From Caulobacter sp. Root1455 (lineage in GTDB: Bacteria > Pseudomonadota > Alphaproteobacteria > Caulobacterales > Caulobacteraceae): a DNA stretch of 64,000 nt. The DNA lies in assembly GCF_001426905.1 (NCBI RefSeq), contig NZ_LMFQ01000009.1, positions 105-64,104 of the forward strand, in the 5' to 3' direction. Under the pieces are notes generated by a model. That model was not told the DNA's origin, ran no database searches, and was given only the letters and a program-made list of their open reading frames with translations. The position numbers were made by a program, and so were the translations under genes. Positions within the stretch are counted from its first letter, which is position 1, and every line of letters starts with the position of its first letter. Below, piece by piece: positions 1-64,000 of the stretch.

Positions 1-124
1 TGGCGCGGAGCGTCTGGCTTCGTCGAAACGGTATTCTTTTTCAAACTCCGGACGGTGTCCGGCGCTCCGCGACCCTTTCCATCTCCTCAGCGAGTGATCG
101 CGTGAGACCGAGAGGCCGTGCCCG

Positions 125-267
125 CGAACACTTGCCCCCACCTGACCGCTGCGCGGTCTGTCCGCCCCCACAGGGGGCGGAGGGCGCACGCGCGGCGCCG
201 GCGGCGGAACCTCTTCCCCCTCTGGGGGAAGACGACCGCGAAGCGGTCCGTAGGGGGCAAGTGGTCG
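125..267. repeat. Composite palindromic repeat, copy 1 (REPIN-like)
   Basis: Two hairpin-rich modules face each other. The left module starts with ACTTGCCCCC, followed by the stem GACCGC-tgc-GCGGTC and a CCCCCA/AGGGGG hairpin. The right module is its inverse: CCCCCT/TGGGGG hairpin, GACCGC-gaa-GCGGTC stem, then GGGGGCAAGT. A reverse-complement copy lies at 11697-11827. No reading frame here looks coding. The inverted pair of REP-type units is seen directly; the REPIN name is an analogy. Confidence 0.75.
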
Positions 268-276
268 CCGCACGAA

Positions 277-415
277 GGTCCTCCCCCCGTGGGGGAGGTG
301 TCGGCGAAGCCGACGGAGGGGGGAGTGATCGGCCGATGGCCAGACCTGCGATCGGCGATCCCAATCCTCCCCCCACCGATCGCTGCGCGATCGCCTCCCC
401 CACGGGGGAGGACCT
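277..415. repeat. Composite palindromic repeat, second type
   Basis: An imperfect inverted repeat. The left arm begins GGTCCTCCCCCC and is followed by a GTCGGC-gaa-GCCGAC stem. The right arm ends CGGGGGAGGACC and carries a GATCGC-tgc-GCGATC stem. The architecture matches the element at 125-267 but the arm sequences differ, so this is a related subfamily. Together the two elements fill most of the first 430 bases, which hold no supportable gene. Confidence 0.65.
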
Positions 416-430
416 GGGAAAAGGAGCCCC

Positions 431-1594
431 TCAATAACTCTTCGGCAGACCCAGCACCCGTTCGGCGATGAAGTTCAGGATCATCTCGCGGCTGATCGGC
501 GCGATGCGGGCGATCATCGCCTCGCGGAAATAGCGCTCGACGTCGTATTCCTTGGCGTAGCCCATGCCGCCGTGGGCCAGGACCGAGCTCTCGCAGGCGG
601 TGAAGCCGGCCTCCGCGCCCAGGTACTTGGCGGCGTTGGCCTCGGCCCCGCAGTCCTGGCCGCGGTCGTAGAGGGCGGCGGCCTTGAAGGCCAGCAGGTT
701 GGCGGCCTCCAGCTCGGCCCAGGACCTGGCCAGCGGATGGGCCACGCCCTGGTTCTGGCCGATGGGCCGGCCGAACACCACGCGCTCCTTGGCGTAGGTC
801 GTCGCCTTGGCCAGGGCCGCTCGCCCCAGGCCGATGGCCTCGACCGCGAACAGCACCCGCTCCGGATTGAGGCCGTGCAGCAGGTAGGAGAAGCCCTTGC
901 CCTCCTCGCCGACCAGGTCCTCGGCCGGCACGAACAGGTCCTCGATGAACAGCATGTTACACTCGACCGCCTTGCGCCCCATCTTGGGGATCGGCTTGGC
1001 CTCGATCTTCTCGCGGTCGGTGTAGAACAGGGACAGGCCCTGGGTCGGCTTGGCGCACTGGTCCTTGGGCGTGGTGCGGGCGATGATCAGGATCTTGTTG
1101 GCGCGCTGGGCGCCGGTCGTCCAGATCTTGCGGCCGTTCAGCACATAGCCGTCGTTGGTGCGCTCGGCCCGGGTTTCCAGGCTGGAGGTGTCCAGGCCCG
1201 AATTGGGCTCGGTCACCGCGAAGCACATCTTGTCCTCGCCCGAGATCAGCCGCGGCAGGTGCTTCTGGCGCTGGTCCTCGGTGCCGAACTTCACGATCGG
1301 CATGGGGCCGAAGATGTTCAGGTGGATGGCGCTGGCGCCCGAGAAGCCCGCGCCCGACTGGGCCACGGTCTGCATCATGATCGCCGCCTCGGTCAGGCCC
1401 AGGCCCGCACCGCCGACGCTCTCGGGCATGGCCACGCCCAGCCAGCCGCCCTCGGCGATGGCGGCCACGAAGGCCTCGGGGAAGATCCCGGTCTCGTCGG
1501 TGCGGCGCCAGTACTCGTCGTCGAAGTCGGCGCACAGCTTGGCGACGCCCTCGCGGATGGCTTCCTGCTCGTCGGTCAACCAGAATCCGCTCAT
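431..1594 (-). CDS. Acyl-CoA dehydrogenase family protein
   Basis: A 387-residue flavoprotein of normal family length. Acyl-CoA dehydrogenases use FAD to introduce an alpha,beta double bond into acyl-CoA and pass electrons to ETF. The N-terminal helical domain opens with LTDEQEAIREGV. The middle beta domain has the signature CFAVTEPNSGLD followed by NGRKIWTTGA. The C-terminal domain carries the second signature near HGGMGYAKEYDVERYFREA. The ATG follows a weak AGGGG site. The next minus-strand gene upstream ends 42 bases away, so co-transcription is possible. Chain length or branched-chain specificity cannot be read from the sequence. Confidence 0.93.
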   Translation of the reverse strand: MSGFWLTDEQEAIREGVAKLCADFDDEYWRRTDETGIFPEAFVAAIAEGGWLGVAMPESVGGAGLGLTEAAIMMQTVAQSGAGFSGASAIHLNIFGPMPIVKFGTEDQRQKHLPRLISGEDKMCFAVTEPNSGLDTSSLETRAERTNDGYVLNGRKIWTTGAQRANKILIIARTTPKDQCAKPTQGLSLFYTDREKIEAKPIPKMGRKAVECNMLFIEDLFVPAEDLVGEEGKGFSYLLHGLNPERVLFAVEAIGLGRAALAKATTYAKERVVFGRPIGQNQGVAHPLARSWAELEAANLLAFKAAALYDRGQDCGAEANAAKYLGAEAGFTACESSVLAHGGMGYAKEYDVERYFREAMIARIAPISREMILNFIAERVLGLPKSY

Positions 1595-1636
1595 TCGCCC
1601 CTGCCCTGCTCTCGTTGTGGTTCTTGTCGTCGCGCC

Positions 1637-2626
1637 TCAGGTCCTCGAGAAGCGCCGCGCGTCGAGCGACGCGGCGTCCGGGCCTGGGTTATCATCCTTC
1701 AGATACGACGCGGCCAGATCGGCCACAAGCGGGGCCAGCAGCCAGCCGTTGCGGCGGGCCCCCACGGCCAGCATCACGCCCGGCGTCGCGCTCCAGCCCA
1801 CCAGCGGCAGGCCGTCGGGCGTGGCGGCCCGCACGCCCACCTCGGTGGTCAGCACGGCCCGCGCCAGTTCCGGGCGCAGGCGGATCGCCGCCGCGCGCAG
1901 GGCGTCGGTCGCCGAGGAGTCCACGGTCAGGTCGTCGCGGCCCGCCTCCATGGTCGCGCCGATCGCCGGGCTTTCGCCGGGACAGATATAGACCCCCTCG
2001 CCCCGGATCACCGGTCCGGTCGCGGGGCCGCGGTCGGCGCGCAGGATCTGCCCCTTGATCGGGCTGAGCGCCTTCAGTTCCGGGGCCAGGCCGCAAGCGT
2101 CGCTCGCGCCCGTGGCCAGCACGACGGCGGAGAAGGCCGGCAGGTCATCGGGGGTGAAGGCGCGCGGCTCGAAACGCCCGCCCAGGCCCTGGAACGCGGC
2201 GCGCAGGGCGGCCAGGGCCGGACGGGCCTCGATCCGCCAATCCTCGGCGTCGACCAGGGCCCCGTCCAGGCGCTGGAAGGGGGCGCCGAGGGCTTCGAAC
2301 CGCGCCGCGATGGTCGCCAGCCAGCCGGCCTCGCCCTCGATCCTCAGGCCGTCCCGCAGAATTTCCAGGCCCAGTCCCTGGGCGAAGGCCGGCCAGAGGT
2401 CGCGGGCCCGCCGCAGCAGGGCCAGGTGCGGCGTCGAGACGGGGTCGAACACGGCCTCGGCCACCGGCGCCAGCATGCCGGCCGCGACGCTCGAGGCGTT
2501 GTCGCCGGCGGGACTGGGATCGAAAAGCGTGACGTCGAACCGGGCGCGCGCCAGGGTCAGCGCCACGGCCGATCCGATCGCGCCGGCGCCGGCCACCGCC
2601 ACCCGCGCGCGCAGCTTGGTCTCCAT
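1637..2626 (-). CDS. FAD-dependent amine oxidase (glycine oxidase ThiO / DadA-like)
   Basis: A 329-residue DAO-family flavoenzyme. The N-terminal Rossmann motif VAGAGAIGSAVALTLAR binds FAD, followed by an acidic residue in TLFDP and the SSVAAGMLAP segment typical of glycine oxidases. The C-terminal half has the family signature GVRAATPDGLPLVG and a final GWLLAPLVADLAA segment. ThiO proteins oxidise glycine to iminoglycine for thiazole synthesis, but no thi gene is in the window, so the substrate is uncertain. I chose the ATG at 2626 over an upstream TTG. It is divergent from the XRE regulator at 2807. Confidence 0.8.
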   Translation of the reverse strand: METKLRARVAVAGAGAIGSAVALTLARARFDVTLFDPSPAGDNASSVAAGMLAPVAEAVFDPVSTPHLALLRRARDLWPAFAQGLGLEILRDGLRIEGEAGWLATIAARFEALGAPFQRLDGALVDAEDWRIEARPALAALRAAFQGLGGRFEPRAFTPDDLPAFSAVVLATGASDACGLAPELKALSPIKGQILRADRGPATGPVIRGEGVYICPGESPAIGATMEAGRDDLTVDSSATDALRAAAIRLRPELARAVLTTEVGVRAATPDGLPLVGWSATPGVMLAVGARRNGWLLAPLVADLAASYLKDDNPGPDAASLDARRFSRT

Positions 2627-2806
2627 GGGCGGCAAACACCCTTGCTCGCGCCAAACGTCAACCCCGGCGGGTCATTTTGCGGGCTCTACGGATGTGTCAG
2701 AGGCGTGACTAAGGCAACCGCATGGGTCTATCCTGTGTTAACCAAGCTGGACCACACGCTCCCCACAGAGGGAGCGCGGGCGGTCGCTGGGAGGAACACG
2801 ACGCGG

Positions 2807-3229
2807 ATGACCGACAAATCCCCTTCCGACATGGCTCACCCCGTCGATCTCTATGTCGGGGCGCGCCTTCGGATCCGCCGCAAGGTCCTGGGCCTGAGCC
2901 AGACCCAGTTGGCCGAAGCCCTGGGCATCACCTTCCAGCAGATCCAGAAATACGAACGCGGCGCCAACCGGATCAGCGCCTCGAAGCTGTACGAGGCCGC
3001 GCGCCTGCTGCAGTCGCCGGTGTCCTATTTCTTCGACGGCCTGGACGAGACCGCCCACGGCGAGGTCGACGACGGGTTCGCCCAGCGCATGACCCAGTTC
3101 GTGGCCACGCCGGAGGGGCTGGAGCTGGCCGGGCTGTTCCCGCGGCTGAACGACCGCCGGCTGCGTCGCCGGGTCGTCGATCTGGTCAAGGCGATGGTCG
3201 ACGACGAGCCGGGGGCGGCCGCGCCCTAG
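2807..3229 (+). CDS. XRE/Cro-CI family transcriptional regulator
   Basis: 140 residues. Residues ~10-70 form a helix-turn-helix domain: VGARLRIRRKVLGLSQTQLA followed by ALGITFQQIQKYERGANRIS. This is the common alphaproteobacterial subfamily with FQQ(I/V)QKYERG and a (V)SYFFDGL segment after the domain. The remaining ~60 residues are helical, ending in an Arg-rich RLNDRRLRRRVVDLVKAM segment. It is transcribed away from the flavoenzyme gene, with about 180 bases of shared upstream DNA where it may autoregulate. Target genes are not known. An internal ATG at 2831 is an alternative start. Confidence 0.9.
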   Translation: MTDKSPSDMAHPVDLYVGARLRIRRKVLGLSQTQLAEALGITFQQIQKYERGANRISASKLYEAARLLQSPVSYFFDGLDETAHGEVDDGFAQRMTQFVATPEGLELAGLFPRLNDRRLRRRVVDLVKAMVDDEPGAAAP

Positions 3230-3322
3230 GCCCGGCCTCGACGGATCGCCGGCCTCTCCCAGGCGTTTCCTCCAAGGCGCCGCAGGGGGCCGCCCGGCAT
3301 TCGTCGCCGCCGATAGGCCTTC

Positions 3323-3508
3323 ATGCTTCTGATCGTATCGCTGTTCCTGATCTTCGCCGTCATTGGCCCGCCGGCCGGCGAGGTCGTTCGCCGCCACCAG
3401 CGCGCCATCCAGCACCGCAAGCGGATCGACGCCTTTCTCCGCGCCGGCCCGGTGGCCGAATATCGCCTCGACGAGCGGCCCTGGAGCGATCGAGACGTCG
3501 GGGCGTGA
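3323..3508 (+). CDS. Small single-pass membrane protein (hypothetical)
   Basis: A 61-residue frame beginning with one hydrophobic segment, MLLIVSLFLIFAVIGPPAG, followed by a basic, helical tail (VVRRHQRAIQHRKRIDAFLRAG). The layout of a membrane anchor plus cytoplasmic tail looks like a real small protein, but no family is recognised and no strong ribosome-binding site is visible. Its last bases run into a palindromic repeat at 3501-3548. Confidence 0.45.
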   Translation: MLLIVSLFLIFAVIGPPAGEVVRRHQRAIQHRKRIDAFLRAGPVAEYRLDERPWSDRDVGA

Positions 3509-3548
3509 CCGACGCCCAAACCGCTCGCGCTTTCGGCTGCCACGCTCC
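3501..3548. repeat. Palindromic repeat, GGCGTGAC...GCCACGCTCC type
   Basis: Inverted ends (GGCGTG / CACGCTCC) enclose a core with AAACCG and CTTTCGGCTG. A clearly related copy, with perfect GAGCGTGAC/GTCACGCTC ends and a GAAACCGGC...ACTTTCGGCTG core, lies at 49452-49501. Two copies with shared core and compensated ends point to a dispersed REP-type family. Confidence 0.6.
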
Positions 3549-3645
3549 AGCGGCGCTGTGCCGCACTTCCGCGAAACACCATTCGGGCGCAGCCTTTGGT
3601 CAGGTAGCCGACGCATCGTGTCGCGTCACAGCGGGGAGCCTGGGT

Positions 3646-3789
3646 GTGAAAGCGTCTTCGGGGGCGGCTAACGGCCGCATTCGATATTGGTGGCAGGCCC
3701 GGCCGATGGTCGGCCTGCTGGCGGGCTGGGTCGCCATCGCCCTGGTCGGCTGGCGCGTCTGGAGCGCGCTGACCGGACACCACGCCTAG
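3646..3789 (+). CDS. Very small putative membrane protein
   Basis: A 47-residue frame starting at GTG with GGGAG about 9 bases upstream. The last 25 residues are a hydrophobic stretch, MVGLLAGWVAIALVGWRVW, ending SALTGHHA. It is shorter than most gene callers accept and no family is recognised. A bidirectional terminator at 3822-3849 lies 30 bases after its stop. Confidence 0.35.
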   Translation: MKASSGAANGRIRYWWQARPMVGLLAGWVAIALVGWRVWSALTGHHA

Positions 3790-3821
3790 ACGCCCTGCCT
3801 AAAACGAAATCGCCGAAACGA

Positions 3822-3849
3822 AAAAGCCCCGGGCGAACCCAGGGCTTTT
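3822..3849. terminator. Bidirectional rho-independent terminator
   Basis: AAAAGCCC-c-GGG-CGAA-CCC-a-GGGCTTTT: a GC stem with a tetraloop and A/T runs on both sides, so it can work in both directions. It lies directly downstream of tRNA-His on the minus strand and of the small gene on the plus strand. Confidence 0.8.
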
Positions 3850-3862
3850 CGACGTCTTGCGA

Positions 3863-3939
3863 TGGTACCGCCTCTCAGGCTTGAACTGAGGACCTCTGGT
3901 TCCACAAACCAGCGCTCTAACCAACTGAGCTAAGGCGGC
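3863..3939 (-). tRNA. tRNA-His (GTG anticodon)
   Basis: A 77-base cloverleaf with encoded CCA. The acceptor stem is GCCGCCT / AGGCGGT, giving a G1-U72 wobble and A73 instead of the C73 that normally pairs with G-1. The anticodon stem CTGGT/ACCAG encloses loop TTGTGGA, anticodon GTG. The T-loop is TTCAAGC. The base before G1 in the gene is G, but it would face A73, not C73. The G1-U72/A73 pattern matches the unusual tRNA-His described from Caulobacter crescentus, whose HisRS does not need G-1. Confidence 0.95.
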
Positions 3940-4005
3940 CTATCGCGAGGGAGTGTCTTTAGTCGGACGCGCGGGCCGGATCAAGCGCCGAAACAGCCCT
4001 TTCCA

Positions 4006-4041
4006 CACGAAAACGCCCCGGAGCGATGAAGCTCCGGGGCG
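4006..4041 (-). terminator. Rho-independent terminator of the exbB-exbD-tonB operon
   Basis: A perfect 11-bp stem (CGCCCCGGAGC / GCTCCGGGGCG) with loop GATGAA lies about 30 bases after the tonB stop. On the minus strand it is followed by a short T-rich run (GTTTTCG). Confidence 0.85.
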
Positions 4042-4069
4042 CCCGTTTCTTGGCCTGTCGCCTCGGTCC

Positions 4070-4801
4070 CTAGCGGGGGACCGTGAAGACGATCGGGATC
4101 GTGATCTCGCCACCGTCCACCGGAGCGCCGTCAAGCGTCTTCGGCTTCATGCGGAACAGTCGCGACAGCTTCAAGGCCGCTTCGCCGAAGCCGTAGTCCG
4201 CCGGGTTTTCCGACTGGACCGAGCAACCTTCGAGCGAACCCTTGGCGGTCACGGTGCACTTCAGGGTCGCGCGACCGCCCACTTCCATCCGCTGAGCGCG
4301 GTCGGGGTAGTAACGAGCCATGTCCTCGCCGCTGGGCTTGCGGGCCCAGTCCGGACGCGTGATCACCGAAGCCCGAGCCGGCGGGTTCGCAGCCGGCGGC
4401 ACGGCGGAGATCACCGGCGGAGCCGTTTGCTCGACCCGCTCCTTGACGGGCGGGATCGGCAGCGGCGGCGGCGGAGTCACGTCCGGCGGCGGCGCGATCG
4501 GCGGCCTCGGCTGCACCACCGCGGGAGGCGGGGGCGGAGCGTTGGTCGGCGGCGGCGGCGGCGGCGGAGGCGGCGGCGGCGGCGGGGGCGGCGGAGGCAG
4601 CTCCACGTCCACGGCGTCGTCGTGATACTCCTTCATCACGGCTTCGAACTTCTGCTTCGCCAGATACGCGAACAAAGCAGCGTGGAAGCCGACGACGACG
4701 ACGGTCGCGATACCGAAGGCGCCGAGGCCCTTCTTGCGTCGCGGACCTTCCGAAGTGAGCGGGTCGTAGTGGCGATGCTCAGGCGCTTGTTGTTCAGCCA
4801 T
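4070..4801 (-). CDS. tonB: TonB-family energy transducer
   Basis: A 243-residue periplasm-spanning protein that passes proton-motive force from ExbB/ExbD to outer-membrane receptors. A short cytoplasmic N-terminus is followed by one membrane segment at about residues 28-48 (IATVVVVGFHAALFAYLA). A Pro-rich linker contains a run of 17 consecutive prolines (4547-4597). The C-terminal TonB domain (~170-243) has YYPDRAQRMEVGGRATLKC and ends in IPIVFTVPR. It is the last gene of the operon, 9 bases after exbD. The proline run is long enough to demand EF-P during translation (inference). Confidence 0.93.
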   Translation of the reverse strand: MAEQQAPEHRHYDPLTSEGPRRKKGLGAFGIATVVVVGFHAALFAYLAKQKFEAVMKEYHDDAVDVELPPPPPPPPPPPPPPPPPTNAPPPPPAVVQPRPPIAPPPDVTPPPPLPIPPVKERVEQTAPPVISAVPPAANPPARASVITRPDWARKPSGEDMARYYPDRAQRMEVGGRATLKCTVTAKGSLEGCSVQSENPADYGFGEAALKLSRLFRMKPKTLDGAPVDGGEITIPIVFTVPR

Positions 4802-4810
4802 GCATCACCC

Positions 4811-5245
4811 CTAGCTGTTCTGATCCTTGCCGATGAGCGCCACGCTATAGAAGCCGTTATCCTGGAGGGTGTTCATAACCTCCATGAAAGCTCCGTAGCG
4901 CGTCTTTTCGTCGGCGCGGATATAGATGCGCTCCTTGGTGGGATCGCGACGGCCAATGTTCTTAACGAGGTCCGCACCCATCTCGTCAACCGTAGTGCGG
5001 TCATCGCCAATGAAGACCTGTCCCGAAGCCTTGATCGAGATGTAGACGGGCTTTGGCGGGGTCGTCGACGGTTTGGCGACCGCCGGCGGCAGGTTCACTT
5101 CGACCGACACGGAGGCGAGCGGAGCCGCCACCATGAAGATGATCAGGAGGACCAGCATGACGTCCACGAAGGGCGTAACGTTGATCTCGCTGTTTTGGTC
5201 GATATTAAACCTGTCGCCCCCACCGCCTGAGAGTTTGGCGGCCAT
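4811..5245 (-). CDS. exbD: Biopolymer transport protein ExbD/TolR family
   Basis: 144 residues. The N-terminus is cytoplasmic and is followed by the motif NVTPFVDVMLVLLIIFMVAAPL, which holds the membrane helix and the conserved proton-path Asp (D in FVDVML). The periplasmic domain is of usual size, with IRADEKTRYGAFMEVMNTLQDNGF near the C-terminus. It forms the proton-driven motor with ExbB. It lies 5 bases after exbB and 9 bases before tonB, so it is certainly in one operon. Confidence 0.95.
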   Translation of the reverse strand: MAAKLSGGGGDRFNIDQNSEINVTPFVDVMLVLLIIFMVAAPLASVSVEVNLPPAVAKPSTTPPKPVYISIKASGQVFIGDDRTTVDEMGADLVKNIGRRDPTKERIYIRADEKTRYGAFMEVMNTLQDNGFYSVALIGKDQNS

Positions 5246-5250
5246 CGGTC

Positions 5251-6150
5251 TTACGCCCCTTTGTCGAGCTGGCGCGAAATGGCGTTCATCAGTTCAGCAA
5301 CGAAACCTTCAGAGCGCGTGCCGTAGCCGGAAATGCGGGTCTGGAAGTAGTTGTAGAAGATAACGGCCGGGATAGCGGCGAACAGACCGATACCAGTGGC
5401 GAGCAGCGCTTCGGCGATGCCGGGGGCGACGACGGCCAGGTTGGTCGTGTTGGTGTTCGCGATGCCGATGAACGAGGTCATGATCCCGTAGACGGTGCCG
5501 AACAGACCGATGAACGGACCGGCCGAACCGACCGAGGCCAGGAACACCATGCCGCCCGACAGGCGCTTGGCCAGCGAGGCCTGCACCGCGCTGATGGCGT
5601 AGGTGGCGCGCGACAGGGTCGAGTCACGGTGCTCGCCGCCGACGGCCAGGCCAGCTTGGCGCGACAGTTCGACTTCTTGAGCGGCCGCGGCGGCCATGTC
5701 GGCCATCGGGTTGCCTTCGAATTCTTCCGACGAACCGATGCGGGCGATGTCGGCGATCGAGCGAGCGCCGCGGAAGGCTTCCAGGAACTTGTCCGATTGC
5801 TTGTTCAGGGCGCCGAACTCGAACAGCTTGGTGATCAGCAGGACCCACGAGAAGATCGAGGCGAGGATCAGACCGATCATCACGACCTTAACCACGGCCT
5901 GGGCCGACAGGAACATGCCGATCGGGGTCAGGGAGTGGGATTTCATCTTTTCGGTCGCGGCGACGCCAGCGTCCAGAGGCTCTTCGGCAGGCGCGGCGGC
6001 GGGGGCCGGAGCGGCGGCGGCCGGAGCGGCGGCCTCGGTGGTGGCCGGCGCAGGCGCCGCAGCGTCCTGAGCGAAGGCCGGGGCGCTCACCATCAGCGCC
6101 ATGGCGCCGACGAGAGCGATGAGGGGGGTTTTCCGTTTAATGTCGAGCAT
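5251..6150 (-). CDS. exbB: MotA/TolQ/ExbB proton channel family protein
   Basis: 299 residues from the ATG at 6150, which has AGGA 11 bases upstream. A signal peptide (LIALVGAMALMVSAPAFAQ) is followed by an Ala/Pro-rich segment, then the ExbB core: a first helix around VVKVVMIGLILASIFSWVLL and two C-terminal helices, one in LSGGMVFLASVGSAGPFIGL with the FGTVYGIMTSF motif, the other in GIAEALLATGIGLFAAIPAV. It forms the inner-membrane channel that powers TonB. The long signal-bearing N-terminus is typical of the extended ExbB group. A longer in-frame start at 6237 looks non-coding. Confidence 0.93.
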   Translation of the reverse strand: MLDIKRKTPLIALVGAMALMVSAPAFAQDAAAPAPATTEAAAPAAAAPAPAAAPAEEPLDAGVAATEKMKSHSLTPIGMFLSAQAVVKVVMIGLILASIFSWVLLITKLFEFGALNKQSDKFLEAFRGARSIADIARIGSSEEFEGNPMADMAAAAAQEVELSRQAGLAVGGEHRDSTLSRATYAISAVQASLAKRLSGGMVFLASVGSAGPFIGLFGTVYGIMTSFIGIANTNTTNLAVVAPGIAEALLATGIGLFAAIPAVIFYNYFQTRISGYGTRSEGFVAELMNAISRQLDKGA

Positions 6151-7089
6151 CTGTCGCCAGTTCCTGATTGGTCTAGCACGTTTGGACCGAGGGTCGTCGC
6201 GCGAGAGCGTCTCCACCCTAACTTGAATAGCCTGCACGATGGCCGATCGCTCGGACGCCTTGCAGACCCGCTTCGCTGCGCTCGACCCGTTACGCCCCCC
6301 AAGCCGGGCTCATGCCCATCAAGAAGGATCGTTTCGAAGCGCGTGTGACCGCCGCCCCCGAGGAGGCTTCGATCTTACCGCAATGTTAGAATTGCGGCAG
6401 GGGTCCTTTGGCAACCCCTTTTCGTACCGTCAAGGGGTGCGAAGAGGCATAAATTCACCGTCCCTTTGACGCACCCACCACCTTTGCCGCACCGCACAAA
6501 TGGGAAATCAGGATTTGAGGGCGGTTTTTCCCTGCCAAAGGGAATATCGATGTTGCGGCGCAGCATGGCCACAAAACATCGGTTTCGCAGGCGAGATCTG
6601 AACGCGTATCGCGCCGTAGTTCAATCTGGCCGGGAAACACGGCCGCCGGAGGTCTGACCTCCACCGTCCTCAACTCAAGCTCCACAACGGAGCCGGCGTC
6701 CGGTTTTCGCCGCCGATCGGCTTTCAGGCGCCCAAAAACGGACGCTGGCCCCGCCTCGCCGGCGAAAGCAGGGTCCATCGCCGCTCAGATGGAGGGCGCG
6801 GCGCTCGCAAGGGCGGTTCGGTCATCCCAGCGCGCTCAAGTCTCTCCCGGCGCCCTCGCTCGGCGGGAACCGGCGCCGGGAACCGGGCCCGTCCGCGACA
6901 GAGCGAAGACCGGCGGTCGATTCCGCCTTCGCCTGGTCGACCGCCTCTAAAATTTTACGTCTGCCCTGAGGCGGACGGCGGTGATCAAGTTCGCGGCGCC
7001 GTCAGGACGACGGCCTCGCACCGCGCGAAGGCCTCGACCACACGGTCCCACCGCAAGACGATAGAAACAAGGGCGGGTCTGAAAGGAAG
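6151..7089. other. Intergenic region without a supportable gene
   Basis: About 940 bases between exbB and tRNA-Phe. Several short frames are present but none resembles a protein. Visible structure includes an inverted repeat CCGCAAT-N6-ATTGCGG at 6378-6397, followed by an AGGGGT...ACCCCTTTT hairpin near 6400-6421, and a 9-bp inverted repeat CCCGGCGCC/GGCGCCGGG at 6846-6880. The exbB promoter must lie in the lower part. The inverted repeat at 6378 could be an operator, which is a guess. Confidence 0.5.
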
Positions 7090-7165
7090 TGGTGCCTGGG
7101 GGCGGATTCGAACCACCGACACGCGGATTTTCAATCCGCTGCTCTACCAACTGAGCTACCCAGGC
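7090..7165 (-). tRNA. tRNA-Phe (GAA anticodon)
   Basis: A 76-base cloverleaf with encoded CCA. The acceptor is GCCTGGG/CCCAGGC with A73. The D-arm has GCTCAGTTGGTAGAGC. Anticodon stem GCGGA/TCCGC encloses loop TTGAAAA, giving anticodon GAA. The T-loop is TTCGAAT. It lies about 110 bases downstream of yacG on the same strand and may be read through from that operon. Confidence 0.96.
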
Positions 7166-7276
7166 CCTGGGCCTAAGAAGCGGTCGAAACCGCTCTGGCG
7201 CCCGCCCGACGGCGGGGAGCCGCGTCTATAGGGGAGGCTAAAAACGAAGTCCAGCCCCTCTTGAGGCGATCTCGAA

Positions 7277-7447
7277 CTAATCCCGGTCGAAGTCTGTGGA
7301 CGGTGGGTTTTCCTCGTCCTCGTCGGCCCCGGGCACCACGTACCGGTCCGACAGCCAGCGGTTCAGGTCGACGTCGGCGCAGCGCTTGGAGCAGAACGGC
7401 TTGAAGGCCGGATCCGTCGGTTTCTTGCAGATGGGGCAGCCGCTCAT
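7277..7447 (-). CDS. yacG: DNA gyrase inhibitor YacG (zinc-binding)
   Basis: A 56-residue protein, MSGCPICKKPTDPAFKPFCS and on, with the Cys4 zinc site formed by CPIC and CSKRC, followed by the family's ADVDLNRWLSDRY and an acidic tail. YacG binds GyrB and limits gyrase activity. Its ATG overlaps the stop of the RNase E/G gene by four bases (ATGA), so the two are translationally coupled. Confidence 0.93.
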   Translation of the reverse strand: MSGCPICKKPTDPAFKPFCSKRCADVDLNRWLSDRYVVPGADEDEENPPSTDFDRD

Positions 7448-8484
7448 GACGACGAGACCTCCAGACGATCATTGGGCCAGTCGGCGACGACGGCCAGGGT
7501 GAAGCGACGGCCGATTCTGTCCGCCAGGGCGTTTTCCAGAGCGGCGAAGGCCTCGGCCACGGCGGCACCGCAGCGCCCCGCCAGTTTGCCGCCGGGATCC
7601 GCCCTGCCCTCGCGCTCGAAAGCCCGGACCAGCCGCAAGGCGCCGGCGCGGGCCGACAGTCCGCCCGTCTCGTCGAGCAACCGGTCGAGAATCGGCTTGG
7701 TCCGGCGCGGCACGATCATCTCGAGCGCCCCGAACTTGCTGATCGGACCGAGGCCCACCCCGGGATTGTCGACGGCGAAGGCGTTGCGGGCCGCCGTGGT
7801 CAGGGCCGGACCGTCGTGGCCGCGGCCGACCAGGTCGAAGACCACCAGCCCCGCCAGGCCCTTGAGACGCAGGATGCGGGCGGCCGTCGTGAAGGCGGCC
7901 AGGTTGGCGGCGCGGGCCGCCTTCTTGGAATCCCCCTCGCGGCCTCCAAGATCGACGTCGACGGCCACCAGGGCCCGGGTCGCCTCGATGCTGACGTCGC
8001 CGCCGCCCGGCAGGGCGAAGACGGTGGCCAGGGCTTCCGCCTCGGCGGCCTCAACGGCCTCCAACGCGGCCAGGCCTTGGGTCGGCGAGCCGGACTTCAC
8101 CCAGAGGCGCAGCAGTTCGTCGATGGTCGGGGCGTGGGCCAGCACGCGAGGCTCGCCCTCGGCTGGTCCGACGTAGCGGGCCACGGCCGACTTGTCGCGG
8201 CGCGAGGGGCTGCGGATCTCGACCTCGACGACCTGGCCCTCGACCAGCTTGGGCATGTCGGGCTTCAGGGCCAGCAGCAGGTCGGCGCCGCCCGGCAGGG
8301 CGACGAAGGCGGAGTTGAAGGCCCGCTCGATCTTCCTGACCCGCGCCACGCCGCGCACGCCCTCGGCGTCCAGCGGATCGTCCCCGTCCCATTGGGCGAC
8401 CAGGCGCTCGGGCCGACCGTCCAGGGTGACGACCCCGACGGTCTCGCCGATGCCCTTGTAGAGGTAGGCGCGCCGCTCGCTCAT
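7444..8484 (-). CDS. Ribonuclease E/G family protein (short form)
   Basis: 346 residues from the ATG at 8484, which overlaps the maf stop by four bases. RNase E/G enzymes are 5'-end-sensing endoribonucleases. The N-terminus has a degenerate S1-like segment, and the DNase I-like catalytic core is recognisable: TRALVAVDVDLG supplies the first metal Asp and LKGLAGLVVFDLVGR the second. It is much shorter than RNase G (~490 residues) and the CPxC zinc-link motif of RNase E is absent, so assembly of the usual tetramer is doubtful. This short form is found in other alphaproteobacteria beside maf. Confidence 0.85.
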   Translation of the reverse strand: MSERRAYLYKGIGETVGVVTLDGRPERLVAQWDGDDPLDAEGVRGVARVRKIERAFNSAFVALPGGADLLLALKPDMPKLVEGQVVEVEIRSPSRRDKSAVARYVGPAEGEPRVLAHAPTIDELLRLWVKSGSPTQGLAALEAVEAAEAEALATVFALPGGGDVSIEATRALVAVDVDLGGREGDSKKAARAANLAAFTTAARILRLKGLAGLVVFDLVGRGHDGPALTTAARNAFAVDNPGVGLGPISKFGALEMIVPRRTKPILDRLLDETGGLSARAGALRLVRAFEREGRADPGGKLAGRCGAAVAEAFAALENALADRIGRRFTLAVVADWPNDRLEVSSS

Positions 8485-9065
8485 TTTCGATAGCCCAGGC
8501 CGGTCAGCAGGTTCAGCGTCTCGTACAGCGGCAGGCCGACGACCGAGGTGTAGGAGCCGTGCAGGTCGATGATGAAGCCGCCGGCCACGCCTTGCACGCC
8601 GTAGCCGCCCGCCTTGCCGTTCCATTCGCCGCCGGCCAGGTAGTCGGCCTGCTCCTGGTCGGACAGGTGCTTGAACTGCACGCGGGTCTCGACCAGCCGC
8701 GAGGCCTCGCGCCCGTCGGGAGCGATGGCGGCCACGCCGGTCAGGACCTTGTGATTGCGGCCCGACAGCAGCTTGAGGCAGTCGGCCGCCTGCTCGGGCG
8801 TCTCGGCCTTGGGCAGGATGCGGCGGCCGACCGCCACGACGGTGTCGGCCGCCAGGACGATGGCGCCGGGCGAACGCGACGCGACCGCCCTCGCCTTCTC
8901 GACCGCCAGGCGCAAGGCATGGCGCCGCGGGGTTTCGTCCCGCAGCGGCGTTTCATCGATGTCGGCGGGATCGACCCGATCCGGGGCGACGCCGACCTGC
9001 GCCAGCAGGTCCAGGCGCCGGGGGCTCGCACTGGCCAGGACCAGCGGCGTCCGCTGGACGACCAT
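8481..9065 (-). CDS. maf: Maf family nucleotide pyrophosphatase
   Basis: 194 residues, full family length. The N-terminal LVLASASPRRLDLL motif is diagnostic. It is followed by DIDETP, the conserved VEKARAVA helix, AADTVVAVGRRILPKAETP with the catalytic Asp, and SGRNHKVLTGVAAI. Near the C-terminus, WNGKAGGYGVQGVAG and NLLTGLGY complete the fold. Maf proteins hydrolyse dTTP/UTP or modified nucleotides to monophosphates. It starts 8 bases after infA and is coupled to the RNase gene. Confidence 0.95.
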   Translation of the reverse strand: MVVQRTPLVLASASPRRLDLLAQVGVAPDRVDPADIDETPLRDETPRRHALRLAVEKARAVASRSPGAIVLAADTVVAVGRRILPKAETPEQAADCLKLLSGRNHKVLTGVAAIAPDGREASRLVETRVQFKHLSDQEQADYLAGGEWNGKAGGYGVQGVAGGFIIDLHGSYTSVVGLPLYETLNLLTGLGYRK

Positions 9066-9073
9066 CGCCAGCC

Positions 9074-9292
9074 CTACTTGAAGCGGTAGGTGATGCGGCC
9101 CTTGGTCAGGTCGTAGGGCGTCATTTCCACGAGCACCTTGTCGCCGGCCAGCACGCGAATGCGGTTCTTGCGCATCTTGCCGGCGGTGTGGGCGATGATC
9201 TCGTGATCGTTCTCCAGCTTCACGCGGAAGGTCGCGTTGGGCAGCAATTCGCTGACCGTACCGGGAAACTCGAGCAGTTCTTCCTTAGCCAT
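9074..9292 (-). CDS. infA: Translation initiation factor IF-1
   Basis: 72 residues, [20 protein letters not shown] to the end ITYRFK, a single OB-fold (S1) domain of exactly the normal length. [20 protein letters not shown] and [10 protein letters not shown] are near-invariant in the family. IF-1 sits in the 30S A site during initiation. The start at 9292 is fixed by the conserved N-terminus; upstream in-frame codons to 9388 are non-conserved. It lies between the phosphatase gene and maf in a conserved alphaproteobacterial operon. Confidence 0.98.
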
Positions 9293-9388
9293 CAGGCCTC
9301 TCAAAACGGGTGACGCCATGCCGGTGAAGCCCCGCGACGATTGAGTCGGGGAGCGGATCGCGGCTGCGAGGCGGGGTGTATAGCGCAT

Positions 9389-9847
9389 TCACCCCCCGAA
9401 CGTCGATGGCGCGCCGAAACGTTGTCGAATCGCCGTGGCCAGAGCGTCACGCACCTCGCGATAGGCCGTAAGCATGGCCTCGCGAGAACCGTCCGCGAGG
9501 GTGGGGTCGTGGGTTGGCCAGTATTCGATGTCGGTGGCCCGGTCCCGCGCCAGCTCGACGGCCCTGTGCTGGGCCTCCGGGGTCAGGGAGATGACGACGT
9601 CGAAACTGTCGTCCTCGAGCTGGGCGAAGCTCTTGGGTTTGTGGCCGCTGACGTCCAGGCCCATCTCGTCCATGACCACGGCCACGAACGGATCGATCCC
9701 CTCCTCGGCCGGGTCGGGCTTGAGGCCGCACGAATCGACGAACGCCCGCGTGCCGTAGAAGTGCTTGAACAGCGCCTCGGCCATCGGCGAGCGCACGCGG
9801 TTGTAGTTGCAGGCGAACAGCACCGCGTCCGGAAGATCCGCCGCCAC
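9389..9847 (-). CDS. Low-molecular-weight protein-tyrosine phosphatase family
   Basis: 152 residues. The P-loop is close to the N-terminus: C13-NYNRV-R19-S, the CX5R(S) signature, preceded by the strand AVLFA. The general-acid loop is near THDPTLADGS. The family includes tyrosine phosphatases and arsenate reductases; lack of the extra arsenate reductase cysteines favours a phosphatase-like role. The stop lies about 100 bases before the infA start, and the gene follows the UPF0262 gene by 5 bases. Confidence 0.88.
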   Translation of the reverse strand: MAADLPDAVLFACNYNRVRSPMAEALFKHFYGTRAFVDSCGLKPDPAEEGIDPFVAVVMDEMGLDVSGHKPKSFAQLEDDSFDVVISLTPEAQHRAVELARDRATDIEYWPTHDPTLADGSREAMLTAYREVRDALATAIRQRFGAPSTFGG

Positions 9848-9852
9848 GTTCC

Positions 9853-10329
9853 CTAGCCCCGCCAGTGCAGCGCGCAGATCAGGGTGAACAGCCGGCGGGC
9901 CGTGTCGAGGTCGGTCTTGACCTTGCCCTCCAGCCGCTCGCGCAGCAGGGACGAGCCCTCGTTGTGCAGGCCGCGCCGGCCCATGTCCAAGGCCTCGATC
10001 TGCTGGGGCGAGGAATTGCGGATCGCCGAATAGTAGCTGTCGCAGATCATGAAGTAGTCCTTGATCACCCCCTTGAAGGGCGACAGGGACAGCAGGTGCC
10101 GGCGCTCATAGCCCGGCCCGGCGATGTCGAAGGCCAGGCGGTTCTCGACCAGCGACAGCTTCAGGTCATAGGGCCCGCCCGCCGCCTCGGCCGGCTCGAA
10201 ATAGTTGCCGTCCAGCAGGTCGAAGATCGCCACCTGCCGCTCCTGCTCCTGATCCCGCGAGGCCGCCGCGAGGCTGTCCTCGTCGATGACGATGGATTTC
10301 AGGAACTGGCTGGCCTTGGCGTCGGACAT
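9853..10329 (-). CDS. UPF0262 family protein
   Basis: 158 residues, full length for this uncharacterised alphaproteobacterial family. Conserved blocks are IFDLLDGNYFEP, LSLVENRLAFDI, LSLSPFKGVIKDYFMICDSYYSAIR, and MGRRGLHNEGSSLLRERLEGKV followed by DLDTARRLFTLICALHWRG. No catalytic motif or membrane segment is evident. It lies 18 bases downstream of hisD, an association kept across the class. Function is unknown. Confidence 0.93.
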   Translation of the reverse strand: MSDAKASQFLKSIVIDEDSLAAASRDQEQERQVAIFDLLDGNYFEPAEAAGGPYDLKLSLVENRLAFDIAGPGYERRHLLSLSPFKGVIKDYFMICDSYYSAIRNSSPQQIEALDMGRRGLHNEGSSLLRERLEGKVKTDLDTARRLFTLICALHWRG

Positions 10330-10347
10330 CGTCGGCAGACTTGCCCC

Positions 10348-11649
10348 TTACGGCTTGGTTGGCAACCTGCCCAAGGGAAGGCGGATGGACGCCGACAGGG
10401 CGTGGGCCGGCAGGCCCTCGGCTTGGGCCAGGGCCACGGTGTGCGGCCCCAGGATCCCGAACGCGGCCGCGTCGCACTTCACGATCGAGGTGCGCTTGAG
10501 GAAGTCGTAGATCGACAGGCCCGACTGGAAGCGCGCCGCGCGGCTGGTCGGCAGCACGTGATTGGAGCCGGCCACGTAGTCGCCGATCGCTTCGGGCGTC
10601 AGGCGGCCTAGGAAGATCGCCCCGGCGTGGCGCACGCGGTCGGCCAGACGCTCGGGCTCGTCGATCGCGAACTCGACGTGCTCGGGGGCCAGCAGGTCGA
10701 CCAGGCGCGGGCTGTCGTCCAGCGGGCACAGGATGATCGCGCCGTGGTCGCGCCACGAGGCGGCGGCGTCGACGCCGGTGGCCAGGGTCTTCAGCAACGC
10801 GTCGACGGCGTCGGACACCGCCTGGGCGAACGCCTCGTCGTCGGTGATCAGGATCGACTGGGCGGCCGGGTCGTGCTCGGCCTGGCTCAGCAGGTCGGCG
10901 GCGATCCAGTCGGGATTGTTGTTCCTGTCGGCGACCACGACGATCTCGGACGGTCCGGCCAGGGCGTCGATGCCGACCACGCCATAGAGGCGGCGCTTGG
11001 CGGCGGTGACATAGGCGTTGCCCGGGCCGACGATCTTGTCGACCGGCTGGATCGGACCGGCGCCATAGGCCAGGGCGGCGACGGCCTGGGCCCCGCCGAT
11101 CCGCCAGATCTCGGTGACACCGGCCTCCTTGGCCGCGGCCAGCACCGCCGGCTCCAGCTTGCCGGGCGGGGTGACCATGGCGATGCGGTCGACGCCGGCC
11201 ACCTGGGCGGGCACGGCGTTCATCAGCACGGTCGAGGGATAGGCCGCGCGGCCGCCGGGCACATAGACGCCCACGGCCTCCAGCGGCGTCCAGCGCCAGC
11301 CCAGCTGCACGCCGGCCTCGTCGGTCCACGACTGGTCGACCGGACGCTGGCGGGTGTGGAAGGCGCGGATGCGGGCGGCGGCGAAGGCGATGGCCTCGCG
11401 GACCTCGGCCGAGCACTCGGCCGCGCCGGTGGCGATCTGGTCGGCGGTGACGCGGATGGTGTCCTCGGTCAGCTCCACGCCGTCGAACCGGCTGGTGAAG
11501 CTGAGCACGGCCTTTAAGCCGTCGGCCTGGACGGCGTCCAGCACGTTGCGCGCGGCCGCGTCGACGTTCTCGGGCGCGCCCCGGCGCTCGTCGAGGAAGG
11601 CCTTGAAGGCGGCGGGGAAAGCGGGATCGGCGGAATTGAAGCGACGCAT
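10348..11649 (-). CDS. hisD: Histidinol dehydrogenase
   Basis: 433 residues from the ATG at 11649 ([15 protein letters not shown]). It catalyses the last two steps of histidine synthesis, histidinol to histidine with two NAD. Recognisable blocks: [22 protein letters not shown] (NAD binding), [42 protein letters not shown] with zinc ligands, [10 protein letters not shown] with the catalytic Glu-His pair, and [22 protein letters not shown]. It is the first gene of the hisD-to-yacG operon. The in-frame extension to 11832 is made of repeat DNA. Confidence 0.97.
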
Positions 11650-11696
11650 GGGGCCTAGATGCGGGTTTTTTGACAAGACACAAGAGGTTTGGTGCG

Positions 11697-11827
11697 GCGA
11701 ACGCTTGCCCCCTACGGGTCGCTTCGCGACCGTCTTCCCCCGGAGGGGGAAGAGGAAGGCGCGCGTCCTCCGCCCCCTGTGGGGGCGGACAGGCGGCCAA
11801 GCCGCCAGGTGGGGGCAAGTGTTCGCG
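11697..11827. repeat. Composite palindromic repeat, copy 2 (inverse of 125-267)
   Basis: The whole element is the reverse complement of the one at 125-267: CTTGCCCCCTAC start, GGTCGC-ttc-GCGACC stem, CCCCCGGAGGGGG hairpin, CCCCCTGTGGGGG hairpin, GGCGGC-caa-GCCGCC stem and GGTGGGGGCAAGTGTTCG end. Compared with copy 1 the two inner stems differ on both sides in compensating fashion, so the hairpins are conserved as structures. It lies just upstream of hisD. Confidence 0.8.
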
Positions 11828-12388
11828 GGCACGACTTCACAGGCACGGCTCTTCGACCTCGGGCTTTCGCGACGAGTGGCTGGGGAGGCGCGGAGCGGTC
11901 CGGGCCCAGCCCGGATGACCGTGGGTGTTGTGTGTGCGTTTCGGCTAGACCTGACCGCTCCGCCGAACCGTTTTTACCGAGGGACGGCGATTGAGGGCTT
12001 GTTTCATCCCGATCGACGTTCCCCCTCGGGCGGGCAGGATCAGGTCGCCCGGAAGGGGCCGTCGGCGACTCCGACAGATCCTGGAACAGGCCGGTTTGAC
12101 TCCCGGCCCCGTCGACCCCGGCTGTCCCGCGTTCGCCCGCCCCGGGCCTTGGATCCTTCTGAGACCCGCCGCCCAAGCCGACCCGCCCGCCAGGCCAGCC
12201 AGGCCCCGCTCGGTTCGATCCCCATCGCCTGCTTGGGCCGGTACCAAGAGCCCTCCCCCGCGATGGGGACGGGTTTATTGTGCAGGAGGTTTGAGCGCTG
12301 GCGCGTTCGTGACGCTGATTATTTTGCAGGGCGTTGGAAGGGTTCAGGTTTCTCGCGGGGCCGGCGGGGATGGACGCCGCTCGATCCC

Positions 12389-12595
12389 CGCCGGGGACAT
12401 ACTCTCACGCCAAGACCTCGACCAATCGATCCGCCGAACGCGGGGTGAGTGCGTGTCCCCAACGCCATCCACGACGCGTCCAGGCCGTTCCCGTTCCAAG
12501 AGCGGCAAGCTCAGCGGACGAAGTTGGGGACACGCACTCACGGCGCCCCCTCTGCAACCCGGCCACCGCCGGGGTGTGAGAGCATGTCCCCGGCG
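12389..12595. repeat. Nested inverted-repeat element
   Basis: An outer pair, 12389-12411 and 12573-12595, matches at about 21 of 23 positions (CGCCGGGGACATACTCTCAC and its inverse). An inner pair, 12445-12463 and 12523-12541, is a perfect 19-bp inverted repeat (GTGAGTGCGTGTCCCCAAC). Both arms share the core GTGAGnGnrTGTCCCC, so the ~207-bp unit looks like two REP-type palindromes nested in one another. With the element at 11697 it accounts for most visible structure in the gene-free stretch 11650-12634; the remaining part shows nothing coding. Confidence 0.75.
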
Positions 12596-12634
12596 GCCCC
12601 TCCCTCTCCCCTATGGAAGAGGGTACGAAACGCC

Positions 12635-13141
12635 ATGACCAACGACCCCATCTCCGTCACCCCGGCCGACCTGGCCGCCTCGCCCGACCTGGCCCAGGCC
12701 CTGCTGGCGCTGAACAACGCCCACGCCGTGGAGCTGTCGTGGCTGGAGCCGTCCCGGCTGGCGCATCTGGCGGCGCAGGCGTTCCTGGCCGAGCGGATCG
12801 GCCAGGCCGACGCCCTGCTCCTGGCCTTCGACCAGGACGCCGACTACGACAGTCCCAACTTCCTGTGGTTTCGCGAACGCTTCCCGCGCTTCGTCTATGT
12901 CGACCGCATCGTGGTCGCCGCCCAGGCGCGCGGTCGCGGCCATGCTCGCCGCCTTTATCAGACGCTGTTCGAGCGGGCCCGCGCGGCGAGGCACGAGCGG
13001 ATCGTCTGCGAAGTCAATTCCAACCCGCCCAATCCGGCCTCGGACGCCTTCCACGCCGACCTCGGCTTCACCGTGGTCGGAACCGGCGAAATCCACGGCG
13101 GGGATAAGACGGTGACCTATCTGGCGCGGGCCCTGGACTAG
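12635..13141 (+). CDS. GNAT family N-acetyltransferase
   Basis: 168 residues. The acetyl-CoA site is in VYVDRIVVAAQARGRGHARRLYQTLFE, where QARGRGHA is the Q/RxxGxG/A loop. It is followed by the strand IVCEVNSNPPNPASDAFHADLGF, the usual motif B and the GF turn. The N-terminal part (SVTPADLAASPDLAQALLAL) is the acceptor-binding half. The substrate cannot be predicted. It stands alone between a repeat element and the convergent VOC gene, whose stop is 5 bases beyond its own. Confidence 0.88.
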   Translation: MTNDPISVTPADLAASPDLAQALLALNNAHAVELSWLEPSRLAHLAAQAFLAERIGQADALLLAFDQDADYDSPNFLWFRERFPRFVYVDRIVVAAQARGRGHARRLYQTLFERARAARHERIVCEVNSNPPNPASDAFHADLGFTVVGTGEIHGGDKTVTYLARALD

Positions 13142-13146
13142 TCGCC

Positions 13147-13617
13147 TCAGCCCTTCGCCGCGGCTTCCAGCGGCGCGATGTCCAGCTTGACCATCTTCAG
13201 CATCTGCTCGGTCACGCGCTTGACCTTGGCCGGGTCGAGATCGTCCATCAGTTCGCGCAGGCGGGTCGGCGCGATCTGCCAGGACAGGCCCCAGCGGTCC
13301 TTGAGCCAGCCGCACTCCTCGGTCCTGCCGCCGTCCTTCAGCGCGTCCCACAGGCGGTCGAGCTCGGCCTGGGTGTCGCATTCGACCATGATCGAGAAGC
13401 TGTGGTTGAACGGGTCCAGCGGACCGGCCTCGATGGCCATGTAGTTCTGGCCGCCCAGCACGAAGGCGGCGATCTTGACGCTGCCGGCCGGGCCGGACGG
13501 GTTGTCGGCCATCACCGCCGAGACGCTTTCGATCCGGGAGTCGGGAACCAGGCCGGTATAGAAGCCGATCGCCGCCTCCATGTCCTTTTCGAACCAGAGA
13601 TGTTGGGTGACCTTCGT
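13147..13617 (-). CDS. VOC superfamily protein (PhnB/3-demethylubiquinone-9 MTase-like), apparent ACG start
   Basis: 156 residues counted from ACG at 13617. The family core is clear: VTQHLWFEKDMEAAIGFYTG, FVLGGQNYMAIEAGPLDPFNHSFS, ECDTQAELDRLWDAL, and CGWLKDRWGLSWQI followed by P. Relatives begin M-K-V-T-Q or T-K-V-T-Q at this point. Here the codon at the expected start is ACG, with a good AAAGGA site about 8 bases upstream. ATG and GTG codons exist farther upstream (13674, 13647), but they encode an Arg-rich stretch with no family similarity. The function of these VOC proteins is mostly unassigned. Confidence 0.82.
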   Translation of the reverse strand, partial: TKVTQHLWFEKDMEAAIGFYTGLVPDSRIESVSAVMADNPSGPAGSVKIAAFVLGGQNYMAIEAGPLDPFNHSFSIMVECDTQAELDRLWDALKDGGRTEECGWLKDRWGLSWQIAPTRLRELMDDLDPAKVKRVTEQMLKMVKLDIAPLEAAAKG

Positions 13618-13771
13618 CGCTTCGTCCTTTCGTGTGACCCAGCCCACCCCAAGGACGGACGAGGCGCGCGCCATCCGACGTCCCGGCGCTCTTTTCCTCA
13701 CCCGCATCGCGGGGGAGGAGAAGGGAGCCCGCAGCGGCGAGGCCGCGCCTTGAAACCTTGATGGCGAGCCT

Positions 13772-13862
13772 GCTCTGGCGTCTGACCGAGTCAAGGACGA
13801 CGCGCCGCGTCGCCGCGATGCGGCCGCCGGAGGCGGTCCCTGACTCGGTCAGACGCCAGAGC
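13772..13862. repeat. Palindromic element with perfect 22-bp inverted ends
   Basis: GCTCTGGCGTCTGACCGAGTCA at 13772-13793 is exactly inverted at 13841-13862, and the match continues inward for four bases after one mismatch. The ~47-base interior is itself GC-rich and partly self-complementary. It lies between the VOC gene and the atypical gene at 14029. It could be a MITE-like insertion or an RNA hairpin. Confidence 0.75.
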
Positions 13863-14028
13863 TCCGATCCACCAAGGCTTTAAGGCGTGGCCCCATCCGG
13901 AGCGGATGGGGGCTTGCGCCAAGCGGACGTTTCAGATGTCCAAGATGGGTGGAACGCGGACATGCTTGTCTTAGGTGATGCCCACGGATTAGGTGATCTC
14001 CAAGCTCTACCTTAACTTGAAGGTCGTC

Positions 14029-15105
14029 ATGTTCGCTACGTTCCGCTCGGCTCTTCGTATCTTCGCTGCGATGGGAACGATCTTCGTCACATACGTTATC
14101 GACATTGGACGCGCCACGGCCAGACCGGCCGAAGAAGCTTATTGTAGCGCTCCAAAGTTTCAATCACTCGCCGCTGCTCCGGGCACTGGCCGTTTCGGCT
14201 GGATCGTCGATTGCCTGCCTACGCAAGGCCCGGTCGAAACGCGGTTGGTGCTGTCCGCGCCTGATAGTGGCGAGCGAATGGTGACGATCGGTCTCCATTT
14301 GGACGCGCGAATGCTCGGCTTTGATCCCTCCGGCCAAGTCTATTGGGCCCGCACGCAGGCTAAGGACACGCTTCAAGCGGCAAGCCGTCGGCTAACGATC
14401 TGGAGCTATAGGGACGGCGGTCAAATCCGCGAAGCGGCAGCATTGGATCTGCCTTTTGAGGCGGAGATCGGCGAAAGGATCGACGTCCCCGATGGTTGGC
14501 TGATCCGTCTTCATTCGGCGTCTGGGAGGATGCCAGAACGGGGTCTTTTCCTGTTCTACCGTCGAGGCGAAATCAAAGTCGCTGATACAGCGTTTATTGG
14601 GAAGCTGCTGTGGCGAGCGGGCCCAAACGCATTCCTCTATCGTGATCGAGAGGACACCTTGAGAGCGATCGATCTCGACGGTCACGACGCCCCTGAGGCG
14701 GCTACGACCTATGCGCCGGCCCTACAAATGTTGGAGCCTTGGGACCACTATGCTGGCGACTTTAACGGACAAGTTGCGCTCCGCATCCAAGACAACTCCG
14801 ACACCCACGTCTACACCGCCTCACTGATCACCGCTCCCGCCACACCAGGAGCGACGGCCAATGCTCAATCGTTGGCGACGTGGCGTGATGACTGGCTTAG
14901 GACCGTCACCATGTCGGCTGATGGCAGAAAGGCGGCCTTCGCCTTTTCGGACCGAATAGAGGTGCTCACATCCGCAGACGGGTGGAGAAACGCCCGTGTC
15001 TTGCCATACGACGACGCGTTCCAATCGGATATCGCCTTCGACGCCAGCGGTACGACGCTGATTGCTATCACTCAGGCCGTTCGCCGCTGGTCGATCGCTC
15101 CATAG
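14029..15105 (+). CDS. Hypothetical secreted protein, beta-propeller-like, atypical composition
   Basis: 358 residues from the ATG at 14029, which has GAAGG seven bases upstream. An N-terminal signal-like segment (FRSALRIFAAMGTIFVTYVI) precedes a Cys at CSAPKF. The rest has repeated short strands with SADGRKAAFAFSDRIEV and FDASGTTLIAIT, similar to WD40/propeller blades. I do not recognise the family. Codon third positions are visibly richer in A/T than in neighbouring genes. It is bracketed by direct copies of CAAGCGGACGTT (13920-13931, 15124-15135) and by a 22-bp palindrome, so acquisition by transfer is likely. Confidence 0.75.
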   Translation: MFATFRSALRIFAAMGTIFVTYVIDIGRATARPAEEAYCSAPKFQSLAAAPGTGRFGWIVDCLPTQGPVETRLVLSAPDSGERMVTIGLHLDARMLGFDPSGQVYWARTQAKDTLQAASRRLTIWSYRDGGQIREAAALDLPFEAEIGERIDVPDGWLIRLHSASGRMPERGLFLFYRRGEIKVADTAFIGKLLWRAGPNAFLYRDREDTLRAIDLDGHDAPEAATTYAPALQMLEPWDHYAGDFNGQVALRIQDNSDTHVYTASLITAPATPGATANAQSLATWRDDWLRTVTMSADGRKAAFAFSDRIEVLTSADGWRNARVLPYDDAFQSDIAFDASGTTLIAITQAVRRWSIAP

Positions 15106-15125
15106 CCAACAGGTCAGGCCCGGCA

Positions 15126-15148
15126 AGCGGACGTTGGTTGCGTCCGCT
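15126..15148. terminator. Hairpin after the atypical gene
   Basis: AGCGGACG-TTGGTTG-CGTCCGCT, a perfect 8-bp stem 20 bases after the stop of the gene at 14029 and before the convergent NCS1 gene. No T-run follows. Its left arm repeats the CAAGCGGACGTT sequence seen on the other side of that gene, so it may be repeat-derived rather than a dedicated terminator. Confidence 0.5.
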
Positions 15149-15174
15149 CTGGGGCGAAAGCAGACCTCAGCCTC

Positions 15175-16668
15175 TCACCCGACAGCCGACGCTTTCGCCC
15201 CGCCGCCGGCCCGCATCGCCGCCACATAGACCCCCGCCGCGATCCCCGCCCCGACGAACCACGCATAGTCGTACAGCCTCGTCCACGGCGCCCCGATCCC
15301 CGCCGCCGCCTGCAGGCCCGCCGCCTTCAGGAAGCCGGGCAGGTTCGGCGCGACGCCAATCGCGAAGGCCGCCACGGCGGCCAGGTTCCAGCCCTTGAAG
15401 TAGGTGTAGCGCCCCGCGCGATCGTACAGCGCCTCGACGTCCAGCCGGGCGCGGCGCAGCAGCCAGTAGTCGGCGATCAGGATCCCGGCCACCGGCCCCA
15501 GCAGGGCGCCGTAGCCGGTCAGCCAGACGAAGATGTAGCCCTGGGTGCTCTCCAGCAGCTTCCAAGGCATGATCATCACGCCGATGGCGGCGGTGATGTA
15601 GCCGCCCGTCCGATAGCTGATCCGCTTGGGCCACAGGGCCGAGAAGTCGTAGGCCGGCCCGACCAGGTTGGCGGCGATGTTGCAGGACACGGTGTCGAGG
15701 CTGATGATCAGCAGGCCCACTAGCACGCCGATCCCGCCGATGTTTCCCGCCAGCGCCACCGGGTCCCAGACCGGCTTGCCGTAGATCAGCACCGTGGCCG
15801 AGGTGACGATCACGCTCATCGTCGCCAGCAGGGCCATCGGCCCGGGCAGGCCCACGACCTGGCCAACGATCTGGTCCTTCTGGCTGCGGGCGAAGCGGGT
15901 GAAGTCGGGGATGTTCAAGGCCAGGGTCGCCCAGTAGCCGGTCATGGCGGTGACGGCCGGGCCGAAGTCCTTCCAGAACCGGCCGGCCTTGGCGCCGCCG
16001 GCGTCGTAGGCGCTGGGCTCGTGCAGGATGGGGCCCAGGCCGCCGGCCTTGCTCAGCGCCCACCAGACCAGCAGGCCGCAGACCACGATCTTGACCGGCG
16101 CGGTCCAGGTCTCGAGCTTGCGCACGGTCTCCAGGCCCTTGGTGACGAACAGCAGCTGGATGGCCCAGAAGGCCGCGAACGACAGCAGCTGGCCGACGCC
16201 TATGCCCAGTCCGGGGACCATCGGCCCGACCAGGCTCTTGCCGACCATCACCCCCAGCAGGGTCAGCAGCGCCCCGCCGCCGATCCAGGTCTGGATGCCG
16301 TACCAGCCGCAGGCGACGATCGCCCGGGCCAGGGCCGGGGCCCGCGCGCCGCGCCAGCCGAACGAGGCCCGGGCCAGCACCGCGTACGGCACGCCCCATT
16401 TCGCGCCGGCGTGGCCGATCAGCAGCATCGGGATCAGCACGATCACATTGCCCAGCAGCACGGCCCAAACCGCCTGCCCCGCCGACATCCCCTGCTCGAT
16501 CAGGCCGGCGGCCAGCATGTAGGCCGGCACGGCGATGACCATGCCCAGCCACAGCGCCGCGTAGTGCCGCGCCCGCCAGGTGCGCTGGGCGGCCGTGGTC
16601 GGGGCCAGGTCGGGATTCCAGAGGGTGTTGCCGGCTTGCCCCGTCTTTTTATCCAGCTGCTGATCCAT
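15175..16668 (-). CDS. NCS1 family nucleobase/hydantoin:cation symporter
   Basis: 497 residues from the ATG at 16668 (MDQQLDKKTGQ). The NCS1 hallmarks are present: N-terminal NPDLAPTTAAQRTW, helix 1 with ALWLGMVIAVPAYMLAAGL, the PYAVLARASFGWRGA segment, and GWYGIQTWIGG in helix 3, which carries the substrate-stacking Trp. About 12 hydrophobic segments follow. NCS1 carriers import uracil, cytosine, allantoin, hydantoin or thiamine with Na+ or H+. Neighbours give no hint of substrate. Confidence 0.9.
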   Translation of the reverse strand: MDQQLDKKTGQAGNTLWNPDLAPTTAAQRTWRARHYAALWLGMVIAVPAYMLAAGLIEQGMSAGQAVWAVLLGNVIVLIPMLLIGHAGAKWGVPYAVLARASFGWRGARAPALARAIVACGWYGIQTWIGGGALLTLLGVMVGKSLVGPMVPGLGIGVGQLLSFAAFWAIQLLFVTKGLETVRKLETWTAPVKIVVCGLLVWWALSKAGGLGPILHEPSAYDAGGAKAGRFWKDFGPAVTAMTGYWATLALNIPDFTRFARSQKDQIVGQVVGLPGPMALLATMSVIVTSATVLIYGKPVWDPVALAGNIGGIGVLVGLLIISLDTVSCNIAANLVGPAYDFSALWPKRISYRTGGYITAAIGVMIMPWKLLESTQGYIFVWLTGYGALLGPVAGILIADYWLLRRARLDVEALYDRAGRYTYFKGWNLAAVAAFAIGVAPNLPGFLKAAGLQAAAGIGAPWTRLYDYAWFVGAGIAAGVYVAAMRAGGGAKASAVG

Positions 16669-16864
16669 GTCGCCCCCGCGATCGTGTCGTGGGCGGAGCA
16701 TGGGTCAGCGAACAGTGTGCGTCACGGGGAAAGTTCCCACCCGTCATCCCGGACAAGCGCGCAGCGCGCCGATCCGGGACCGGCGCGTGAGCTCGGCGCT
16801 CCAGGTCGGTCCCGGGTCTTCGCTTCGCTACGCCCGGGATGACAGTTTTGGAGAGGAGAAGCGA

Positions 16865-17059
16865 TCAGCCCATCCCGGCATAGGCCAGGGTCGCGAGGCC
16901 CGCCCCGAACACCAGGACCATAGCCACGATGCCGACCCGGTCCCACTGGATGCAGGGGCCCGCGTGCCGAAGCTCGACGGCCTCGGGCTTGTTGATGTCG
17001 CACTTGTTGAAGAACACGGAACGCGCACGCACACGGGTCGCGAACACGGCGTCAGCCAT
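16865..17059 (-). CDS. Small C-terminally anchored membrane protein (hypothetical)
   Basis: 64 residues with one hydrophobic segment near the C-terminus (VGIVAMVLVFGAGLATLAYA) after a polar N-terminal half (MADAVFATRVRARSVFFNKC). A GGGAGAG ribosome site lies seven bases before the ATG, which supports real translation. No family is recognised. It stands alone between the permease and peptidase genes. Confidence 0.65.
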   Translation of the reverse strand: MADAVFATRVRARSVFFNKCDINKPEAVELRHAGPCIQWDRVGIVAMVLVFGAGLATLAYAGMG

Positions 17060-17176
17060 GGCGATCTCTCCCTAACGAGGCCCGCTCCTCTGACGGGAGC
17101 GCAAGGTCACGGTTAACACGAAAACTCGCGCAACGAGCGATTTTCCTCGCGCTTTCGAACGAAAATCGAGCCATTT

Positions 17177-17223
17177 CGCGCGTTTTCGTCGGCAAAAACG
17201 ACGTTCAAGGACGAAAACGCGCG
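17177..17223. terminator. Large hairpin downstream of the M1 peptidase gene
   Basis: A perfect 14-bp inverted repeat, CGCGCGTTTTCGTC / GACGAAAACGCGCG, with a 19-base loop, starts about 35 bases after the peptidase stop. A second inverted repeat (CGATTTTC/GAAAATCG) lies just beyond it near 17140-17170. The stems contain A/T runs rather than ending in one, so a terminator role is plausible but not certain. Confidence 0.55.
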
Positions 17224-17255
17224 ATTTTTCCAGAAACCGCTATTTCACCAAGCGG

Positions 17256-19175
17256 CTATTTCACGATCCCGTCGACCGTCTGCCGAGTGACGGCGTGATA
17301 GAGCGGCCGGGTCTTGGCGTAAATCCGCTTGGCGATCGGCTGGCCCCAGTCGCCCTGGGCCATCAGGTCCTTGAACAGCGGCGCGACGAACTTGCGGCGG
17401 CCCTGGTCGGTCAGGAAGGCCTCCAGCGACGGCACGGCGGGCTCGTAGCGGTTGGCCACGGCTAGCTCCAGCCAGACGAAGCGGATCTCGCTGTTGCCCT
17501 GGGCCGACAGGCCGAAGGCTTTATCGAGTGTCGCGAGACGCTCCGCTGACAGCGCTCGCGGCAGGCTGGAGACGAAGCGCGTGCGCTCGGGGGTGCTCCA
17601 GGCGGTCCACTTGGCGGCCGGGGCCGGGCCGCCCTTGGCGTAGGCGGCGGCCAGGGCGTCCACCGCCGGGAAGGCGGCCGAATGGACGTGCACGGCGTTG
17701 TCCGGCAGGCCGACCTCATAGACCCACTTGTCGATGCCGATCTCGGCCTCCAGCTTCGGGTCGCCCTTGATCAGGTTGGCGCGCAGGTCGGCGACGAAGC
17801 CGGCCGTGGTCTGCGACTGGAAGGCGTGACGGGCGAAGTAGTCCTTCAGATAGGCGTCCCAGCGTTCGCGGCCGACGGCCTTTTCGATGGTGCGCAGGAA
17901 GGTCGCGCCCTTCTGGTAGGCGATGTCGGTCATGCCGTCGTCGGGATCGCGGCCGGTCAGGTCCAGGTGCAGGCGGGTGTCGGCGCCGGTCAGGCCGCCG
18001 GCGTCCTTGATCGCGGCCTGCAGGTCGCTCCAGCCCAGGTCGGCCAGCATGTCGGCGCGCGGCTTGCCGTACAGCTTCTCCATGATCCGGTTTTCGAAAT
18101 AGTCGGTGAAGCCCTCGTTCAGCCAGAAGTCCGACCAGGTGGCGTTGTTGACCAGATTGCCCGACCACGAGTGGGCCAACTCGTGGGCCACCAGGCTGAC
18201 CAGCGAGCGGTCGCCGGCGATGATGGTGGGCGTGGCGAAGGTCAGGCGCGGGTTCTCCATGCCGCCGAACGGGAACGACGGCGGCAGCACCAGCAGGTCG
18301 TAGCGGCCCCAGGCATAGGGGCCGTAGAGGCTCTCGGCCGCCTCGACCATCTTCTCGACGTCGACCAGCTCGTAGGCGGTCTTCTTCATCACCGAGGGCT
18401 CGGTGTAGACGCCGGTCCGCTGACCCAGCGGGGTGAAGGCGATGTCGCCGATGGCGATGGCGATCAGGTACGAGGCGACCGGCTTGTCCATCTTGAAGCG
18501 GTAGGCGCGACCGCCACCGGCGACGGGCTCGCCGTCCGGGGTCAGCATCTCGGCGCTCATCACCGCCTTCAGGCCCTCGGGCGCGACGATGCGGGCGGTC
18601 CAGGTCTGGCGGATGCCGGGGCTGTCCTGGGTGGGGATCCAGGTGCGGTTGAGGATCGCCTCGCCCTGGCTGAACAGGTAAGGCTTGGCCTTGCCCGCCG
18701 TCTGGGCCGGGGTCAGCCACTGCAGGGCCGCGCCGCCGGGGGCGCTGTCGTAGCTGATGACGATGCGCTTGGCGCCGTTGAGGGTCACCGTCAGCGGCGC
18801 GCCGAGGTTCGGATCAGCCTTGCCCAAGGTCCACGGCAGGGCCGCGCCCTTGTCGTCGGTGATCGCCTTGATCACCAGGCCCTTGCTGTCGAGCACCACT
18901 TCCTTGGCGTCCGGCGCGGCGGCGATGTCGAGGGCGGCCGTGCCGGTCATCTTCTGGCCGGCGAAGTCGGCGGTCAGGTCCAGATCCACGTGGGTGACCC
19001 GCGCCACCCGCGGCTGGGCGTAGGAGTGGATGTCGTGGGCTTCCGGCGTCGTCAGGATCGCGGGGATGGGCGGCGTGGTCCCCCGTGCTTGAGTTTGGGC
19101 CAGGACGGGCGCGGCGACGCCGCAGAGCAGGAGCGCCAACAGGGCGGCGCGGGTGGTGGTCTTGATCGAGGTCAT
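17256..19175 (-). CDS. M1 family zinc metallopeptidase (aminopeptidase)
   Basis: 639 residues. A signal peptide (AALLALLLCGVAAPVLAQ) directs it to the periplasm. The N-terminal beta-domain is followed by GGMENPRLTF, the family's substrate-anchoring GGMEN motif. The zinc site is H331-ELA-H335 with Glu about 19 residues later in WLNEGFTDYFE. The C-terminal helical domain ends with AKRIYAKTRPLYHAVTR. It resembles leukotriene A4 hydrolase/cold-active aminopeptidases. The last bases around the stop (TGGTGAAATAGC) are tandemly duplicated. Confidence 0.95.
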   Translation of the reverse strand: MTSIKTTTRAALLALLLCGVAAPVLAQTQARGTTPPIPAILTTPEAHDIHSYAQPRVARVTHVDLDLTADFAGQKMTGTAALDIAAAPDAKEVVLDSKGLVIKAITDDKGAALPWTLGKADPNLGAPLTVTLNGAKRIVISYDSAPGGAALQWLTPAQTAGKAKPYLFSQGEAILNRTWIPTQDSPGIRQTWTARIVAPEGLKAVMSAEMLTPDGEPVAGGGRAYRFKMDKPVASYLIAIAIGDIAFTPLGQRTGVYTEPSVMKKTAYELVDVEKMVEAAESLYGPYAWGRYDLLVLPPSFPFGGMENPRLTFATPTIIAGDRSLVSLVAHELAHSWSGNLVNNATWSDFWLNEGFTDYFENRIMEKLYGKPRADMLADLGWSDLQAAIKDAGGLTGADTRLHLDLTGRDPDDGMTDIAYQKGATFLRTIEKAVGRERWDAYLKDYFARHAFQSQTTAGFVADLRANLIKGDPKLEAEIGIDKWVYEVGLPDNAVHVHSAAFPAVDALAAAYAKGGPAPAAKWTAWSTPERTRFVSSLPRALSAERLATLDKAFGLSAQGNSEIRFVWLELAVANRYEPAVPSLEAFLTDQGRRKFVAPLFKDLMAQGDWGQPIAKRIYAKTRPLYHAVTRQTVDGIVK

Positions 19176-19269
19176 GGGGAGCCGAGTCCATCTACGGCGA
19201 AGTGGTCCTCACCGTCTTAGCTCAGCTCTGTGCCCGGTCTAGGGCCAATCGCCGGGGTTGGGGAACCGC

Positions 19270-20394
19270 TCAGATGTAGTCCATCAAGCTGGTCCCGCCC
19301 GTGTTGACGCCGCCGTCGGGATTGAACAGCGAGGCCAGCTTGTCCGAGAGGTTCTGCATCTCGACCATCTTGTCGTAGAGGGCCGGGGTCCAGCCGGCGG
19401 CCTGGCGTTCCTCGTCGCTCATGGCCGCGTACTGGGTGATCAGGCTCTTGCCAAAGGCCGAGCTGTCCGAGCCCTTGGCGCCGGCGTAGGTGCTGGAGAC
19501 GCTGTCGCGGTTGCGGGTGCGCACCTCTTCGGCGGCCTGGGCGATCTCATGCTCGGAGAACTGGTCGCCATTGTTCAGGGCGACGGCGGCCAGCGAACGG
19601 CCGTCGAACTTGGAGAAGTCGATCGTCCCGCTGTTCTCGTCGGTGGCCATCCCCTCCCCGGTCGCCGAGGCGTACTGCTTGTCCAGCACGGTGCGGACGT
19701 CCGAGGCGACCTTGCCGATGTCGCGGGTGCGGGGATTGGCGACCACCCCGCCGACGTCCTTCAGATAGGCCGCGACCGGATCGCCGTCGATGCCGGTGGG
19801 CTGCACGCCGGGCTTGGCGGTGGCCTGCTTGAGGCCCTCGGTCAGGGCCGCCTTGTCCTTGGCCCACTGCCCGGCCGCCTTCTCCTCGGGCCCGGCGGCG
19901 TCGAGATTGGTCAGGGCGGCCTTGTAGAGCCCAGCATAGTCGCCGGTCACCCGCATGGCCGAGGCCGCGGCCGACATGGACGTGTCGCGGTTGGCCTTGA
20001 TCCGCAGGCTGGCGACCACCTGCTCCTCGATCGAGAACTTGCCGCCCTTGTTGCTGGCGATGGCGAAAAGGGTGCGGCGGTCCAGGCCCGAAACGTCGAT
20101 CGTCGCCTTGCCGTCTTTCAGGGCGCTGGGCGCCTTGGCGTCGGCCAAGAGCTTGTTCAGCGCCGAGCGGGCGTCGGCGACCATCGCGTCGGTGGTGCGG
20201 TTGTCGGTCTGAGCGGCCAGGGCGGCCTTGGCCTCCGGCGACAGGGTGACCGTGTCGCCGGGATTGCTGGTCTTGGCCGCCGCTCCGGCCGAGCCGGCGC
20301 TGTCGGTCGCGTTCCCCGCGGCGGCGGCCGTCGAGGCCGCGCTGGCGGCGAGATAGGGATTTGTCGCGTAGCCGTTGGTAACGCTGCTGACCAT
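19270..20394 (-). CDS. Conserved hypothetical protein with an internal duplication
   Basis: 374 residues, unrecognised. The N-terminal ~70 residues are low-complexity, Ala/Ser/Gly/Thr-rich, and contain NPGDTVTLSPEAKAAL, a motif like that in FlgM and some flagellar-linked proteins. Two copies of a ~100-residue unit follow. Unit 1 (~72-182) has TIDVSGLDRRTLFAIASNKG and KFSIEEQVVASLRIKANRD. Unit 2 (~231-342) has TIDFSKFDGRSLAAVALNNG and QFSEHEIAQAAEEVRTRNRD. There is no signal peptide or membrane segment. A link to motility is only a suggestion from the TVTLSPEA motif. Confidence 0.75.
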   Translation of the reverse strand: MVSSVTNGYATNPYLAASAASTAAAAGNATDSAGSAGAAAKTSNPGDTVTLSPEAKAALAAQTDNRTTDAMVADARSALNKLLADAKAPSALKDGKATIDVSGLDRRTLFAIASNKGGKFSIEEQVVASLRIKANRDTSMSAAASAMRVTGDYAGLYKAALTNLDAAGPEEKAAGQWAKDKAALTEGLKQATAKPGVQPTGIDGDPVAAYLKDVGGVVANPRTRDIGKVASDVRTVLDKQYASATGEGMATDENSGTIDFSKFDGRSLAAVALNNGDQFSEHEIAQAAEEVRTRNRDSVSSTYAGAKGSDSSAFGKSLITQYAAMSDEERQAAGWTPALYDKMVEMQNLSDKLASLFNPDGGVNTGGTSLMDYI

Positions 20395-20507
20395 GACGCC
20401 CTCGACAAGTCGTCGCGAGATTACGAATCGCGACGAGCCTGAAACACGGGGTCAATTGGCGGGATCATGGTTAAGGCGCAATTAACCATGTTCGCCGAAA
20501 GCGCGCC

Positions 20508-20819
20508 CTAGCCCGGCGCGCTGACCTGGGTCACGGGCTGGATGTCGGTGAACTTGGCGACGTCGCCCAGCACCTCGGGGGCGCGAGGACCGCCCAGGCT
20601 GGCGGCCAGCGCCTCGGGGCCCTCGAAGGTCAGGTTGACCATGACCACGAACGGCGCCGCGCCGCCGTCGGGTCCCGGCAGGCCCTTGAGCACCTGCACG
20701 CCCGTCAGGCCGGTCGACGTGAAGGCGTCCTTCACCAGCGGAATATGGACGGCGTCGTAATAGGCCTGGTCGAACCTGGCGCCGGGCGTCGCGGGATAGA
20801 GCACGCTGAAAATGACCAT
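20508..20819 (-). CDS. EthD family protein
   Basis: 103 residues from the ATG at 20819, which has GGGAGG seven bases upstream. The dimeric ferredoxin-like fold of EthD/YCII relatives is indicated by MVIFSVLYPATPGARFDQAYYDAVHIPLVKD, with the conserved YY...HIPL segment, and a hydrophobic VVMVNLTFEGPEALAASL strand-helix. These proteins are often accessory to oxidative degradation, but the role here is unknown. No operon partner is adjacent. Confidence 0.85.
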   Translation of the reverse strand: MVIFSVLYPATPGARFDQAYYDAVHIPLVKDAFTSTGLTGVQVLKGLPGPDGGAAPFVVMVNLTFEGPEALAASLGGPRAPEVLGDVAKFTDIQPVTQVSAPG

Positions 20820-20919
20820 GGTCGCCTCCCTCAAGTGGCGGCCTCGCCGGTCGCGCGCCGTCCAGGGGTCAGTTAAGCACGCAGGCGCCGCGCCGCCACG
20901 ATTGCCGCGACGGCGCCCG

Positions 20920-21372
20920 TCAGGCCTTCGCGGGCCGACGACGGCGCGGAACGCGGACGACGGCCTCGCCGTCCATGATCAGGTCGTCGCCGACGAAGCC
21001 TTCGCAGCGCAGGGTGACCCGCGCGCTCACCTCGTCGATGGCCGAAACGGTGACCCGAGCGGCCACGACGTCGCCGATGCGCACCGGCTTGTGGAACGCC
21101 AGGGTCTGGCTCAGATAGATCGCGCCCGCGCCCGGCAGGATGGTGCCGACCACCGCCGATCCGAACGACGCCGACAGCAGGCCGTGCGCGATCCGCCCGC
21201 GATAGGCGGTCTTGGACGCGAAGGCCTCGTCCATGTGCACCGGATTGAAGTCGTCCGAGGCCTCGGCGAAACGCTGGATGCGTTCCTCGGTGATGGGGAC
21301 GCGCTTTTCGGCGGTCATCCCGACCACGAGCTCTTCCAGGATATAGCCGCCTGACGGATGAGGTTCGATCAT
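20920..21372 (-). CDS. MaoC family dehydratase (hot-dog fold)
   Basis: 150 residues from ATG at 21372 (MIEPHPSGGYILEELVVGMT). The hydratase-2 motif is clear: FAEASDDFNPVHMDEAFA followed by RIAHGLLSASF, giving the catalytic Asp/His pair of R-specific enoyl-CoA hydratases. The remaining strands (YLSQTLAFHKPVRIGDVV, ARVTVSAI) complete a single hot-dog domain. Such enzymes supply (R)-3-hydroxyacyl-CoA from beta-oxidation or act on other enoyl-CoAs. It precedes nothing in the same operon with certainty. Confidence 0.9.
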   Translation of the reverse strand: MIEPHPSGGYILEELVVGMTAEKRVPITEERIQRFAEASDDFNPVHMDEAFASKTAYRGRIAHGLLSASFGSAVVGTILPGAGAIYLSQTLAFHKPVRIGDVVAARVTVSAIDEVSARVTLRCEGFVGDDLIMDGEAVVRVPRRRRPAKA

Positions 21373-21505
21373 ACCGGGCCGATAGCCACGATCCCGCGCC
21401 GTGGCCAGCAAAATACGCGTGAACCCGTCCGATCCGGGCTTCGCGGCGGCGCGTCGCCCTGGTCTGGAGCGCGGAAATCTCGGCTTCGCTCGGAGGGGCG
21501 GCCGG

Positions 21506-24214
21506 TCAAGGTCTCGGCTGCTTCGACACCCAGGTTTCGCCGTCGTAGGACACCCACCATCCGACGCCGGCCGCGGCCCCGGGCTTGGGCACGAAGTACT
21601 GCACATGGACATGGTTGCCCACGTGGGGTCCGTAGACCGGCGAGATGTCGACCGCGTGTCCCACCATGGTGCCCCGGGTGACGTACGTGCCGGCCTTGAT
21701 GCTCGCCGGCCCCGCTCCGGCGCGCCCCAGAGGCGCGACATAGGATATCTCCACCGCGCGCCCCTGCGGGTTCGTGATCTGGATGAAGCATCGATAGATG
21801 TTGGCTGGATCGTAGCGGGCGACCGTGACGATCCCGTCCATGGGCGCGAGGATGGGGTCGCCCGGCGCCGCCAGGTAATCCCGTCCCAGGTGAACCCGGC
21901 GCGAGCCGTCGTCATTGCGCCGCGGCGAGAGAAAATGTCCCTGGCCGTGCGAGTCGCTACGCTCCTCGCCGCTCACCGTCGGGGTTCCCATGTAGATCAG
22001 AGGCGACCAGACCGTGCCGGTCAGGTCCGCCGGCGTCCGCCCCACGCGCAACTCCCGCACGTCCGCGAAGAAGGGCGACAGGGAGTCGTCTCCGTGTTCG
22101 ACGTCTTGCAGCTCCGTCGCGTGAGCCCAGTCCAGGCGGGCCGCCCAGTCGGGATCCTCGCGCAAGGGCAGCGCCGAGGGCGTGCCCAAGCCGTCGGTCA
22201 GCACCGGGCCATCCGTCCCGACCTGCACGCCGGCCGACACCGAACAGTTGCGGCCCTCCTCGGTCCCCGTCAGGCGGCACATGAAATGCTCGAAGCCGTG
22301 TCCCCCACGATCGACCTGGTCCACGACGGTGTCGACCCAGCGCTTCAGTTCGGGGGCGACGTTTTCGTACCAGGGTCTGCGCACCCGCTTCACGACCGTC
22401 CAGGTGAAGCGCCCGTTGGCGTCGACGGTGGTGTTGTACCAGCGGCCACGCCGCGGGTCGTAGTATCGGGCCCGGCCTCGAATGCCTTCCTCGCCTTTGG
22501 GGTCGAAATCGCCGACCAGCCGCGCGCCGCTGGGCCAGTCGTATTCCCCTTGGCCCGTGAAGCGGTAGCGCAGGCGGTCGTAGTCGGGAAAGACCGGCCC
22601 CGAGATCGTCTCTCCGTCGGAGAGCTCTACGGTTTGACGCCCCTTGTAGAGCCCCACCCTTTGGCCTTCCGCGCCAAGGGTGATGACCAGATCGCTCCAG
22701 GCGCCGCTCAGCTCCTCGCCGCTGACCTTGCCGCGGAAGAACTGGCGCGCCGGGGGCGGGGCCAGGACGCTGGCGAGGTAGTCGAGGTCATAGAAGGTGA
22801 AGTCGCCGTCGGCGAGGCGGCCGGATCGGTACTGGACCGTCGAGATCTCCGTGCCGAAGTCGCCATAGCGGTGAACCTCGCCGTCCAGCAGGCCGTCCTT
22901 CATCGCGCCGGCCAGCACGAGCTTTCCGATCGCGTTGTAGAGCGTGAACTGTCCATTCGGCACGCCGCGGACGAAGGAGGTTTCCAGCCGCGCCTCGCCT
23001 TCGGGCGCCTGCCGCAGAACCTCACAGTCGGCGGGCAGCAGGAACAAGGTCCCTTGGCCTTCCGGGTAGCCGTCCGTCAGCCGGCCTCGAAACGCCGAAT
23101 AGCGCATCTGGGAGCCCGCGGGGCCCCAGGAGAACGGACGCCAGCTGGCCGGGCAGACCAGATCGTCGCCCGGCGCGCCCGTCTGGTTCGCCGCGGGCCC
23201 AATAATGCGCAGCGCCCTCGGCGTGTCATCGGCCTCGAACCGCACCAGGCTGGGACCGCCCAGATCCACCGCGCGGCGGTGCTCTCGCAAAAAGGCGCCC
23301 AGATGAGCCTGCGGCCAAAGCGCGGCTCCCGGCGCGACGCCCCGGCAATCGAGCGGGTAGAGGTTCATGCACACCAGGTTGGCGGCCGCTCGCCAATGCG
23401 TCTGGAACTCGCCCCGCACATATCCAGGATCCACGACCTTGGGAGCCTCGGGCATGCGCTTTCGCATGCCCGCCAGCTTGATCGCATAGTCGTCGGCGTC
23501 GACGCTCAGAAAGGTCGCGTCGCCGGGGTCGGTCAAAAGACGTCCGGCGAGCGCGTGCGGGAGCGGACCGAAATAGCCCGTGAGATGAGCGCGCAGGGCC
23601 GCCTGGGCCGCGGCCGAAGGCGCGCGATAGCAGCCGCGGGTCCATCTGGGCTCGGATAGACCGTTGGCTTCGGAAAACACCCGCGCGGGCGTCGGACTGT
23701 CGTCGTCGCTCTCGTCGTCCCGGTCCCGCGTCCGCTCGGCGTAGCATTCGTCGGCGAACGGTTCGCCGCGATAGAGCAGGAATGACGGCGTGAAATCGTC
23801 CTGGCCGGCGACGCTGTACAACCCGAAGGCGCCGTCGATGACGACCTTGTCTCCGGCCAACCGGAAGAAGGTCAGGACCGCGTGGCCCTCCAGCGCCTGG
23901 CCTTCGGTCGACACCTGAATGAAGTAGCGCTGCGGACTGGCCAGATAGGAATGGTCATTCACCAGCGTGGTCGCCGGCCATCCCAAATAGACCCCGGCAA
24001 GGGTCTTGGGATCGTAGCCGAGACGTTCCACGCGCCCGCCCGCGTCCTGGAAGGCGCTGTCGAGATAGAAGGCGCCGGGCGTCGAACCCTGCGAAGCGGC
24101 CAGTTGCGGTTCACCGTAGTTGAAGGTGATGTCCGGTCGCCATTCCGACGCCGCGACGGCTGAGGTCGCCACCGCCGCCCAAGCGGCGACGGCCATCGCA
24201 ATATTCCTGAGCAT
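21506..24214 (-). CDS. Large secreted protein with MORN-like repeats and a C-terminal M23 (LytM) peptidase domain
   Basis: 902 residues with a signal peptide (NIAMAVAAWAAVATSAVAA). The first ~330 residues are unrecognised. The middle (~370-600) has MORN-like units, for example RLTDGYPEGQGTLF, MKDGLLDGEVHRYG and GQGEYDWPSGARLVGDFDPK. The C-terminal ~150 residues are a peptidase M23 domain: H775-LGR-D779, then APGDPILAPMDGIV and H868-V-H870. All three zinc ligands are present, so the domain may be an active peptidoglycan endopeptidase. Cysteine content is high for a periplasmic protein. I know no characterised protein of this architecture. Confidence 0.85.
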   Translation of the reverse strand: MLRNIAMAVAAWAAVATSAVAASEWRPDITFNYGEPQLAASQGSTPGAFYLDSAFQDAGGRVERLGYDPKTLAGVYLGWPATTLVNDHSYLASPQRYFIQVSTEGQALEGHAVLTFFRLAGDKVVIDGAFGLYSVAGQDDFTPSFLLYRGEPFADECYAERTRDRDDESDDDSPTPARVFSEANGLSEPRWTRGCYRAPSAAAQAALRAHLTGYFGPLPHALAGRLLTDPGDATFLSVDADDYAIKLAGMRKRMPEAPKVVDPGYVRGEFQTHWRAAANLVCMNLYPLDCRGVAPGAALWPQAHLGAFLREHRRAVDLGGPSLVRFEADDTPRALRIIGPAANQTGAPGDDLVCPASWRPFSWGPAGSQMRYSAFRGRLTDGYPEGQGTLFLLPADCEVLRQAPEGEARLETSFVRGVPNGQFTLYNAIGKLVLAGAMKDGLLDGEVHRYGDFGTEISTVQYRSGRLADGDFTFYDLDYLASVLAPPPARQFFRGKVSGEELSGAWSDLVITLGAEGQRVGLYKGRQTVELSDGETISGPVFPDYDRLRYRFTGQGEYDWPSGARLVGDFDPKGEEGIRGRARYYDPRRGRWYNTTVDANGRFTWTVVKRVRRPWYENVAPELKRWVDTVVDQVDRGGHGFEHFMCRLTGTEEGRNCSVSAGVQVGTDGPVLTDGLGTPSALPLREDPDWAARLDWAHATELQDVEHGDDSLSPFFADVRELRVGRTPADLTGTVWSPLIYMGTPTVSGEERSDSHGQGHFLSPRRNDDGSRRVHLGRDYLAAPGDPILAPMDGIVTVARYDPANIYRCFIQITNPQGRAVEISYVAPLGRAGAGPASIKAGTYVTRGTMVGHAVDISPVYGPHVGNHVHVQYFVPKPGAAAGVGWWVSYDGETWVSKQPRP

Positions 24215-24543
24215 CAGCCCCCCGACACACGCCGCTCAAATCGTTCAGGCTGGCGACGCGTCCGCCCACCCAGTCAAGCTTGGGGCCGATGCTCTCGCGA
24301 AATTCCGCGAATGTCTACTCGCGGCCAAACTGGACTTGACCCACGTCGCGGATCCAATCGTGATCCGGGGGACCATCGCGCGCCGCCGTAGACGAATGTT
24401 GGCGAAGATTTCGCGCCTCAGCATCAGGCCGGGGCGAGAAGGGACGTCGACGCAGAGCGAAGGAAGCACGGGGGCGGGCGAGCTTCACATCCGCCAACCT
24501 TTGCCTGACTTGAGGCCTTGGATCGCCGCTCGGCGTCCTCCGT
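24215..24543. other. Intergenic region, no gene seen
   Basis: 329 bases between the M23 protein start and the DUF2948 stop. Short frames on both strands have Arg-rich, non-protein-like translations. No clear hairpin or repeat is visible. Confidence 0.5.
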
Positions 24544-24970
24544 CTAGTCCGCGTGCCCGGGCCGGCGCGAGGTCGACCAGGCTTGCGACAGGTCGGCCAG
24601 GATCACGTCCAGGCAGTCGACGCTGACCTTCAGGTCGCCGCCGCCCGCGAAGGTCAGCAGCACGGCGCCGCCCGGGGCCTCGCCCGGCTCGAAGGCCACC
24701 GACAGCAGCTCCACCACCGCGCCCTTGGCGTCGCGGCGCAGCTTGCGGGCCTGGACGCCGGTGACGTCGCCCAGCTGCAGGGCCGAGCGGATGCGCTCAC
24801 CCTTCTTCTTGCCCGCGGCTTCCCAGCGGAAGCGGTTGCAGGCCAGGGTCAGGGTGCGCGCCGAGGCGTCCCAGCGAATGTCGCCGATCTTGGCCACGGC
24901 GTCCTGCAGGGCGGCCGAGATCACCGCCAGGTCCTCGGCGTCCTGGGCCAGCAGCTTCAGCGGCGCGAGC

Positions 24971-24978
<8 letters not shown>
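24544..24978 (-). CDS. DUF2948 family protein
   Basis: 144 residues. Conserved blocks are [42 protein letters not shown] and [25 protein letters not shown]. The family is restricted mainly to alphaproteobacteria and usually follows murA, as here, where the start overlaps the murA stop by 8 bases. The function is unknown. Coupling to murA hints at an envelope or murA-related role, which is inference. Confidence 0.92.
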
Positions 24979-26269
<1,291 letters not shown>

Positions 26270-26390
26270 TGAAAGTCCCTCGTCGCGCGGCCTTCGGGGG
26301 GATGTCGCCGCGCGGTCACATGTGAAAGGGCGGTTCTACTGGTTGCAATAGCCCGCGCAAGGGCCTGCACCGATTCCTCAAGGTTCCTCC

Positions 26391-26558
26391 CTAGTCGGAG
26401 GGCGTCTCGTCGTCCGAACGGGACGGTTCCGGTTTGGCCGCCCCCTTGTCCGATCCAGCGGGCGCGGCCTTCCGGCGGCGAAGATTGGTGCGCAGCGCCT
26501 GGGCCAGCCGCGCTTCGCGCTCGGCTTTTTCGTTATGGAGCTTGGGGTTCTGGCTCAT
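26391..26558 (-). CDS. Small charged hypothetical protein
   Basis: 55 residues, MSQNPKLHNEKAEREARLAQ, then ALRTNLRRRK and an acidic, Ser/Lys-rich tail. The KAEREARLAxALRxNLRRRK segment is a recurring small alphaproteobacterial protein pattern, here predicted to be one basic helix. The GGAAGG ribosome site sits unusually close to the ATG. It lies about 120 bases after the murA start region and may be transcribed on its own. Function unknown. Confidence 0.7.
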   Translation of the reverse strand: MSQNPKLHNEKAEREARLAQALRTNLRRRKAAPAGSDKGAAKPEPSRSDDETPSD

Positions 26559-26648
26559 CCTTCCACAGGTGAAAGCGCTGCGACGATCGGTCAAGACGAT
26601 TTTGTCTTTGCCAACCGCGTTTGGTTCGCTATACGCCCCCTCCTCTTC

Positions 26649-26723
<75 letters not shown>

Positions 26724-26724
26724 T

Positions 26725-26754
26725 CGGGGCCCAAACCTTTCGGTTTGGGCCCCG
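26725..26754 (+). terminator. Terminator hairpin of tRNA-Thr
   Basis: A perfect 13-bp stem, CGGGGCCCAAACC / GGTTTGGGCCCCG, with a TTTC tetraloop starts one base after the tRNA CCA end. No long T-run follows. Confidence 0.85.
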
Positions 26755-26817
26755 ACCATTTCCCGGACATCGATATCGGTTTTGCTCCGGCGCGCGCGGA
26801 GCCGGCGAACCCGCGTT

Positions 26818-27036
26818 TCAGGCCCGCGGCTTCGACAGATAGCCGAAACTGATCCCGACCGAGTCCAGCCGTGAATGGGCGAAGGTCGGCTCCTGCTCGA
26901 CGAGGAAATCGCGCACCCCGGCCGCGTGGGGGGCGGACAACGGCCGCGGCCAGTCGATCTTGCCGGCCCCACCTTGCCGACGCCGTCGCCACGCCCCGGG
27001 CCTGAAGCCCGCCACGCTCACCCTGCCCATCGTCAA
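26818..27036 (-). pseudogene. Possible gene remnant or small protein
   Basis: A 72-residue frame whose second half, VRDFLVEQEPTFAHSRLDSV and on to GYLSKPRA, reads like protein, while the first half is Arg/Gly-rich and not convincing. No ribosome site stands out. It may be the C-terminal remnant of a lost gene or a chance frame. It occupies most of the gap between tRNA-Thr and the CE12 operon. Confidence 0.25.
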
Positions 27037-27043
27037 GCCTTGA

Positions 27044-27076
27044 GTTTCATTTTGCGGGACTTAATCTCGAAATGTG
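27044..27076. promoter_or_regulatory. Putative operator upstream of the CE12 operon
   Basis: GTTTCATTTTG followed at fixed spacing by ACT, TCTC and AAT/TG bases aligns at 24 of 33 positions with 50324-50356 at the IclR gene start. GTTTCATTTT also equals one half of the known KdgR pectin-regulator box. It lies about 80 bases before the CE12 ATG. The match is seen; binding by the IclR protein is inference. Confidence 0.5.
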
Positions 27077-27157
27077 AAATTCGTTGCCCTGACGCGGCAC
27101 GGCCGATATTTCTGGGATCAACGCAGCGCGACGCGGATCGCAGAGGGAGGCGCCTTG

Positions 27158-28450
27158 ATGTTGCCTAGACGCGCCGTTCTGGCCGCCCTCGCCGTCGCGC
27201 CGGCTTCGGGTTGGGCGACCAGCTGGGCGGCGGAGCCGGTGAAACCGATGCAGACCTGGGCCTTCGACTTCGGCGACGACAAGGCGGCTCCGGGACATGT
27301 CCGCGTGGCGCGCGACGCTGTCTACGACCCGGCCGTCGGCCACGGTTTCGAGCCCTCCCCGGCCTCCTCTGTTGTCGGCGGCCCGTTCCTGTTCTCGATC
27401 GCCGTGCCCGAGGGCGACTATCGGGTGACGCTGGAGCTGGGCGGCAAGGCGGCGTCCGACACCACGGTCAAGGCCGAGTCCCGCCGGCTGATGGCCGAAC
27501 GGATCGTCGCCAAGGCCGGCAAGACCGCGACCGTCGAATGCGTCGTCAATGTCCGCACCGCCGCCCTGGCCGCCCCGCCGCCCAACGCCCCCGGCGGCGT
27601 GCGGGTGCTGCTCAATCCGCGCGAGGAAGGCTCGTACGACTGGGACGACAAACTGACCCTGGAGTTCTGCGGACCGGCGCCCGCCGTGCGCCGCCTGCGG
27701 GTCGAGCCCGTGACCGTGCCGGTGGTGTATCTGGCCGGCGATTCCACCGTGACCGACCAGCGCTTCGAACCCGGCGCCAGCTGGGGCCAGATGCTGCCCC
27801 GGTTCTTCAAGCCCGACGTGTCGGTGGCCAACCACGCGGAGTCCGGCGAGACCCTGAAGTCGTTCCTGTTCGAGCACCGGCTGGACAAGCTGCTCAGCCG
27901 CATCAAGCCGGGCGACTGGCTGCTGATCCAGTTCGGGCACAACGACCAGAAGGCCAACTGGCCCCAGACCTACGCCGAGGCCGCCACCACCTATCGCGAC
28001 TATCTGAAGGCCTATATCGGCGAGGCGCGGCGACGCGGGGCCAAACCGGTGCTGGTGACCTCGATGCACCGGCGCAAGTTCGACGCGGCCGGCAGGATCG
28101 TGAACACCCACGGCGACTATCCCGAGGCCGTGCGCGCCGTGGGCCGCGAAACCGGCGCGCCGGTGATCGACCTGCTGACGATGAGCGCGGCCTTCTACGA
28201 GGCCCTGGGTCCCGCCGACGCCTGGAAGGCGTTCGGCGATGGCGGCAAGGACGCCACGCATCACAACAACTACGGCGCCTATGTGCTGGCCGAGTGCGTG
28301 GTGACCGGCATCCGCGCGGAGGTCCCGGACCTGGCGGCGCATCTGCTCGACGGCCTGCCGCCGTTTGATCCGGCCAGGCCTCCCTCGCCCGATACGTTCG
28401 TCCTGGCCCCCAGCGTCGCCCACAGCACCGAGGCTCCCCGTGGCAACTGA
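27158..28450 (+). CDS. Rhamnogalacturonan acetylesterase, CE12 (SGNH hydrolase) with N-terminal beta-domain
   Basis: 430 residues from the ATG at 27158 (GAGGGAGG 7 bases upstream). After a signal peptide (AVLAALAVAPASGWATSWAA), residues ~30-185 form a beta-sandwich starting TWAFDFGDDKAAPGHVRV. The SGNH domain follows: block I VYLAGDSTVTDQ with the nucleophile Ser, block III IQFGHNDQK, and the Asp/His pair in GGKDATHHNNYGAY. CE12 enzymes remove acetyl groups from galacturonate in rhamnogalacturonan. It is first in a four-gene operon and overlaps the next gene by 11 bases. Confidence 0.92.
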   Translation: MLPRRAVLAALAVAPASGWATSWAAEPVKPMQTWAFDFGDDKAAPGHVRVARDAVYDPAVGHGFEPSPASSVVGGPFLFSIAVPEGDYRVTLELGGKAASDTTVKAESRRLMAERIVAKAGKTATVECVVNVRTAALAAPPPNAPGGVRVLLNPREEGSYDWDDKLTLEFCGPAPAVRRLRVEPVTVPVVYLAGDSTVTDQRFEPGASWGQMLPRFFKPDVSVANHAESGETLKSFLFEHRLDKLLSRIKPGDWLLIQFGHNDQKANWPQTYAEAATTYRDYLKAYIGEARRRGAKPVLVTSMHRRKFDAAGRIVNTHGDYPEAVRAVGRETGAPVIDLLTMSAAFYEALGPADAWKAFGDGGKDATHHNNYGAYVLAECVVTGIRAEVPDLAAHLLDGLPPFDPARPPSPDTFVLAPSVAHSTEAPRGN

Positions 28451-29417
28451 TCCCGCTCTCGACCGCCGCGCCCTACTGGGCCTGGGCGCCCTGGCCCTGG
28501 CCGCGCCGGGCCTGGCCCGCGCCCAGACGTCCGCGCCCTCGACCATCGAGGTCATGGACCTCTGGCCCGGCAAGCCGCCCGGCGGCGAGAAGGTCACGGT
28601 CGCCGAGCAGGTGATCCTGCGCAAGCCCGGCGGCGATCCCAACGACACCGCCTTCCTGAACGTCACCAAGCCCTGGCTGATGATGCGCCGGCCGGCCAAG
28701 CCGAACGGCGCGGCGATCCTGATGATCCCCGGCGGCGGCTATATCCGCGTGGCGGTCAGCAAGGCCGGCGGCTCGATCGACGCCTGGATCGCCGATCAGG
28801 GCGTGACCGCCTTCGTCATGGACTACCGCCTGCCGGCCGACGGCTGGGCGGCGGGTCCGGACGTGCCGCTGCAGGACGCCCAGCGCGCCATCCGCCTGAT
28901 CCGCGCCAATGCGGGCAAGTGGGGCCTGGATCCCGAGCGGATCGCCGTGACCGGCTTCTCGGCCGGCGGCCACGTCGCCGCGCGGCTGGCGACGCGGTTC
29001 GCGACACAGACCTACGCCCCGATCGACGCGGCCGACCAGTTGTCGGCCCGGCCGATGGCGGCGGGCCTGTTCTATCCCGTGGTCACCATGACCGCGCCCC
29101 ACGCCCACGGCAGCTCGCTGAAGTCCCTGCTGGGGACCAGTCCCACCGAGGCCCAGCGCCTGGCGGTGTCGGCCGAGCACGACATCCCCACCGACGCCCC
29201 GCCGACCTTCATCGCCGCCGCGGCCGACGACAAGGTCGTGCCGATGGAGAACAGCCTGATGATGTTCCAGGCCCTGAGAGCCCAGAAGATCGCCAGCGAA
29301 CTGCACGTCTTCGAGTCCGGCGGTCACGGCTTCGGGCTGAACGGCCCCGGCGGCGGCGCCATGCCTTGGCCGGCCCTGCTGAGCGCCTTCTTCAAGCGGC
29401 ACGGCCTCTACGCATGA
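28440..29417 (+). CDS. Secreted alpha/beta hydrolase (acetyl esterase-like)
   Basis: 325 residues from GTG at 28440, preceded by GAGG. DRRALLGLGALALAAPGLARA is a twin-arginine-like signal. The fold is shown by the oxyanion segment LMIPGGGYIRVA, the nucleophile elbow VTGFSAGGHVAARL, the acid loop AAADDKVVP and the His in ESGGHGFGL. It resembles esterases that deacetylate xylan or pectin. Its start overlaps the CE12 gene and its stop overlaps the GH28 start, so all are translationally coupled. Acetyl- or methyl-ester specificity is not determined. Confidence 0.88.
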   Translation: MATDPALDRRALLGLGALALAAPGLARAQTSAPSTIEVMDLWPGKPPGGEKVTVAEQVILRKPGGDPNDTAFLNVTKPWLMMRRPAKPNGAAILMIPGGGYIRVAVSKAGGSIDAWIADQGVTAFVMDYRLPADGWAAGPDVPLQDAQRAIRLIRANAGKWGLDPERIAVTGFSAGGHVAARLATRFATQTYAPIDAADQLSARPMAAGLFYPVVTMTAPHAHGSSLKSLLGTSPTEAQRLAVSAEHDIPTDAPPTFIAAAADDKVVPMENSLMMFQALRAQKIASELHVFESGGHGFGLNGPGGGAMPWPALLSAFFKRHGLYA

Positions 29418-30979
29418 CCCGCGCGTCGTTCGACGTCCGAGAGTTCGGGGCGCGGGGCGACGGCGCGACGCTCAATACCGATGCGATCAACGGGGCGATC
29501 GCGTTCGCCCACGCGGCCGGCGGCGGCCAGGTCGTGCTGTCGGCGGGACGCTGGCTGTCGTTCTCGATCCGGCTGCTGAGCGGCGTCACCCTGCGATTGG
29601 AAGACGACTGCGTGCTGGAGGCCGCCGACCCCGCGCGTCCCAGAAGCGCCCCTTGGGGCGCCTACGACCCGGCCGAGCCCAACCCGTTCGACCTGTACCA
29701 GGACTTCGGCCACAGCCATTGGCGCAACAGCCTGATCTGGGGCGAGGACGTCGAGGACGTGGCGATCGTCGGCCCCGGCATGATCGACGGCGTCGGCATG
29801 ACCCGCGAAGGCCCCGGCTCGCGCTGGACCCGCCAGGCCGGCGAGTTCCCGGTCAGCATGGCCAATCTGTCGGCCGAGGAAATGGCGATCCTGGTTCCTG
29901 ACCTGGAGGCCATGGCCGGCCAGGGCAACAAGGCCGTCGCCCTGAAGAACGCTCGCCGCGTGCGCCTGGACGGCTTCACGATCTGGCGCGGCGGCCACTT
30001 CGCGGTGCTGGCCACCGGCTGCGACGACCTGACGATCAGCAACCTGCGGATCGACACCAACCGCGACGGCCTGGACATCGATTGCTGCCGCGACGTGACC
30101 ATCGCCGACTGCCGGGTCAACACGCCCAACGACGACGCCATCGTCTTGAAAAGCTCGCTGGCCCTGGGCGAGGCCCGCGCCACCGAACGCGTCGAGATCA
30201 CGCGCTGCCATGTCAGCGGCTTCGACCTGGGCACGATGCTGGACGGGACCCGGGGCCGCACCCAGCGGCTGGCTCCGGACCAGGACCGCGTCACCGGCCG
30301 GATCAAGCTGGGCACCGAGTCCAACGGCGGTTTTCGCCACATCACCATCAGCGACTGCGTCTTCACCCGATCGCGGGGCCTGGCCCTGGAGACCGTCGAC
30401 GGCGGCGTGATCGAGGACGTCTCGATCACCAATGTCGTCATGCGCGAGGTCACCACCGCGCCGCTGTTCCTGCGCCTGGGCGACCGGGGGCGCGGCCCCG
30501 AGGGCGCGACGCGCGGGGCCATCCGGCGGGTCAGCGTCCGCGGCCTGACCGCCTGGGACATCCTACCGGACTACGCCGCCACGATCGCCGGCCTGGAGGG
30601 CGACCCGATCGAGGACGTCGAGCTGACCGACGTCTGCCTGGTCTATGCGGGCGGCGGCGACGCGGCCTGGGCCGACCGGCGTCCCGACGACATGGCCCAG
30701 GCCTATCCGGAGCCCAGCATGTTCGGCCCCACCCCGGCCTACGGCCTGTGGGCCCGGCACGTCGAAGGCCTGAAGCTGGACAATGTGCGCATCGAGACCC
30801 TGAAGCCCGATCCTCGTCCGCCCATCCTGCTGCAGGCCGTGCGCGGCGGTTGCTTCAAGCGCCTGGACCTGGCCTGGGCGCAGGGGGCGGGGCCGATCGT
30901 CGGCGAGACCGTGTCCGGCCTGGCCGCCGATCCGCCCCGACGCGTCGGCCCGGCGACAACGGATGGAGACGAACGATGA
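29414..30979 (+). CDS. GH28 family pectin hydrolase (polygalacturonase/rhamnogalacturonase-like)
   Basis: 521 residues, starting by ATGA overlap with the esterase. The N-terminus FDVREFGARGDGATLNTDAI is the classic start of a right-handed beta-helix pectinase. GH28 acids are in NRD219-GLDI and ND240-D241-AIVLK, and the RIK substrate motif is in GRIKLGTES. The GHG motif found between these in many GH28 members is not obvious, so this is a divergent subfamily. Coil-forming ITRCHVSG and ITNVVMREV segments follow. No signal peptide is visible, so the site of action is unclear. Hydrolysis of galacturonosyl linkages in rhamnogalacturonan fits the context. Confidence 0.88.
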   Translation: MTRASFDVREFGARGDGATLNTDAINGAIAFAHAAGGGQVVLSAGRWLSFSIRLLSGVTLRLEDDCVLEAADPARPRSAPWGAYDPAEPNPFDLYQDFGHSHWRNSLIWGEDVEDVAIVGPGMIDGVGMTREGPGSRWTRQAGEFPVSMANLSAEEMAILVPDLEAMAGQGNKAVALKNARRVRLDGFTIWRGGHFAVLATGCDDLTISNLRIDTNRDGLDIDCCRDVTIADCRVNTPNDDAIVLKSSLALGEARATERVEITRCHVSGFDLGTMLDGTRGRTQRLAPDQDRVTGRIKLGTESNGGFRHITISDCVFTRSRGLALETVDGGVIEDVSITNVVMREVTTAPLFLRLGDRGRGPEGATRGAIRRVSVRGLTAWDILPDYAATIAGLEGDPIEDVELTDVCLVYAGGGDAAWADRRPDDMAQAYPEPSMFGPTPAYGLWARHVEGLKLDNVRIETLKPDPRPPILLQAVRGGCFKRLDLAWAQGAGPIVGETVSGLAADPPRRVGPATTDGDER

Positions 30980-31680
30980 AGCGCCGCGCGGTCCTCGGCG
31001 GACTGGCCTGGCTGGCCGCCGCCCCCGCCCTCGCCGCCCCGGACGCTCCCCCCCGGCGCGGCCGCCGCCTCCACGCCGACGACTTCCGCCGCGGTCTGGA
31101 CCAGTGGACGCTCGAAGCCGAAAAGCCGGCCAAGGTCGGCGTCCGGGGCGGCGTGCTCGACATCGACACGCCCGCCGGCCTGACCCTGTGGTTCCGCCCC
31201 GAACTGATCGGTCCGGTATTGATCCAGTACCAGGCCCAGGCGGTCTCGGCGGGCGGCCCCCATGATCGGGTCAGCGACCTGAACGCCTTCTGGATGGCCC
31301 GCGACGCCGGCGGAGGCAGCCCACTGGCCACGCCGCGCACGGGGGCCTTCGCCGACTACGACACCCTGAAGACCTACTATGTGGGCCAGGGCGGCAACGC
31401 CAACACCTCGACCCGTTTCCGTCGCTATGTAGGCCGTCCCGGCGAGCGGCCGCTGCTGCCCCGGCACGACCACGCGGCCGCCGACGAGAGGCTGGTCCCC
31501 AATCGCTGGCAGACGGTGCGGCTGGTGGCCGACGGCGGGCTGATCCAGTACTGGAACGACGAGCGCAAGCTGTTCGAACTGAACGACGCCGAGCCCTACA
31601 CCCGCGGCTGGTTCGGCCTGCGGACAACGCTGAGCCACCTGCGGGTGCGACGGTTCCGCATCTACGCCCTGGCGCGGTAG
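30976..31680 (+). CDS. DUF6250 domain protein, secreted jelly-roll
   Basis: 234 residues, start by ATGA overlap with GH28 and GGAG 9 bases upstream. A twin-arginine-like signal (MKRRAVLGGLAWLAAAPALA) precedes a concanavalin-like beta-sandwich: DDFRRGLDQWTLEAEK, DLNAFWMARD, YYVGQGGNANTSTRFRRY, and NRWQTVRLVADGGLIQYWND. This resembles DUF6250/DUF1080-type proteins, which occur in pectin loci and may bind or cleave sugars. It is the last gene of the CE12 operon. Confidence 0.8.
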   Translation: MKRRAVLGGLAWLAAAPALAAPDAPPRRGRRLHADDFRRGLDQWTLEAEKPAKVGVRGGVLDIDTPAGLTLWFRPELIGPVLIQYQAQAVSAGGPHDRVSDLNAFWMARDAGGGSPLATPRTGAFADYDTLKTYYVGQGGNANTSTRFRRYVGRPGERPLLPRHDHAAADERLVPNRWQTVRLVADGGLIQYWNDERKLFELNDAEPYTRGWFGLRTTLSHLRVRRFRIYALAR

Positions 31681-31701
31681 GTCAGCGCCTTCTCACCTCA
31701 G

Positions 31702-31733
31702 GAAAAAGGGCCGCGCCATGCCGGCGTGGCCCT
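31702..31733 (-). terminator. Terminator for the TonB-dependent receptor
   Basis: On the minus strand AGGGCC-a-CGCC-GGCAT-GGCG-c-GGCCCT is followed by TTTTT. It lies about 90 bases after the receptor stop and 25 after the DUF6250 stop, so it may serve both converging operons. Confidence 0.8.
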
Positions 31734-31821
31734 GAAAGTCATCCCTAGATCGTGCAGTCGAAGAGCGTGGCGACGGACGCCCCGGGCTCGACACCGGGAC
31801 GTCCGCCGCCTGGCGCCGGTC

Positions 31822-34800
31822 CTAGAACTTCGCCGTCACGCCGACGAAGAAGCGGCGTCCGAAGTAGCCCAGTTCCGTCAGGCGGATGTCGCCGGCGGTC
31901 GAGCGTTCCTCTTCCTTGGTCAGGTTCTTGCCTTCGACGAAGAAGGACAGGCCCTGGATGTTCCAGAGGTCCGGCTTCCACGTGATCTTTCCGTCCAGAT
32001 AGCCGGTCGCGTCGCGATAGACGGGTTGGCCCGAGTTGTCGGCGGCCGAGATCAGGTACTTGGAGCGGTAGTTGTAGGCCACGCGCGCGTTGAATGGCCC
32101 CTTGTCGTACCACAGGGTCACGTTGGCGCTGTCGGGCGACAGGCCCGGGAACGGCAGAGGCGAGCCGTCGAGGATCGAGTACAGACCCACCTCGGTGGCC
32201 TTCTGGTAGGTGTAGTTGCCATCGACGCCGAAGCCCGACAGCCAGCCCGGCAAGAAGGTGAAGGCGGTCTTGGCGGTGACTTCCACGCCCTTGATCTTGG
32301 CGCCGTCGCCGTTGATGTAGGTGTTGAAGTTGTACATCACGCCGTCGCCGTAGACGTCGCGCTTGCCCAGCAGGGTGCGGGACGAGACGTAGAACGACTT
32401 GATGTCCTTGTAGAACAGACCGACCGAAACCTGGGTGTCCTGGTTCGGGTAGTATTCGAAGCTCAGGTCATACTGGTTGGCGCGATAGGGCTTCAGCTCG
32501 GGATTGCCGGCCGTGCAGCTGGGTTCGTCGAACTCGCCGTTGGCGTCGGGCGCGGCGTCGGTGGTGCAGGTCACGGTCGGGAGCAGGAAGTCGAGGCGCG
32601 GACGGGCCATCAGCTGGGCGAAGCCGAAGCGCGTGGACAGCTTGTTCGGAACAAACCACAGGCCGGCGTTGAAGCTGGGCAGCCAGACCGTGTAGTCCTT
32701 CTTGTAGCTGCGCAGGCTGTTGGACAGCGTGTAGGTCGTCGCCGTGCCGCCGTTGGTGGCCGCATAGGCTTGCTGGCGGGTCGAGACGCCTTCCGCGCTC
32801 ACCTTCGTCTGGACGCGCCGCCAGCCGAAGTTGCCGTCCAGGTCGAACGACCCGATCGGGATGGCGTAATCGAACTTGATATACTGGGCGTTCGTCTCTT
32901 CCTGGATCCGGTAGGGGATCTGATCGTGCGCCTTGCCGTCGTTGCCGACGGTGTGGATCATGTTGTCCAGGTTGAAGTGCGACGTGTTCAGATTCTGCGA
33001 GATCACATCGTAGTTCGGGTACATCCAGCTGGTCGGCATCGAGCCGCCGCCGAAGTAGAAGTTGGCCGGCAGGGGCGACATGCCCGAGGCGAAGACCTGG
33101 TTAGAGAAGGCTCGCGACCAGACTTCCGACGAACCCCAGTAGCCGGTGGTGTAGGTCGTGCCCAGCACCGGGCTTGTCTGATCGGGAGCGCCCGCGGCGT
33201 TGTTGATCGTCGCCGTCGAGTTCACCGCGTTGCTGTAGATCACGGTGTCGTCCGTGGTCGAGTACGGGTTGGCGCCGCCATCCAGGATGAAGCCGCCATA
33301 GCCGTAGCCTTCGGTCTTATAGTCGGTGGCGCGACCGCCGAACTCCAGCCTGTGGATCACCGGCAGGTGCGTGTCGTAGTCGAAGTCGAGCTTGTACTGC
33401 TGCTCCTTCTGGTTCACGAGCGACGGGCGGTACTGGATCTGCCACTGGCGGATCGCCGAGGCGTCCGACGGGCTGTAGCCGCTGGCGAACTTGAACGACG
33501 GCTCGCCGTTGCCGTCGAGGCTCACGACCATGCCGGGCGTGTCGAAGCTGACGCTGACGTTGTTGGTCTGCGAGGTCGTGTCAGTGTTGGCGTTGGAGCC
33601 CATGAACTCGACCTGCAGGCGGTCGCCCCGGTACTTGCCGCCAAAGCTGACGTATTCGCTGCTGCTGTCGTAGGCGAAGTCGCGGGCGCTGATGCCGAAG
33701 CCCAGGTTGCCGCCGGCGCTGGCGGTAACCAGGCAGTTGCCCAGGGTGTAGCCGGTGACGTTGTGGTTGGCGTCGACCTTGACCGAGCTGGCGGTGGTGT
33801 TGGTCGCCGAGCATGACGTGCCGACCAGGTTGCGCAGACGGCTGACCGAGGTGAAGTCAGTGCCGTAGTTGATGTCGTTGAGCGTCTGCTTGCGCTCGTC
33901 GTAGTTATAGCTGACCCAGGCGTCGAGGCGGTCGTTGAACCGGTACTGGGCGGTGAACTCCGACGAGATCCGCTTGTCGTTGCGATACCAAACGCCATAG
34001 CGAGCCGTGCGCGGCGCATAGTCGTACCATTGCGACTGGCAGGCGGTGCGCAGGTTGGACGACGAGATCTGGGTCGAGTCGGGGGTCACCAGTGCGCTAC
34101 AGGCCGACTGGCTGGTGACATTGCGAGCCAGGTCGTTGATCTGGCTGTTGTAGGCGGTATTGTAGTACGGGACGGTCTTGTCGGCCGAGCTGTCGAAGTC
34201 GGCGAAGCGACCCCACGAGGTGTTGCGGACGAAGTCGCCGCGCGTGTCCACTTCGTCGTAGGTGACGTTGGCCATCAGGCCCAGGCGGTCGTCCAGGAAT
34301 TTGCCCGCGGCGATGACGTTCAGGCGCGGCGCCCAGTCCTTCATCGTGTCCAGCTTCTGGGCCGAGGCGGTCATCGAGATGGTGGGCTTGGCGAAGTCCA
34401 GCGGCTTGCGGGTGGTCACCGAGACCGTGCCGCCGACGCCGCCTTCGGTCATGTCGGCGGTGAAGCCCTTGAACACGTCGATCGACTGGACCAGTTCGGC
34501 GGCCAGTTCGCGGAAGTCGTTGGATCGGCCGCCGCCGCCGTAGACTTGCAGGTTGCCCGCGGTCGACAGCACGCTCATGCCGTTGATCTCGACGCGGTTC
34601 AGGTCGGGTTCGACGCCGCGGATCGAGACAGCGTTGCCTTCGCCGAAATCGCGGGCCAGTTGGACGCCAGTCACTCGACCCAGCGCTTCGCCGATGTTCT
34701 TGTCGGGGAACTGGCCGATGTCTTCGGCGACGATCGAATCGGAGATCGTGCCGTTCCGCTTCTTGCGGTTCATGGCCGACTGCAGACTGGCGCGGGTGCC

Positions 34801-34959
34801 GACGACGACCACTTCCTCGATGGTGGTCTTGTCCTCGACCGCCGAGCCGGAAGCGGTGCTCTGGGCGTGGGCGCCGCCGGCGCAGGCTAGGCCGGCGGCC
34901 AGGGCCAACAAGGACACTGTAGCAACGGCCGCGCGACGACCGCGAGTGGATGCAAGCAT
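31822..34959 (-). CDS. TonB-dependent receptor (oligosaccharide type)
   Basis: 1045 residues from ATG at 34959 with GAGGGAGGG just upstream. Signal peptide AVATVSLLALAAGLACAGGAHA is followed by the TonB-box region TIEEVVVVGTRASLQSAM. The plug domain contains DIGQFPDKNIGEALGRVTGV and VSIRGVEPDLNRVEINGM, typical of the carbohydrate-linked receptors abundant in Caulobacter and xanthomonads. The 22-strand barrel ends in LTELGYFGRRFFVGVTAKF with a terminal Phe. It is expected to import rhamnogalacturonan fragments, given its position divergent from PL11. It depends on the ExbB/ExbD/TonB motor. Confidence 0.93.
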   Translation of the reverse strand: MLASTRGRRAAVATVSLLALAAGLACAGGAHAQSTASGSAVEDKTTIEEVVVVGTRASLQSAMNRKKRNGTISDSIVAEDIGQFPDKNIGEALGRVTGVQLARDFGEGNAVSIRGVEPDLNRVEINGMSVLSTAGNLQVYGGGGRSNDFRELAAELVQSIDVFKGFTADMTEGGVGGTVSVTTRKPLDFAKPTISMTASAQKLDTMKDWAPRLNVIAAGKFLDDRLGLMANVTYDEVDTRGDFVRNTSWGRFADFDSSADKTVPYYNTAYNSQINDLARNVTSQSACSALVTPDSTQISSSNLRTACQSQWYDYAPRTARYGVWYRNDKRISSEFTAQYRFNDRLDAWVSYNYDERKQTLNDINYGTDFTSVSRLRNLVGTSCSATNTTASSVKVDANHNVTGYTLGNCLVTASAGGNLGFGISARDFAYDSSSEYVSFGGKYRGDRLQVEFMGSNANTDTTSQTNNVSVSFDTPGMVVSLDGNGEPSFKFASGYSPSDASAIRQWQIQYRPSLVNQKEQQYKLDFDYDTHLPVIHRLEFGGRATDYKTEGYGYGGFILDGGANPYSTTDDTVIYSNAVNSTATINNAAGAPDQTSPVLGTTYTTGYWGSSEVWSRAFSNQVFASGMSPLPANFYFGGGSMPTSWMYPNYDVISQNLNTSHFNLDNMIHTVGNDGKAHDQIPYRIQEETNAQYIKFDYAIPIGSFDLDGNFGWRRVQTKVSAEGVSTRQQAYAATNGGTATTYTLSNSLRSYKKDYTVWLPSFNAGLWFVPNKLSTRFGFAQLMARPRLDFLLPTVTCTTDAAPDANGEFDEPSCTAGNPELKPYRANQYDLSFEYYPNQDTQVSVGLFYKDIKSFYVSSRTLLGKRDVYGDGVMYNFNTYINGDGAKIKGVEVTAKTAFTFLPGWLSGFGVDGNYTYQKATEVGLYSILDGSPLPFPGLSPDSANVTLWYDKGPFNARVAYNYRSKYLISAADNSGQPVYRDATGYLDGKITWKPDLWNIQGLSFFVEGKNLTKEEERSTAGDIRLTELGYFGRRFFVGVTAKF

Positions 34960-35065
34960 GGGTTCCCTCCCTCTACATGACCTAGAGCCTCCCGAAGGCC
35001 CCGGGCGCCTTGCCGGCCCTGCGGCGGCCCTTGAACGGGCGGCTCGCAGCGCACGACGGCGCATT

Positions 35066-35099
35066 TCTCATACAATAGGAATAGTTCCACATACTGAGA
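35066..35099. promoter_or_regulatory. Putative palindromic operator between receptor and PL11 genes
   Basis: TCTCA...GGAA-TAG-TTCC...TGAGA is an imperfect palindrome in the 287-base divergent intergenic region. Its left half, TCTCATACAATAGG, aligns with TCTCATTATATCGG before the GH2 gene and TCTCATAATATGG before the IclR gene. The conserved half-site is seen; the factor is unknown. Confidence 0.5.
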
Positions 35100-35246
35100 T
35101 GTCAACGCAATTTGTGGGAAGACAGAACTTTGTTTCCGTGGTGTAAGGTTGTTGCAACGCTCGCGAGGCGGCCCTGACGCCGACCCCGAGGCCGCGAAGA
35201 ACGGCCATCGCGAGCTCAAAACGGGGAAACACAAGGGATTCGACGC

Positions 35247-37214
35247 ATGAGTAAGCGTGGTGAGAACCGGGTCGCGACGGCCGCCCTGTTGTGCGCGACG
35301 GCGCTGTCGTCCGTGGGCGGATCAGCCCTCTGCGCGCCAAAACCCCGTCAAATGGAAGCCCTCGACCGCGGCCTGGTCGCCGTGCCCGCCGTCGACGGCG
35401 GCGTACTGGTCAGCTGGCGGCTGCTGGGCGACGATCCGGCCAAGACCGCCTTCAATCTCTATCGTGACGGGACAAAGCTGAACGCCGCGCCCCTGGCCGG
35501 CCCCACGGACTTCGTCGACAAGACCGGCGATCCGACCGCGGCCTACACGGTCCGCGCCGTGATCGGCGGCAAGGAGGCCCCCGCCGGCAAGCCCGCCAAG
35601 GTCTGGGCCGACGGCTATCTGAGCCTGCCGCTCCAGCCGCCCGCCGACGGCGTCACGCCCAGCGGCGAGGCCTATTCCTACACCGCCAACGACGCCAGCG
35701 TCGGCGACCTGGACGGCGACGGCCGCTACGAGATCGTCCTCAAGTGGGACCCGACCAATTCCAAGGACAACGCCTTCGGCGGCTATACAGGCGACGTCTA
35801 CATCGACGCCTATACGCTGGACGGCCGACGCCTGTGGCGCATCGACCTGGGCCGCAACATCCGGGCCGGCGCGCACTACACCCAGTTCCAGGTCTATGAC
35901 CTGGACGGCGACGGCAGGGCCGAGCTGGCCATGCGCACGGGCGACGGCACGGTCGACGGGACCGGCAAGGTGCTGGGCGACGCCAACGCCGACTGGCGCG
36001 AGACGGGCGGCGAGCGGCCCCAGGCCGACCGGACCGGCGCCACGGTCCTGCCCGACGGAACGAAGGTGGCCAGGGTGCAGGGCCGCATCCTCAAGGGTCC
36101 CGAATACTTGACCGTGTTCGAGGGCCTGACCGGCAAGGCCCTGGCCAGCGCGCCCTACAGCCCGCCGCGGGACCCGCGCACCGACGCGCCGACGATCGAG
36201 CAGATGACCCAGATCTGGGGCGACGGCTACGCCAATCGGTCCGACCGCTTCCTGGCCGGCACGGCCTATCTGGACGGCGAGCGGCCCAGCCTGATCTTCG
36301 CCCGCGGCTACTATGGCCGCACCACTTTGGCGGCCTGGGATTTCCGAGGCGGCAAGCTGACCCAGCGCTGGCTGTTCGACAGCAGCGTCCCCGGCAACGA
36401 GACATTCGGCGGCCAGGGCAACCACCAGCTCAGTGTCGCCGACGTCGACGGCGATGGTCGCGACGAGATCGTCTACGGCTCGATGATCGTGGACGACACC
36501 GGCAAGGGTCTGTGGAGCGCCCAGCTGTTCCACGGCGACGCCATGCACGTGTCCGATCTGGATCCCACGCATCCGGGCCTCGAGAAGTTCGGCGTGCACG
36601 AGAGCCCCGGCAAGAACGGCGGGATCGGCGCGGCCATGCTCGACGCCCGCACCGGCAAGGTGCTGTGGAGCACGCCGACCGACAGGGACACCGGCCGGGG
36701 TCTGGCCGCCGACATCGACCCCCGCTTCCCCGGCGCCGAGGCCTGGGGGACCAACAGCGACCTGCTCTACACCGCCCAAGGCAAGCCGATCGAAGGGGTC
36801 AAGCATCCGCGCCAGACCAACTTCGCGATCTGGTGGGACGGCGACGACCTGCGCGAGCTGCTGGACAAGAACCAGATCAGCAAGTGGGACTGGAAGACCG
36901 GCGAGACCAAGCCCCTGCTGACGGCCGAGGGCATGACCTCCAACAACGGCACCAAGTCGACCCCGGTCCTGTCGGCCGACATCCTGGGCGACTGGCGCGA
37001 GGAGGTGATCTGGCGGGCCGAGGACAACCGCTCGCTGCGGATCTACGCCACGCCCTACGTCACGCAGAGACGATTAGTGAGCCTGATGCACGATCCGCAG
37101 TATCGGGTGTCGATCGCCTGGCAGAACACCGCCTACAACCAGCCGCCGCACACCAGCTTCTACCTGGGCGAAGGCATGAAGGCTCCGCCCCGCCCCGACA
37201 TCCGGACCAAGTGA
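35247..37214 (+). CDS. Rhamnogalacturonan lyase, PL11 family
   Basis: 655 residues. A signal peptide (ATAALLCATALSSVGGSALC) leads into RQMEALDRGLVAVPAVDGGV, the conserved PL11 start, and a fibronectin-like strand set. The eight-bladed propeller has calcium-binding repeats DLDGDGRYEIVLKWDPTNSK, DLDGDGRAELAMRTGDG and DVDGDGRDEIVYGSM. The C-terminal GDWREEVIWR and HDPQYRVSIAWQNTAYNQPP segments are diagnostic. PL11 enzymes cut the Rha-GalA backbone by beta-elimination. It is divergent from the receptor and 8 bases upstream of the PL22 gene. Confidence 0.96.
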   Translation: MSKRGENRVATAALLCATALSSVGGSALCAPKPRQMEALDRGLVAVPAVDGGVLVSWRLLGDDPAKTAFNLYRDGTKLNAAPLAGPTDFVDKTGDPTAAYTVRAVIGGKEAPAGKPAKVWADGYLSLPLQPPADGVTPSGEAYSYTANDASVGDLDGDGRYEIVLKWDPTNSKDNAFGGYTGDVYIDAYTLDGRRLWRIDLGRNIRAGAHYTQFQVYDLDGDGRAELAMRTGDGTVDGTGKVLGDANADWRETGGERPQADRTGATVLPDGTKVARVQGRILKGPEYLTVFEGLTGKALASAPYSPPRDPRTDAPTIEQMTQIWGDGYANRSDRFLAGTAYLDGERPSLIFARGYYGRTTLAAWDFRGGKLTQRWLFDSSVPGNETFGGQGNHQLSVADVDGDGRDEIVYGSMIVDDTGKGLWSAQLFHGDAMHVSDLDPTHPGLEKFGVHESPGKNGGIGAAMLDARTGKVLWSTPTDRDTGRGLAADIDPRFPGAEAWGTNSDLLYTAQGKPIEGVKHPRQTNFAIWWDGDDLRELLDKNQISKWDWKTGETKPLLTAEGMTSNNGTKSTPVLSADILGDWREEVIWRAEDNRSLRIYATPYVTQRRLVSLMHDPQYRVSIAWQNTAYNQPPHTSFYLGEGMKAPPRPDIRTK

Positions 37215-37222
37215 GGCCGTCG

Positions 37223-38578
37223 ATGAAAGCTCCCCTCCTCTCCGCCCTGGCCCCCTCCTTGATGGCGCTGGCCCTGATGGTGATGGCGCCGTCCGTCCGC
37301 GCCCAGGACGCGGTGACCCAGCCGAAGCCCGGCGCGGTCGAGCCGCCGCGCGAATGGATCGACAAGGACACCGGCCACCGCGTGATCCGCCTGTCGGACA
37401 AGCCGGGCAGCGGCAGCCTCTATTTCAACTTCAACGGCTACACGCCCGACGGAACGACCCTGGTCATCAGCACGCCGGACGGCGTCTCGGGCGTGGACCT
37501 GAAGACCCACGCCCTGCGGCCGCTGGTCGACGGCAAGGTCCGGCTGCTGTTCGTCGGCCGTAAGACCGGCCAGGTCTACTACCAGCGCATGGCCGAGGAC
37601 GGCTCGGGCGTGGTCGAGGCGGTCGATCCGAAAACCAGGACGGTCCGCCCGATCGCCAAGCTGCCCCGCGGCGTGGGCATACAGACGATCAACGCCGACG
37701 AGACCCTGCTGGCCGGCGTGGCCAACCGCACCGACGTGGCGATCCCGCCCAACCTGGCCGACGCCCTGCCCCGCAATCCCGACGACGTGAAGGGCGCGGA
37801 CGGTCGCGAGCTCTCCTATGCCGAGGGCCGCGAGGTGCAGTTGAACGCCCGCCTGGACAGCCGCATCCCGATGGAGATCTTCACGATCAACACGGCCACC
37901 GGCGAGCGCAAGGTGGTGCACCAGGCGACCGACTGGCTGAACCACCTGCAGTTCTCGCCCACCGACCCGCACCTGCTGATGTTCTGCCACGAGGGTCCCT
38001 GGCACAAGGTCGACCGCCTGTGGCTGACGCGCACCGACAAGCCCGCCAATGGGCCCGGCGCCGCGCCGGTCAAGATCCACACCCGGACCCTGAACATGGA
38101 GATCGCCGGGCATGAGTGGTTCAGCGCCGACGGCAAGACCGTCTGGTACGACCTGCAGACCCCGCGCGGCGAGGACTTCTGGGTGGCCGGCTACGAGATC
38201 GCCACCGGCAAGCGCACCTGGCTGCACCTGGAGCGCAACGCCTGGTCGGTGCACTTCAACACCTCGCCGGACGGCAAGCTGTTCGCCGGCGACGGTGGCG
38301 ACAGCGAGATGGTCGCCCACGCGCCGGACGGCAAGTGGCTGTACCTGATGCGCCCGCGCACCATCCCGGACGTCGCCGGCATCCATGCCCCCGGCTCCGA
38401 GGCGCTGATCCAGCCGGGCGTGCTGGACACCGAGCGGCTGGTGAACATGCAGGGCCACGATTACCGGCTGGAGCCGAACATCAACTTCACGCCGGACGGC
38501 AAGTGGATCGTGTTCCGCTCCAACATGCACGGGGCCAACCACGTGTATGCGGTGGAGGTGGCGAAGGCGAAGCAATAG
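37223..38578 (+). CDS. Oligogalacturonate lyase, PL22, with signal peptide
   Basis: 451 residues, seven-bladed propeller. Conserved active-site segments are DWLNHLQFSPTDPHLLMFCH followed by EGPW, the IAGHEWFSADGKTVWYDLQ block and NINFTPDGKWIVFRSNMHG. Mn-binding His and Gln residues lie in these. It converts short unsaturated oligogalacturonides to 5-keto-4-deoxyuronate. The N-terminus SLMALALMVMAPSVRAQDA is a clear signal peptide, unlike the cytoplasmic PL22 enzymes of enterobacteria. It forms an operon with PL11. Confidence 0.92.
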   Translation: MKAPLLSALAPSLMALALMVMAPSVRAQDAVTQPKPGAVEPPREWIDKDTGHRVIRLSDKPGSGSLYFNFNGYTPDGTTLVISTPDGVSGVDLKTHALRPLVDGKVRLLFVGRKTGQVYYQRMAEDGSGVVEAVDPKTRTVRPIAKLPRGVGIQTINADETLLAGVANRTDVAIPPNLADALPRNPDDVKGADGRELSYAEGREVQLNARLDSRIPMEIFTINTATGERKVVHQATDWLNHLQFSPTDPHLLMFCHEGPWHKVDRLWLTRTDKPANGPGAAPVKIHTRTLNMEIAGHEWFSADGKTVWYDLQTPRGEDFWVAGYEIATGKRTWLHLERNAWSVHFNTSPDGKLFAGDGGDSEMVAHAPDGKWLYLMRPRTIPDVAGIHAPGSEALIQPGVLDTERLVNMQGHDYRLEPNINFTPDGKWIVFRSNMHGANHVYAVEVAKAKQ

Positions 38579-38609
38579 GCCCTCCCCCTGTGGGGGGAGG
38601 AACTGGCGA

Positions 38610-39536
38610 CTACCGCCCCTTCAGCCGCCCCGCGACGAAGGCGTCCACGGCGTCGGTATAGGCGCCCGGCAGGCCCAGGGCGCGGTTGATGTCGGCGTGG
38701 GTCAGGGCCTGGGGCAGGACGGGCATGTCGCGTCCGGCCGCCCGGGCCTTGGCCTGGAACCGCCGCGCGTCGTCGCATGGATCATCCGGCCGCTCGGTCG
38801 AGCAGACCAGCATCATCGGCACGGCCCTGGGAGTCCACTGGTCCATCGGCGAGGCCTTGGCCCAGTACCCGGGATCGGCGCCGAACGCCCGGTCGTAGAA
38901 GCCGAGGTGACGGCCGGCCATGGTCGACGAGACCTGCATGGCCGCCGAGTCCAGCACCACCGTCCCCGCCCACGGCCGACCGACCATGTCGGGACGGGAC
39001 GACACCAGCGCCGCCAGGTGCGCGCCGGCCGAGTGCCCCATCAGGATGACCTTCCGCGGATCGCCGCCCCAGTTCTCGGCCTGGCCTTGCGCCCACCGCA
39101 CCGCCTTGGCGACGTCTTCGGCCTGCTCGTAGGCCATGGCGTCGGGCAACATCCGATAGTTCACGCTGACCACGATCCAGCCCTGGGTCAGCCAGTGCTT
39201 GAGCTTGTTTTCGACCGAGCCGGTATTGGCCTTGTCGCCGATCATCCAGGCCCCTCCGTGCACCATGATCAGGATCGGCGCGTCGCGGGCGCCCGGCGGG
39301 ATGTAGACGTCCAGCCGCTGGGGCCCGTCGGTTCCGTAGGCCTCGGTCTGCCTGCGCGCGCCGGGCAGGACGGCCTGCAGGTCGATCGGACGCTCTTCCT
39401 CGGCCTTCTTCTCCCGCAGGCGCTGGCGCAGCGGCCCTCGCGCGCCCGGTCCCAGCTGGGCGGCCTCGACCGCGCTGGCCCCGCTCAGAGCCGCGACCGC
39501 CAGGACGATCAGCAGAGCGCTTCGGCGTGACGTCAT
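38610..39536 (-). CDS. Secreted alpha/beta hydrolase, carboxylesterase type
   Basis: 308 residues with signal peptide (ALLIVLAVAALSGASAVEA). The motifs LIMVHGGAWMIGDKANTGS and VILMGHSAGAHLAALVSS place it in the HSL/BD-FAE group, with the catalytic His near LTHADINRALG. Position between pectin operons suggests removal of an ester decoration, such as acetyl or feruloyl, which is inference. Its start overlaps the stop of the EF-hand gene. Confidence 0.87.
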   Translation of the reverse strand: MTSRRSALLIVLAVAALSGASAVEAAQLGPGARGPLRQRLREKKAEEERPIDLQAVLPGARRQTEAYGTDGPQRLDVYIPPGARDAPILIMVHGGAWMIGDKANTGSVENKLKHWLTQGWIVVSVNYRMLPDAMAYEQAEDVAKAVRWAQGQAENWGGDPRKVILMGHSAGAHLAALVSSRPDMVGRPWAGTVVLDSAAMQVSSTMAGRHLGFYDRAFGADPGYWAKASPMDQWTPRAVPMMLVCSTERPDDPCDDARRFQAKARAAGRDMPVLPQALTHADINRALGLPGAYTDAVDAFVAGRLKGR

Positions 39537-39952
39537 TTCAGGCTCTCGAGCTGGTCGCGGACGGCGGCGACCTCGTCGCGCGACAGGCGGCCGTCCTGAT
39601 CGCGGTCGGCGCGATCGAACAATGGGGCCGGTCCATCGACAAACTCGGCGCGAGTCACCCGCCCGTCGCCGTCGCGGTCGGCGTGGGTGATCACGGTCTT
39701 CAGGGCCTGGGCCTTGGGACGGTTGGACCTTGCCAGGCGGGGGAACTCCGACAGCGTCACCACGCCGTCGTCGTTGCGGTCGAGGCGTTGGAACTGGGCC
39801 GCGCGCGAGGCCCTGAACTCGTCGCGGGTGACGTAGCCGTCGTGGTCGGCGTCGGCCTTGTCGAGCGCCGCGCCGGGTGTGCGTGAGGCGGCGTCGGCGC
39901 TGGAAGCGGCCATGGCGGCCAGGCAGACGATGGAAAGGGTCAGGATCTTCAT
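39533..39952 (-). CDS. Periplasmic EF-hand protein (four motifs)
   Basis: 139 residues with signal peptide (KILTLSIVCLAAMAASSADA). Four EF-hand loops follow: DADHDGYVTRDEF, DRNDDGVVTLSEF, DRDGDGRVTRAEF and DRDQDGRLSRDEV. It should bind calcium in the periplasm. It is translationally coupled to the esterase gene (ATGA overlap). Calcium is needed by several pectinases and cross-links homogalacturonan, so a calcium buffer or sensor role is conceivable but unproven. Confidence 0.88.
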   Translation of the reverse strand: MKILTLSIVCLAAMAASSADAASRTPGAALDKADADHDGYVTRDEFRASRAAQFQRLDRNDDGVVTLSEFPRLARSNRPKAQALKTVITHADRDGDGRVTRAEFVDGPAPLFDRADRDQDGRLSRDEVAAVRDQLESLK

Positions 39953-40024
39953 TTTCGGACTCCGGAAAGCAGCCCGCCGCGCCGTTTGGGGGAGCTTGGC
40001 GCGGCGGGCCTGGACGCGCTTCGA

Positions 40025-40432
40025 TCAGGGGCGGGTCACCGTCCCGCTGACGGAACGCGTCGAGCCGTCGTAGCCGGTGCGCGAATGGTCGTAGCTGACC
40101 GTGCCGTCGCCGTTGTTGACGACATTGGTGTTGCGGCTGGCCGAGGCGCCGTTGTTGAAGGTGCGGCTGGCCCCGCCGTGATAGGCGCCGTCGCCCCAGC
40201 TGGCCTCGCGGTTGCTGGCGACGCCGCGTCCGGCGTTGGTCTGGGTCCCGCGCGACACCGAGATCGCGCCGGGCTGGCGGCTAACATCGCGGTTGTGGAC
40301 ATAGCCGTGGCCGCGCGCGCCTTGGACGCTGACGAAACGGCCGTGCTGGCCGGCCTGGGCGGGCGCGGCGATCATGGCGGCCAGCACCGCCAGGGACGAG
40401 AGGCCGGCGGCCAGGATGGAAGTCTTACGCAT
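40025..40432 (-). CDS. Small secreted Gly/Asn/Ser-rich protein (hypothetical)
   Basis: 135 residues from ATG at 40432, with GGAG 8 bases upstream. A signal peptide (SSLAVLAAMIAAPAQAGQHG) is followed by low-complexity sequence such as GVASNREASWGDGAYHGGAS and NTNVVNNGDGTVSYDHSRTG. No family is recognised. It is divergent from the response regulator gene, with about 155 bases between, and could be a target of that system. Confidence 0.7.
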   Translation of the reverse strand: MRKTSILAAGLSSLAVLAAMIAAPAQAGQHGRFVSVQGARGHGYVHNRDVSRQPGAISVSRGTQTNAGRGVASNREASWGDGAYHGGASRTFNNGASASRNTNVVNNGDGTVSYDHSRTGYDGSTRSVSGTVTRP

Positions 40433-40588
40433 GATGGCTCCATGGGAATGGGGTCGGTGTCCCTCGACGTCGCCATCCGACCATCGCCGGGCAATCCCCG
40501 GTTTGCGCGCGTCCGACAAACTGTGTCGAAGTGTAAACGAGCCCGGTCACGTCTTTCGCGGAGCCTGGGCTTCAGGCATTTCCTTGCC

Positions 40589-41308
40589 ATGGCCGACAAC
40601 ACGCTGATCGCGGTGGTGGAAGACGACGCCGAAATCCGGGACCTGACCCTGGGGCTGCTGCGCCGCGAGGGCTATGAGGTCGTGGGCTGCGCCGACGCCG
40701 AGGCCTTCGACCGTCTGGCCGCCCGCCGCCGGGTGGACCTGGTGCTGCTGGACATCATGATGCCGGGCGAGGACGGGTTGTCTGTCTGCCGCCGCCTGCG
40801 GGCGGCCGGCGACGTCGCCATCCTGATGGTCACCGCCAAGGGCGACGACATCGACCGGGTGATCGGCCTGGAGATCGGCGCCGACGACTACCTGCCCAAG
40901 CCCTACAATCCGCGCGAGCTGCTGGCCCGGGTCAAGGCGATCCTGCGCCGCACCCGCGAGATCCATCGCGTGGCCAGCCCGCCGCCGGGCGAGGTGCTGG
41001 GCTTCGCCGGCTGGCGGCTGGACACGGCCAGCCGCGACCTGACCGATCCGGACGGAAAGCCCGTCGTCCTGACCGGCGGCGAGCACGACCTGCTGATGGC
41101 CTTCCTGCGTCATCCCCAGCGGGTGCTCAGCCGCGACCAGCTGCTGGACTGGACCCGGGGCCGCAGCGCCGAGCCGTTCGACCGCGCCGTCGACGTGCTG
41201 CTCAGCCGCCTGCGCCGCAAGCTGGGCGAGGCGTCCGACGGGGCGGCCCTGATCAAGACCGTGCGCGGCGGCGGCTATCTGTTCAGCGCCCCGGCGGAAC
41301 GGCTCTAG
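40589..41308 (+). CDS. OmpR-family two-component response regulator
   Basis: 239 residues. The receiver domain (1-120) has EDDAE, the phosphoacceptor Asp in VLLDIMMPGEDG, Thr in MVTAKGD and Lys in YLPKPYNPRELLARV. The winged-helix domain (~140-235) has LTGGEHDLLMAFLRHPQRVL, RGRSAEPFDRAVDVLLSRLR and IKTVRGGGYLF. It lies 2 bases upstream of the kinase gene and divergent from a secreted protein gene. Relatives of the OmpR/RstA type respond to envelope or metal cues. Confidence 0.95.
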   Translation: MADNTLIAVVEDDAEIRDLTLGLLRREGYEVVGCADAEAFDRLAARRRVDLVLLDIMMPGEDGLSVCRRLRAAGDVAILMVTAKGDDIDRVIGLEIGADDYLPKPYNPRELLARVKAILRRTREIHRVASPPPGEVLGFAGWRLDTASRDLTDPDGKPVVLTGGEHDLLMAFLRHPQRVLSRDQLLDWTRGRSAEPFDRAVDVLLSRLRRKLGEASDGAALIKTVRGGGYLFSAPAERL

Positions 41309-41310
41309 CG

Positions 41311-42657
41311 ATGATGCTGTCCGACAACCTCTCCACGCGCATGACGGCCATCCTGCTGGCCGGCCTGGCGGTGATGCTGGTGATCGGCGCGGCCCTGCTG
41401 GTCTGGCCGCAGGGCCAGGGCGAAGGCGGCGTGCGCTTCTATCAGCTGCCCCGTCCGTCCGAAGCCCTGGCCATCGTCGAGGCGGTCGAAGCCGTTCCGC
41501 CGGCGACCCGGCCCAAGGTGGTGAAGGCGCTGGACACCGGCGTCATCCGCACCACGCTGGAGACCGACTTCCCGCCCCCGCAGCTGCGCGCTCGGGCCGC
41601 CGACGACGGCGACGCCGGCTACGAGGCCTATCGCCAGGCGCTGGGCGGCCGCGACCTGCGGATCGACATCCGGCGCGGCGGCCGATTGCGCGAGGGCGCC
41701 CTGCCCGGCCGCCACGCCCTGCGGCTGTCGGTGCGCCTGGCCGACGGCGAGGTGCTGGTGCTGCGCCGCCGCGCCCCGGAGACCGCCCGCCGGTTCTTCG
41801 GCCGCGTGTCCCTGGCGGGCGCGGCCCTGCTGGTCGTCACCTTGCTGATGCTGGTCCTTGCGGTGCGCCAGACCACCCGGCCGGTCAGCCAGCTGGCCCA
41901 CGAGGTCGCGCGGTTCGGCGACGACCTCGACGCCAAGGCCCTGCCCCTGCGGGGTCCGCGCGAGCTGCGCGAACTGTCCGTGGCCTTCAACACGATGCAG
42001 GGGCGGATCCGGGGGCTCATGGACGAGCGCACGCGGATGCTGGCGGCCATCGCCCACGACCTGCGCACCTATCTGACCCGCCTGACCCTGCGGGCCGAGT
42101 TCATCGCCGACGAGGCCCAGCGCGCCAAGGCCGGGAGCGACCTGGCCGAGATGTCCCAGTTGCTGGACGACACCCTGCTGTTCGCCCGCCAGGACGCGGG
42201 ACGCGGCGACGGGGCGCGGTCGGTCGATGTTCGCCGCGAACTGGAGACCCTGGTCGCCTTGCGCCGGGAGATGGGTCAGCCGGTCGCGTTGGCGCCGGAG
42301 GCGGCCGGCGCGGCCTGGGCCTCGCCGCTGGCCCTGCGGCGCATGGTCGACAACCTGCTCGACAACGCCGCGCGCTATGGCGGCGCGGCGAAGGTCGACG
42401 CCCGCCCCCTGGGCCGCCGCGTCGAGATCATGGTGCTGGACGACGGACCGGGCCTGCCGGCCGAGGTGCTTGAGACCATCACCGCCCCGTTCGAACGCGG
42501 CGAGGCCTCGCGCAACCGCCGCACCGGCGGGGCGGGCCTGGGCCTGTCGATCGTCCAGGCCCTGGCCAAGGGCCAGGGCGGCCGCCTGATCCTGGCCAAC
42601 CGCCCCGAAGGCGGGCTGGCGGCGACGATCGAGCTGCCTTCGGGGCCGCTGTCCTAG
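41311..42657 (+). CDS. Sensor histidine kinase, EnvZ/RstB-like, with Tyr in the H-box
   Basis: 448 residues. Membrane segments are near residues 8-30 (ILLAGLAVMLVIGAALLVW) and 165-190 (VSLAGAALLVVTLLMLVLAV), with a periplasmic sensor between. A HAMP linker (RQTTRPVSQLAHEVARFGDD) follows. The phosphoacceptor is H249 in AAIAHDLRTYLTRLTLR; the Pro usual at residue 254 is Tyr. N-box MVDNLLDNAARYG and G-boxes LDDGPGLP and TGGAGLGLSIVQAL are intact. It pairs with the adjacent regulator. Confidence 0.93.
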   Translation: MMLSDNLSTRMTAILLAGLAVMLVIGAALLVWPQGQGEGGVRFYQLPRPSEALAIVEAVEAVPPATRPKVVKALDTGVIRTTLETDFPPPQLRARAADDGDAGYEAYRQALGGRDLRIDIRRGGRLREGALPGRHALRLSVRLADGEVLVLRRRAPETARRFFGRVSLAGAALLVVTLLMLVLAVRQTTRPVSQLAHEVARFGDDLDAKALPLRGPRELRELSVAFNTMQGRIRGLMDERTRMLAAIAHDLRTYLTRLTLRAEFIADEAQRAKAGSDLAEMSQLLDDTLLFARQDAGRGDGARSVDVRRELETLVALRREMGQPVALAPEAAGAAWASPLALRRMVDNLLDNAARYGGAAKVDARPLGRRVEIMVLDDGPGLPAEVLETITAPFERGEASRNRRTGGAGLGLSIVQALAKGQGGRLILANRPEGGLAATIELPSGPLS

Positions 42658-42687
42658 GGCTTATCGACATTCAGCGTTGGTCCGGAT

Positions 42688-42794
42688 GCGAAAACCTCGT
42701 CCTTCGACAAGCTCAGGATGAGGTTTTCTACCGCTCAGGCCTACACAATGGTCCTCATCCTGAGCTTGTCGAAGGACGAGGACCACGCACGGCG
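42688..42794. repeat. CCTCGTCCTTCGACAAGCTC palindromic repeat, copy 1
   Basis: 29-bp arms at 42695-42723 and 42753-42781 are perfect inverted copies, flanked by GCGAAAA and CCACGCACGGCG. Other copies are at 54727-54831, 59781-59867 and, in part, 61553-61569. It fills the gap between the kinase gene and the convergent GH2 gene and may act as a terminator for both. Confidence 0.9.
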
Positions 42795-42810
42795 TTGAGT
42801 GTCGATCAGC

Positions 42811-45800
42811 CTAGGGCTTGCGATACAGCTCCGCCTCGATGATCCCCAGGCCGCCGCCCGCCGCCACCTTCTCAGCGCCGGTGTCCAGCCCCGCCCGCGC
42901 GCCGGTAATCTCGACGATCTTGCCGAAGGCGTCGCGGTCGACGGTGGGACCGGTCAGGGCGATGCGCAGCCTGGTCCCCTTCACCGGCTTTAGCGGCAGG
43001 GTGACGTAGCCCAGGCTCTTGGCCGGCACGCCCTCGTAGACCGTGACGCCGTCCAGAGTGACGCGCAGCGGATACGACCGCAGGCGCCAGCCGATCAGTT
43101 TCAGCACCACCGCGTCGACCACCTGGGGCTTGTCGAGCCGGTACTCAATCCAGGCGTTGGCCAGCCGGCCGTCGCTGGCCCAGTGGGTCATCTCGTCGTC
43201 GTCCATGGCCAGGCCGACGGTGGCCGGATTCGAGCCGGCCGCCGTGGCGACGGGCTTCACCGTCACGCGGCGGATCTTGAACGACGGCGTCGAGGGGGTC
43301 GGGCCGCGCGCCAGGCTGACCGGCGGCGGGGCGTCGACGGCCGGCGGCGGCGCGACGTCCAGCGTCACGGTCGCGGGCTCCAACCCCTCGGCCCTCGCGG
43401 TCACCGTGACCTTGCCTGCCTCCAGCGTCGATCGCAGGGCCACCCGGTTGATCCCGGCCTCCACCGGCAGGTCCCGCGACAGGATGTAGTTGTCGTCGCC
43501 CCGCGAGGCGCCGGCATAGGAGGTCACGCCGTCGACCGCCGCCGGAGCCTTGGTGACGACGTTGCCTGTCGGCGAGGCCGGCGCCTGGGTCGGCCTGGCG
43601 CCGCCCTTGGAGTCGCCTTGGGCGATGCCGCCGCGCCATTCGGCCGGACCGGAGACGTCGAACTTCACCAGGTCCAGCGCCGTGGGGACGCGCCGGCCCT
43701 GGGCGTCCACCGCCTCGACGTCGACCAGGGCGATGTCGGCCGCGTCGGCCCGCCAGCCGGTCGGGCCGATATGAGGCGTCAGGCGCAGGGCCGCGGCCGG
43801 GCCGGTGGTCACGACCTCGTCCGACGACACCGTCCTGCCGCCGGCGTCGCGGCCGACCGCGCGCAGGGTTCCCGGCGCCCAGGCCACGGCCTTGAAGGTG
43901 AACAGGAAGCCATCCGACTTCACGCCCCGGCCCAGCGACTTGCCGTCCAGCACCAGCTCGACGCTGTCGGCGCTGGAGACCACCAGCACGTCCTTGGTCA
44001 CGCCCGGCGCGTAGTTCCAGTGGCCGACGATGTGGCTGCGCGGATGCTCGACGTCGACCCAGCCGTCCCACATCACCTGGTGGGCCCAGAAACCCTCCTT
44101 GGGCAGGCGCATGGCGTCGACCTCGCCGCTGCGGCGATAGTTGTTGTCGCCGCGGAAGTGGGTGTTGCTGTCGGAGAAGATGATGTTGACCCCGCCCGAG
44201 CTGACGCGGTCGCCGCCGCCGGGCCGTTCGCGCCAGTAGTCGAACCAACGGCGTACGTCCTCGGCCGCGTGGCTGTCCTGGTTGCGGTTGTAGTCGGGGC
44301 TGTCGATGTGGAACGGCGGGGTGAAGTCGTCCTGGAACTTCCGCGCCGCCTCATCGCGGGAATATTCCATGGCCCAGACCGGCTTGGTGGCGCTCTTGTT
44401 GATGTACAGCATCTCGCCGCCGTACTCGGCGACCTTGCTGGACAGCATCTCGCGCGAGCCGATGGCGCGGCCGCCGTGCGGGTCGAACCGGTCGCGGACG
44501 GCCTTGAGTTCCGCCATGTGCTCGTCGCTGATGTTCTCGTTGCCGCCCTCGTAGAACAGGATCGAGGGGCTGTTGCGGAAGCGGACGATGGCGTCGCGCA
44601 TCACCTCGACCCGCTGCTCCCAGCGACGGCCCGTGAGGTCGCTCTCCGCGTCGCCGGCCGGCATGGCCTGGGGCAGGCCCACCCGGTCGGCCGACTCGAC
44701 GTCCTGGGCGGCGGGCGTGATGTGCATCCAGCGCACCAGGTTGCCGCCGCTCTGGACCATCAGGCCGTTGGAAAAGTCGCTGATCCACGGCGGGATGTCG
44801 GTCCCGAGCGCCGGCCATTCGTTGCTGGTGCGCTGGGCGTAGCCATGCACCTGCATGACCCGGTCGTTGAGGAAGATCATCCCGTTGCGGAATTCGGTCT
44901 TGCGGAAGCCCGTGCGGGTGACGACCGCGTCAACGCTGGCGCCGTTCTCCACCAGCTCGGTCGTCACCGCGTAGAGGAAGCCGTAGCCCCAGCTCCAGAA
45001 ACGCAAGCCCGTCAGCGGCGCCTGGGTCGACACGGTGCGGGTCTCGCCGGGGGCCAGGGTGACCGTCGGGCCGTCGAACGCCCCGGCCGGCTTGCCGTCG
45101 ACGTCGCGCAGACTCACCCGGTACCGGAAGGTGCGCGGGCGGTCGGACTCGTTGCGGACCTGGGACTCGGCGTGCACCGTCGCCGCGCCGCGCCTGATGT
45201 CGAACCGGTCGGCCCAGACATAGACGCCCGTCGTGCCCAGGCTGGAATAGAGCGGCAGGGTCTGGTGCAGGCCGTCGGTCAGGTGCAGCCGCACCGCCCG
45301 GTGGATCCCGCCGTAGTTCACATTGAAATTGTCGTTGTTCCACTGGAAGCCGCTGCCGCTGGCGCGCTCCTTGTACTTCCAGTCGCTGTCGACCCGGACG
45401 GCCACGACGTTGACGAACGGCGCGGGCTTGAGGGCCTGGGTGGCGTCGACGCCGAAGGCCGTGACGCCGTTCTCGTGGCCGCCGACCCGCACGCCGTTCA
45501 CATAGACCTCGCCGGCCTGGCGCACGCCCTCGAATTCGATGAAGGCCTTACCGCCGACCGCCGGCCCGGCGTTGGTCGGCAGGACCAGGCGCTTGCGATA
45601 CCAGACGATCGCGCCCTTCAGGTCATGGATGTCGACCTTGAAGGCCTCGTCCTCGTTCCAGGCGCGCGGCAGGGTGACGGACTTCCAGGCGGCGTCGTCG
45701 AACTCCGGCGCCTGCGCCCCGACGATCTCGCCGACCGCCATGCGCCAGCCGTCGTTGAAGGACCGGTCGATCCGCGGCGCGGCGGTCGCGATCCCGGCCA

Positions 45801-45858
45801 GGCCCAGGCAGAAGACGGCGCACAGCCAGCTCAGGATCGATCCCGAAACGCGTCGCAT
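42811..45858 (-). CDS. GH2 family beta-galactosidase-like enzyme with C-terminal discoidin-like domain
   Basis: 1015 residues from ATG at 45858 (GGAGGGC 8 bases upstream). The order is signal peptide (ILSWLCAVFCLGLAGIATAA), GH2 sugar-binding jelly roll (SFNDGWRMAVG, VWYRKRLVLP), immunoglobulin-like domain, TIM barrel with acid/base E441 in FYEGGNENI and probable nucleophile region KPVWAMEYSRDE, further Ig-like domains, and a tail with DDDEMTHWASDGRLANAWIE like F5/8 type C modules. It likely removes terminal beta-galactosyl or related residues from pectin side chains. It lies alone between a repeat and the shared operator motif. Confidence 0.88.
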   Translation of the reverse strand: MRRVSGSILSWLCAVFCLGLAGIATAAPRIDRSFNDGWRMAVGEIVGAQAPEFDDAAWKSVTLPRAWNEDEAFKVDIHDLKGAIVWYRKRLVLPTNAGPAVGGKAFIEFEGVRQAGEVYVNGVRVGGHENGVTAFGVDATQALKPAPFVNVVAVRVDSDWKYKERASGSGFQWNNDNFNVNYGGIHRAVRLHLTDGLHQTLPLYSSLGTTGVYVWADRFDIRRGAATVHAESQVRNESDRPRTFRYRVSLRDVDGKPAGAFDGPTVTLAPGETRTVSTQAPLTGLRFWSWGYGFLYAVTTELVENGASVDAVVTRTGFRKTEFRNGMIFLNDRVMQVHGYAQRTSNEWPALGTDIPPWISDFSNGLMVQSGGNLVRWMHITPAAQDVESADRVGLPQAMPAGDAESDLTGRRWEQRVEVMRDAIVRFRNSPSILFYEGGNENISDEHMAELKAVRDRFDPHGGRAIGSREMLSSKVAEYGGEMLYINKSATKPVWAMEYSRDEAARKFQDDFTPPFHIDSPDYNRNQDSHAAEDVRRWFDYWRERPGGGDRVSSGGVNIIFSDSNTHFRGDNNYRRSGEVDAMRLPKEGFWAHQVMWDGWVDVEHPRSHIVGHWNYAPGVTKDVLVVSSADSVELVLDGKSLGRGVKSDGFLFTFKAVAWAPGTLRAVGRDAGGRTVSSDEVVTTGPAAALRLTPHIGPTGWRADAADIALVDVEAVDAQGRRVPTALDLVKFDVSGPAEWRGGIAQGDSKGGARPTQAPASPTGNVVTKAPAAVDGVTSYAGASRGDDNYILSRDLPVEAGINRVALRSTLEAGKVTVTARAEGLEPATVTLDVAPPPAVDAPPPVSLARGPTPSTPSFKIRRVTVKPVATAAGSNPATVGLAMDDDEMTHWASDGRLANAWIEYRLDKPQVVDAVVLKLIGWRLRSYPLRVTLDGVTVYEGVPAKSLGYVTLPLKPVKGTRLRIALTGPTVDRDAFGKIVEITGARAGLDTGAEKVAAGGGLGIIEAELYRKP

Positions 45859-45909
45859 CGTGCCGCCCTCCAAATTGGCCAGGCCACTTCGGGCCTTTCG
45901 CCACCTGTG

Positions 45910-45972
45910 GCTTGACATCCGGCGCCCTGTCAAGCATTCTCATTATATCGGATGATGTTCCATATTATGGAA
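45910..45972. promoter_or_regulatory. Operator/promoter region of the GH2 gene
   Basis: An inverted repeat GCTTGACA/TGTCAAGC (45910-45935), with TTGACA readable as a -35 box on either strand, adjoins TCTCATTATATCGG and the perfect palindrome TTCCATATTATGGAA (45958-45972). The TCTCAT...GG half-site recurs near the receptor/PL11 and IclR genes. Location about 80-115 bases before the GH2 ATG fits a regulatory site. Confidence 0.55.
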
Positions 45973-46050
45973 TCTTGGCCGTCGGGATTTGAACCTCGGT
46001 TCCTTCCCTCCCCACACACGCACTCGCCCGTTTCCCCCCATCCGGGCCAG

Positions 46051-46130
46051 CGGAGCACCTTTCCAGGTGCTCCGCTTTTCTTTTGCCTGAAGGATGGGGA
46101 GCGCCTTCCAGAGGCTCCGCCTTTCTTTTT
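46051..46130 (+). terminator. Tandem terminator-like hairpins
   Basis: The first unit is CGGAGCACCT-ttcc-AGGTGCTCCG, a perfect 10-bp stem followed by CTTTTCTTTT. The second, near 46097-46120, is GGAGCGCCTTCCAGAGGCTCC with a weaker stem, followed by CTTTCTTTTT. They look like a duplicated ~45-base unit. They precede the antitoxin gene; no plus-strand gene directly upstream needs termination, so they may be repeat DNA. Confidence 0.6.
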
Positions 46131-46190
46131 GCGCGTCGACGCAAGACGGACGAGACTGCCTTTCGTGCCTCTCCATGGTATGTTGAGCCT

Positions 46191-46367
46191 ATGAAGCCCG
46201 AACCAGCCATCTTCGACGACATCGACGAAGCAAGCGACGCTGCGGCCATCGCAGAGGGCTTGGCCGATATCGAGGCTGGACGCGTCATCAGCCACGAGGC
46301 CATGAAGCGATGGCTTCTTTCGTGGGGGACGCCGGCCAAACTTCCGTCGCCCAAGATTGGCGACTAG
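46191..46367 (+). CDS. Antitoxin component of a ParDE/RelBE-type module
   Basis: 58 residues: MKPEPAIFDDIDEASDAAAI, then AEGLADIEAGRVISHEAMKR and WLLSWGTPAKLPSP. The pattern ADxxAGRVxxHExxxxWLLSWGT is typical of small antitoxins coded before ParE/RelE toxins. Nine bases separate its stop from the toxin ATG. The partner is interrupted (next entry), so this antitoxin may be an orphan. Confidence 0.78.
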   Translation: MKPEPAIFDDIDEASDAAAIAEGLADIEAGRVISHEAMKRWLLSWGTPAKLPSPKIGD

Positions 46368-46376
46368 TCGCGGACG

Positions 46377-46655
46377 ATGGCGCGGCCGCCGGTGCTCTGA
46401 TCGGAAAGATCACGGCGAGATCTCGCCGGAATACACGCCTATATCGGCCAGTTCGCGCCTCTGGCGGCGCAACGCTTCACGATGCGTCTGATCACGGCCG
46501 TTGAGAGCCTGGCCGAGCATCCCCACCGCGGTCGGCATGTTGGCCAGGACATCCGGGAGATGGTCGCGATCCGTCCCTATCTCGTCGTCTACAAGATCAC
46601 GACAGGAGGCGTGATGATCCTTCACATCAAGCACGGCGCGCAGCAGCCGGATTAA
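46377..46655 (+). pseudogene. ParE/RelE-family toxin gene interrupted by an in-frame TGA
   Basis: From ATG at 46377 the frame reads M-A-R-P-P-V-L-stop-S-E-R-S-R-R-D-L, then GIHAYIGQFAPLAAQRFTMR and continues with AVESLAEHPHRGRHVGQDIR to VMILHIKHGAQQPD at 46655. Toxins of this group usually have Trp (TGG) at the interrupted position, so TGA at 46398-46400 is a single-base nonsense change at codon 8 of 93. No good internal start precedes the toxin core; the first later ATG is in TMRL. The rest of the frame is intact, so the mutation is recent, or it is a sequencing error. Confidence 0.8.
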
Positions 46656-46670
46656 GCGCTTCTGGTGCGT

Positions 46671-47507
46671 CTACCGGCCCAGGCAGCGTGGTCCGCCGAG
46701 GATCGGCTGGTCGCCGGTCGAGGCCGGGCGGACATAGGCCGAGACCGGCAGCTTCAGGAACGCCAGGCGAGCGGCCACCAGGGCCGCCGCCAGACGCGCG
46801 CCGCCCTCGTTGATGTGGGTCGTGTCGCTGATCCCGTTGGGATAGCGGGCGACGCCGTCCCGCGGCGTGTAGATCAGGTAGAAGCCGCGCGACCCCGCCT
46901 CGCCCCGCGCCTGCTGGGCGCCCATCATGTCGGCGTCCAGGTCGATCAGCGGCGTGTTCGTGGCCTTGGCCACGTCCCGCACCGCCACCGCATAGGCGCC
47001 GTGGGTCTCCTGGACCTGGTCGTCCAGGAACACGTGCTTGGCGATCGGGGTCATCAGCACCGGCTGACCGCCGGCCGCCCGCACGTCGGCGACGAAGCGG
47101 GTCAGGTTGTCGGTATAGGCGCCCTGGGGATCGGTGAAGCGGACGATCTTCACCCGGTCGGCGTCGTTGTGGCCGAACGCGATCATCACGGTGTCGCCCG
47201 GCTTGATCTTCTCCAGCAGCCCGGCCCACAGCCCCTCTTCGATGAAGGTCTTGGTCGAGCGGCCGCCGCGCGCCAGGTTCACCACCTCGACGCGGGGATC
47301 CAGCGAGCACTTCAGCACCATGCCCCAGCCCATCTGCGGATAGGCCGAGGCGCCGTAGTTGGCGGCGGTGGAGTCGCTGGCGATCAGGATGCGGGCGACA
47401 GGCGCGGCCATCGGCGGCGGCGGCGGCACGGCGGTGAGGTCCGGCGACGGCGCGCCCGGCGCCGCCTGAGCCAGGGCCAAGGCCGCGACCAGAGAGGCCA
47501 GGCTCAT
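46671..47507 (-). CDS. Rhamnogalacturonan acetylesterase-like SGNH hydrolase (second CE12)
   Basis: 278 residues from ATG at 47507, coupled by ATGA to the lactate dehydrogenase-like gene. Signal peptide [17 protein letters not shown] is followed by a Pro-rich spacer. SGNH blocks are [41 protein letters not shown] and, for the Asp/His pair, [13 protein letters not shown]. It lacks the N-terminal beta-domain of the CE12 at 27158. Deacetylation of rhamnogalacturonan oligomers in the periplasm is likely. Confidence 0.9.
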
Positions 47508-48646
47508 CGCTCGACCTTGGCCAGGATGGAGCGGTCGATCTCCGCCAGGGTGTTGACGCCGGTCAGGGCCATGGCCACGCGCATCTCCTTCTCGATCAGG
47601 TCCAGCAGCTGGCTCACGCCCGGCCCGCCGCGCGCCGCCAGGGCGTAGACCCAGGCCCGGCCCAGCAGCACGCCCTTGGCGCCCAGGGCCAGCATCCGCA
47701 CCACGTCCAGGCCCGAGCGCACGCCGCCGTCGGCCAGCACGGTCAGCCGGTCGCCCACGGCGTCGGCGATGTCGGGCAGCGCGCGGGCCGAGGACAGCAC
47801 GCCGTCCAGCTGCCGCCCGCCGTGGTTGGACACCACGATGCCGTCGGCGCCGATGTCGGCCGCGGCCTTGGCGTCCTCGGGATCCAGCACGCCCTTGATG
47901 ATCAGCGGGCCCTTCCAGAGGTCGCGGATCCACTCCAGATCCTTCCACTGGATCGAGGGATCGAAATTGGCCCCCAGCCAGCCCATGAAGTCCTCGAGGC
48001 CCGAATTCGCGCCCAACACCGGGGCGACATTGCCCAGGGTGTGGGGCCGGCCCATCACGCCGACGTCCCAGGCCCAACTGGGCTTGAACACCGCCTGCAT
48101 CAGACGCCGCGCCGCCGCGTTGGGACCGCTCATGCCCGAGTGGGCGTCGCGATAGCGGGCGCCGGGCACGGGCATGTCGACGGTGAACACCAGGGCCGTG
48201 GCGCCGGCGTCGGCCGCCTTGGCCAGCAGGTCGCGCATGAAGGCCCGGTCGCGCAGCACGTAGAGCTGGAACCAGATCGGCGTCGGACTGGCCTTGGACA
48301 CCTCGGCCAGGTCGCAGACCGAGACGGTCGACAGGCAGAACGGCACGCCCTTGGCGGCGGCGGCCTTGGCCGCCTGGCACTCGCCGCGCCGCGCGTACAT
48401 GCCCGTCAACCCCACCGGGGCCAGGGCGACCGGCAAGGCCTGGTAGTGGCCGAACAGGGTGGTCGAGGTGTCGACCTGGGAGACGTCCTTCAGCACCCGC
48501 TGGCGCAGGGAAAGGTCGGCTAGGTCCGAGACGTTGCGGGCCAGGGTCCGCTCGGCATAGGCGCCGCCGTCGATATAGTCGAACAGGAAGCGCGGCAGCT
48601 TGCGCCGCGCCGCCTCGCGAAAGTCCGTGGTCGACGAGACGATCAC
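47504..48646 (-). CDS. lldD: FMN-dependent L-lactate dehydrogenase / alpha-hydroxy-acid oxidase
   Basis: 380 residues. It oxidises L-lactate to pyruvate using FMN. Family signatures are [15 protein letters not shown] near the N-terminus, [49 protein letters not shown] and the active-site [10 protein letters not shown] with catalytic His, then [20 protein letters not shown] for the FMN phosphate. It sits 4 bases after the SDR gene and overlaps CE12. L-lactate is the product of the rhamnose route coded across the divide, which explains its location. Confidence 0.92.
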
Positions 48647-48650
48647 CGGA

Positions 48651-49412
48651 TCACTGCAGGTTCACGAACGCGCCGCCGTCGACCAGCAGGGCCGCGCCGG
48701 TCACGTACTTGGCCAGGTCCGAGGCCAGGAAGACGATCGGCCCGGCCAGGTCGTCGGGCTCGCCCAGGCGGCCCAGCGGGATGCGGCCGGCCATGTATTC
48801 GCGCTTGGCGACGTCGGCCAGGTCTTCCTTGTTGATCGCCGTCTCGATGGTGCCCGGCAGCACCGAGTTGCAGCGGATGCCGTACTTCCCGAGCGCGATG
48901 GCGGTCGATTGCATGAGGCTGTGCACGCCGGCCTTGGTCGGGGTGTAGTGGGTCTGCATGCCGCCGCCGACCAGGGCGCTGATCGAGCTGACGGCGATGA
49001 TCGCCCCGCCGTCGCCCTGCTTGACCATCTGGTTGGCCGCCGCCTGCACCATGTAATAGGCGCCGTGGAGATTGACCCGCATGGTCCGCTCCATCACCTC
49101 GGGCGGCATGTCCAGGAACGCGTGGAACGGGCAGATGCCGGCGTTGTTGACGAAGACGTCGACCCGGCCGAACGCCTTGACGGCCGCGTCCACGAAGGCC
49201 TTGGCGGTGGCGACCTCGGCCACGTCGCCCTTCACGGCGATGGCGCGGCGGCCCAGGGCCTCGATCTCGCGCACGGCGTCGGCGGCGCCGGCGTCGTCGG
49301 CGTGATAGTTGATCGCCACGTCCGCGCCGTGCCGGGCGCAGCCGATGGCGGCCGCCTTGCCGATCCCCTGCGAGGCGCCGGTCACCAGCACCACCTTGTC
49401 CTTCAGAAGCAT
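48651..49412 (-). CDS. SDR oxidoreductase, probable L-rhamnose 1-dehydrogenase
   Basis: 253 residues from ATG at 49412 with GGAGGAA just upstream. The cofactor motif is [12 protein letters not shown], then NNAG in [11 protein letters not shown], the catalytic Ser in [11 protein letters not shown] and YTPTK. The C-terminus ends in [15 protein letters not shown]. Known L-rhamnose 1-dehydrogenases are SDRs of this type, and all later enzymes of the pathway are adjacent, so this fills the missing first step. Glucose- or other sugar dehydrogenase activity remains possible. Confidence 0.85.
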
Positions 49413-49451
49413 CGTTCCTCCACTCTGCACCAGGGACCGCTTTCATCAGTT

Positions 49452-49501
49452 GGAGCGTGACGGGCGCCGAAACCGGCATCCACTTTCGGCTGTCACGCTC
49501 T
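49452..49501. repeat. Palindromic repeat, GAGCGTGAC...GTCACGCTC
   Basis: Perfect 9-bp ends (49453-49461, 49492-49500) enclose GAAACCGGC and CCACTTTCGGC. It is related to 3501-3548. It lies between the IclR and SDR genes and overlaps the IclR stop, so it may also act as a transcription terminator for iclR. Confidence 0.7.
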
Positions 49502-50330
49502 ACCGTTTGGCGGCCGCTCTCTTCTCGTTCCAACCCAGTTCGACGCCGATGGCGTTGGCGCACTGGCGCACGGTCTCGGTCAGGTCGGCCATGCGCGCGT
49601 CGTCCATGTACTGGGCCGCGCCCGAGACGCTGATGGCCGCGACGATCGCGCCGCTGGGTCCGCGGATCGGGGCCGCGACGCAGCGGATGCGGTCCTCGTT
49701 CTCTTCAAGGTCGTAGGCCACGCCGCGCTTGGCGTAGTCGCGCATCCAGGCGATCCACTGCTCCTCGTCGGGACCGTGCTCCGAGCGCGGGCCTTCCTTG
49801 CGATAGAGCTCGCGCCAGCGCGTCTCGGTCTCGTCCAGCACCAGGGCCTTGCCCAGGCCCGTCGAGCGGATCGGCTGGCGGTCGCCGACGCGCGAGCTGA
49901 TGTTGATCCGGCGACGGCCGGTCAGCTTGTCCAGGTAGTGGGCGCGGTCGTCTTCCATGACGCCCAGGTGGACGGTGTCCTCCAACTCTTCCCACAGGCG
50001 CTCGAGGTGCGGGCGGGCCAGGCGCGGCAGGTCCATCTGCTGGCCGGCCAGATAGCCCAGCTCCAGCAGCTTGGAGCCCAGGCTGTAGCCTTCGCGCGGG
50101 GTCTGGGCCAGCAGGCGGCGCTCGACCAGGGCCGTGGCCAGGCGGTGAGTCGTGCTGCGGGTCAGGCCCAGGCGCTGGGCCAGGGCGGGCAGGCCGATGG
50201 TGCCGGAATCGGCGACCACGTCGAGCAGATCCAGGCCCCGGAACAGCGTCTGGCTGCCGCTGGGCGCCTTCACGCTGGCACTCTCATCCTTGGCCACTAC
50301 CGAGGCTCCCCTTGACGCGTCACGTTTCAT
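49500..50330 (-). CDS. IclR family transcriptional regulator
   Basis: 276 residues. The N-terminal winged HTH is at ~28-90: SQTLFRGLDLLDVVADSGTI and LPALAQRLGLTRSTTHRLAT. The effector domain has GSKLLELGYLAGQQ, DDRAHYLDKLTGRRRI, RSTGLGKALVLDETE, the YDLEENEDRIRCVAAPIRGP segment and AAISVSG. KdgR, the classic pectin regulator, belongs to this family. It lies between the two rhamnose-pathway operons and its own start region carries the motif shared with the CE12, receptor and GH2 promoters. An effector such as 2-keto-3-deoxy-rhamnonate is a guess. Confidence 0.92.
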   Translation of the reverse strand: MKRDASRGASVVAKDESASVKAPSGSQTLFRGLDLLDVVADSGTIGLPALAQRLGLTRSTTHRLATALVERRLLAQTPREGYSLGSKLLELGYLAGQQMDLPRLARPHLERLWEELEDTVHLGVMEDDRAHYLDKLTGRRRINISSRVGDRQPIRSTGLGKALVLDETETRWRELYRKEGPRSEHGPDEEQWIAWMRDYAKRGVAYDLEENEDRIRCVAAPIRGPSGAIVAAISVSGAAQYMDDARMADLTETVRQCANAIGVELGWNEKRAAAKR

Positions 50331-50360
50331 TTTGTAGCACTCTCTCTCATAATATGGTAC
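50324..50360. promoter_or_regulatory. Putative operator at the IclR gene start
   Basis: GTTTCATTTTG (50324-50334, covering the start codon) is followed by ACT and TCTCATAATATGGTACC (50345-50361). The first block aligns with 27044, the second with half-sites at 35066 and 45938. Position over the start of the regulator suggests autoregulation. Confidence 0.5.
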
Positions 50361-50563
50361 CTAGCGCAAGCGGCGAAGGCGACGTTCCGGTCACTGAAAG
50401 CCAGGGCGCGCCACCGTGTCATAGGACGTCTCGGGGAGGTAGGCGCGACCGCTCAAGGTTTCGCCAAGCATGTCGAAGGCCTTTGCCTCACGATACGCCC
50501 TTCTCTTCCTTTAAGTAGATCGCTTCCTTCTTGGGAAGTGTCGGGCTGGAGCTGGTTTTTCCC

Positions 50564-51742
50564 ATGCCGTTTCCCCTCATCCGGCAAGTTCGGGCCTATG
50601 TCGTGCGTGGCGGCGGGGCCGATTATCACGATCAGGGCGAGGGGCACTGGATCGACGACCACATCGCCACCCCGATGTCCCGCTACCCTGAATACCGCCA
50701 AAGCCGCCAGAGCTTCGGCATCAACGTGCTGGGCACGCTGGTCGTCGAAATCGAGGCCGCCGACGGCACGGTCGGCTTCGCGGTGACCACCGGCGGCGAG
50801 CCCGCCGCCTATATCGTCGAAAAGCACCTGGCCCGCTTCCTGGAGGGCCGCGATCCCACCGAGATCGAGAAGATCTGGGATCAGATGTACTTCTCCACCC
50901 AGTACTACGGCCGCAAGGGCCTGGTGGTGAACGCCCTGTCGGGCGTCGACCTGGCGCTGTGGGACCTGCTGGGCAAGCTGCGCGGCGAGCCGGTCTATCA
51001 CCTGCTGGGCGGCAAGGTCCGCGACGAGCTGACGTTCTACGCCACAGGCGCGCGGCCCGACCTGGCCCAGAAGATGGGCTTCATCGGCGGCAAGATGCCC
51101 CTGCACCACGGCCCGGCCGAGGGCGAGGAAGGCCTGCGCAAGAACCTGGAAGAACTGGCCACGATGCGCGAGCGCACGGGCGAGGATTTCTGGCTGATGT
51201 TCGACTGCTGGATGGCGCTGGACCTGAACTACGCCACGAAACTGGCCCACAAGGCCCACGAATATGGCCTCAAATGGATCGAGGAGGCGCTGAGCCCCGA
51301 CGACTACTGGGGCTATCGCGACCTGAAGAAGAACGCCCCCAAGGGCATGCTGGTCACCACCGGCGAGCACGAGGCCACCCGCTGGGGCTTCCGCATGCTG
51401 CTGGAGATGGAGTGCTGCGACATCATCCAGCCCGACGTCGGCTGGTGCGGCGGCATGACCGAGCTGGTGAAGATCTCCAACCTGGCCGACAGCCGCGGCG
51501 TGATGTGCATCCCGCACGGCTCGAGCGTCTACAGCTACCACTTCGTCACCACGCGCCATAACAGCCCGTTCGCCGAATTCCTGATGATGGCCCCCAAGGC
51601 CGACGAGGTGGTGCCGATGTTCCACCCGCAGCTGATCGGCGAGCCCGTGCCGGTGAACGGCAAGCTGAAACTCTCCGACGCCCCCGGCTTCGGCGTCGAA
51701 CTCAATCGCGAGGTCGGTCTGCACCGGCCTTACGCCCGCTGA
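50564..51742 (+). CDS. rhmD: L-rhamnonate dehydratase
   Basis: 392 residues from ATG at 50564. It converts L-rhamnonate to 2-keto-3-deoxy-L-rhamnonate. It matches E. coli RhmD over its full length: GDYHDQG-type [60 protein letters not shown], then enolase-superfamily metal ligands in [17 protein letters not shown] and TTGEHEATR, and the catalytic His in [12 protein letters not shown]. It is first in the plus-strand rhamnose operon, divergent from iclR. Confidence 0.96.
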
Positions 51743-51763
51743 TCTTCTCGAAAGCCTAGACCC

Positions 51764-52627
51764 ATGAAACTGCTCCGTTACGGTCCCCGCGGCGCCGAAA
51801 AGCCCGGCCTCCTCGACGCCGAGGGCCAGATCCGCGACCTGTCGGGCCACGTCGCCGACATCACCGGCGCGGAACTGTCGCCCGCCAGCCTGAAGAAACT
51901 GGCCGCCATCGACCCGAAGTCGCTGCCCCTGGTCGACGGCTCGCCCCGCTACGGCGTGCCCGTCAAGGGCGTCAGCAAGTTCATCGCCGTGGGCCTGAAC
52001 TTCGCCGACCACGCCGCCGAGTCGAACCTGCCGATCCCCGCCGAGCCGGTGCTGTTCACCAAGGCCGTCAGCTGCCTGACCGGCCCGAACGATCCGGTGA
52101 TGATCCCGCGCGGTTCGGAAAAGACCGACTGGGAAGTCGAGCTGGGCGTCGTGATCGGTTCGCGCGCCTCCTACGTCACCGAGGCCGAGGCCCTGGACCA
52201 CGTCGCCGGCTACGTGCTGATCAACGACGTCTCCGAGCGCGCCTTCCAGATCGAGCGCGGCGGCACCTGGGACAAGGGCAAGGGCTGCGACACCTTCGGT
52301 CCGGTCGGCCCGTGGATGGTCACGTCCGACGAAGTGGGCGACCCGCAGAACCTGGGCATGTGGCTGGACGTCAACGGCCAGCGCAAGCAGGACGGCTCGT
52401 CCAAGACCATGATCTTCCCGATCAGCAAGCTGGTCTCGTATATCAGCGAGTTCATGACGCTGGAGCCGGGCGACCTGATCACCACCGGCACGCCGCCCGG
52501 CGTCGGCATGGGCCAGAAGCCCGCGCCCGTCTATCTGAAGGCCGGCGACGAAATCCGCCTAGGCATCGAGAAGCTGGGCGAGCAGCGCCAGATCGTCGTC
52601 GCCTGGTCCAAGGATGGCGTCGCGTGA
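51764..52627 (+). CDS. FAH-family hydrolase, probable 2,4-diketo-3-deoxy-L-rhamnonate hydrolase
   Basis: 287 residues. The FAH fold is shown by FIAVGLNFADHAAESNLPIP, PVLFTKAVSCLTGPNDPV, and DWEVELGVVIG with metal-binding Glu residues, then the NDVSERAFQ segment and LEPGDLITTGTPPGVGMG. In the diketo-hydrolase version of the L-rhamnose pathway described for sphingomonads, this enzyme (LRA6) splits the diketo acid to pyruvate and L-lactate. Neighbouring dehydratase and SDR genes support that assignment. Its stop overlaps the SDR start. Confidence 0.9.
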   Translation: MKLLRYGPRGAEKPGLLDAEGQIRDLSGHVADITGAELSPASLKKLAAIDPKSLPLVDGSPRYGVPVKGVSKFIAVGLNFADHAAESNLPIPAEPVLFTKAVSCLTGPNDPVMIPRGSEKTDWEVELGVVIGSRASYVTEAEALDHVAGYVLINDVSERAFQIERGGTWDKGKGCDTFGPVGPWMVTSDEVGDPQNLGMWLDVNGQRKQDGSSKTMIFPISKLVSYISEFMTLEPGDLITTGTPPGVGMGQKPAPVYLKAGDEIRLGIEKLGEQRQIVVAWSKDGVA

Positions 52628-53388
52628 GCACCGTCTACGCCAATCCCTATCTTGGCCGCTTTTCCGGCCGCACCGCCGTCATCACCGGCGGGGCTTCGGG
52701 CCTGGGCAAGGCCGTGGCCGAGCGCATCGTCGCCGAGGGCGGCCAGGTCTCGCTGTGGGATCTCGACGCCGACGGTCTGAAAGCGACCGCCGCCGAGGTG
52801 GGCGCCAAGCATACGGTCGCCCTGGACGTCTCCGACCAGGCGGCCGTCGCCGCCGCCGCCGAGGCCGCCAACCAGGCCTTGGGCCGCATCGACATCCTGG
52901 TCGCCTCGGCCGGCATCACCGGCGCCACCGCCCCGGTCCACGAGTACCCGCTCGACAGCTGGCGGCGGGTGATCGACATCAATCTCAACGGCCTGTTCTA
53001 CTGCTGCCGCGAGGTGGCGCCGTTCATGATCGCCAATGGCTACGGCCGGATCGTCAACGTCGCCTCGGTGGCCGGCAAGGAAGGCAATCCGAACGCCAGC
53101 GCCTACTCGGCGTCGAAGGCCGGCGTGATCGGCCTGACCAAGTCGCTGGGCAAGGAACTGGCCACCAAGGGCGTGATCGCCAACGCCCTGACCCCCGCCA
53201 CGTTCGAGAGCCCGATCCTGGAGCAGCTGCCCCAGAGCCAGGTCGACTACATGCGCGGCAAGATCCCGATGGGCCGCCTGGGCGAGATCCACGAGAGCGC
53301 GGCCATGGTCTGCTTCATGGCCAGCGAGGAGTGCTCGTTCACGACCGCCTCGACCTTCGACACCTCCGGCGGTCGCACGACCTTCTGA
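52624..53388 (+). CDS. SDR oxidoreductase, probable 2-keto-3-deoxy-L-rhamnonate 4-dehydrogenase
   Basis: 254 residues from GTG at 52624, overlapping the hydrolase stop (GTGA). ITGGASGLGKAVAERI is the NAD site. The rest has DILVASAGITG, VASVAGKEGNPNASAYSASK with the Ser-Tyr-Lys triad, and a C-terminal STFDTSGGRTTF. In the LRA5-type pathway this enzyme oxidises the C4 hydroxyl, giving the substrate of the FAH hydrolase just upstream. Gene order alone separates its role from that of the other SDR at 48651. Confidence 0.88.
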   Translation: MSTVYANPYLGRFSGRTAVITGGASGLGKAVAERIVAEGGQVSLWDLDADGLKATAAEVGAKHTVALDVSDQAAVAAAAEAANQALGRIDILVASAGITGATAPVHEYPLDSWRRVIDINLNGLFYCCREVAPFMIANGYGRIVNVASVAGKEGNPNASAYSASKAGVIGLTKSLGKELATKGVIANALTPATFESPILEQLPQSQVDYMRGKIPMGRLGEIHESAAMVCFMASEECSFTTASTFDTSGGRTTF

Positions 53389-53417
53389 GGCCGAACCTTA
53401 GGGAGAAACGGGGAGCG

Positions 53418-54335
53418 ATGACCTATCTCGGCCCGATCATCGACCCGCACATGCACCTGTGGGACCTGGAGCGGCACTACTACAGCTGGCTCCAGGACAC
53501 CCCGCTGCCGAACAACCCGGCCGGCGACATGTCGTCGATCGCCTACCGCTCCTATGGGCTCGATGACTACCTGGCCGACACCGCCGGCTGGAACGTCGTC
53601 CAGACCGTCCACGTCGAGTGCGGCCTGCCGCCCAAGGACCAGCTGTCGGAGACAGATTGGCTGCAGGGCCTGGCCGACACGCGTGGCGTGATCGGCGGGA
53701 TCGTGGCGGGAGCCAACCTGAACGATCCGGCCGTCGAGGCGCTGCTCGAAGCCCACGCGGCGCGGGCGACCGTCCGCGGCGTGCGCCAGATCGTCAATTG
53801 GCACAGAGATCCGGCCAAGACCTATGGCCCGGCCGACCTGCTGCTGGATCCGCAGTGGCGCAAGGGCTACGCCCTGCTGGCCAAGTACGGCCTGTCGTTC
53901 GACCTGCAGCTCTATCCCTCGCAGATGGCCGCGGCCGCGGCGCTGGCCGCCGCGAACCCGGAGGTTTCGGTGATCGTCAACCACGCCGGCATGCCGACCG
54001 ACCGCGACGAGCCGGGCTTGCAGGCCTGGCGCGACGGCCTGGCGCTGCTGGCCCAACGGCCAAATGTCAGCTGCAAGATCTCGGGCCTGGCGATGATCGA
54101 CCGGGCGTGGACGATCGACAGCCTGCGGCCCTTCGTGCTGCGGGTCATCGAAACCTTCGGCCCCAGCCGCTGCATGTTCGCCAGCAACTTCCCGGTCGAG
54201 AAGGTGCACGGATCGTTCGGCGGCTTCTACGAGGCCTACGACACGATCACGGCGGACTTCGGCGAGGCCGAGCGGTCCCTGCTGTTCGAAGGAACAGCCG
54301 CCCGCGTCTACCGCCTGCCGCCGCCGAACGCCTGA
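53418..54335 (+). CDS. Amidohydrolase_2 family, probable L-rhamnono-lactonase
   Basis: 305 residues with a strong GGGAG site 6 bases before the ATG. The metal motif HMHLWD is at the N-terminus (IIDPHMHLWDLERHYYSWLQ). HVECG, VNWHRDP, VIVNHAGMP and MFASNFPVEK complete the COG3618 TIM-barrel pattern. Relatives are L-fuconolactonase and L-rhamnonolactonase. It would open the lactone made by rhamnose dehydrogenase, giving L-rhamnonate. It lies between the SDR and mutarotase genes. Confidence 0.9.
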   Translation: MTYLGPIIDPHMHLWDLERHYYSWLQDTPLPNNPAGDMSSIAYRSYGLDDYLADTAGWNVVQTVHVECGLPPKDQLSETDWLQGLADTRGVIGGIVAGANLNDPAVEALLEAHAARATVRGVRQIVNWHRDPAKTYGPADLLLDPQWRKGYALLAKYGLSFDLQLYPSQMAAAAALAAANPEVSVIVNHAGMPTDRDEPGLQAWRDGLALLAQRPNVSCKISGLAMIDRAWTIDSLRPFVLRVIETFGPSRCMFASNFPVEKVHGSFGGFYEAYDTITADFGEAERSLLFEGTAARVYRLPPPNA

Positions 54336-54364
54336 ACCACAAAGACAAGAAACGGGAGGACACG

Positions 54365-54697
54365 ATGAGCAACCACCAGGACCGGCCCCTCGCCTTCCGC
54401 ATGCAGTTGAAACCCGGCGTCGCCGCCGAATACGAGCGCCGTCACGACGACCTGTGGCCCGACCTGGCCGCCGCCCTGCGCAAGGCAGGGATCCACGACT
54501 ATTCGATCTTCCTCGACGAGGAGACGATGAGCCTGTTCGCCGTGCTGCGCCTGCGCCCCGTCAACACCAAGGACGCCCTGCCGCTGGAGCCGGTGATGAA
54601 GCGCTGGTGGGACTACATGGCCGACCTGATGGAGGTCCACCCGGACAACAAGCCGGTCGAATGGCCGCTGAAGCCCGTCTTCTACTTCGAGGGCTAG
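54365..54697 (+). CDS. rhaM: L-rhamnose mutarotase
   Basis: 110 residues. The family is recognised from LAFRMQLKPGVAAEYERRHD, LWPDLAAALRKAGIHDYSIF and the C-terminal KRWWDYMADLMEVHPDNKPV with the active-site His and Trp pair. RhaM interconverts alpha- and beta-L-rhamnose. The GGGAGG-type site (gggaggacacg) precedes the ATG. Its stop is two bases before the ATG of the GH43-GH35 gene. Confidence 0.93.
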   Translation: MSNHQDRPLAFRMQLKPGVAAEYERRHDDLWPDLAAALRKAGIHDYSIFLDEETMSLFAVLRLRPVNTKDALPLEPVMKRWWDYMADLMEVHPDNKPVEWPLKPVFYFEG

Positions 54698-54699
54698 GG

Positions 54700-57600
54700 A
54701 TGTCGCGCCAGCCCTTCCGCGCCATCGCGAAAATCTCGTCCTTCGACAAGCTCAGGATGAGGTTTTCGACCGCAACCCCTGCAAATGGGTCTCATCCCGA
54801 GCCTGTCGAAGGACGCGGGCCACGCACGGCGCTCGCCGATCGATGCGCCCTTGGCTTAGCCGCCACGCTGCTGGCGACCACCGCCCCCATTCAGTCGTTT
54901 GGGGCCGAGCCCGTGCGCTACACGATGACGGCGTTCACCAACGCCAGCCAGTCGAACATGAGCGTCTACGACTCGGCGGACGGGACGCGCTTCACGCTGA
55001 AGAAGCCGCTGGCCTACACCCCGCCCAAGGGTTTGATCCGCGACCCCAGCGTGATGCGGCATACGGACGGTTGGTATTACGTCGCCTACACCACCGGCTG
55101 GTCGGGCGACACCATCGGCCTGGCCCGCAGCCAGAACCTGACCGACTGGACCTTCCTGCGCGATGTGACGGTGGAAGTCCCCGGCGCGACCAACAGCTGG
55201 GCGCCGGAATGGTTCGCGGATCGGGACGGCTCGGTGAATCTGATCCTGTCGGTGTCGACCACCGGCATCGCCGGCCAGTTCCAGCCCTATCGCATCACCG
55301 CGACTGACGCCTCGCTGGCGACCTGGAGCGCGCCCAAGCCGCTGGCGGGCCTGGGGCCCAACTTCATCGACACCTTCGTGGTGCGCGAGGGCGGGCTCTA
55401 CAACGCCTTCGCCAAGAACGAGACCAGCAAGTTCGTCGAGCTCTACACCGCCCCGTCGCTGGACGGGCCGTGGCAGCCAAAGGGCGTGGGCGACTGGGCC
55501 GGCTGGGGCAGGTTCCTGGAAGGCCCCGCCCTGAGCCGCGCGCCCGACGGCGCCTGGCGGATCTATTTCGACGCCTACCAGGACAAGCGCTACTGGTTCA
55601 GCGACAGCAAGGACGGCTTCCGGACCTGGACGCCGAAGACCGAGCTGCCGGAGCTGTCCGGCACGGTGCGCCACTTCACGGTGCTGAAGGAAGGCGGCGA
55701 ACCGGCCGTCGCCGCCAGGCCCGCCCCAGTCCATCAGATCACCTGGGACAAATACTCGCTGAAGGTCGACGGCGAGCGCGTCTTCTCGTGGGGCGGCGAG
55801 TTCCACCCCTTCCGCGTGCCCAGCCCCGACCTGTGGCGCGACATCCTCCAGAAGATGAAGGCCAGCGGCTACAACACCGTCGCCATCTATTTCGACTGGG
55901 GCTACCACTCGCCGAAACAGGGGGTCTACGACTTCAACGGCGTGCGCGACATGGACCGCGTGCTGACCATGGCCAAGGAGGAAGGCCTCTACGTCATCAC
56001 CCGCGCCGGGCCCTATGTGAACGCCGAGCTGACGCGCGGCGGCTTCCCCGGCTGGATGGTCAACCAGCAGGCCCGGGCCCGCACCGACGCGCCGGAATAC
56101 CTGACCGCCGCCGACGAGTGGCTGACCCAGATCAACGCCGTCATCGCCCGCCACCAGTTGACCACCGGCCAAGGCACGGTGATCGCCCACCAGATCGAGA
56201 ACGAGCTGGACGTCGTCGGCGCCCCGCAGCAGCGCTACATGCAGTGGCTGGACGACAAGGCCAAGGCCGACGGGATCACGGTCCCGATCTTCCATAACGA
56301 CAAGGGCCGCAACGGCTATTGGGTCCCCAAGGGCTCCAACGTGCCGGGCACGGTGGAGGGGCCCAACGACCTATACGCCTTCGACGGCTATCCCGGCGGC
56401 AGCTGCAAGGTCGACTCCACCCCCTCCAGTCCCGGCGTCGCGCCCGACTGGGGACTGTACGGACCGGGCGGGGCCAAGGGCGGCGCCTCGGCCAGTCCGA
56501 ACACCCCCGGCTTCGCGGCCGAGTTCGGCGGCGGCTGGTTCGACTACTGGGGCAGCAACGGCGACTACGACTGCACCGCCATCCATCGCGGCGTCGGCTA
56601 CCAGCGGGTGTTCTACGCGACCAACATCGCCAACGGCATCACCCTGCAAAGCTTCTACATGACCTATGGCGGGACCTCGTGGGGCTGGCTTCCGGCCCCG
56701 GTGGTGTTCACCTCCTACGACTACGGCTCGGCGATCGACGAGGCCCGGGGCCTGCGCGACAAGGCCCGGGTGATGAAGCAGATGGGCGAGTTCGTCGCCG
56801 CCGTCCCGGACATCCGCCGCATGGACAAGGGCGAGGCGGTGGCTCCGTCCAACGACAAGGTCCGTGTCTATCACAACGTCAATCCGGAGACGGGCAGCCA
56901 CCTCTATGTGGTGGTCCACAATCCCAGCAGCGCCACCGGCGACGAGGCCTTCACCTTCAAGGTGAAGACCCGTGACGGCGAGTACGTGGTCCCCTCGCGG
57001 ATCAAGGGCCAGGACAGCAAGATGCTGATGGCCGGCTACGATCTGGGCGGCCAGCGGCTGGTCTATTCGACGTCCGAGATCCAGACGCACCTGAAGTGGA
57101 ACGACGGCGACCTGGCCCTGCTCTACGGCCGCGTCGGCGAGGCGGGCGAGACGGTGCTGCGTTATGCGTCCTCCCCAAAGGTCGAGGTGCTGGAAGGCGA
57201 GGTCGCCCAGGCGTTCGACGCCGCCAAGGGCGATCTGAAACTCACCTACACCCACAAGGGTCTGACCCGCGTGCGGATCACCGGCGGCGGACGCCCGTCC
57301 CTCACCGTGCTGCTCGCCGACGCCGAGACCGGCCAGACCTTCTGGCGCCGCGACACCTTGTTGGTGCGTGGCCCGGGCCTGGTCCGGAGCGACACGATCA
57401 AGGGCGGCGTGCTCAGCCTGACCGGCGACACCGAGACCGACAGCCCGCTGGAGGTCTTCGCGCCCAGGGCGGTGACCGCGATCCGCTGGAACGGCGCCAA
57501 GGTCGCGGCCAGGACCACCGCCTCGGGGAGCCTGCTGGCCGACAAGTCCCTGGCGGGACCGGCGGCCGTGACCGTGCCCGACCTCGCCACACTCGACTGG

Positions 57601-58608
57601 AAGACCGCGCCCGGCGCGCCCGAGGCCGATCCCAAGTTCGACGACGCCGCGTGGCTGAAGACCGAGGGCCGCCGCAGCGGCTCGACCGTGCGCGGCCCCA
57701 CGGGCCAACCGGCCCTGGACATGAGCGCCTACGGCTTCCACCAGGGCGACGTCTGGTATCGCGGCCGCTACCAGGGCAAGCCCGACATCGACACCCTGAC
57801 CCTGCACTACGGCGGCGGCGGCGCGGGCATGCTGCAGGTCTGGCTGGACGGCCGGTTCCTGGGCCAGCACGAGCTGGACGGCGGCCTGCCCCGCCCGATC
57901 ACCACGGGCGTGGCCACCTTCAAGCTGCCCGCGGACCTGCGCGGGTCCGGCGAGCACCTGATCTCGGTGATGGTCCGCAACAACGGCCACAACTGGGACC
58001 TGGACGCCGACGACTTCCACAAGGAGGCCCGCGGCCTGGTCTCGGCCTCGCTGTCCAGCCCCACCAGCTACAGCTTCGCCGTGCCGATCGCCTGGAAGAT
58101 CCAGGGCAATCTGGGCGGCGAGGACATCCAGGACCCGGTGCGCGGCAACGCCAACAACGGCGGCCAGTATGGCGAGCGGATGGGCTGGCACCTGCCGGGC
58201 TTCCCCGACGCCGCGTGGGCCAAGACCGACATGGCCGCGACCAAGCCCTACGCCGGCACGACCTGGTACCGCACGAGCTTCGACCTGAACCTGCCCAAGG
58301 ACCAGGACACCACCCTGGGCCTGACGATCGGCGATCCGACCACGCCGCGCTCGCCGGGCCGCTATCGGGTGCTGATCTTCGTCAACGGCTGGAACATGGG
58401 CCAGTTCATCGCCAATGTCGGCCCGCAGCGGACCTTCGTCCTGCCGACCGGGATCATCGATCCGCACGGCAAGAACACCCTCGCCCTCGCGGTGACCAGT
58501 GACGGCGCCCCCGGCGACGCCCTGGAGACCGTCAAGCTCGTCAACCTGCGCACCGTGCGCGGCGGCCTCCCCGTCGCCCGCGTTCCCGCGCCCGATTTCA
58601 AACCCTAG
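54700..58608 (+). CDS. GH43-GH35 fusion glycosidase with a repeat-derived N-terminal insert
   Basis: 1302 residues. Residues 10-44 are encoded by a dispersed palindromic repeat (54727-54831); removing them joins MSRQPFRAI to LADRCALGLAATLLATTAPI, a normal signal peptide. Residues ~70-345 are a GH43-like propeller: LIRD115-PSVMRHTDGWYYVAYTT, NSWAPEWFADRDG and LEGPALSRAPDG. Residues ~350-830 are a GH35 barrel: WGGEFHPFRVPSPDLWRDIL, proton donor E502 in QIENELD and nucleophile E608 in AAEFGGGWFDYWG. C-terminal jelly rolls have WYRGRYQG, WLDGRFLGQHELDG and FVNGWNMGQF. Likely removes arabinose and galactose from RG-I side chains. Confidence 0.9.
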   Translation: MSRQPFRAIAKISSFDKLRMRFSTATPANGSHPEPVEGRGPRTALADRCALGLAATLLATTAPIQSFGAEPVRYTMTAFTNASQSNMSVYDSADGTRFTLKKPLAYTPPKGLIRDPSVMRHTDGWYYVAYTTGWSGDTIGLARSQNLTDWTFLRDVTVEVPGATNSWAPEWFADRDGSVNLILSVSTTGIAGQFQPYRITATDASLATWSAPKPLAGLGPNFIDTFVVREGGLYNAFAKNETSKFVELYTAPSLDGPWQPKGVGDWAGWGRFLEGPALSRAPDGAWRIYFDAYQDKRYWFSDSKDGFRTWTPKTELPELSGTVRHFTVLKEGGEPAVAARPAPVHQITWDKYSLKVDGERVFSWGGEFHPFRVPSPDLWRDILQKMKASGYNTVAIYFDWGYHSPKQGVYDFNGVRDMDRVLTMAKEEGLYVITRAGPYVNAELTRGGFPGWMVNQQARARTDAPEYLTAADEWLTQINAVIARHQLTTGQGTVIAHQIENELDVVGAPQQRYMQWLDDKAKADGITVPIFHNDKGRNGYWVPKGSNVPGTVEGPNDLYAFDGYPGGSCKVDSTPSSPGVAPDWGLYGPGGAKGGASASPNTPGFAAEFGGGWFDYWGSNGDYDCTAIHRGVGYQRVFYATNIANGITLQSFYMTYGGTSWGWLPAPVVFTSYDYGSAIDEARGLRDKARVMKQMGEFVAAVPDIRRMDKGEAVAPSNDKVRVYHNVNPETGSHLYVVVHNPSSATGDEAFTFKVKTRDGEYVVPSRIKGQDSKMLMAGYDLGGQRLVYSTSEIQTHLKWNDGDLALLYGRVGEAGETVLRYASSPKVEVLEGEVAQAFDAAKGDLKLTYTHKGLTRVRITGGGRPSLTVLLADAETGQTFWRRDTLLVRGPGLVRSDTIKGGVLSLTGDTETDSPLEVFAPRAVTAIRWNGAKVAARTTASGSLLADKSLAGPAAVTVPDLATLDWKTAPGAPEADPKFDDAAWLKTEGRRSGSTVRGPTGQPALDMSAYGFHQGDVWYRGRYQGKPDIDTLTLHYGGGGAGMLQVWLDGRFLGQHELDGGLPRPITTGVATFKLPADLRGSGEHLISVMVRNNGHNWDLDADDFHKEARGLVSASLSSPTSYSFAVPIAWKIQGNLGGEDIQDPVRGNANNGGQYGERMGWHLPGFPDAAWAKTDMAATKPYAGTTWYRTSFDLNLPKDQDTTLGLTIGDPTTPRSPGRYRVLIFVNGWNMGQFIANVGPQRTFVLPTGIIDPHGKNTLALAVTSDGAPGDALETVKLVNLRTVRGGLPVARVPAPDFKP
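54727..54831. repeat. CCTCGTCCTTCGACAAGCTC-type repeat, copy 2, inside a gene
   Basis: 105 bp, exactly 35 codons, matching 42688-42794 from GCGAAAA through CACGCACGGCG with several substitutions (for example TCTCGTCC, CTCATCCCGAGCCTGTCG). It begins on a codon boundary of the GH43-GH35 gene and stays open in that frame. Confidence 0.9.
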
Positions 58609-58655
58609 ACCGGACGCTCCCCCGTCCGCGCGAAGACCTCCAAGGAGACCACCCC

Positions 58656-59765
58656 GTGCCCAATCTCGCCCACGGCCTCGAGGCCAAGGACATCAAGGCC
58701 AAGATCGCCCTGCTGATCAGCAACCTGGTCGACATCCAGGACGAGACCGGCGAGTTCCTGCTGCGCCTGGACGACGGCCGGGTGATCGACACCAAGGGCT
58801 GGAACGACTGGGAATGGACCCACGGCGTGGGCCTATACGGCCTGTGGAAGCAGTACGAGATGACCGCCGATCCGCGGGCCTTCGAGATCATGACCCAGTG
58901 GTTCGCCGACCGCTTCGAGGCCGGCACCCCGACCAAGAACATCAACACCGTCTCGCCGTTCCTGACCCTGGCCTACCTGTACGAGGCCACCGGGGACCAC
59001 ACCTACCTGCCCTATCTGGAAACCTGGGCCGACTACGTGATGTACGAGGGCCCGCGCACCGAGGAAGGCGGCTTCCAGCATATCGTCTTCAACAGCGAGA
59101 ACCCGCAGCAGCTGTGGGACGACACGCTGATGATGAGCGTCCTGCCGCTGGCCAAGATCGGCCTCTTGCTAGGCCGCGACGACTTCGTCGAGGAGGCCAA
59201 GCGCCAGTTCATGGTGCACGTGAAATACCTGGCCGACCGCAAGACCGGCATGTGGTTCCACGGTTGGACCTTCGAGGGCCGGCATAACTTCGCCGACGCC
59301 CTGTGGGCGCGCGGCAACTGCTGGGTGACGATCGCCATCCCCGAGTTCATCGAGCTGTTGGACCTGCCGCCCGGCGACGCCCTGCGCGACTTCCTGATCG
59401 ACACGCTGGAAGCCCAGATCAAGGCCCTGGCTCGATACCAGGACCAGGACACCGGCCTCTGGCATACCCTGGTCGACGACAAGACCTCGTACCTGGAGGC
59501 CTCGGCCACGGCCGGCTTCGCTTACGGCGTGTTGAAAGCCGTGCGCAAGCGCTACGTCGGCAAGGAATACCAAGAACTGGGGATCAAGGCGCTGAAGGGC
59601 GTGCTGGCCAATATCAACGAGGCGGGCGAGCTGGGGCAGGTGTCGTTCGGCACCCCGGTGTTCGACACCCTGCAAGGCTACAAGGACATCCCCCTGACCT
59701 CGATGCCGTACGGCCAGTCCCTGGCCATCCTGGCCCTGGGCGAGTTCCAGCGGGCGTTCATCTAA
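58656..59765 (+). CDS. Unsaturated rhamnogalacturonyl hydrolase, GH105
   Basis: 369 residues from GTG at 58656 with AAGGAG 8 bases upstream. It resembles YteR, an (alpha/alpha)6 barrel. Recognisable segments are WNDWEWTHGVGLYGLWKQYE, the general-acid QLWD155-D156-TLMM, GWTFEGRHNFADALWARGNC and YLEASATAGFAYGVLKAVRK. It hydrates and releases the unsaturated galacturonate from rhamnose at the ends of PL11 products, giving free L-rhamnose. No signal peptide is present, so it should act in the cytoplasm after import. Confidence 0.93.
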   Translation: MPNLAHGLEAKDIKAKIALLISNLVDIQDETGEFLLRLDDGRVIDTKGWNDWEWTHGVGLYGLWKQYEMTADPRAFEIMTQWFADRFEAGTPTKNINTVSPFLTLAYLYEATGDHTYLPYLETWADYVMYEGPRTEEGGFQHIVFNSENPQQLWDDTLMMSVLPLAKIGLLLGRDDFVEEAKRQFMVHVKYLADRKTGMWFHGWTFEGRHNFADALWARGNCWVTIAIPEFIELLDLPPGDALRDFLIDTLEAQIKALARYQDQDTGLWHTLVDDKTSYLEASATAGFAYGVLKAVRKRYVGKEYQELGIKALKGVLANINEAGELGQVSFGTPVFDTLQGYKDIPLTSMPYGQSLAILALGEFQRAFI

Positions 59766-59780
59766 AACTCGGCGCGCGGT

Positions 59781-59867
59781 CCTCGTCCTTCGACAAGCTC
59801 AGGATGAGGACCATTGCCGGCGCCGGGAAGTAGAAAAACCTCATCCTGAGCTTGTCGAAGGACGAGG
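59781..59867. repeat. CCTCGTCCTTCGACAAGCTC-type repeat, copy 3
   Basis: Perfect 29-bp inverted arms at 59781-59809 and 59839-59867 between the GH105 and symporter genes. The in-frame extension upstream of the symporter ATG is made of this repeat, which is why that start was not used. Confidence 0.9.
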
Positions 59868-59938
59868 TTTTCGTCCCAGCGGCCGGACGTAACACCAAGA
59901 CGGGGCTTCAGACCCTGTCCCAAAGGGAAGAGACGACG

Positions 59939-61516
59939 ATGGCGACGCCGGACATCCGCAAACCCTCCTGGGTCACCTACTGGAGCTGGGGTTCCGGCGA
60001 CATGCTGGGAGCCGGGGCTCAGGCGGTCATAACCGGCTGGCTGGCCTACTTCTTCATCACCTTCTGCGGTCTGTCGGCGGTCGAGACGGGCCTGATCCTG
60101 GGCCTGCCGCGACTGCTGGAAGCGATCACCTGCCCGCTGATCGGCTACATCTCGGACAACCTGCGCCACACATGGGTCGGGCGGCGCATCGGCCGACGCA
60201 AGATCTTCCTGATCGTCACCATCCCGCTGCTGCCCGCCTTCGCCCTGATCTTCGTCACGGGCCAGACCTTCACCTACTACCTTCTCACCTTCGTCTTCTT
60301 CGAGTTCCTCTACACGATGTTCCTGATCCCGTGGGAAACCCTCGCGGCAGAAATGACTAAAGATTACAAAGAGAAGGCCAAGTTCGCCGGCGTGCGGATG
60401 CTGATCGCCCAGAGCTCGGCGATCCTGGCCTCCTACCTGCCGACCCTGATCATCAACCACTTCGGCGGCAAGGATTCGTCCGGCACCTTCCTGATCATGG
60501 CGGCGATCTTCGGCGGCCTGTTCAGCCTAGTCGTGCTGCTAGTGGTGCTGTTCACCTGGGAGCGGCCCTATACCGAGGCCGAAAAGCTGATCCAGCCCGA
60601 GCCCATGGACTGGGCCAAGGCCGCGCTGATCCCGGTCAACATGTTCCGCGACCTGTTCTCGACCCTGCGCATCAAGGCCTTCCGCCAGCACCTGTCGCTG
60701 TATCTGGGCGGCTATATCTCGCAGGACATCTTCAACACCGCCTTCCCCCTGTTCGTGGCGACGGTGATGATGGGGGCCACCCTGGTGATCTCGCAGTTGA
60801 TGACCACAATGTACGTCGCCCAGCTGATCTCGGTGATGATCGCCATCAACGTGGTCATCCGCACCGGGCCCACCGTCGCGTACCGCATGGCCATCAGCTT
60901 CGTCGGCGCGGCCCTGCTGCTGTTCCTGGCCTTCTACCTGATCCGGCCGGCGGGCTTCGCCGAGGGCCCGACGGCCCTGGGCGGCAACCTGTTCGGCGGC
61001 GGCGCCTCGCCGACCGTGCTGTTCTGGCTGTTCGTGCCGATCATCCTGGCGGGCCTGGGCCGCGGCACGCTGAACTTCGTGCCCTGGAGCGTCTACAATT
61101 ACCTGCCCGACGTCGACGAGGCCGTGACCGGCCAGCGCCGCGAGGGCATCTTCGCCGGGGTGATGACCTTCGTGCGCAAGATCGCCCAGTCGGGGGCCAT
61201 CGTCGTCACCACCTCGCTGATCGGCCTGGGCGGCTATATCTCCGCCGACAAGGCCCATCCCGGCGTGGCCGTGGTCCAGTCGCCCGAGGCGGTGCGCGCC
61301 GTCGTGCTGGTGATGGTCGGCGGGCCGATCCTGGTCATGCTGTGGGGCCTCTGGATGTCGTGGTCCTTCCGCCTGAACGCCCGCACGCATGAGGTCCTGA
61401 TCCACGAGGTCGAACGCCTGCGCGCCGGGGCCACCGAGGCCGAGAGCGACGAGTCCAAGGCGATCGTCGAGAACCTGACCGGTTGGCGCTACGAGCGGCT
61501 GTGGGGGCGCGGGTAG
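59939..61516 (+). CDS. MFS transporter, glycoside-pentoside-hexuronide:cation symporter (GPH) type
   Basis: 525 residues from ATG at 59939 with AAGGGAAGAG upstream. Twelve hydrophobic segments. The GPH pattern includes YWSWGSGDMLGAGAQAVITG and LGLPRLLEAITCPLIGYISD, followed by WVGRRIGRRKIFLI, and later IPWETLAAEMTKDYKEKAK, a typical cytoplasmic loop. In the second half RREGIFAGVMTFVRKIAQSG is characteristic. Placed after GH105, it most likely imports unsaturated rhamnogalacturonan disaccharide or L-rhamnose. Confidence 0.92.
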   Translation: MATPDIRKPSWVTYWSWGSGDMLGAGAQAVITGWLAYFFITFCGLSAVETGLILGLPRLLEAITCPLIGYISDNLRHTWVGRRIGRRKIFLIVTIPLLPAFALIFVTGQTFTYYLLTFVFFEFLYTMFLIPWETLAAEMTKDYKEKAKFAGVRMLIAQSSAILASYLPTLIINHFGGKDSSGTFLIMAAIFGGLFSLVVLLVVLFTWERPYTEAEKLIQPEPMDWAKAALIPVNMFRDLFSTLRIKAFRQHLSLYLGGYISQDIFNTAFPLFVATVMMGATLVISQLMTTMYVAQLISVMIAINVVIRTGPTVAYRMAISFVGAALLLFLAFYLIRPAGFAEGPTALGGNLFGGGASPTVLFWLFVPIILAGLGRGTLNFVPWSVYNYLPDVDEAVTGQRREGIFAGVMTFVRKIAQSGAIVVTTSLIGLGGYISADKAHPGVAVVQSPEAVRAVVLVMVGGPILVMLWGLWMSWSFRLNARTHEVLIHEVERLRAGATEAESDESKAIVENLTGWRYERLWGRG

Positions 61517-61552
61517 GCTCTAGAGCGTTCTACTTTCAGCGCCGCGCTTGGT

Positions 61553-61569
61553 CCTCGTCCTTCGACAAG
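61553..61569. repeat. Truncated copy 4 of the CCTCGTCCTTCGACAAG repeat
   Basis: CCTCGTCCTTCGACAAG followed directly by GTTTTCGCC: the left arm only, joined to sequence resembling the flank of the right arm. This looks like an internal deletion of a full repeat. Confidence 0.7.
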
Positions 61570-61593
61570 GTTTTCGCCTCCCGAATTTGATCC

Positions 61594-61932
61594 CTACCCC
61601 TGACCGGGGACCGGCAGCCTCTCCATGATCTCCACCGAGTCCCCCGGGAAGATCGCGAAGTGCGGGTGGTTCTCGAACATCGCCGCCGCCGCCTCGTGGG
61701 ACTCGGCCCGGACGATCACATAGCCGGCGACGCGGTTGCGAATGTCGCTGACGCCGTCCGCCCCTGTCTTCTTGGTCTTGCCCAAGGGACCGCCGCCGTC
61801 GACCACCGCCGCGGCGTGATCGGCCATCCACTGACCCCACGCGGCCATGCCCTTGGTCTTGGTTTCGTCGCTGAGCGACGAGGGGTCCATCGGCGTGTCG
61901 GATCCCATGTACAGAGCCAGAAACGTCTTCAT
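61594..61932 (-). CDS. YCII-related domain protein
   Basis: 112 residues from ATG at 61932, chosen because GGGAG lies at good spacing. KTFLALYMGSDTPMDPSSLS, the GQWMADHAAAVVDGGGPLG segment and YVIVRAESHEAAAAMFENHP fit the YCII/DGPF ferredoxin-like family, whose members often accompany sigma factors or metabolic genes. Here it is convergent to the transporter and divergent from the glycosidase at 62067. Function unknown. Confidence 0.88.
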   Translation of the reverse strand: MKTFLALYMGSDTPMDPSSLSDETKTKGMAAWGQWMADHAAAVVDGGGPLGKTKKTGADGVSDIRNRVAGYVIVRAESHEAAAAMFENHPHFAIFPGDSVEIMERLPVPGQG

Positions 61933-62066
61933 CGCCATCTCCCTTGTTGGCGTGCCCCCTACAGGACGGGCGGGAGCCTAACGCTTTCCTCGCCGGACTC
62001 GCATGAAAGATTGGCGACGCCCGCCAAGCCGAATAATACTCAGACAAAATTACCGGGGAGGATCGG

Positions 62067-64000
62067 ATGGCGTCGACGAGACTGGGCTTGAAGCTGGCCA
62101 TGGCGCTGTGGGCGACGACGGCCCTGGTCGCGCCGCCCGCCCTGGCGGCCTCGCCGAAGCTGGACGCCCACGCGATCGCCACGGCCCGGTTTGGAAACGA
62201 CGCCCCCTGGTACGAGGGCAATATCCCGCTGTTCGAATCCTCGGACCAGAAGCTGGAGCAGATCTACTACTACCGCTGGAGCGTGTTCCGCGCCCACCAG
62301 CGCGACCTGGGTCCGCGCGGCTATATCACCACCGAGTTCCTGGACGACGTCGGCTGGCAGCGCGAGCCCTATGCCAGCCTCAACGACGCCACTGGCTTCC
62401 ACATCCAGGAGGGGCGCTGGCTGCGCGACCGGCGCTATGCCGGCGACTATGTCGACTTCATGTACGAGGGCGGCGGCAACGACCGCCACTTCGCCGAGGC
62501 CATCGCCGACGCGACCTGGGCCCGCTTCCTGGTCGACGGCGACCAGGACGCCGCCACCCGCCACCTCGGCGCGATGAAGCACATCTACGCCCTGTGGGAC
62601 GACCACTACGACTTCGACAAGAAGCTGTACTGGATCGAGCCGCTGCTGGACGCCACCGAATATACGATCAGCTCGATCGACGCCTCGGGCGGCAAGGACG
62701 GCTTCAGAGGCGGCGACGCCTTCCGTCCCTCGATCAACAGCTACATGTACGCCAACGCCCGGGCGATCAGCGGGCTGGCGGCCCTGACCGGCGACACGGC
62801 GACCGCCGCCGACTACGCCGCCCGCGCCGACGTGCTGAAGGTGGAGGTGCAGAAGAGCCTGTGGAGCCAGGACTTCGCCCACTTCATCGACCGCTACAAG
62901 GTCAACAACGCGCACGTGAAATACTGGGACCCGATCCGCGGCCGCGAGCTGGTCGGCTACCTGCCCTGGACCTTCGGCCTGCCCGACGACACCCCGGCCT
63001 ACGCCCAGGCCTGGAAGCACGCGGTCGATCCGAACCAGTTGGCCGGGCCGGCCGGCCTGCGCACCGTCGAGCCGTCGTACGAGCACTACATGCGCCAGTA
63101 CCGCTACGAGGGGACCGCGCCGGAGTGCCAGTGGAACGGGCCGGTCTGGCCGTTCCAGACCACCCAGGTGCTGACGGGCCTGGCCAACCTGCTGAGCGAC
63201 TACCATCAGGACGTGGTCACCCGCGCCGACTACGCCCGCCTGCTGGCCCAGTACACCCAGCTGCATTTCAAGGACGGCAAGCCGGACCTCGAGGAGGACT
63301 ACGATCCGGCCACCGGCAAAGCCATCGTCGGCCTGGCCCGCAGCCACCACTACAATCACTCCGGCTATGTCGACCTGGTCATCAGCGGCCTGGTCGGCCT
63401 GCGGCCCCGCGCCGACGACGTGCTGGAGGTCAATCCGCTGGCCCCCAGCGACCCGACCGATCCGAACTTCCTGCAGTATTTCAGTCTGCGGGACGCGCCC
63501 TATCACGGCCATCTGGTCGGGATCTCGTGGGACGCCGACGGCTCGCGCTACGGCCGCCAAGGCCTGGTGGTGACGGTGGACGGCCAGGAGGTCGCCGCCT
63601 CGCCGACCTTGAAAAGGCTGACCGCGCCGCTGGCGCGCAAGGCGCCGACGCCGATCGCCCGGCCGATCGACCTGGCGGTCAATCTGGTGCGCTCGGACTA
63701 TCCGCGCGGCTCGGCCTCGGCCGGCGACGATCCCAAGACCGTTCACCAGGCCCTGGACGGGCGGGTGTGGTTCTTCCCGGAGATGGCCAACGGCTGGTCG
63801 CCGGGTGCGGACGCGAAGCAGCCGTGGTTCGCGATCGACTTCGGCAAGCCGGTGTCGGTGCGCTCGGCCGAGCTCAGCTTCTTCGCCGACGACAAGACCT
63901 TCTCCGGACCGTCGCGCTACCGGCTTGAGGCCTGGCGCGACGGCAAGTGGGTGGACCTGGCCAAGGCCCCCGCTCCGTTGGCCAACGGCGTCGACCGCAC
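62067..64000 (+). CDS. MGH1/GH63-like (alpha/alpha)6 glycoside hydrolase with discoidin-like tail, partial at window end
   Basis: 644 residues in the window; the frame is open at the edge. The ATG has GGGGAGG 5 bases upstream and a signal peptide (LAMALWATTALVAPPALAA). The N-terminal part reads QKLEQIYYYRWSVFRAHQRD. Barrel motifs include ITTEFLDDVGWQREPYASLN, LYWIEPLLDATEYTISSIDA, and CQWNGPVWPFQTTQVLTGLA, the last like the WRGPVWP motif of GH63/GH37 clans. From ~550 on, KTVHQALDGRVWFFPE and WFAIDFGKPVSVRSAELSFF resemble an F5/8 type C module. Substrate unknown; context suggests a pectin side chain. Confidence 0.82.
   Translation, partial: MASTRLGLKLAMALWATTALVAPPALAASPKLDAHAIATARFGNDAPWYEGNIPLFESSDQKLEQIYYYRWSVFRAHQRDLGPRGYITTEFLDDVGWQREPYASLNDATGFHIQEGRWLRDRRYAGDYVDFMYEGGGNDRHFAEAIADATWARFLVDGDQDAATRHLGAMKHIYALWDDHYDFDKKLYWIEPLLDATEYTISSIDASGGKDGFRGGDAFRPSINSYMYANARAISGLAALTGDTATAADYAARADVLKVEVQKSLWSQDFAHFIDRYKVNNAHVKYWDPIRGRELVGYLPWTFGLPDDTPAYAQAWKHAVDPNQLAGPAGLRTVEPSYEHYMRQYRYEGTAPECQWNGPVWPFQTTQVLTGLANLLSDYHQDVVTRADYARLLAQYTQLHFKDGKPDLEEDYDPATGKAIVGLARSHHYNHSGYVDLVISGLVGLRPRADDVLEVNPLAPSDPTDPNFLQYFSLRDAPYHGHLVGISWDADGSRYGRQGLVVTVDGQEVAASPTLKRLTAPLARKAPTPIARPIDLAVNLVRSDYPRGSASAGDDPKTVHQALDGRVWFFPEMANGWSPGADAKQPWFAIDFGKPVSVRSAELSFFADDKTFSGPSRYRLEAWRDGKWVDLAKAPAPLANGVDR

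Follow-up and report, generated by a model that had tools for sequence, protein, structure and literature searches.

How does a dispersed palindromic repeat come to lie, in frame, within the export signal of an enzyme, and what does it mean for the gene that carries it? This question is raised by a probable secreted glycosidase gene in the 64,000-nucleotide stretch of Caulobacter sp. Root1455 DNA analysed here (the window). The enzyme has a GH43-like N-terminal part and a GH35 beta-galactosidase part (Pfam Glyco_hydro_43, E 2e-9; Glyco_hydro_35, E 1.5e-78), and the stop codon of its upstream neighbour, rhaM, ends 2 bp before its ATG at 54700. Nine codons from this ATG (54700-54726) are followed, in frame, by a 105-bp repeat stretch (54727-54831) that translates as AKISSFDKLRMR...HPEPVEGRGPRTA. 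In our opinion it is probable that a non-autonomous REP dimer settled after the rhaM stop and has been tolerated in frame in the signal peptide of the glycosidase.

The insertion itself is evident from orthologues. We used a set of 75 genomes of the genus, to which G-numbers refer, G000 (5.08 Mb) being the window's own genome. A whole-protein search matched 36 of the 75, some solely through the repeat-encoded residues; the enzyme part is contained in 27 of the fetched loci, and the 5' end is readable in 24 of these (it is unreadable in L034, L035 and L037). The comparison of orthologues proposed in the earlier note, which was made from the sequence alone, found 22 of the 24 readable 5' ends empty, with an ordinary predicted signal peptide, and two filled, those of G000 and G010, at the same place. 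The two filled ends are loci L011 and L012. The relatives G031, G059, G019 and G017 are all empty at this site. The claim that a palindromic element was inserted in frame in the signal-peptide region is thus borne out, the orthologues being empty there and the frame being open.

The size of the insert follows from the distance between the end of rhaM (TTCGAGGG) and the conserved TAFTNAS motif, which is 242 bp in G000 and G010 versus 116 bp in the empty G019 and G059 (95-131 bp across the 22 empty loci). Hence the insert measures 126 bp; because GCGCC is present at both junctions, its ends can be placed only to within 5 bp. The earlier note had claimed an insert of exactly 105 bp after nine codons; a conserved core of that length is indeed found there, but the full insert is 126 bp long and follows the eighth codon. 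The right-hand tail included in it reads CTCGCCGATCGATGCGCC, and this pattern, searched with zero mismatches in the 75 genomes, occurs only at the insert sites of G000 and G010. Without the insert the N-terminus has the length seen in G019 and G059 (MSRQPFRALGLAATLLATTAPIQSFGAEPV versus MIRPPFHALGLATILLATTAPVQSLGAEPV), in agreement with the claim that its deletion restores a standard signal peptide.

Table 1. Positions, in the window, of the features discussed; loci of the second secreted protein are listed by handle
Feature	Position	Strand	Basis or remark
L-rhamnose mutarotase rhaM, upstream gene	54365..54697	+	Pfam PF05336, E 2.4e-28
Likely Shine-Dalgarno GAGGG for ATG 54700, within last rhaM codons	54689..54693	+	
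Host gene, probable secreted glycosidase, 1302 aa	54700..58608	+	ORF list, Pfam
Whole inserted stretch, 126 bp = 42 codons	54724..54849	+	24 readable orthologues compared at their 5' ends
105-bp core, shared by other repeat copies	54727..54831	+	repeat alignment
Left REP arm, 29 nt	54734..54762	+	
Right REP arm, inverted	54790..54818	+	4 mismatches to left arm, 28 positions compared
Right-hand tail of the element, not in empty orthologues	54832..54849	+	orthologue comparison
Signal peptide, native hydrophobic stretch with probable cleavage region (LGLAATLLATTAPIQSFGA)	54850..54906	+	sequence, orthologues, hydropathy
Other repeat copy, perfect 29-bp arms	42688..42794	+	outside genes by codon score
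Other repeat copy, perfect 29-bp arms	59774..59880	-	outside genes by codon score
Second secreted protein, 5' ends	L250 (G019), L254 (G005), L256 (G061), L257 (G064)		

Does the ribosome read through the insert? We infer that translation begins at ATG 54700. A GAGGG lies six bases upstream of it, is found at 24 of the 24 readable loci, and is likely to serve ribosome binding for this ATG; in the 22 empty orthologues the start, ATG or GTG, lies 5-9 nt past the rhaM GAGGG (in one of them, L020, a TTG too overlaps the start place). Ahead of the hydrophobic stretch ATG 54700 and ATG 54757 are the only in-frame ATG, GTG or TTG codons, so an exported product should carry at least part of the insert. 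ATG 54757 has an AGG directly adjacent to it, which would be poor spacing. The earlier note had suggested that the true start might lie after 54831. This does not hold, as the next usual in-frame codon is GTG 54913, past the hydrophobic stretch, and only the rarer codons CTG 54868, CTG 54871 and ATT 54889 lie between it and ATG 54757. Nor do the repeat-free orthologues start at another codon, an outcome that the note had considered; they start at the equivalent of 54700.

It could still be argued that the N-terminus is wrongly assumed, that translation starts downstream and that the repeat does no more than form a hairpin in the 5' UTR. Excerpts of Di Nocera et al. (PMC3733652) propose such starts for many N-terminal REPs, and G010 has a TTG right before its hydrophobic stretch. 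In G000, however, the absence of an in-frame ATG, GTG or TTG from the insert to the end of the signal region makes a start after the insert appear unlikely, and both the starts of the empty orthologues and the GAGGG shared by all readable loci point to ATG 54700. We therefore judge this explanation very improbable.

Why should a repeat be at this place at all? The repeat is dispersed, as the earlier note said: copies matching 54727-54831 occur at two further places in the window, one of them inverted, and many more are present genome-wide, with controls close to zero. A BLAST-type search of the whole genome gave at least 80 matches at E <= 0.001, with 40 of 118 candidates scored, and the closest copy among the matches listed, self aside, has 87% identity (E 2.5e-29). 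Arms with up to 3 mismatches number 95 + 96 in the G000 genome (1 + 0 in a backwards control) versus 52 exact dimers (control 0), so head-to-head dimers predominate, and this abundance is far beyond chance. Across the genus at least one exact dimer occurs in 23 of the 75 genomes, and G010 has 71. A lone half-arm of the repeat lies at 61544-61569, soon after the end of the ORF 59852-61516. The window also holds a different inverted repeat pair (112-276 and 11689-11838, 11.4-11.6 kb apart), whose arms of 80 and 67 nt are 88% complementary.

The surroundings were examined for 65 dimers, those of the window and of 58 of the 60 stretches fetched from the G000 genome (L089 and L092 yielded none); they are a subset, the genome holding more arms. 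Genes around them were assigned by a simple codon score trained on the window ORFs. Thirty-one dimers lie between converging genes, 31 are in tandem arrangement, none lies between diverging genes and 3 are unclear, as raw counts without a baseline of intergenic space. Of the gene ends that face a repeat, 94 in all, 88 have a stop that ends in the range from 53 bp ahead of the core border to 4 bp past it (6 are outliers), and the median stop is 23 bp ahead of the core, again as a raw value. The core of the window copy begins 29 bp past the rhaM stop, which is inside the usual range.

On these grounds a simple course of events can be proposed. A non-autonomous REP-type dimer, that is two inverted palindromic arms with tails, would have inserted about 30 bp past the rhaM stop, which would be a usual place for this repeat. 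Because the next gene begins 2 bp past that stop, the element would have fallen into a signal peptide, landing after the eighth codon of the glycosidase. With 126 bp, a multiple of three, and no stop codon, it would have kept the reading frame; the n-region of the signal peptide would tolerate extra hydrophilic, net basic residues, and the gene would have survived, its start still at ATG 54700 and its predicted signal peptide grown from 27 to about 69 residues. The inserted residues are hydrophilic with a net charge of +3, and the hydrophobic stretch has been left intact, its best hydropathy over 11 residues being 2.16, compared with 2.12 in G019 and 2.10 in G059. The element would have to be mobile, or to have been so; export presumably tolerates the insert, and an n-region of this length presumably functions. 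Long signal peptides are known.

Such survival in frame should be rare, since the length of the core is divisible by three in only 6 of the 65 dimers. A preliminary frame scan found 5 of the 65 own dimers open throughout, all five having a stop within 13 codons upstream; the glycosidase copy (54741) was not flagged by it, as its upstream window crosses rhaM. The final scan of contexts is passed by 2 of the 65, the copy at 54741 and L078, where the start is at the edge, and by L220 and L229 among foreign loci that had been picked for open frames. A signal-like stretch after the arm is seen in 2 of the 65 G000 dimers (54741, and L098, where a start separates the stretch from the repeat), in 0 of 35 dimers of G010 and 0 of 10 of G015, in 3 of 48 picked dimers (L217, L229 and L246, with a start in between in L217 and L246), and in 5 of 6 dimers at five loci previously known to be positive.

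How old is the insert? In a tree of 102 aligned repeat sequences, drawn from G000 and G010 with one copy entered twice, the two inserts form a sister pair (bootstrap 99). However, a clade of G000 and G010 is rejected both by the tree of the glycosidase body (AU p 0.0156) and by that of rpoB (AU p 0.00265; 22 of 23 genomes, G038 being without a match). The presence of the insert is thus patchy and discordant with the gene and rpoB trees. This counts against our explanation in that, the two carriers not being sister species, either repeated clean loss or an old exchange is needed. The pattern is compatible with an old insertion followed by several clean losses as well as with an old exchange of a short tract, and an exchange of this kind between the two lineages is possible. 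An assembly artefact is disfavoured, a second genome having the same insert. Independent insertions are disfavoured too, given the sister relationship of the copies and the tail unique to both, and recent transfer is not favoured, as the inserts differ by 13.5% and the gene bodies by 8.8%.

The kind of differences is informative as well. Between the two inserts 17 of 126 positions differ, without any indel or stop; they fall 3/7/7 on the three codon positions, 12 in amino-acid-changing codons and 5 silent. In the body of the glycosidase (1226 codons) 324 positions differ, distributed 70/49/205 (Fisher p 0.077 for codon-position bias, insert against body). Because 205 of the 324 differences are at third positions, the body is under selection at the protein level. 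The inserted peptide has no sign of selection and, having no third-position bias, may be decaying.

Could the insert nevertheless have been co-opted for regulation, with the lengthened n-region or a hairpin past the start adjusting the enzyme's amount or route? The RNA of the insert does fold strongly (-60.6 kcal/mol, z -4.75), starting 24 nt past the start codon, and such a fold could hinder translation; besides, the insert was kept in frame in two species in spite of its divergence, and in G010 the copy has remained an exact dimer (G010:C1:1806452-1806522). We nevertheless find a regulatory role unlikely, in view of the spread of differences over all three codon positions, of the arms of the window copy, which with 4 mismatches are among the four most mismatched of the 65 G000 dimers, and of the 22 orthologues without the insert. 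A further proposal, that the protein is exported poorly and that the allele is on its way out, would agree with a signal peptide stretched to about 69 residues and with an inserted peptide that has no sign of constraint; it is very improbable, however, for a gene whose body is open from TAFTNAS over 1226 codons in G000 and 1230 in G010, with mostly third-position differences between both carriers. The tolerated dimer, in our preferred explanation, is probably close to neutral and not a regulator.

What we describe is a clean case of an intergenic repeat that has been incorporated into an export signal, filled and empty orthologues being present within one genus. A simple reason suggests itself: repeats settling just past stop codons would enter the following gene wherever genes lie close together, and the n-regions of signal peptides may be a safe harbour for them. 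It also makes testable whether a 42-residue extension of the n-region, or a strong early hairpin, changes secretion.

The glycosidase may have a counterpart. At a picked locus of G019 the repeat lies directly before the hydrophobic stretch of another, small secreted protein, which has only a sub-threshold Pfam match (Adhesin_E) and is encoded beside a gene that we take to be murC. Thirty orthologue loci were fetched, and four carry the element in the signal region (G019, G005, G061 and G064); in the other 26 a search for a short exact arm motif, which degenerate copies could escape, was negative. In G005, G061 and G064 the frame is closed a few codons upstream by a stop, the ATG is in the spacer, inside the element and 7 nt past the GAGG of the left arm, and the right arm encodes RPHPE(L/P)VEG ahead of the hydrophobic part. 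In G019, unlike these three, the frame is open farther upstream. A quick tree places all four copies together with a single further copy (support 0.979). It is tempting, although we regard it as somewhat doubtful, to see the Caulobacter REP dimers as portable N-terminal modules of secreted proteins, which gave an extension to the glycosidase and GAGG, ATG and n-region to the second protein. If this were true, the left arm would supply a Shine-Dalgarno-like GAGG, the spacer an ATG and the right arm the n-region of a functioning signal peptide in three species, and a fourth species carries the element at the same place in the second protein.

The repeat is a head-to-head REP-type dimer. In intact copies each arm folds by itself with an 11-nt loop; its stem spans 8 bp when the 27-nt core is folded and 13 bp when 39 nt are, and the whole element folds as a single long hairpin. 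Outer inverted ends within 2 mismatches of ATCGACATTC...GAATGTCGAT are found on the left in 17 of the 65 copies, on the right in 21 and on both sides in 10 (0.36, 0.42 and 0.0 with shuffled flanks), and the complete element may be larger and MITE-like. In a subset of copies (e.g. L073, L080) outer inverted ends read TAGGGCTGATCGACATTC...GAATGTCGATCAGCCCTA. Rfam gave no match at E <= 1 for 54600-54950, plasmid records nothing beyond a 31-bp match in two Rhizobium records, and a literature search on the repeat DNA and its peptides nothing relevant. With REPIN/RAYT systems the repeat shares an inverted pair of REPs that recurs as a unit in many copies; it differs in that the G000 genome has no match to the Y1 transposase PF01797 (RAYT) at E <= 0.001, by a search that was positive in Caulobacter vibrioides. 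In the genus 23 of the 75 genomes have dimers, 22 have PF01797, the only family searched, and 5 have both (Fisher p 0.42). Mobilisation by RAYT is thus unsupported, PF01797 being absent from the G000 matches and not tracking the dimers.

A closer likeness is to the CGTC-tagged REPs, which, according to excerpts of PMC3733652, are found mostly in alpha-proteobacteria, C. crescentus being a named carrier, form head-to-head dimers, have no dedicated transposase and lie near gene 3' ends, with some copies within ORFs and at N-termini and an unpaired terminal tag, CGTC or else TGTC or CCTC, on a stem that begins A-T. The repeat is like them in its hosts, in forming dimers and in lying close to 3' ends, as judged by description rather than by comparison to consensus sequences. 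The right arm here reads CCTC-ATCCTGAGCTTG..., with a CCTC that pairs with GAGG in the fold and hence is not unpaired. Since the stated loop size differs (4-5 nt, on a stem of 8-9 bp, in those excerpts, against 11 nt here), we say that the Caulobacter repeat appears to resemble CGTC-tagged REPs and do not file it as a proven member.

Published work, as far as excerpted, already describes repeats within genes, at N-termini and inside one predicted signal peptide. In-frame insertions of MITEs are described for Coxiella in PMC5896051, in the searched text of which insertion into a signal peptide is not mentioned. The RU-2 repeat, in excerpts of its description, likewise places repeat-encoded residues inside a predicted export signal; it belongs to another family and forms a hydrophobic residue cluster, whereas the Caulobacter insert is a hydrophilic n-region. 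The likeness to the protein-coding palindromic elements of Rickettsia (RPE) that the earlier note drew is well founded. Excerpts of PMC3733652 and PMC10969869 describe RPE as palindromic repeats in frame in unrelated protein genes, the N-terminal ones being reportedly expressed. Sequence and size are different, and RPE, by these excerpts, are frequent in ORFs, while here there is one clear case among 65 dimers; both have in common an in-frame insert in an ORF together with orthologues free of the repeat, here two filled and 22 empty of 24.
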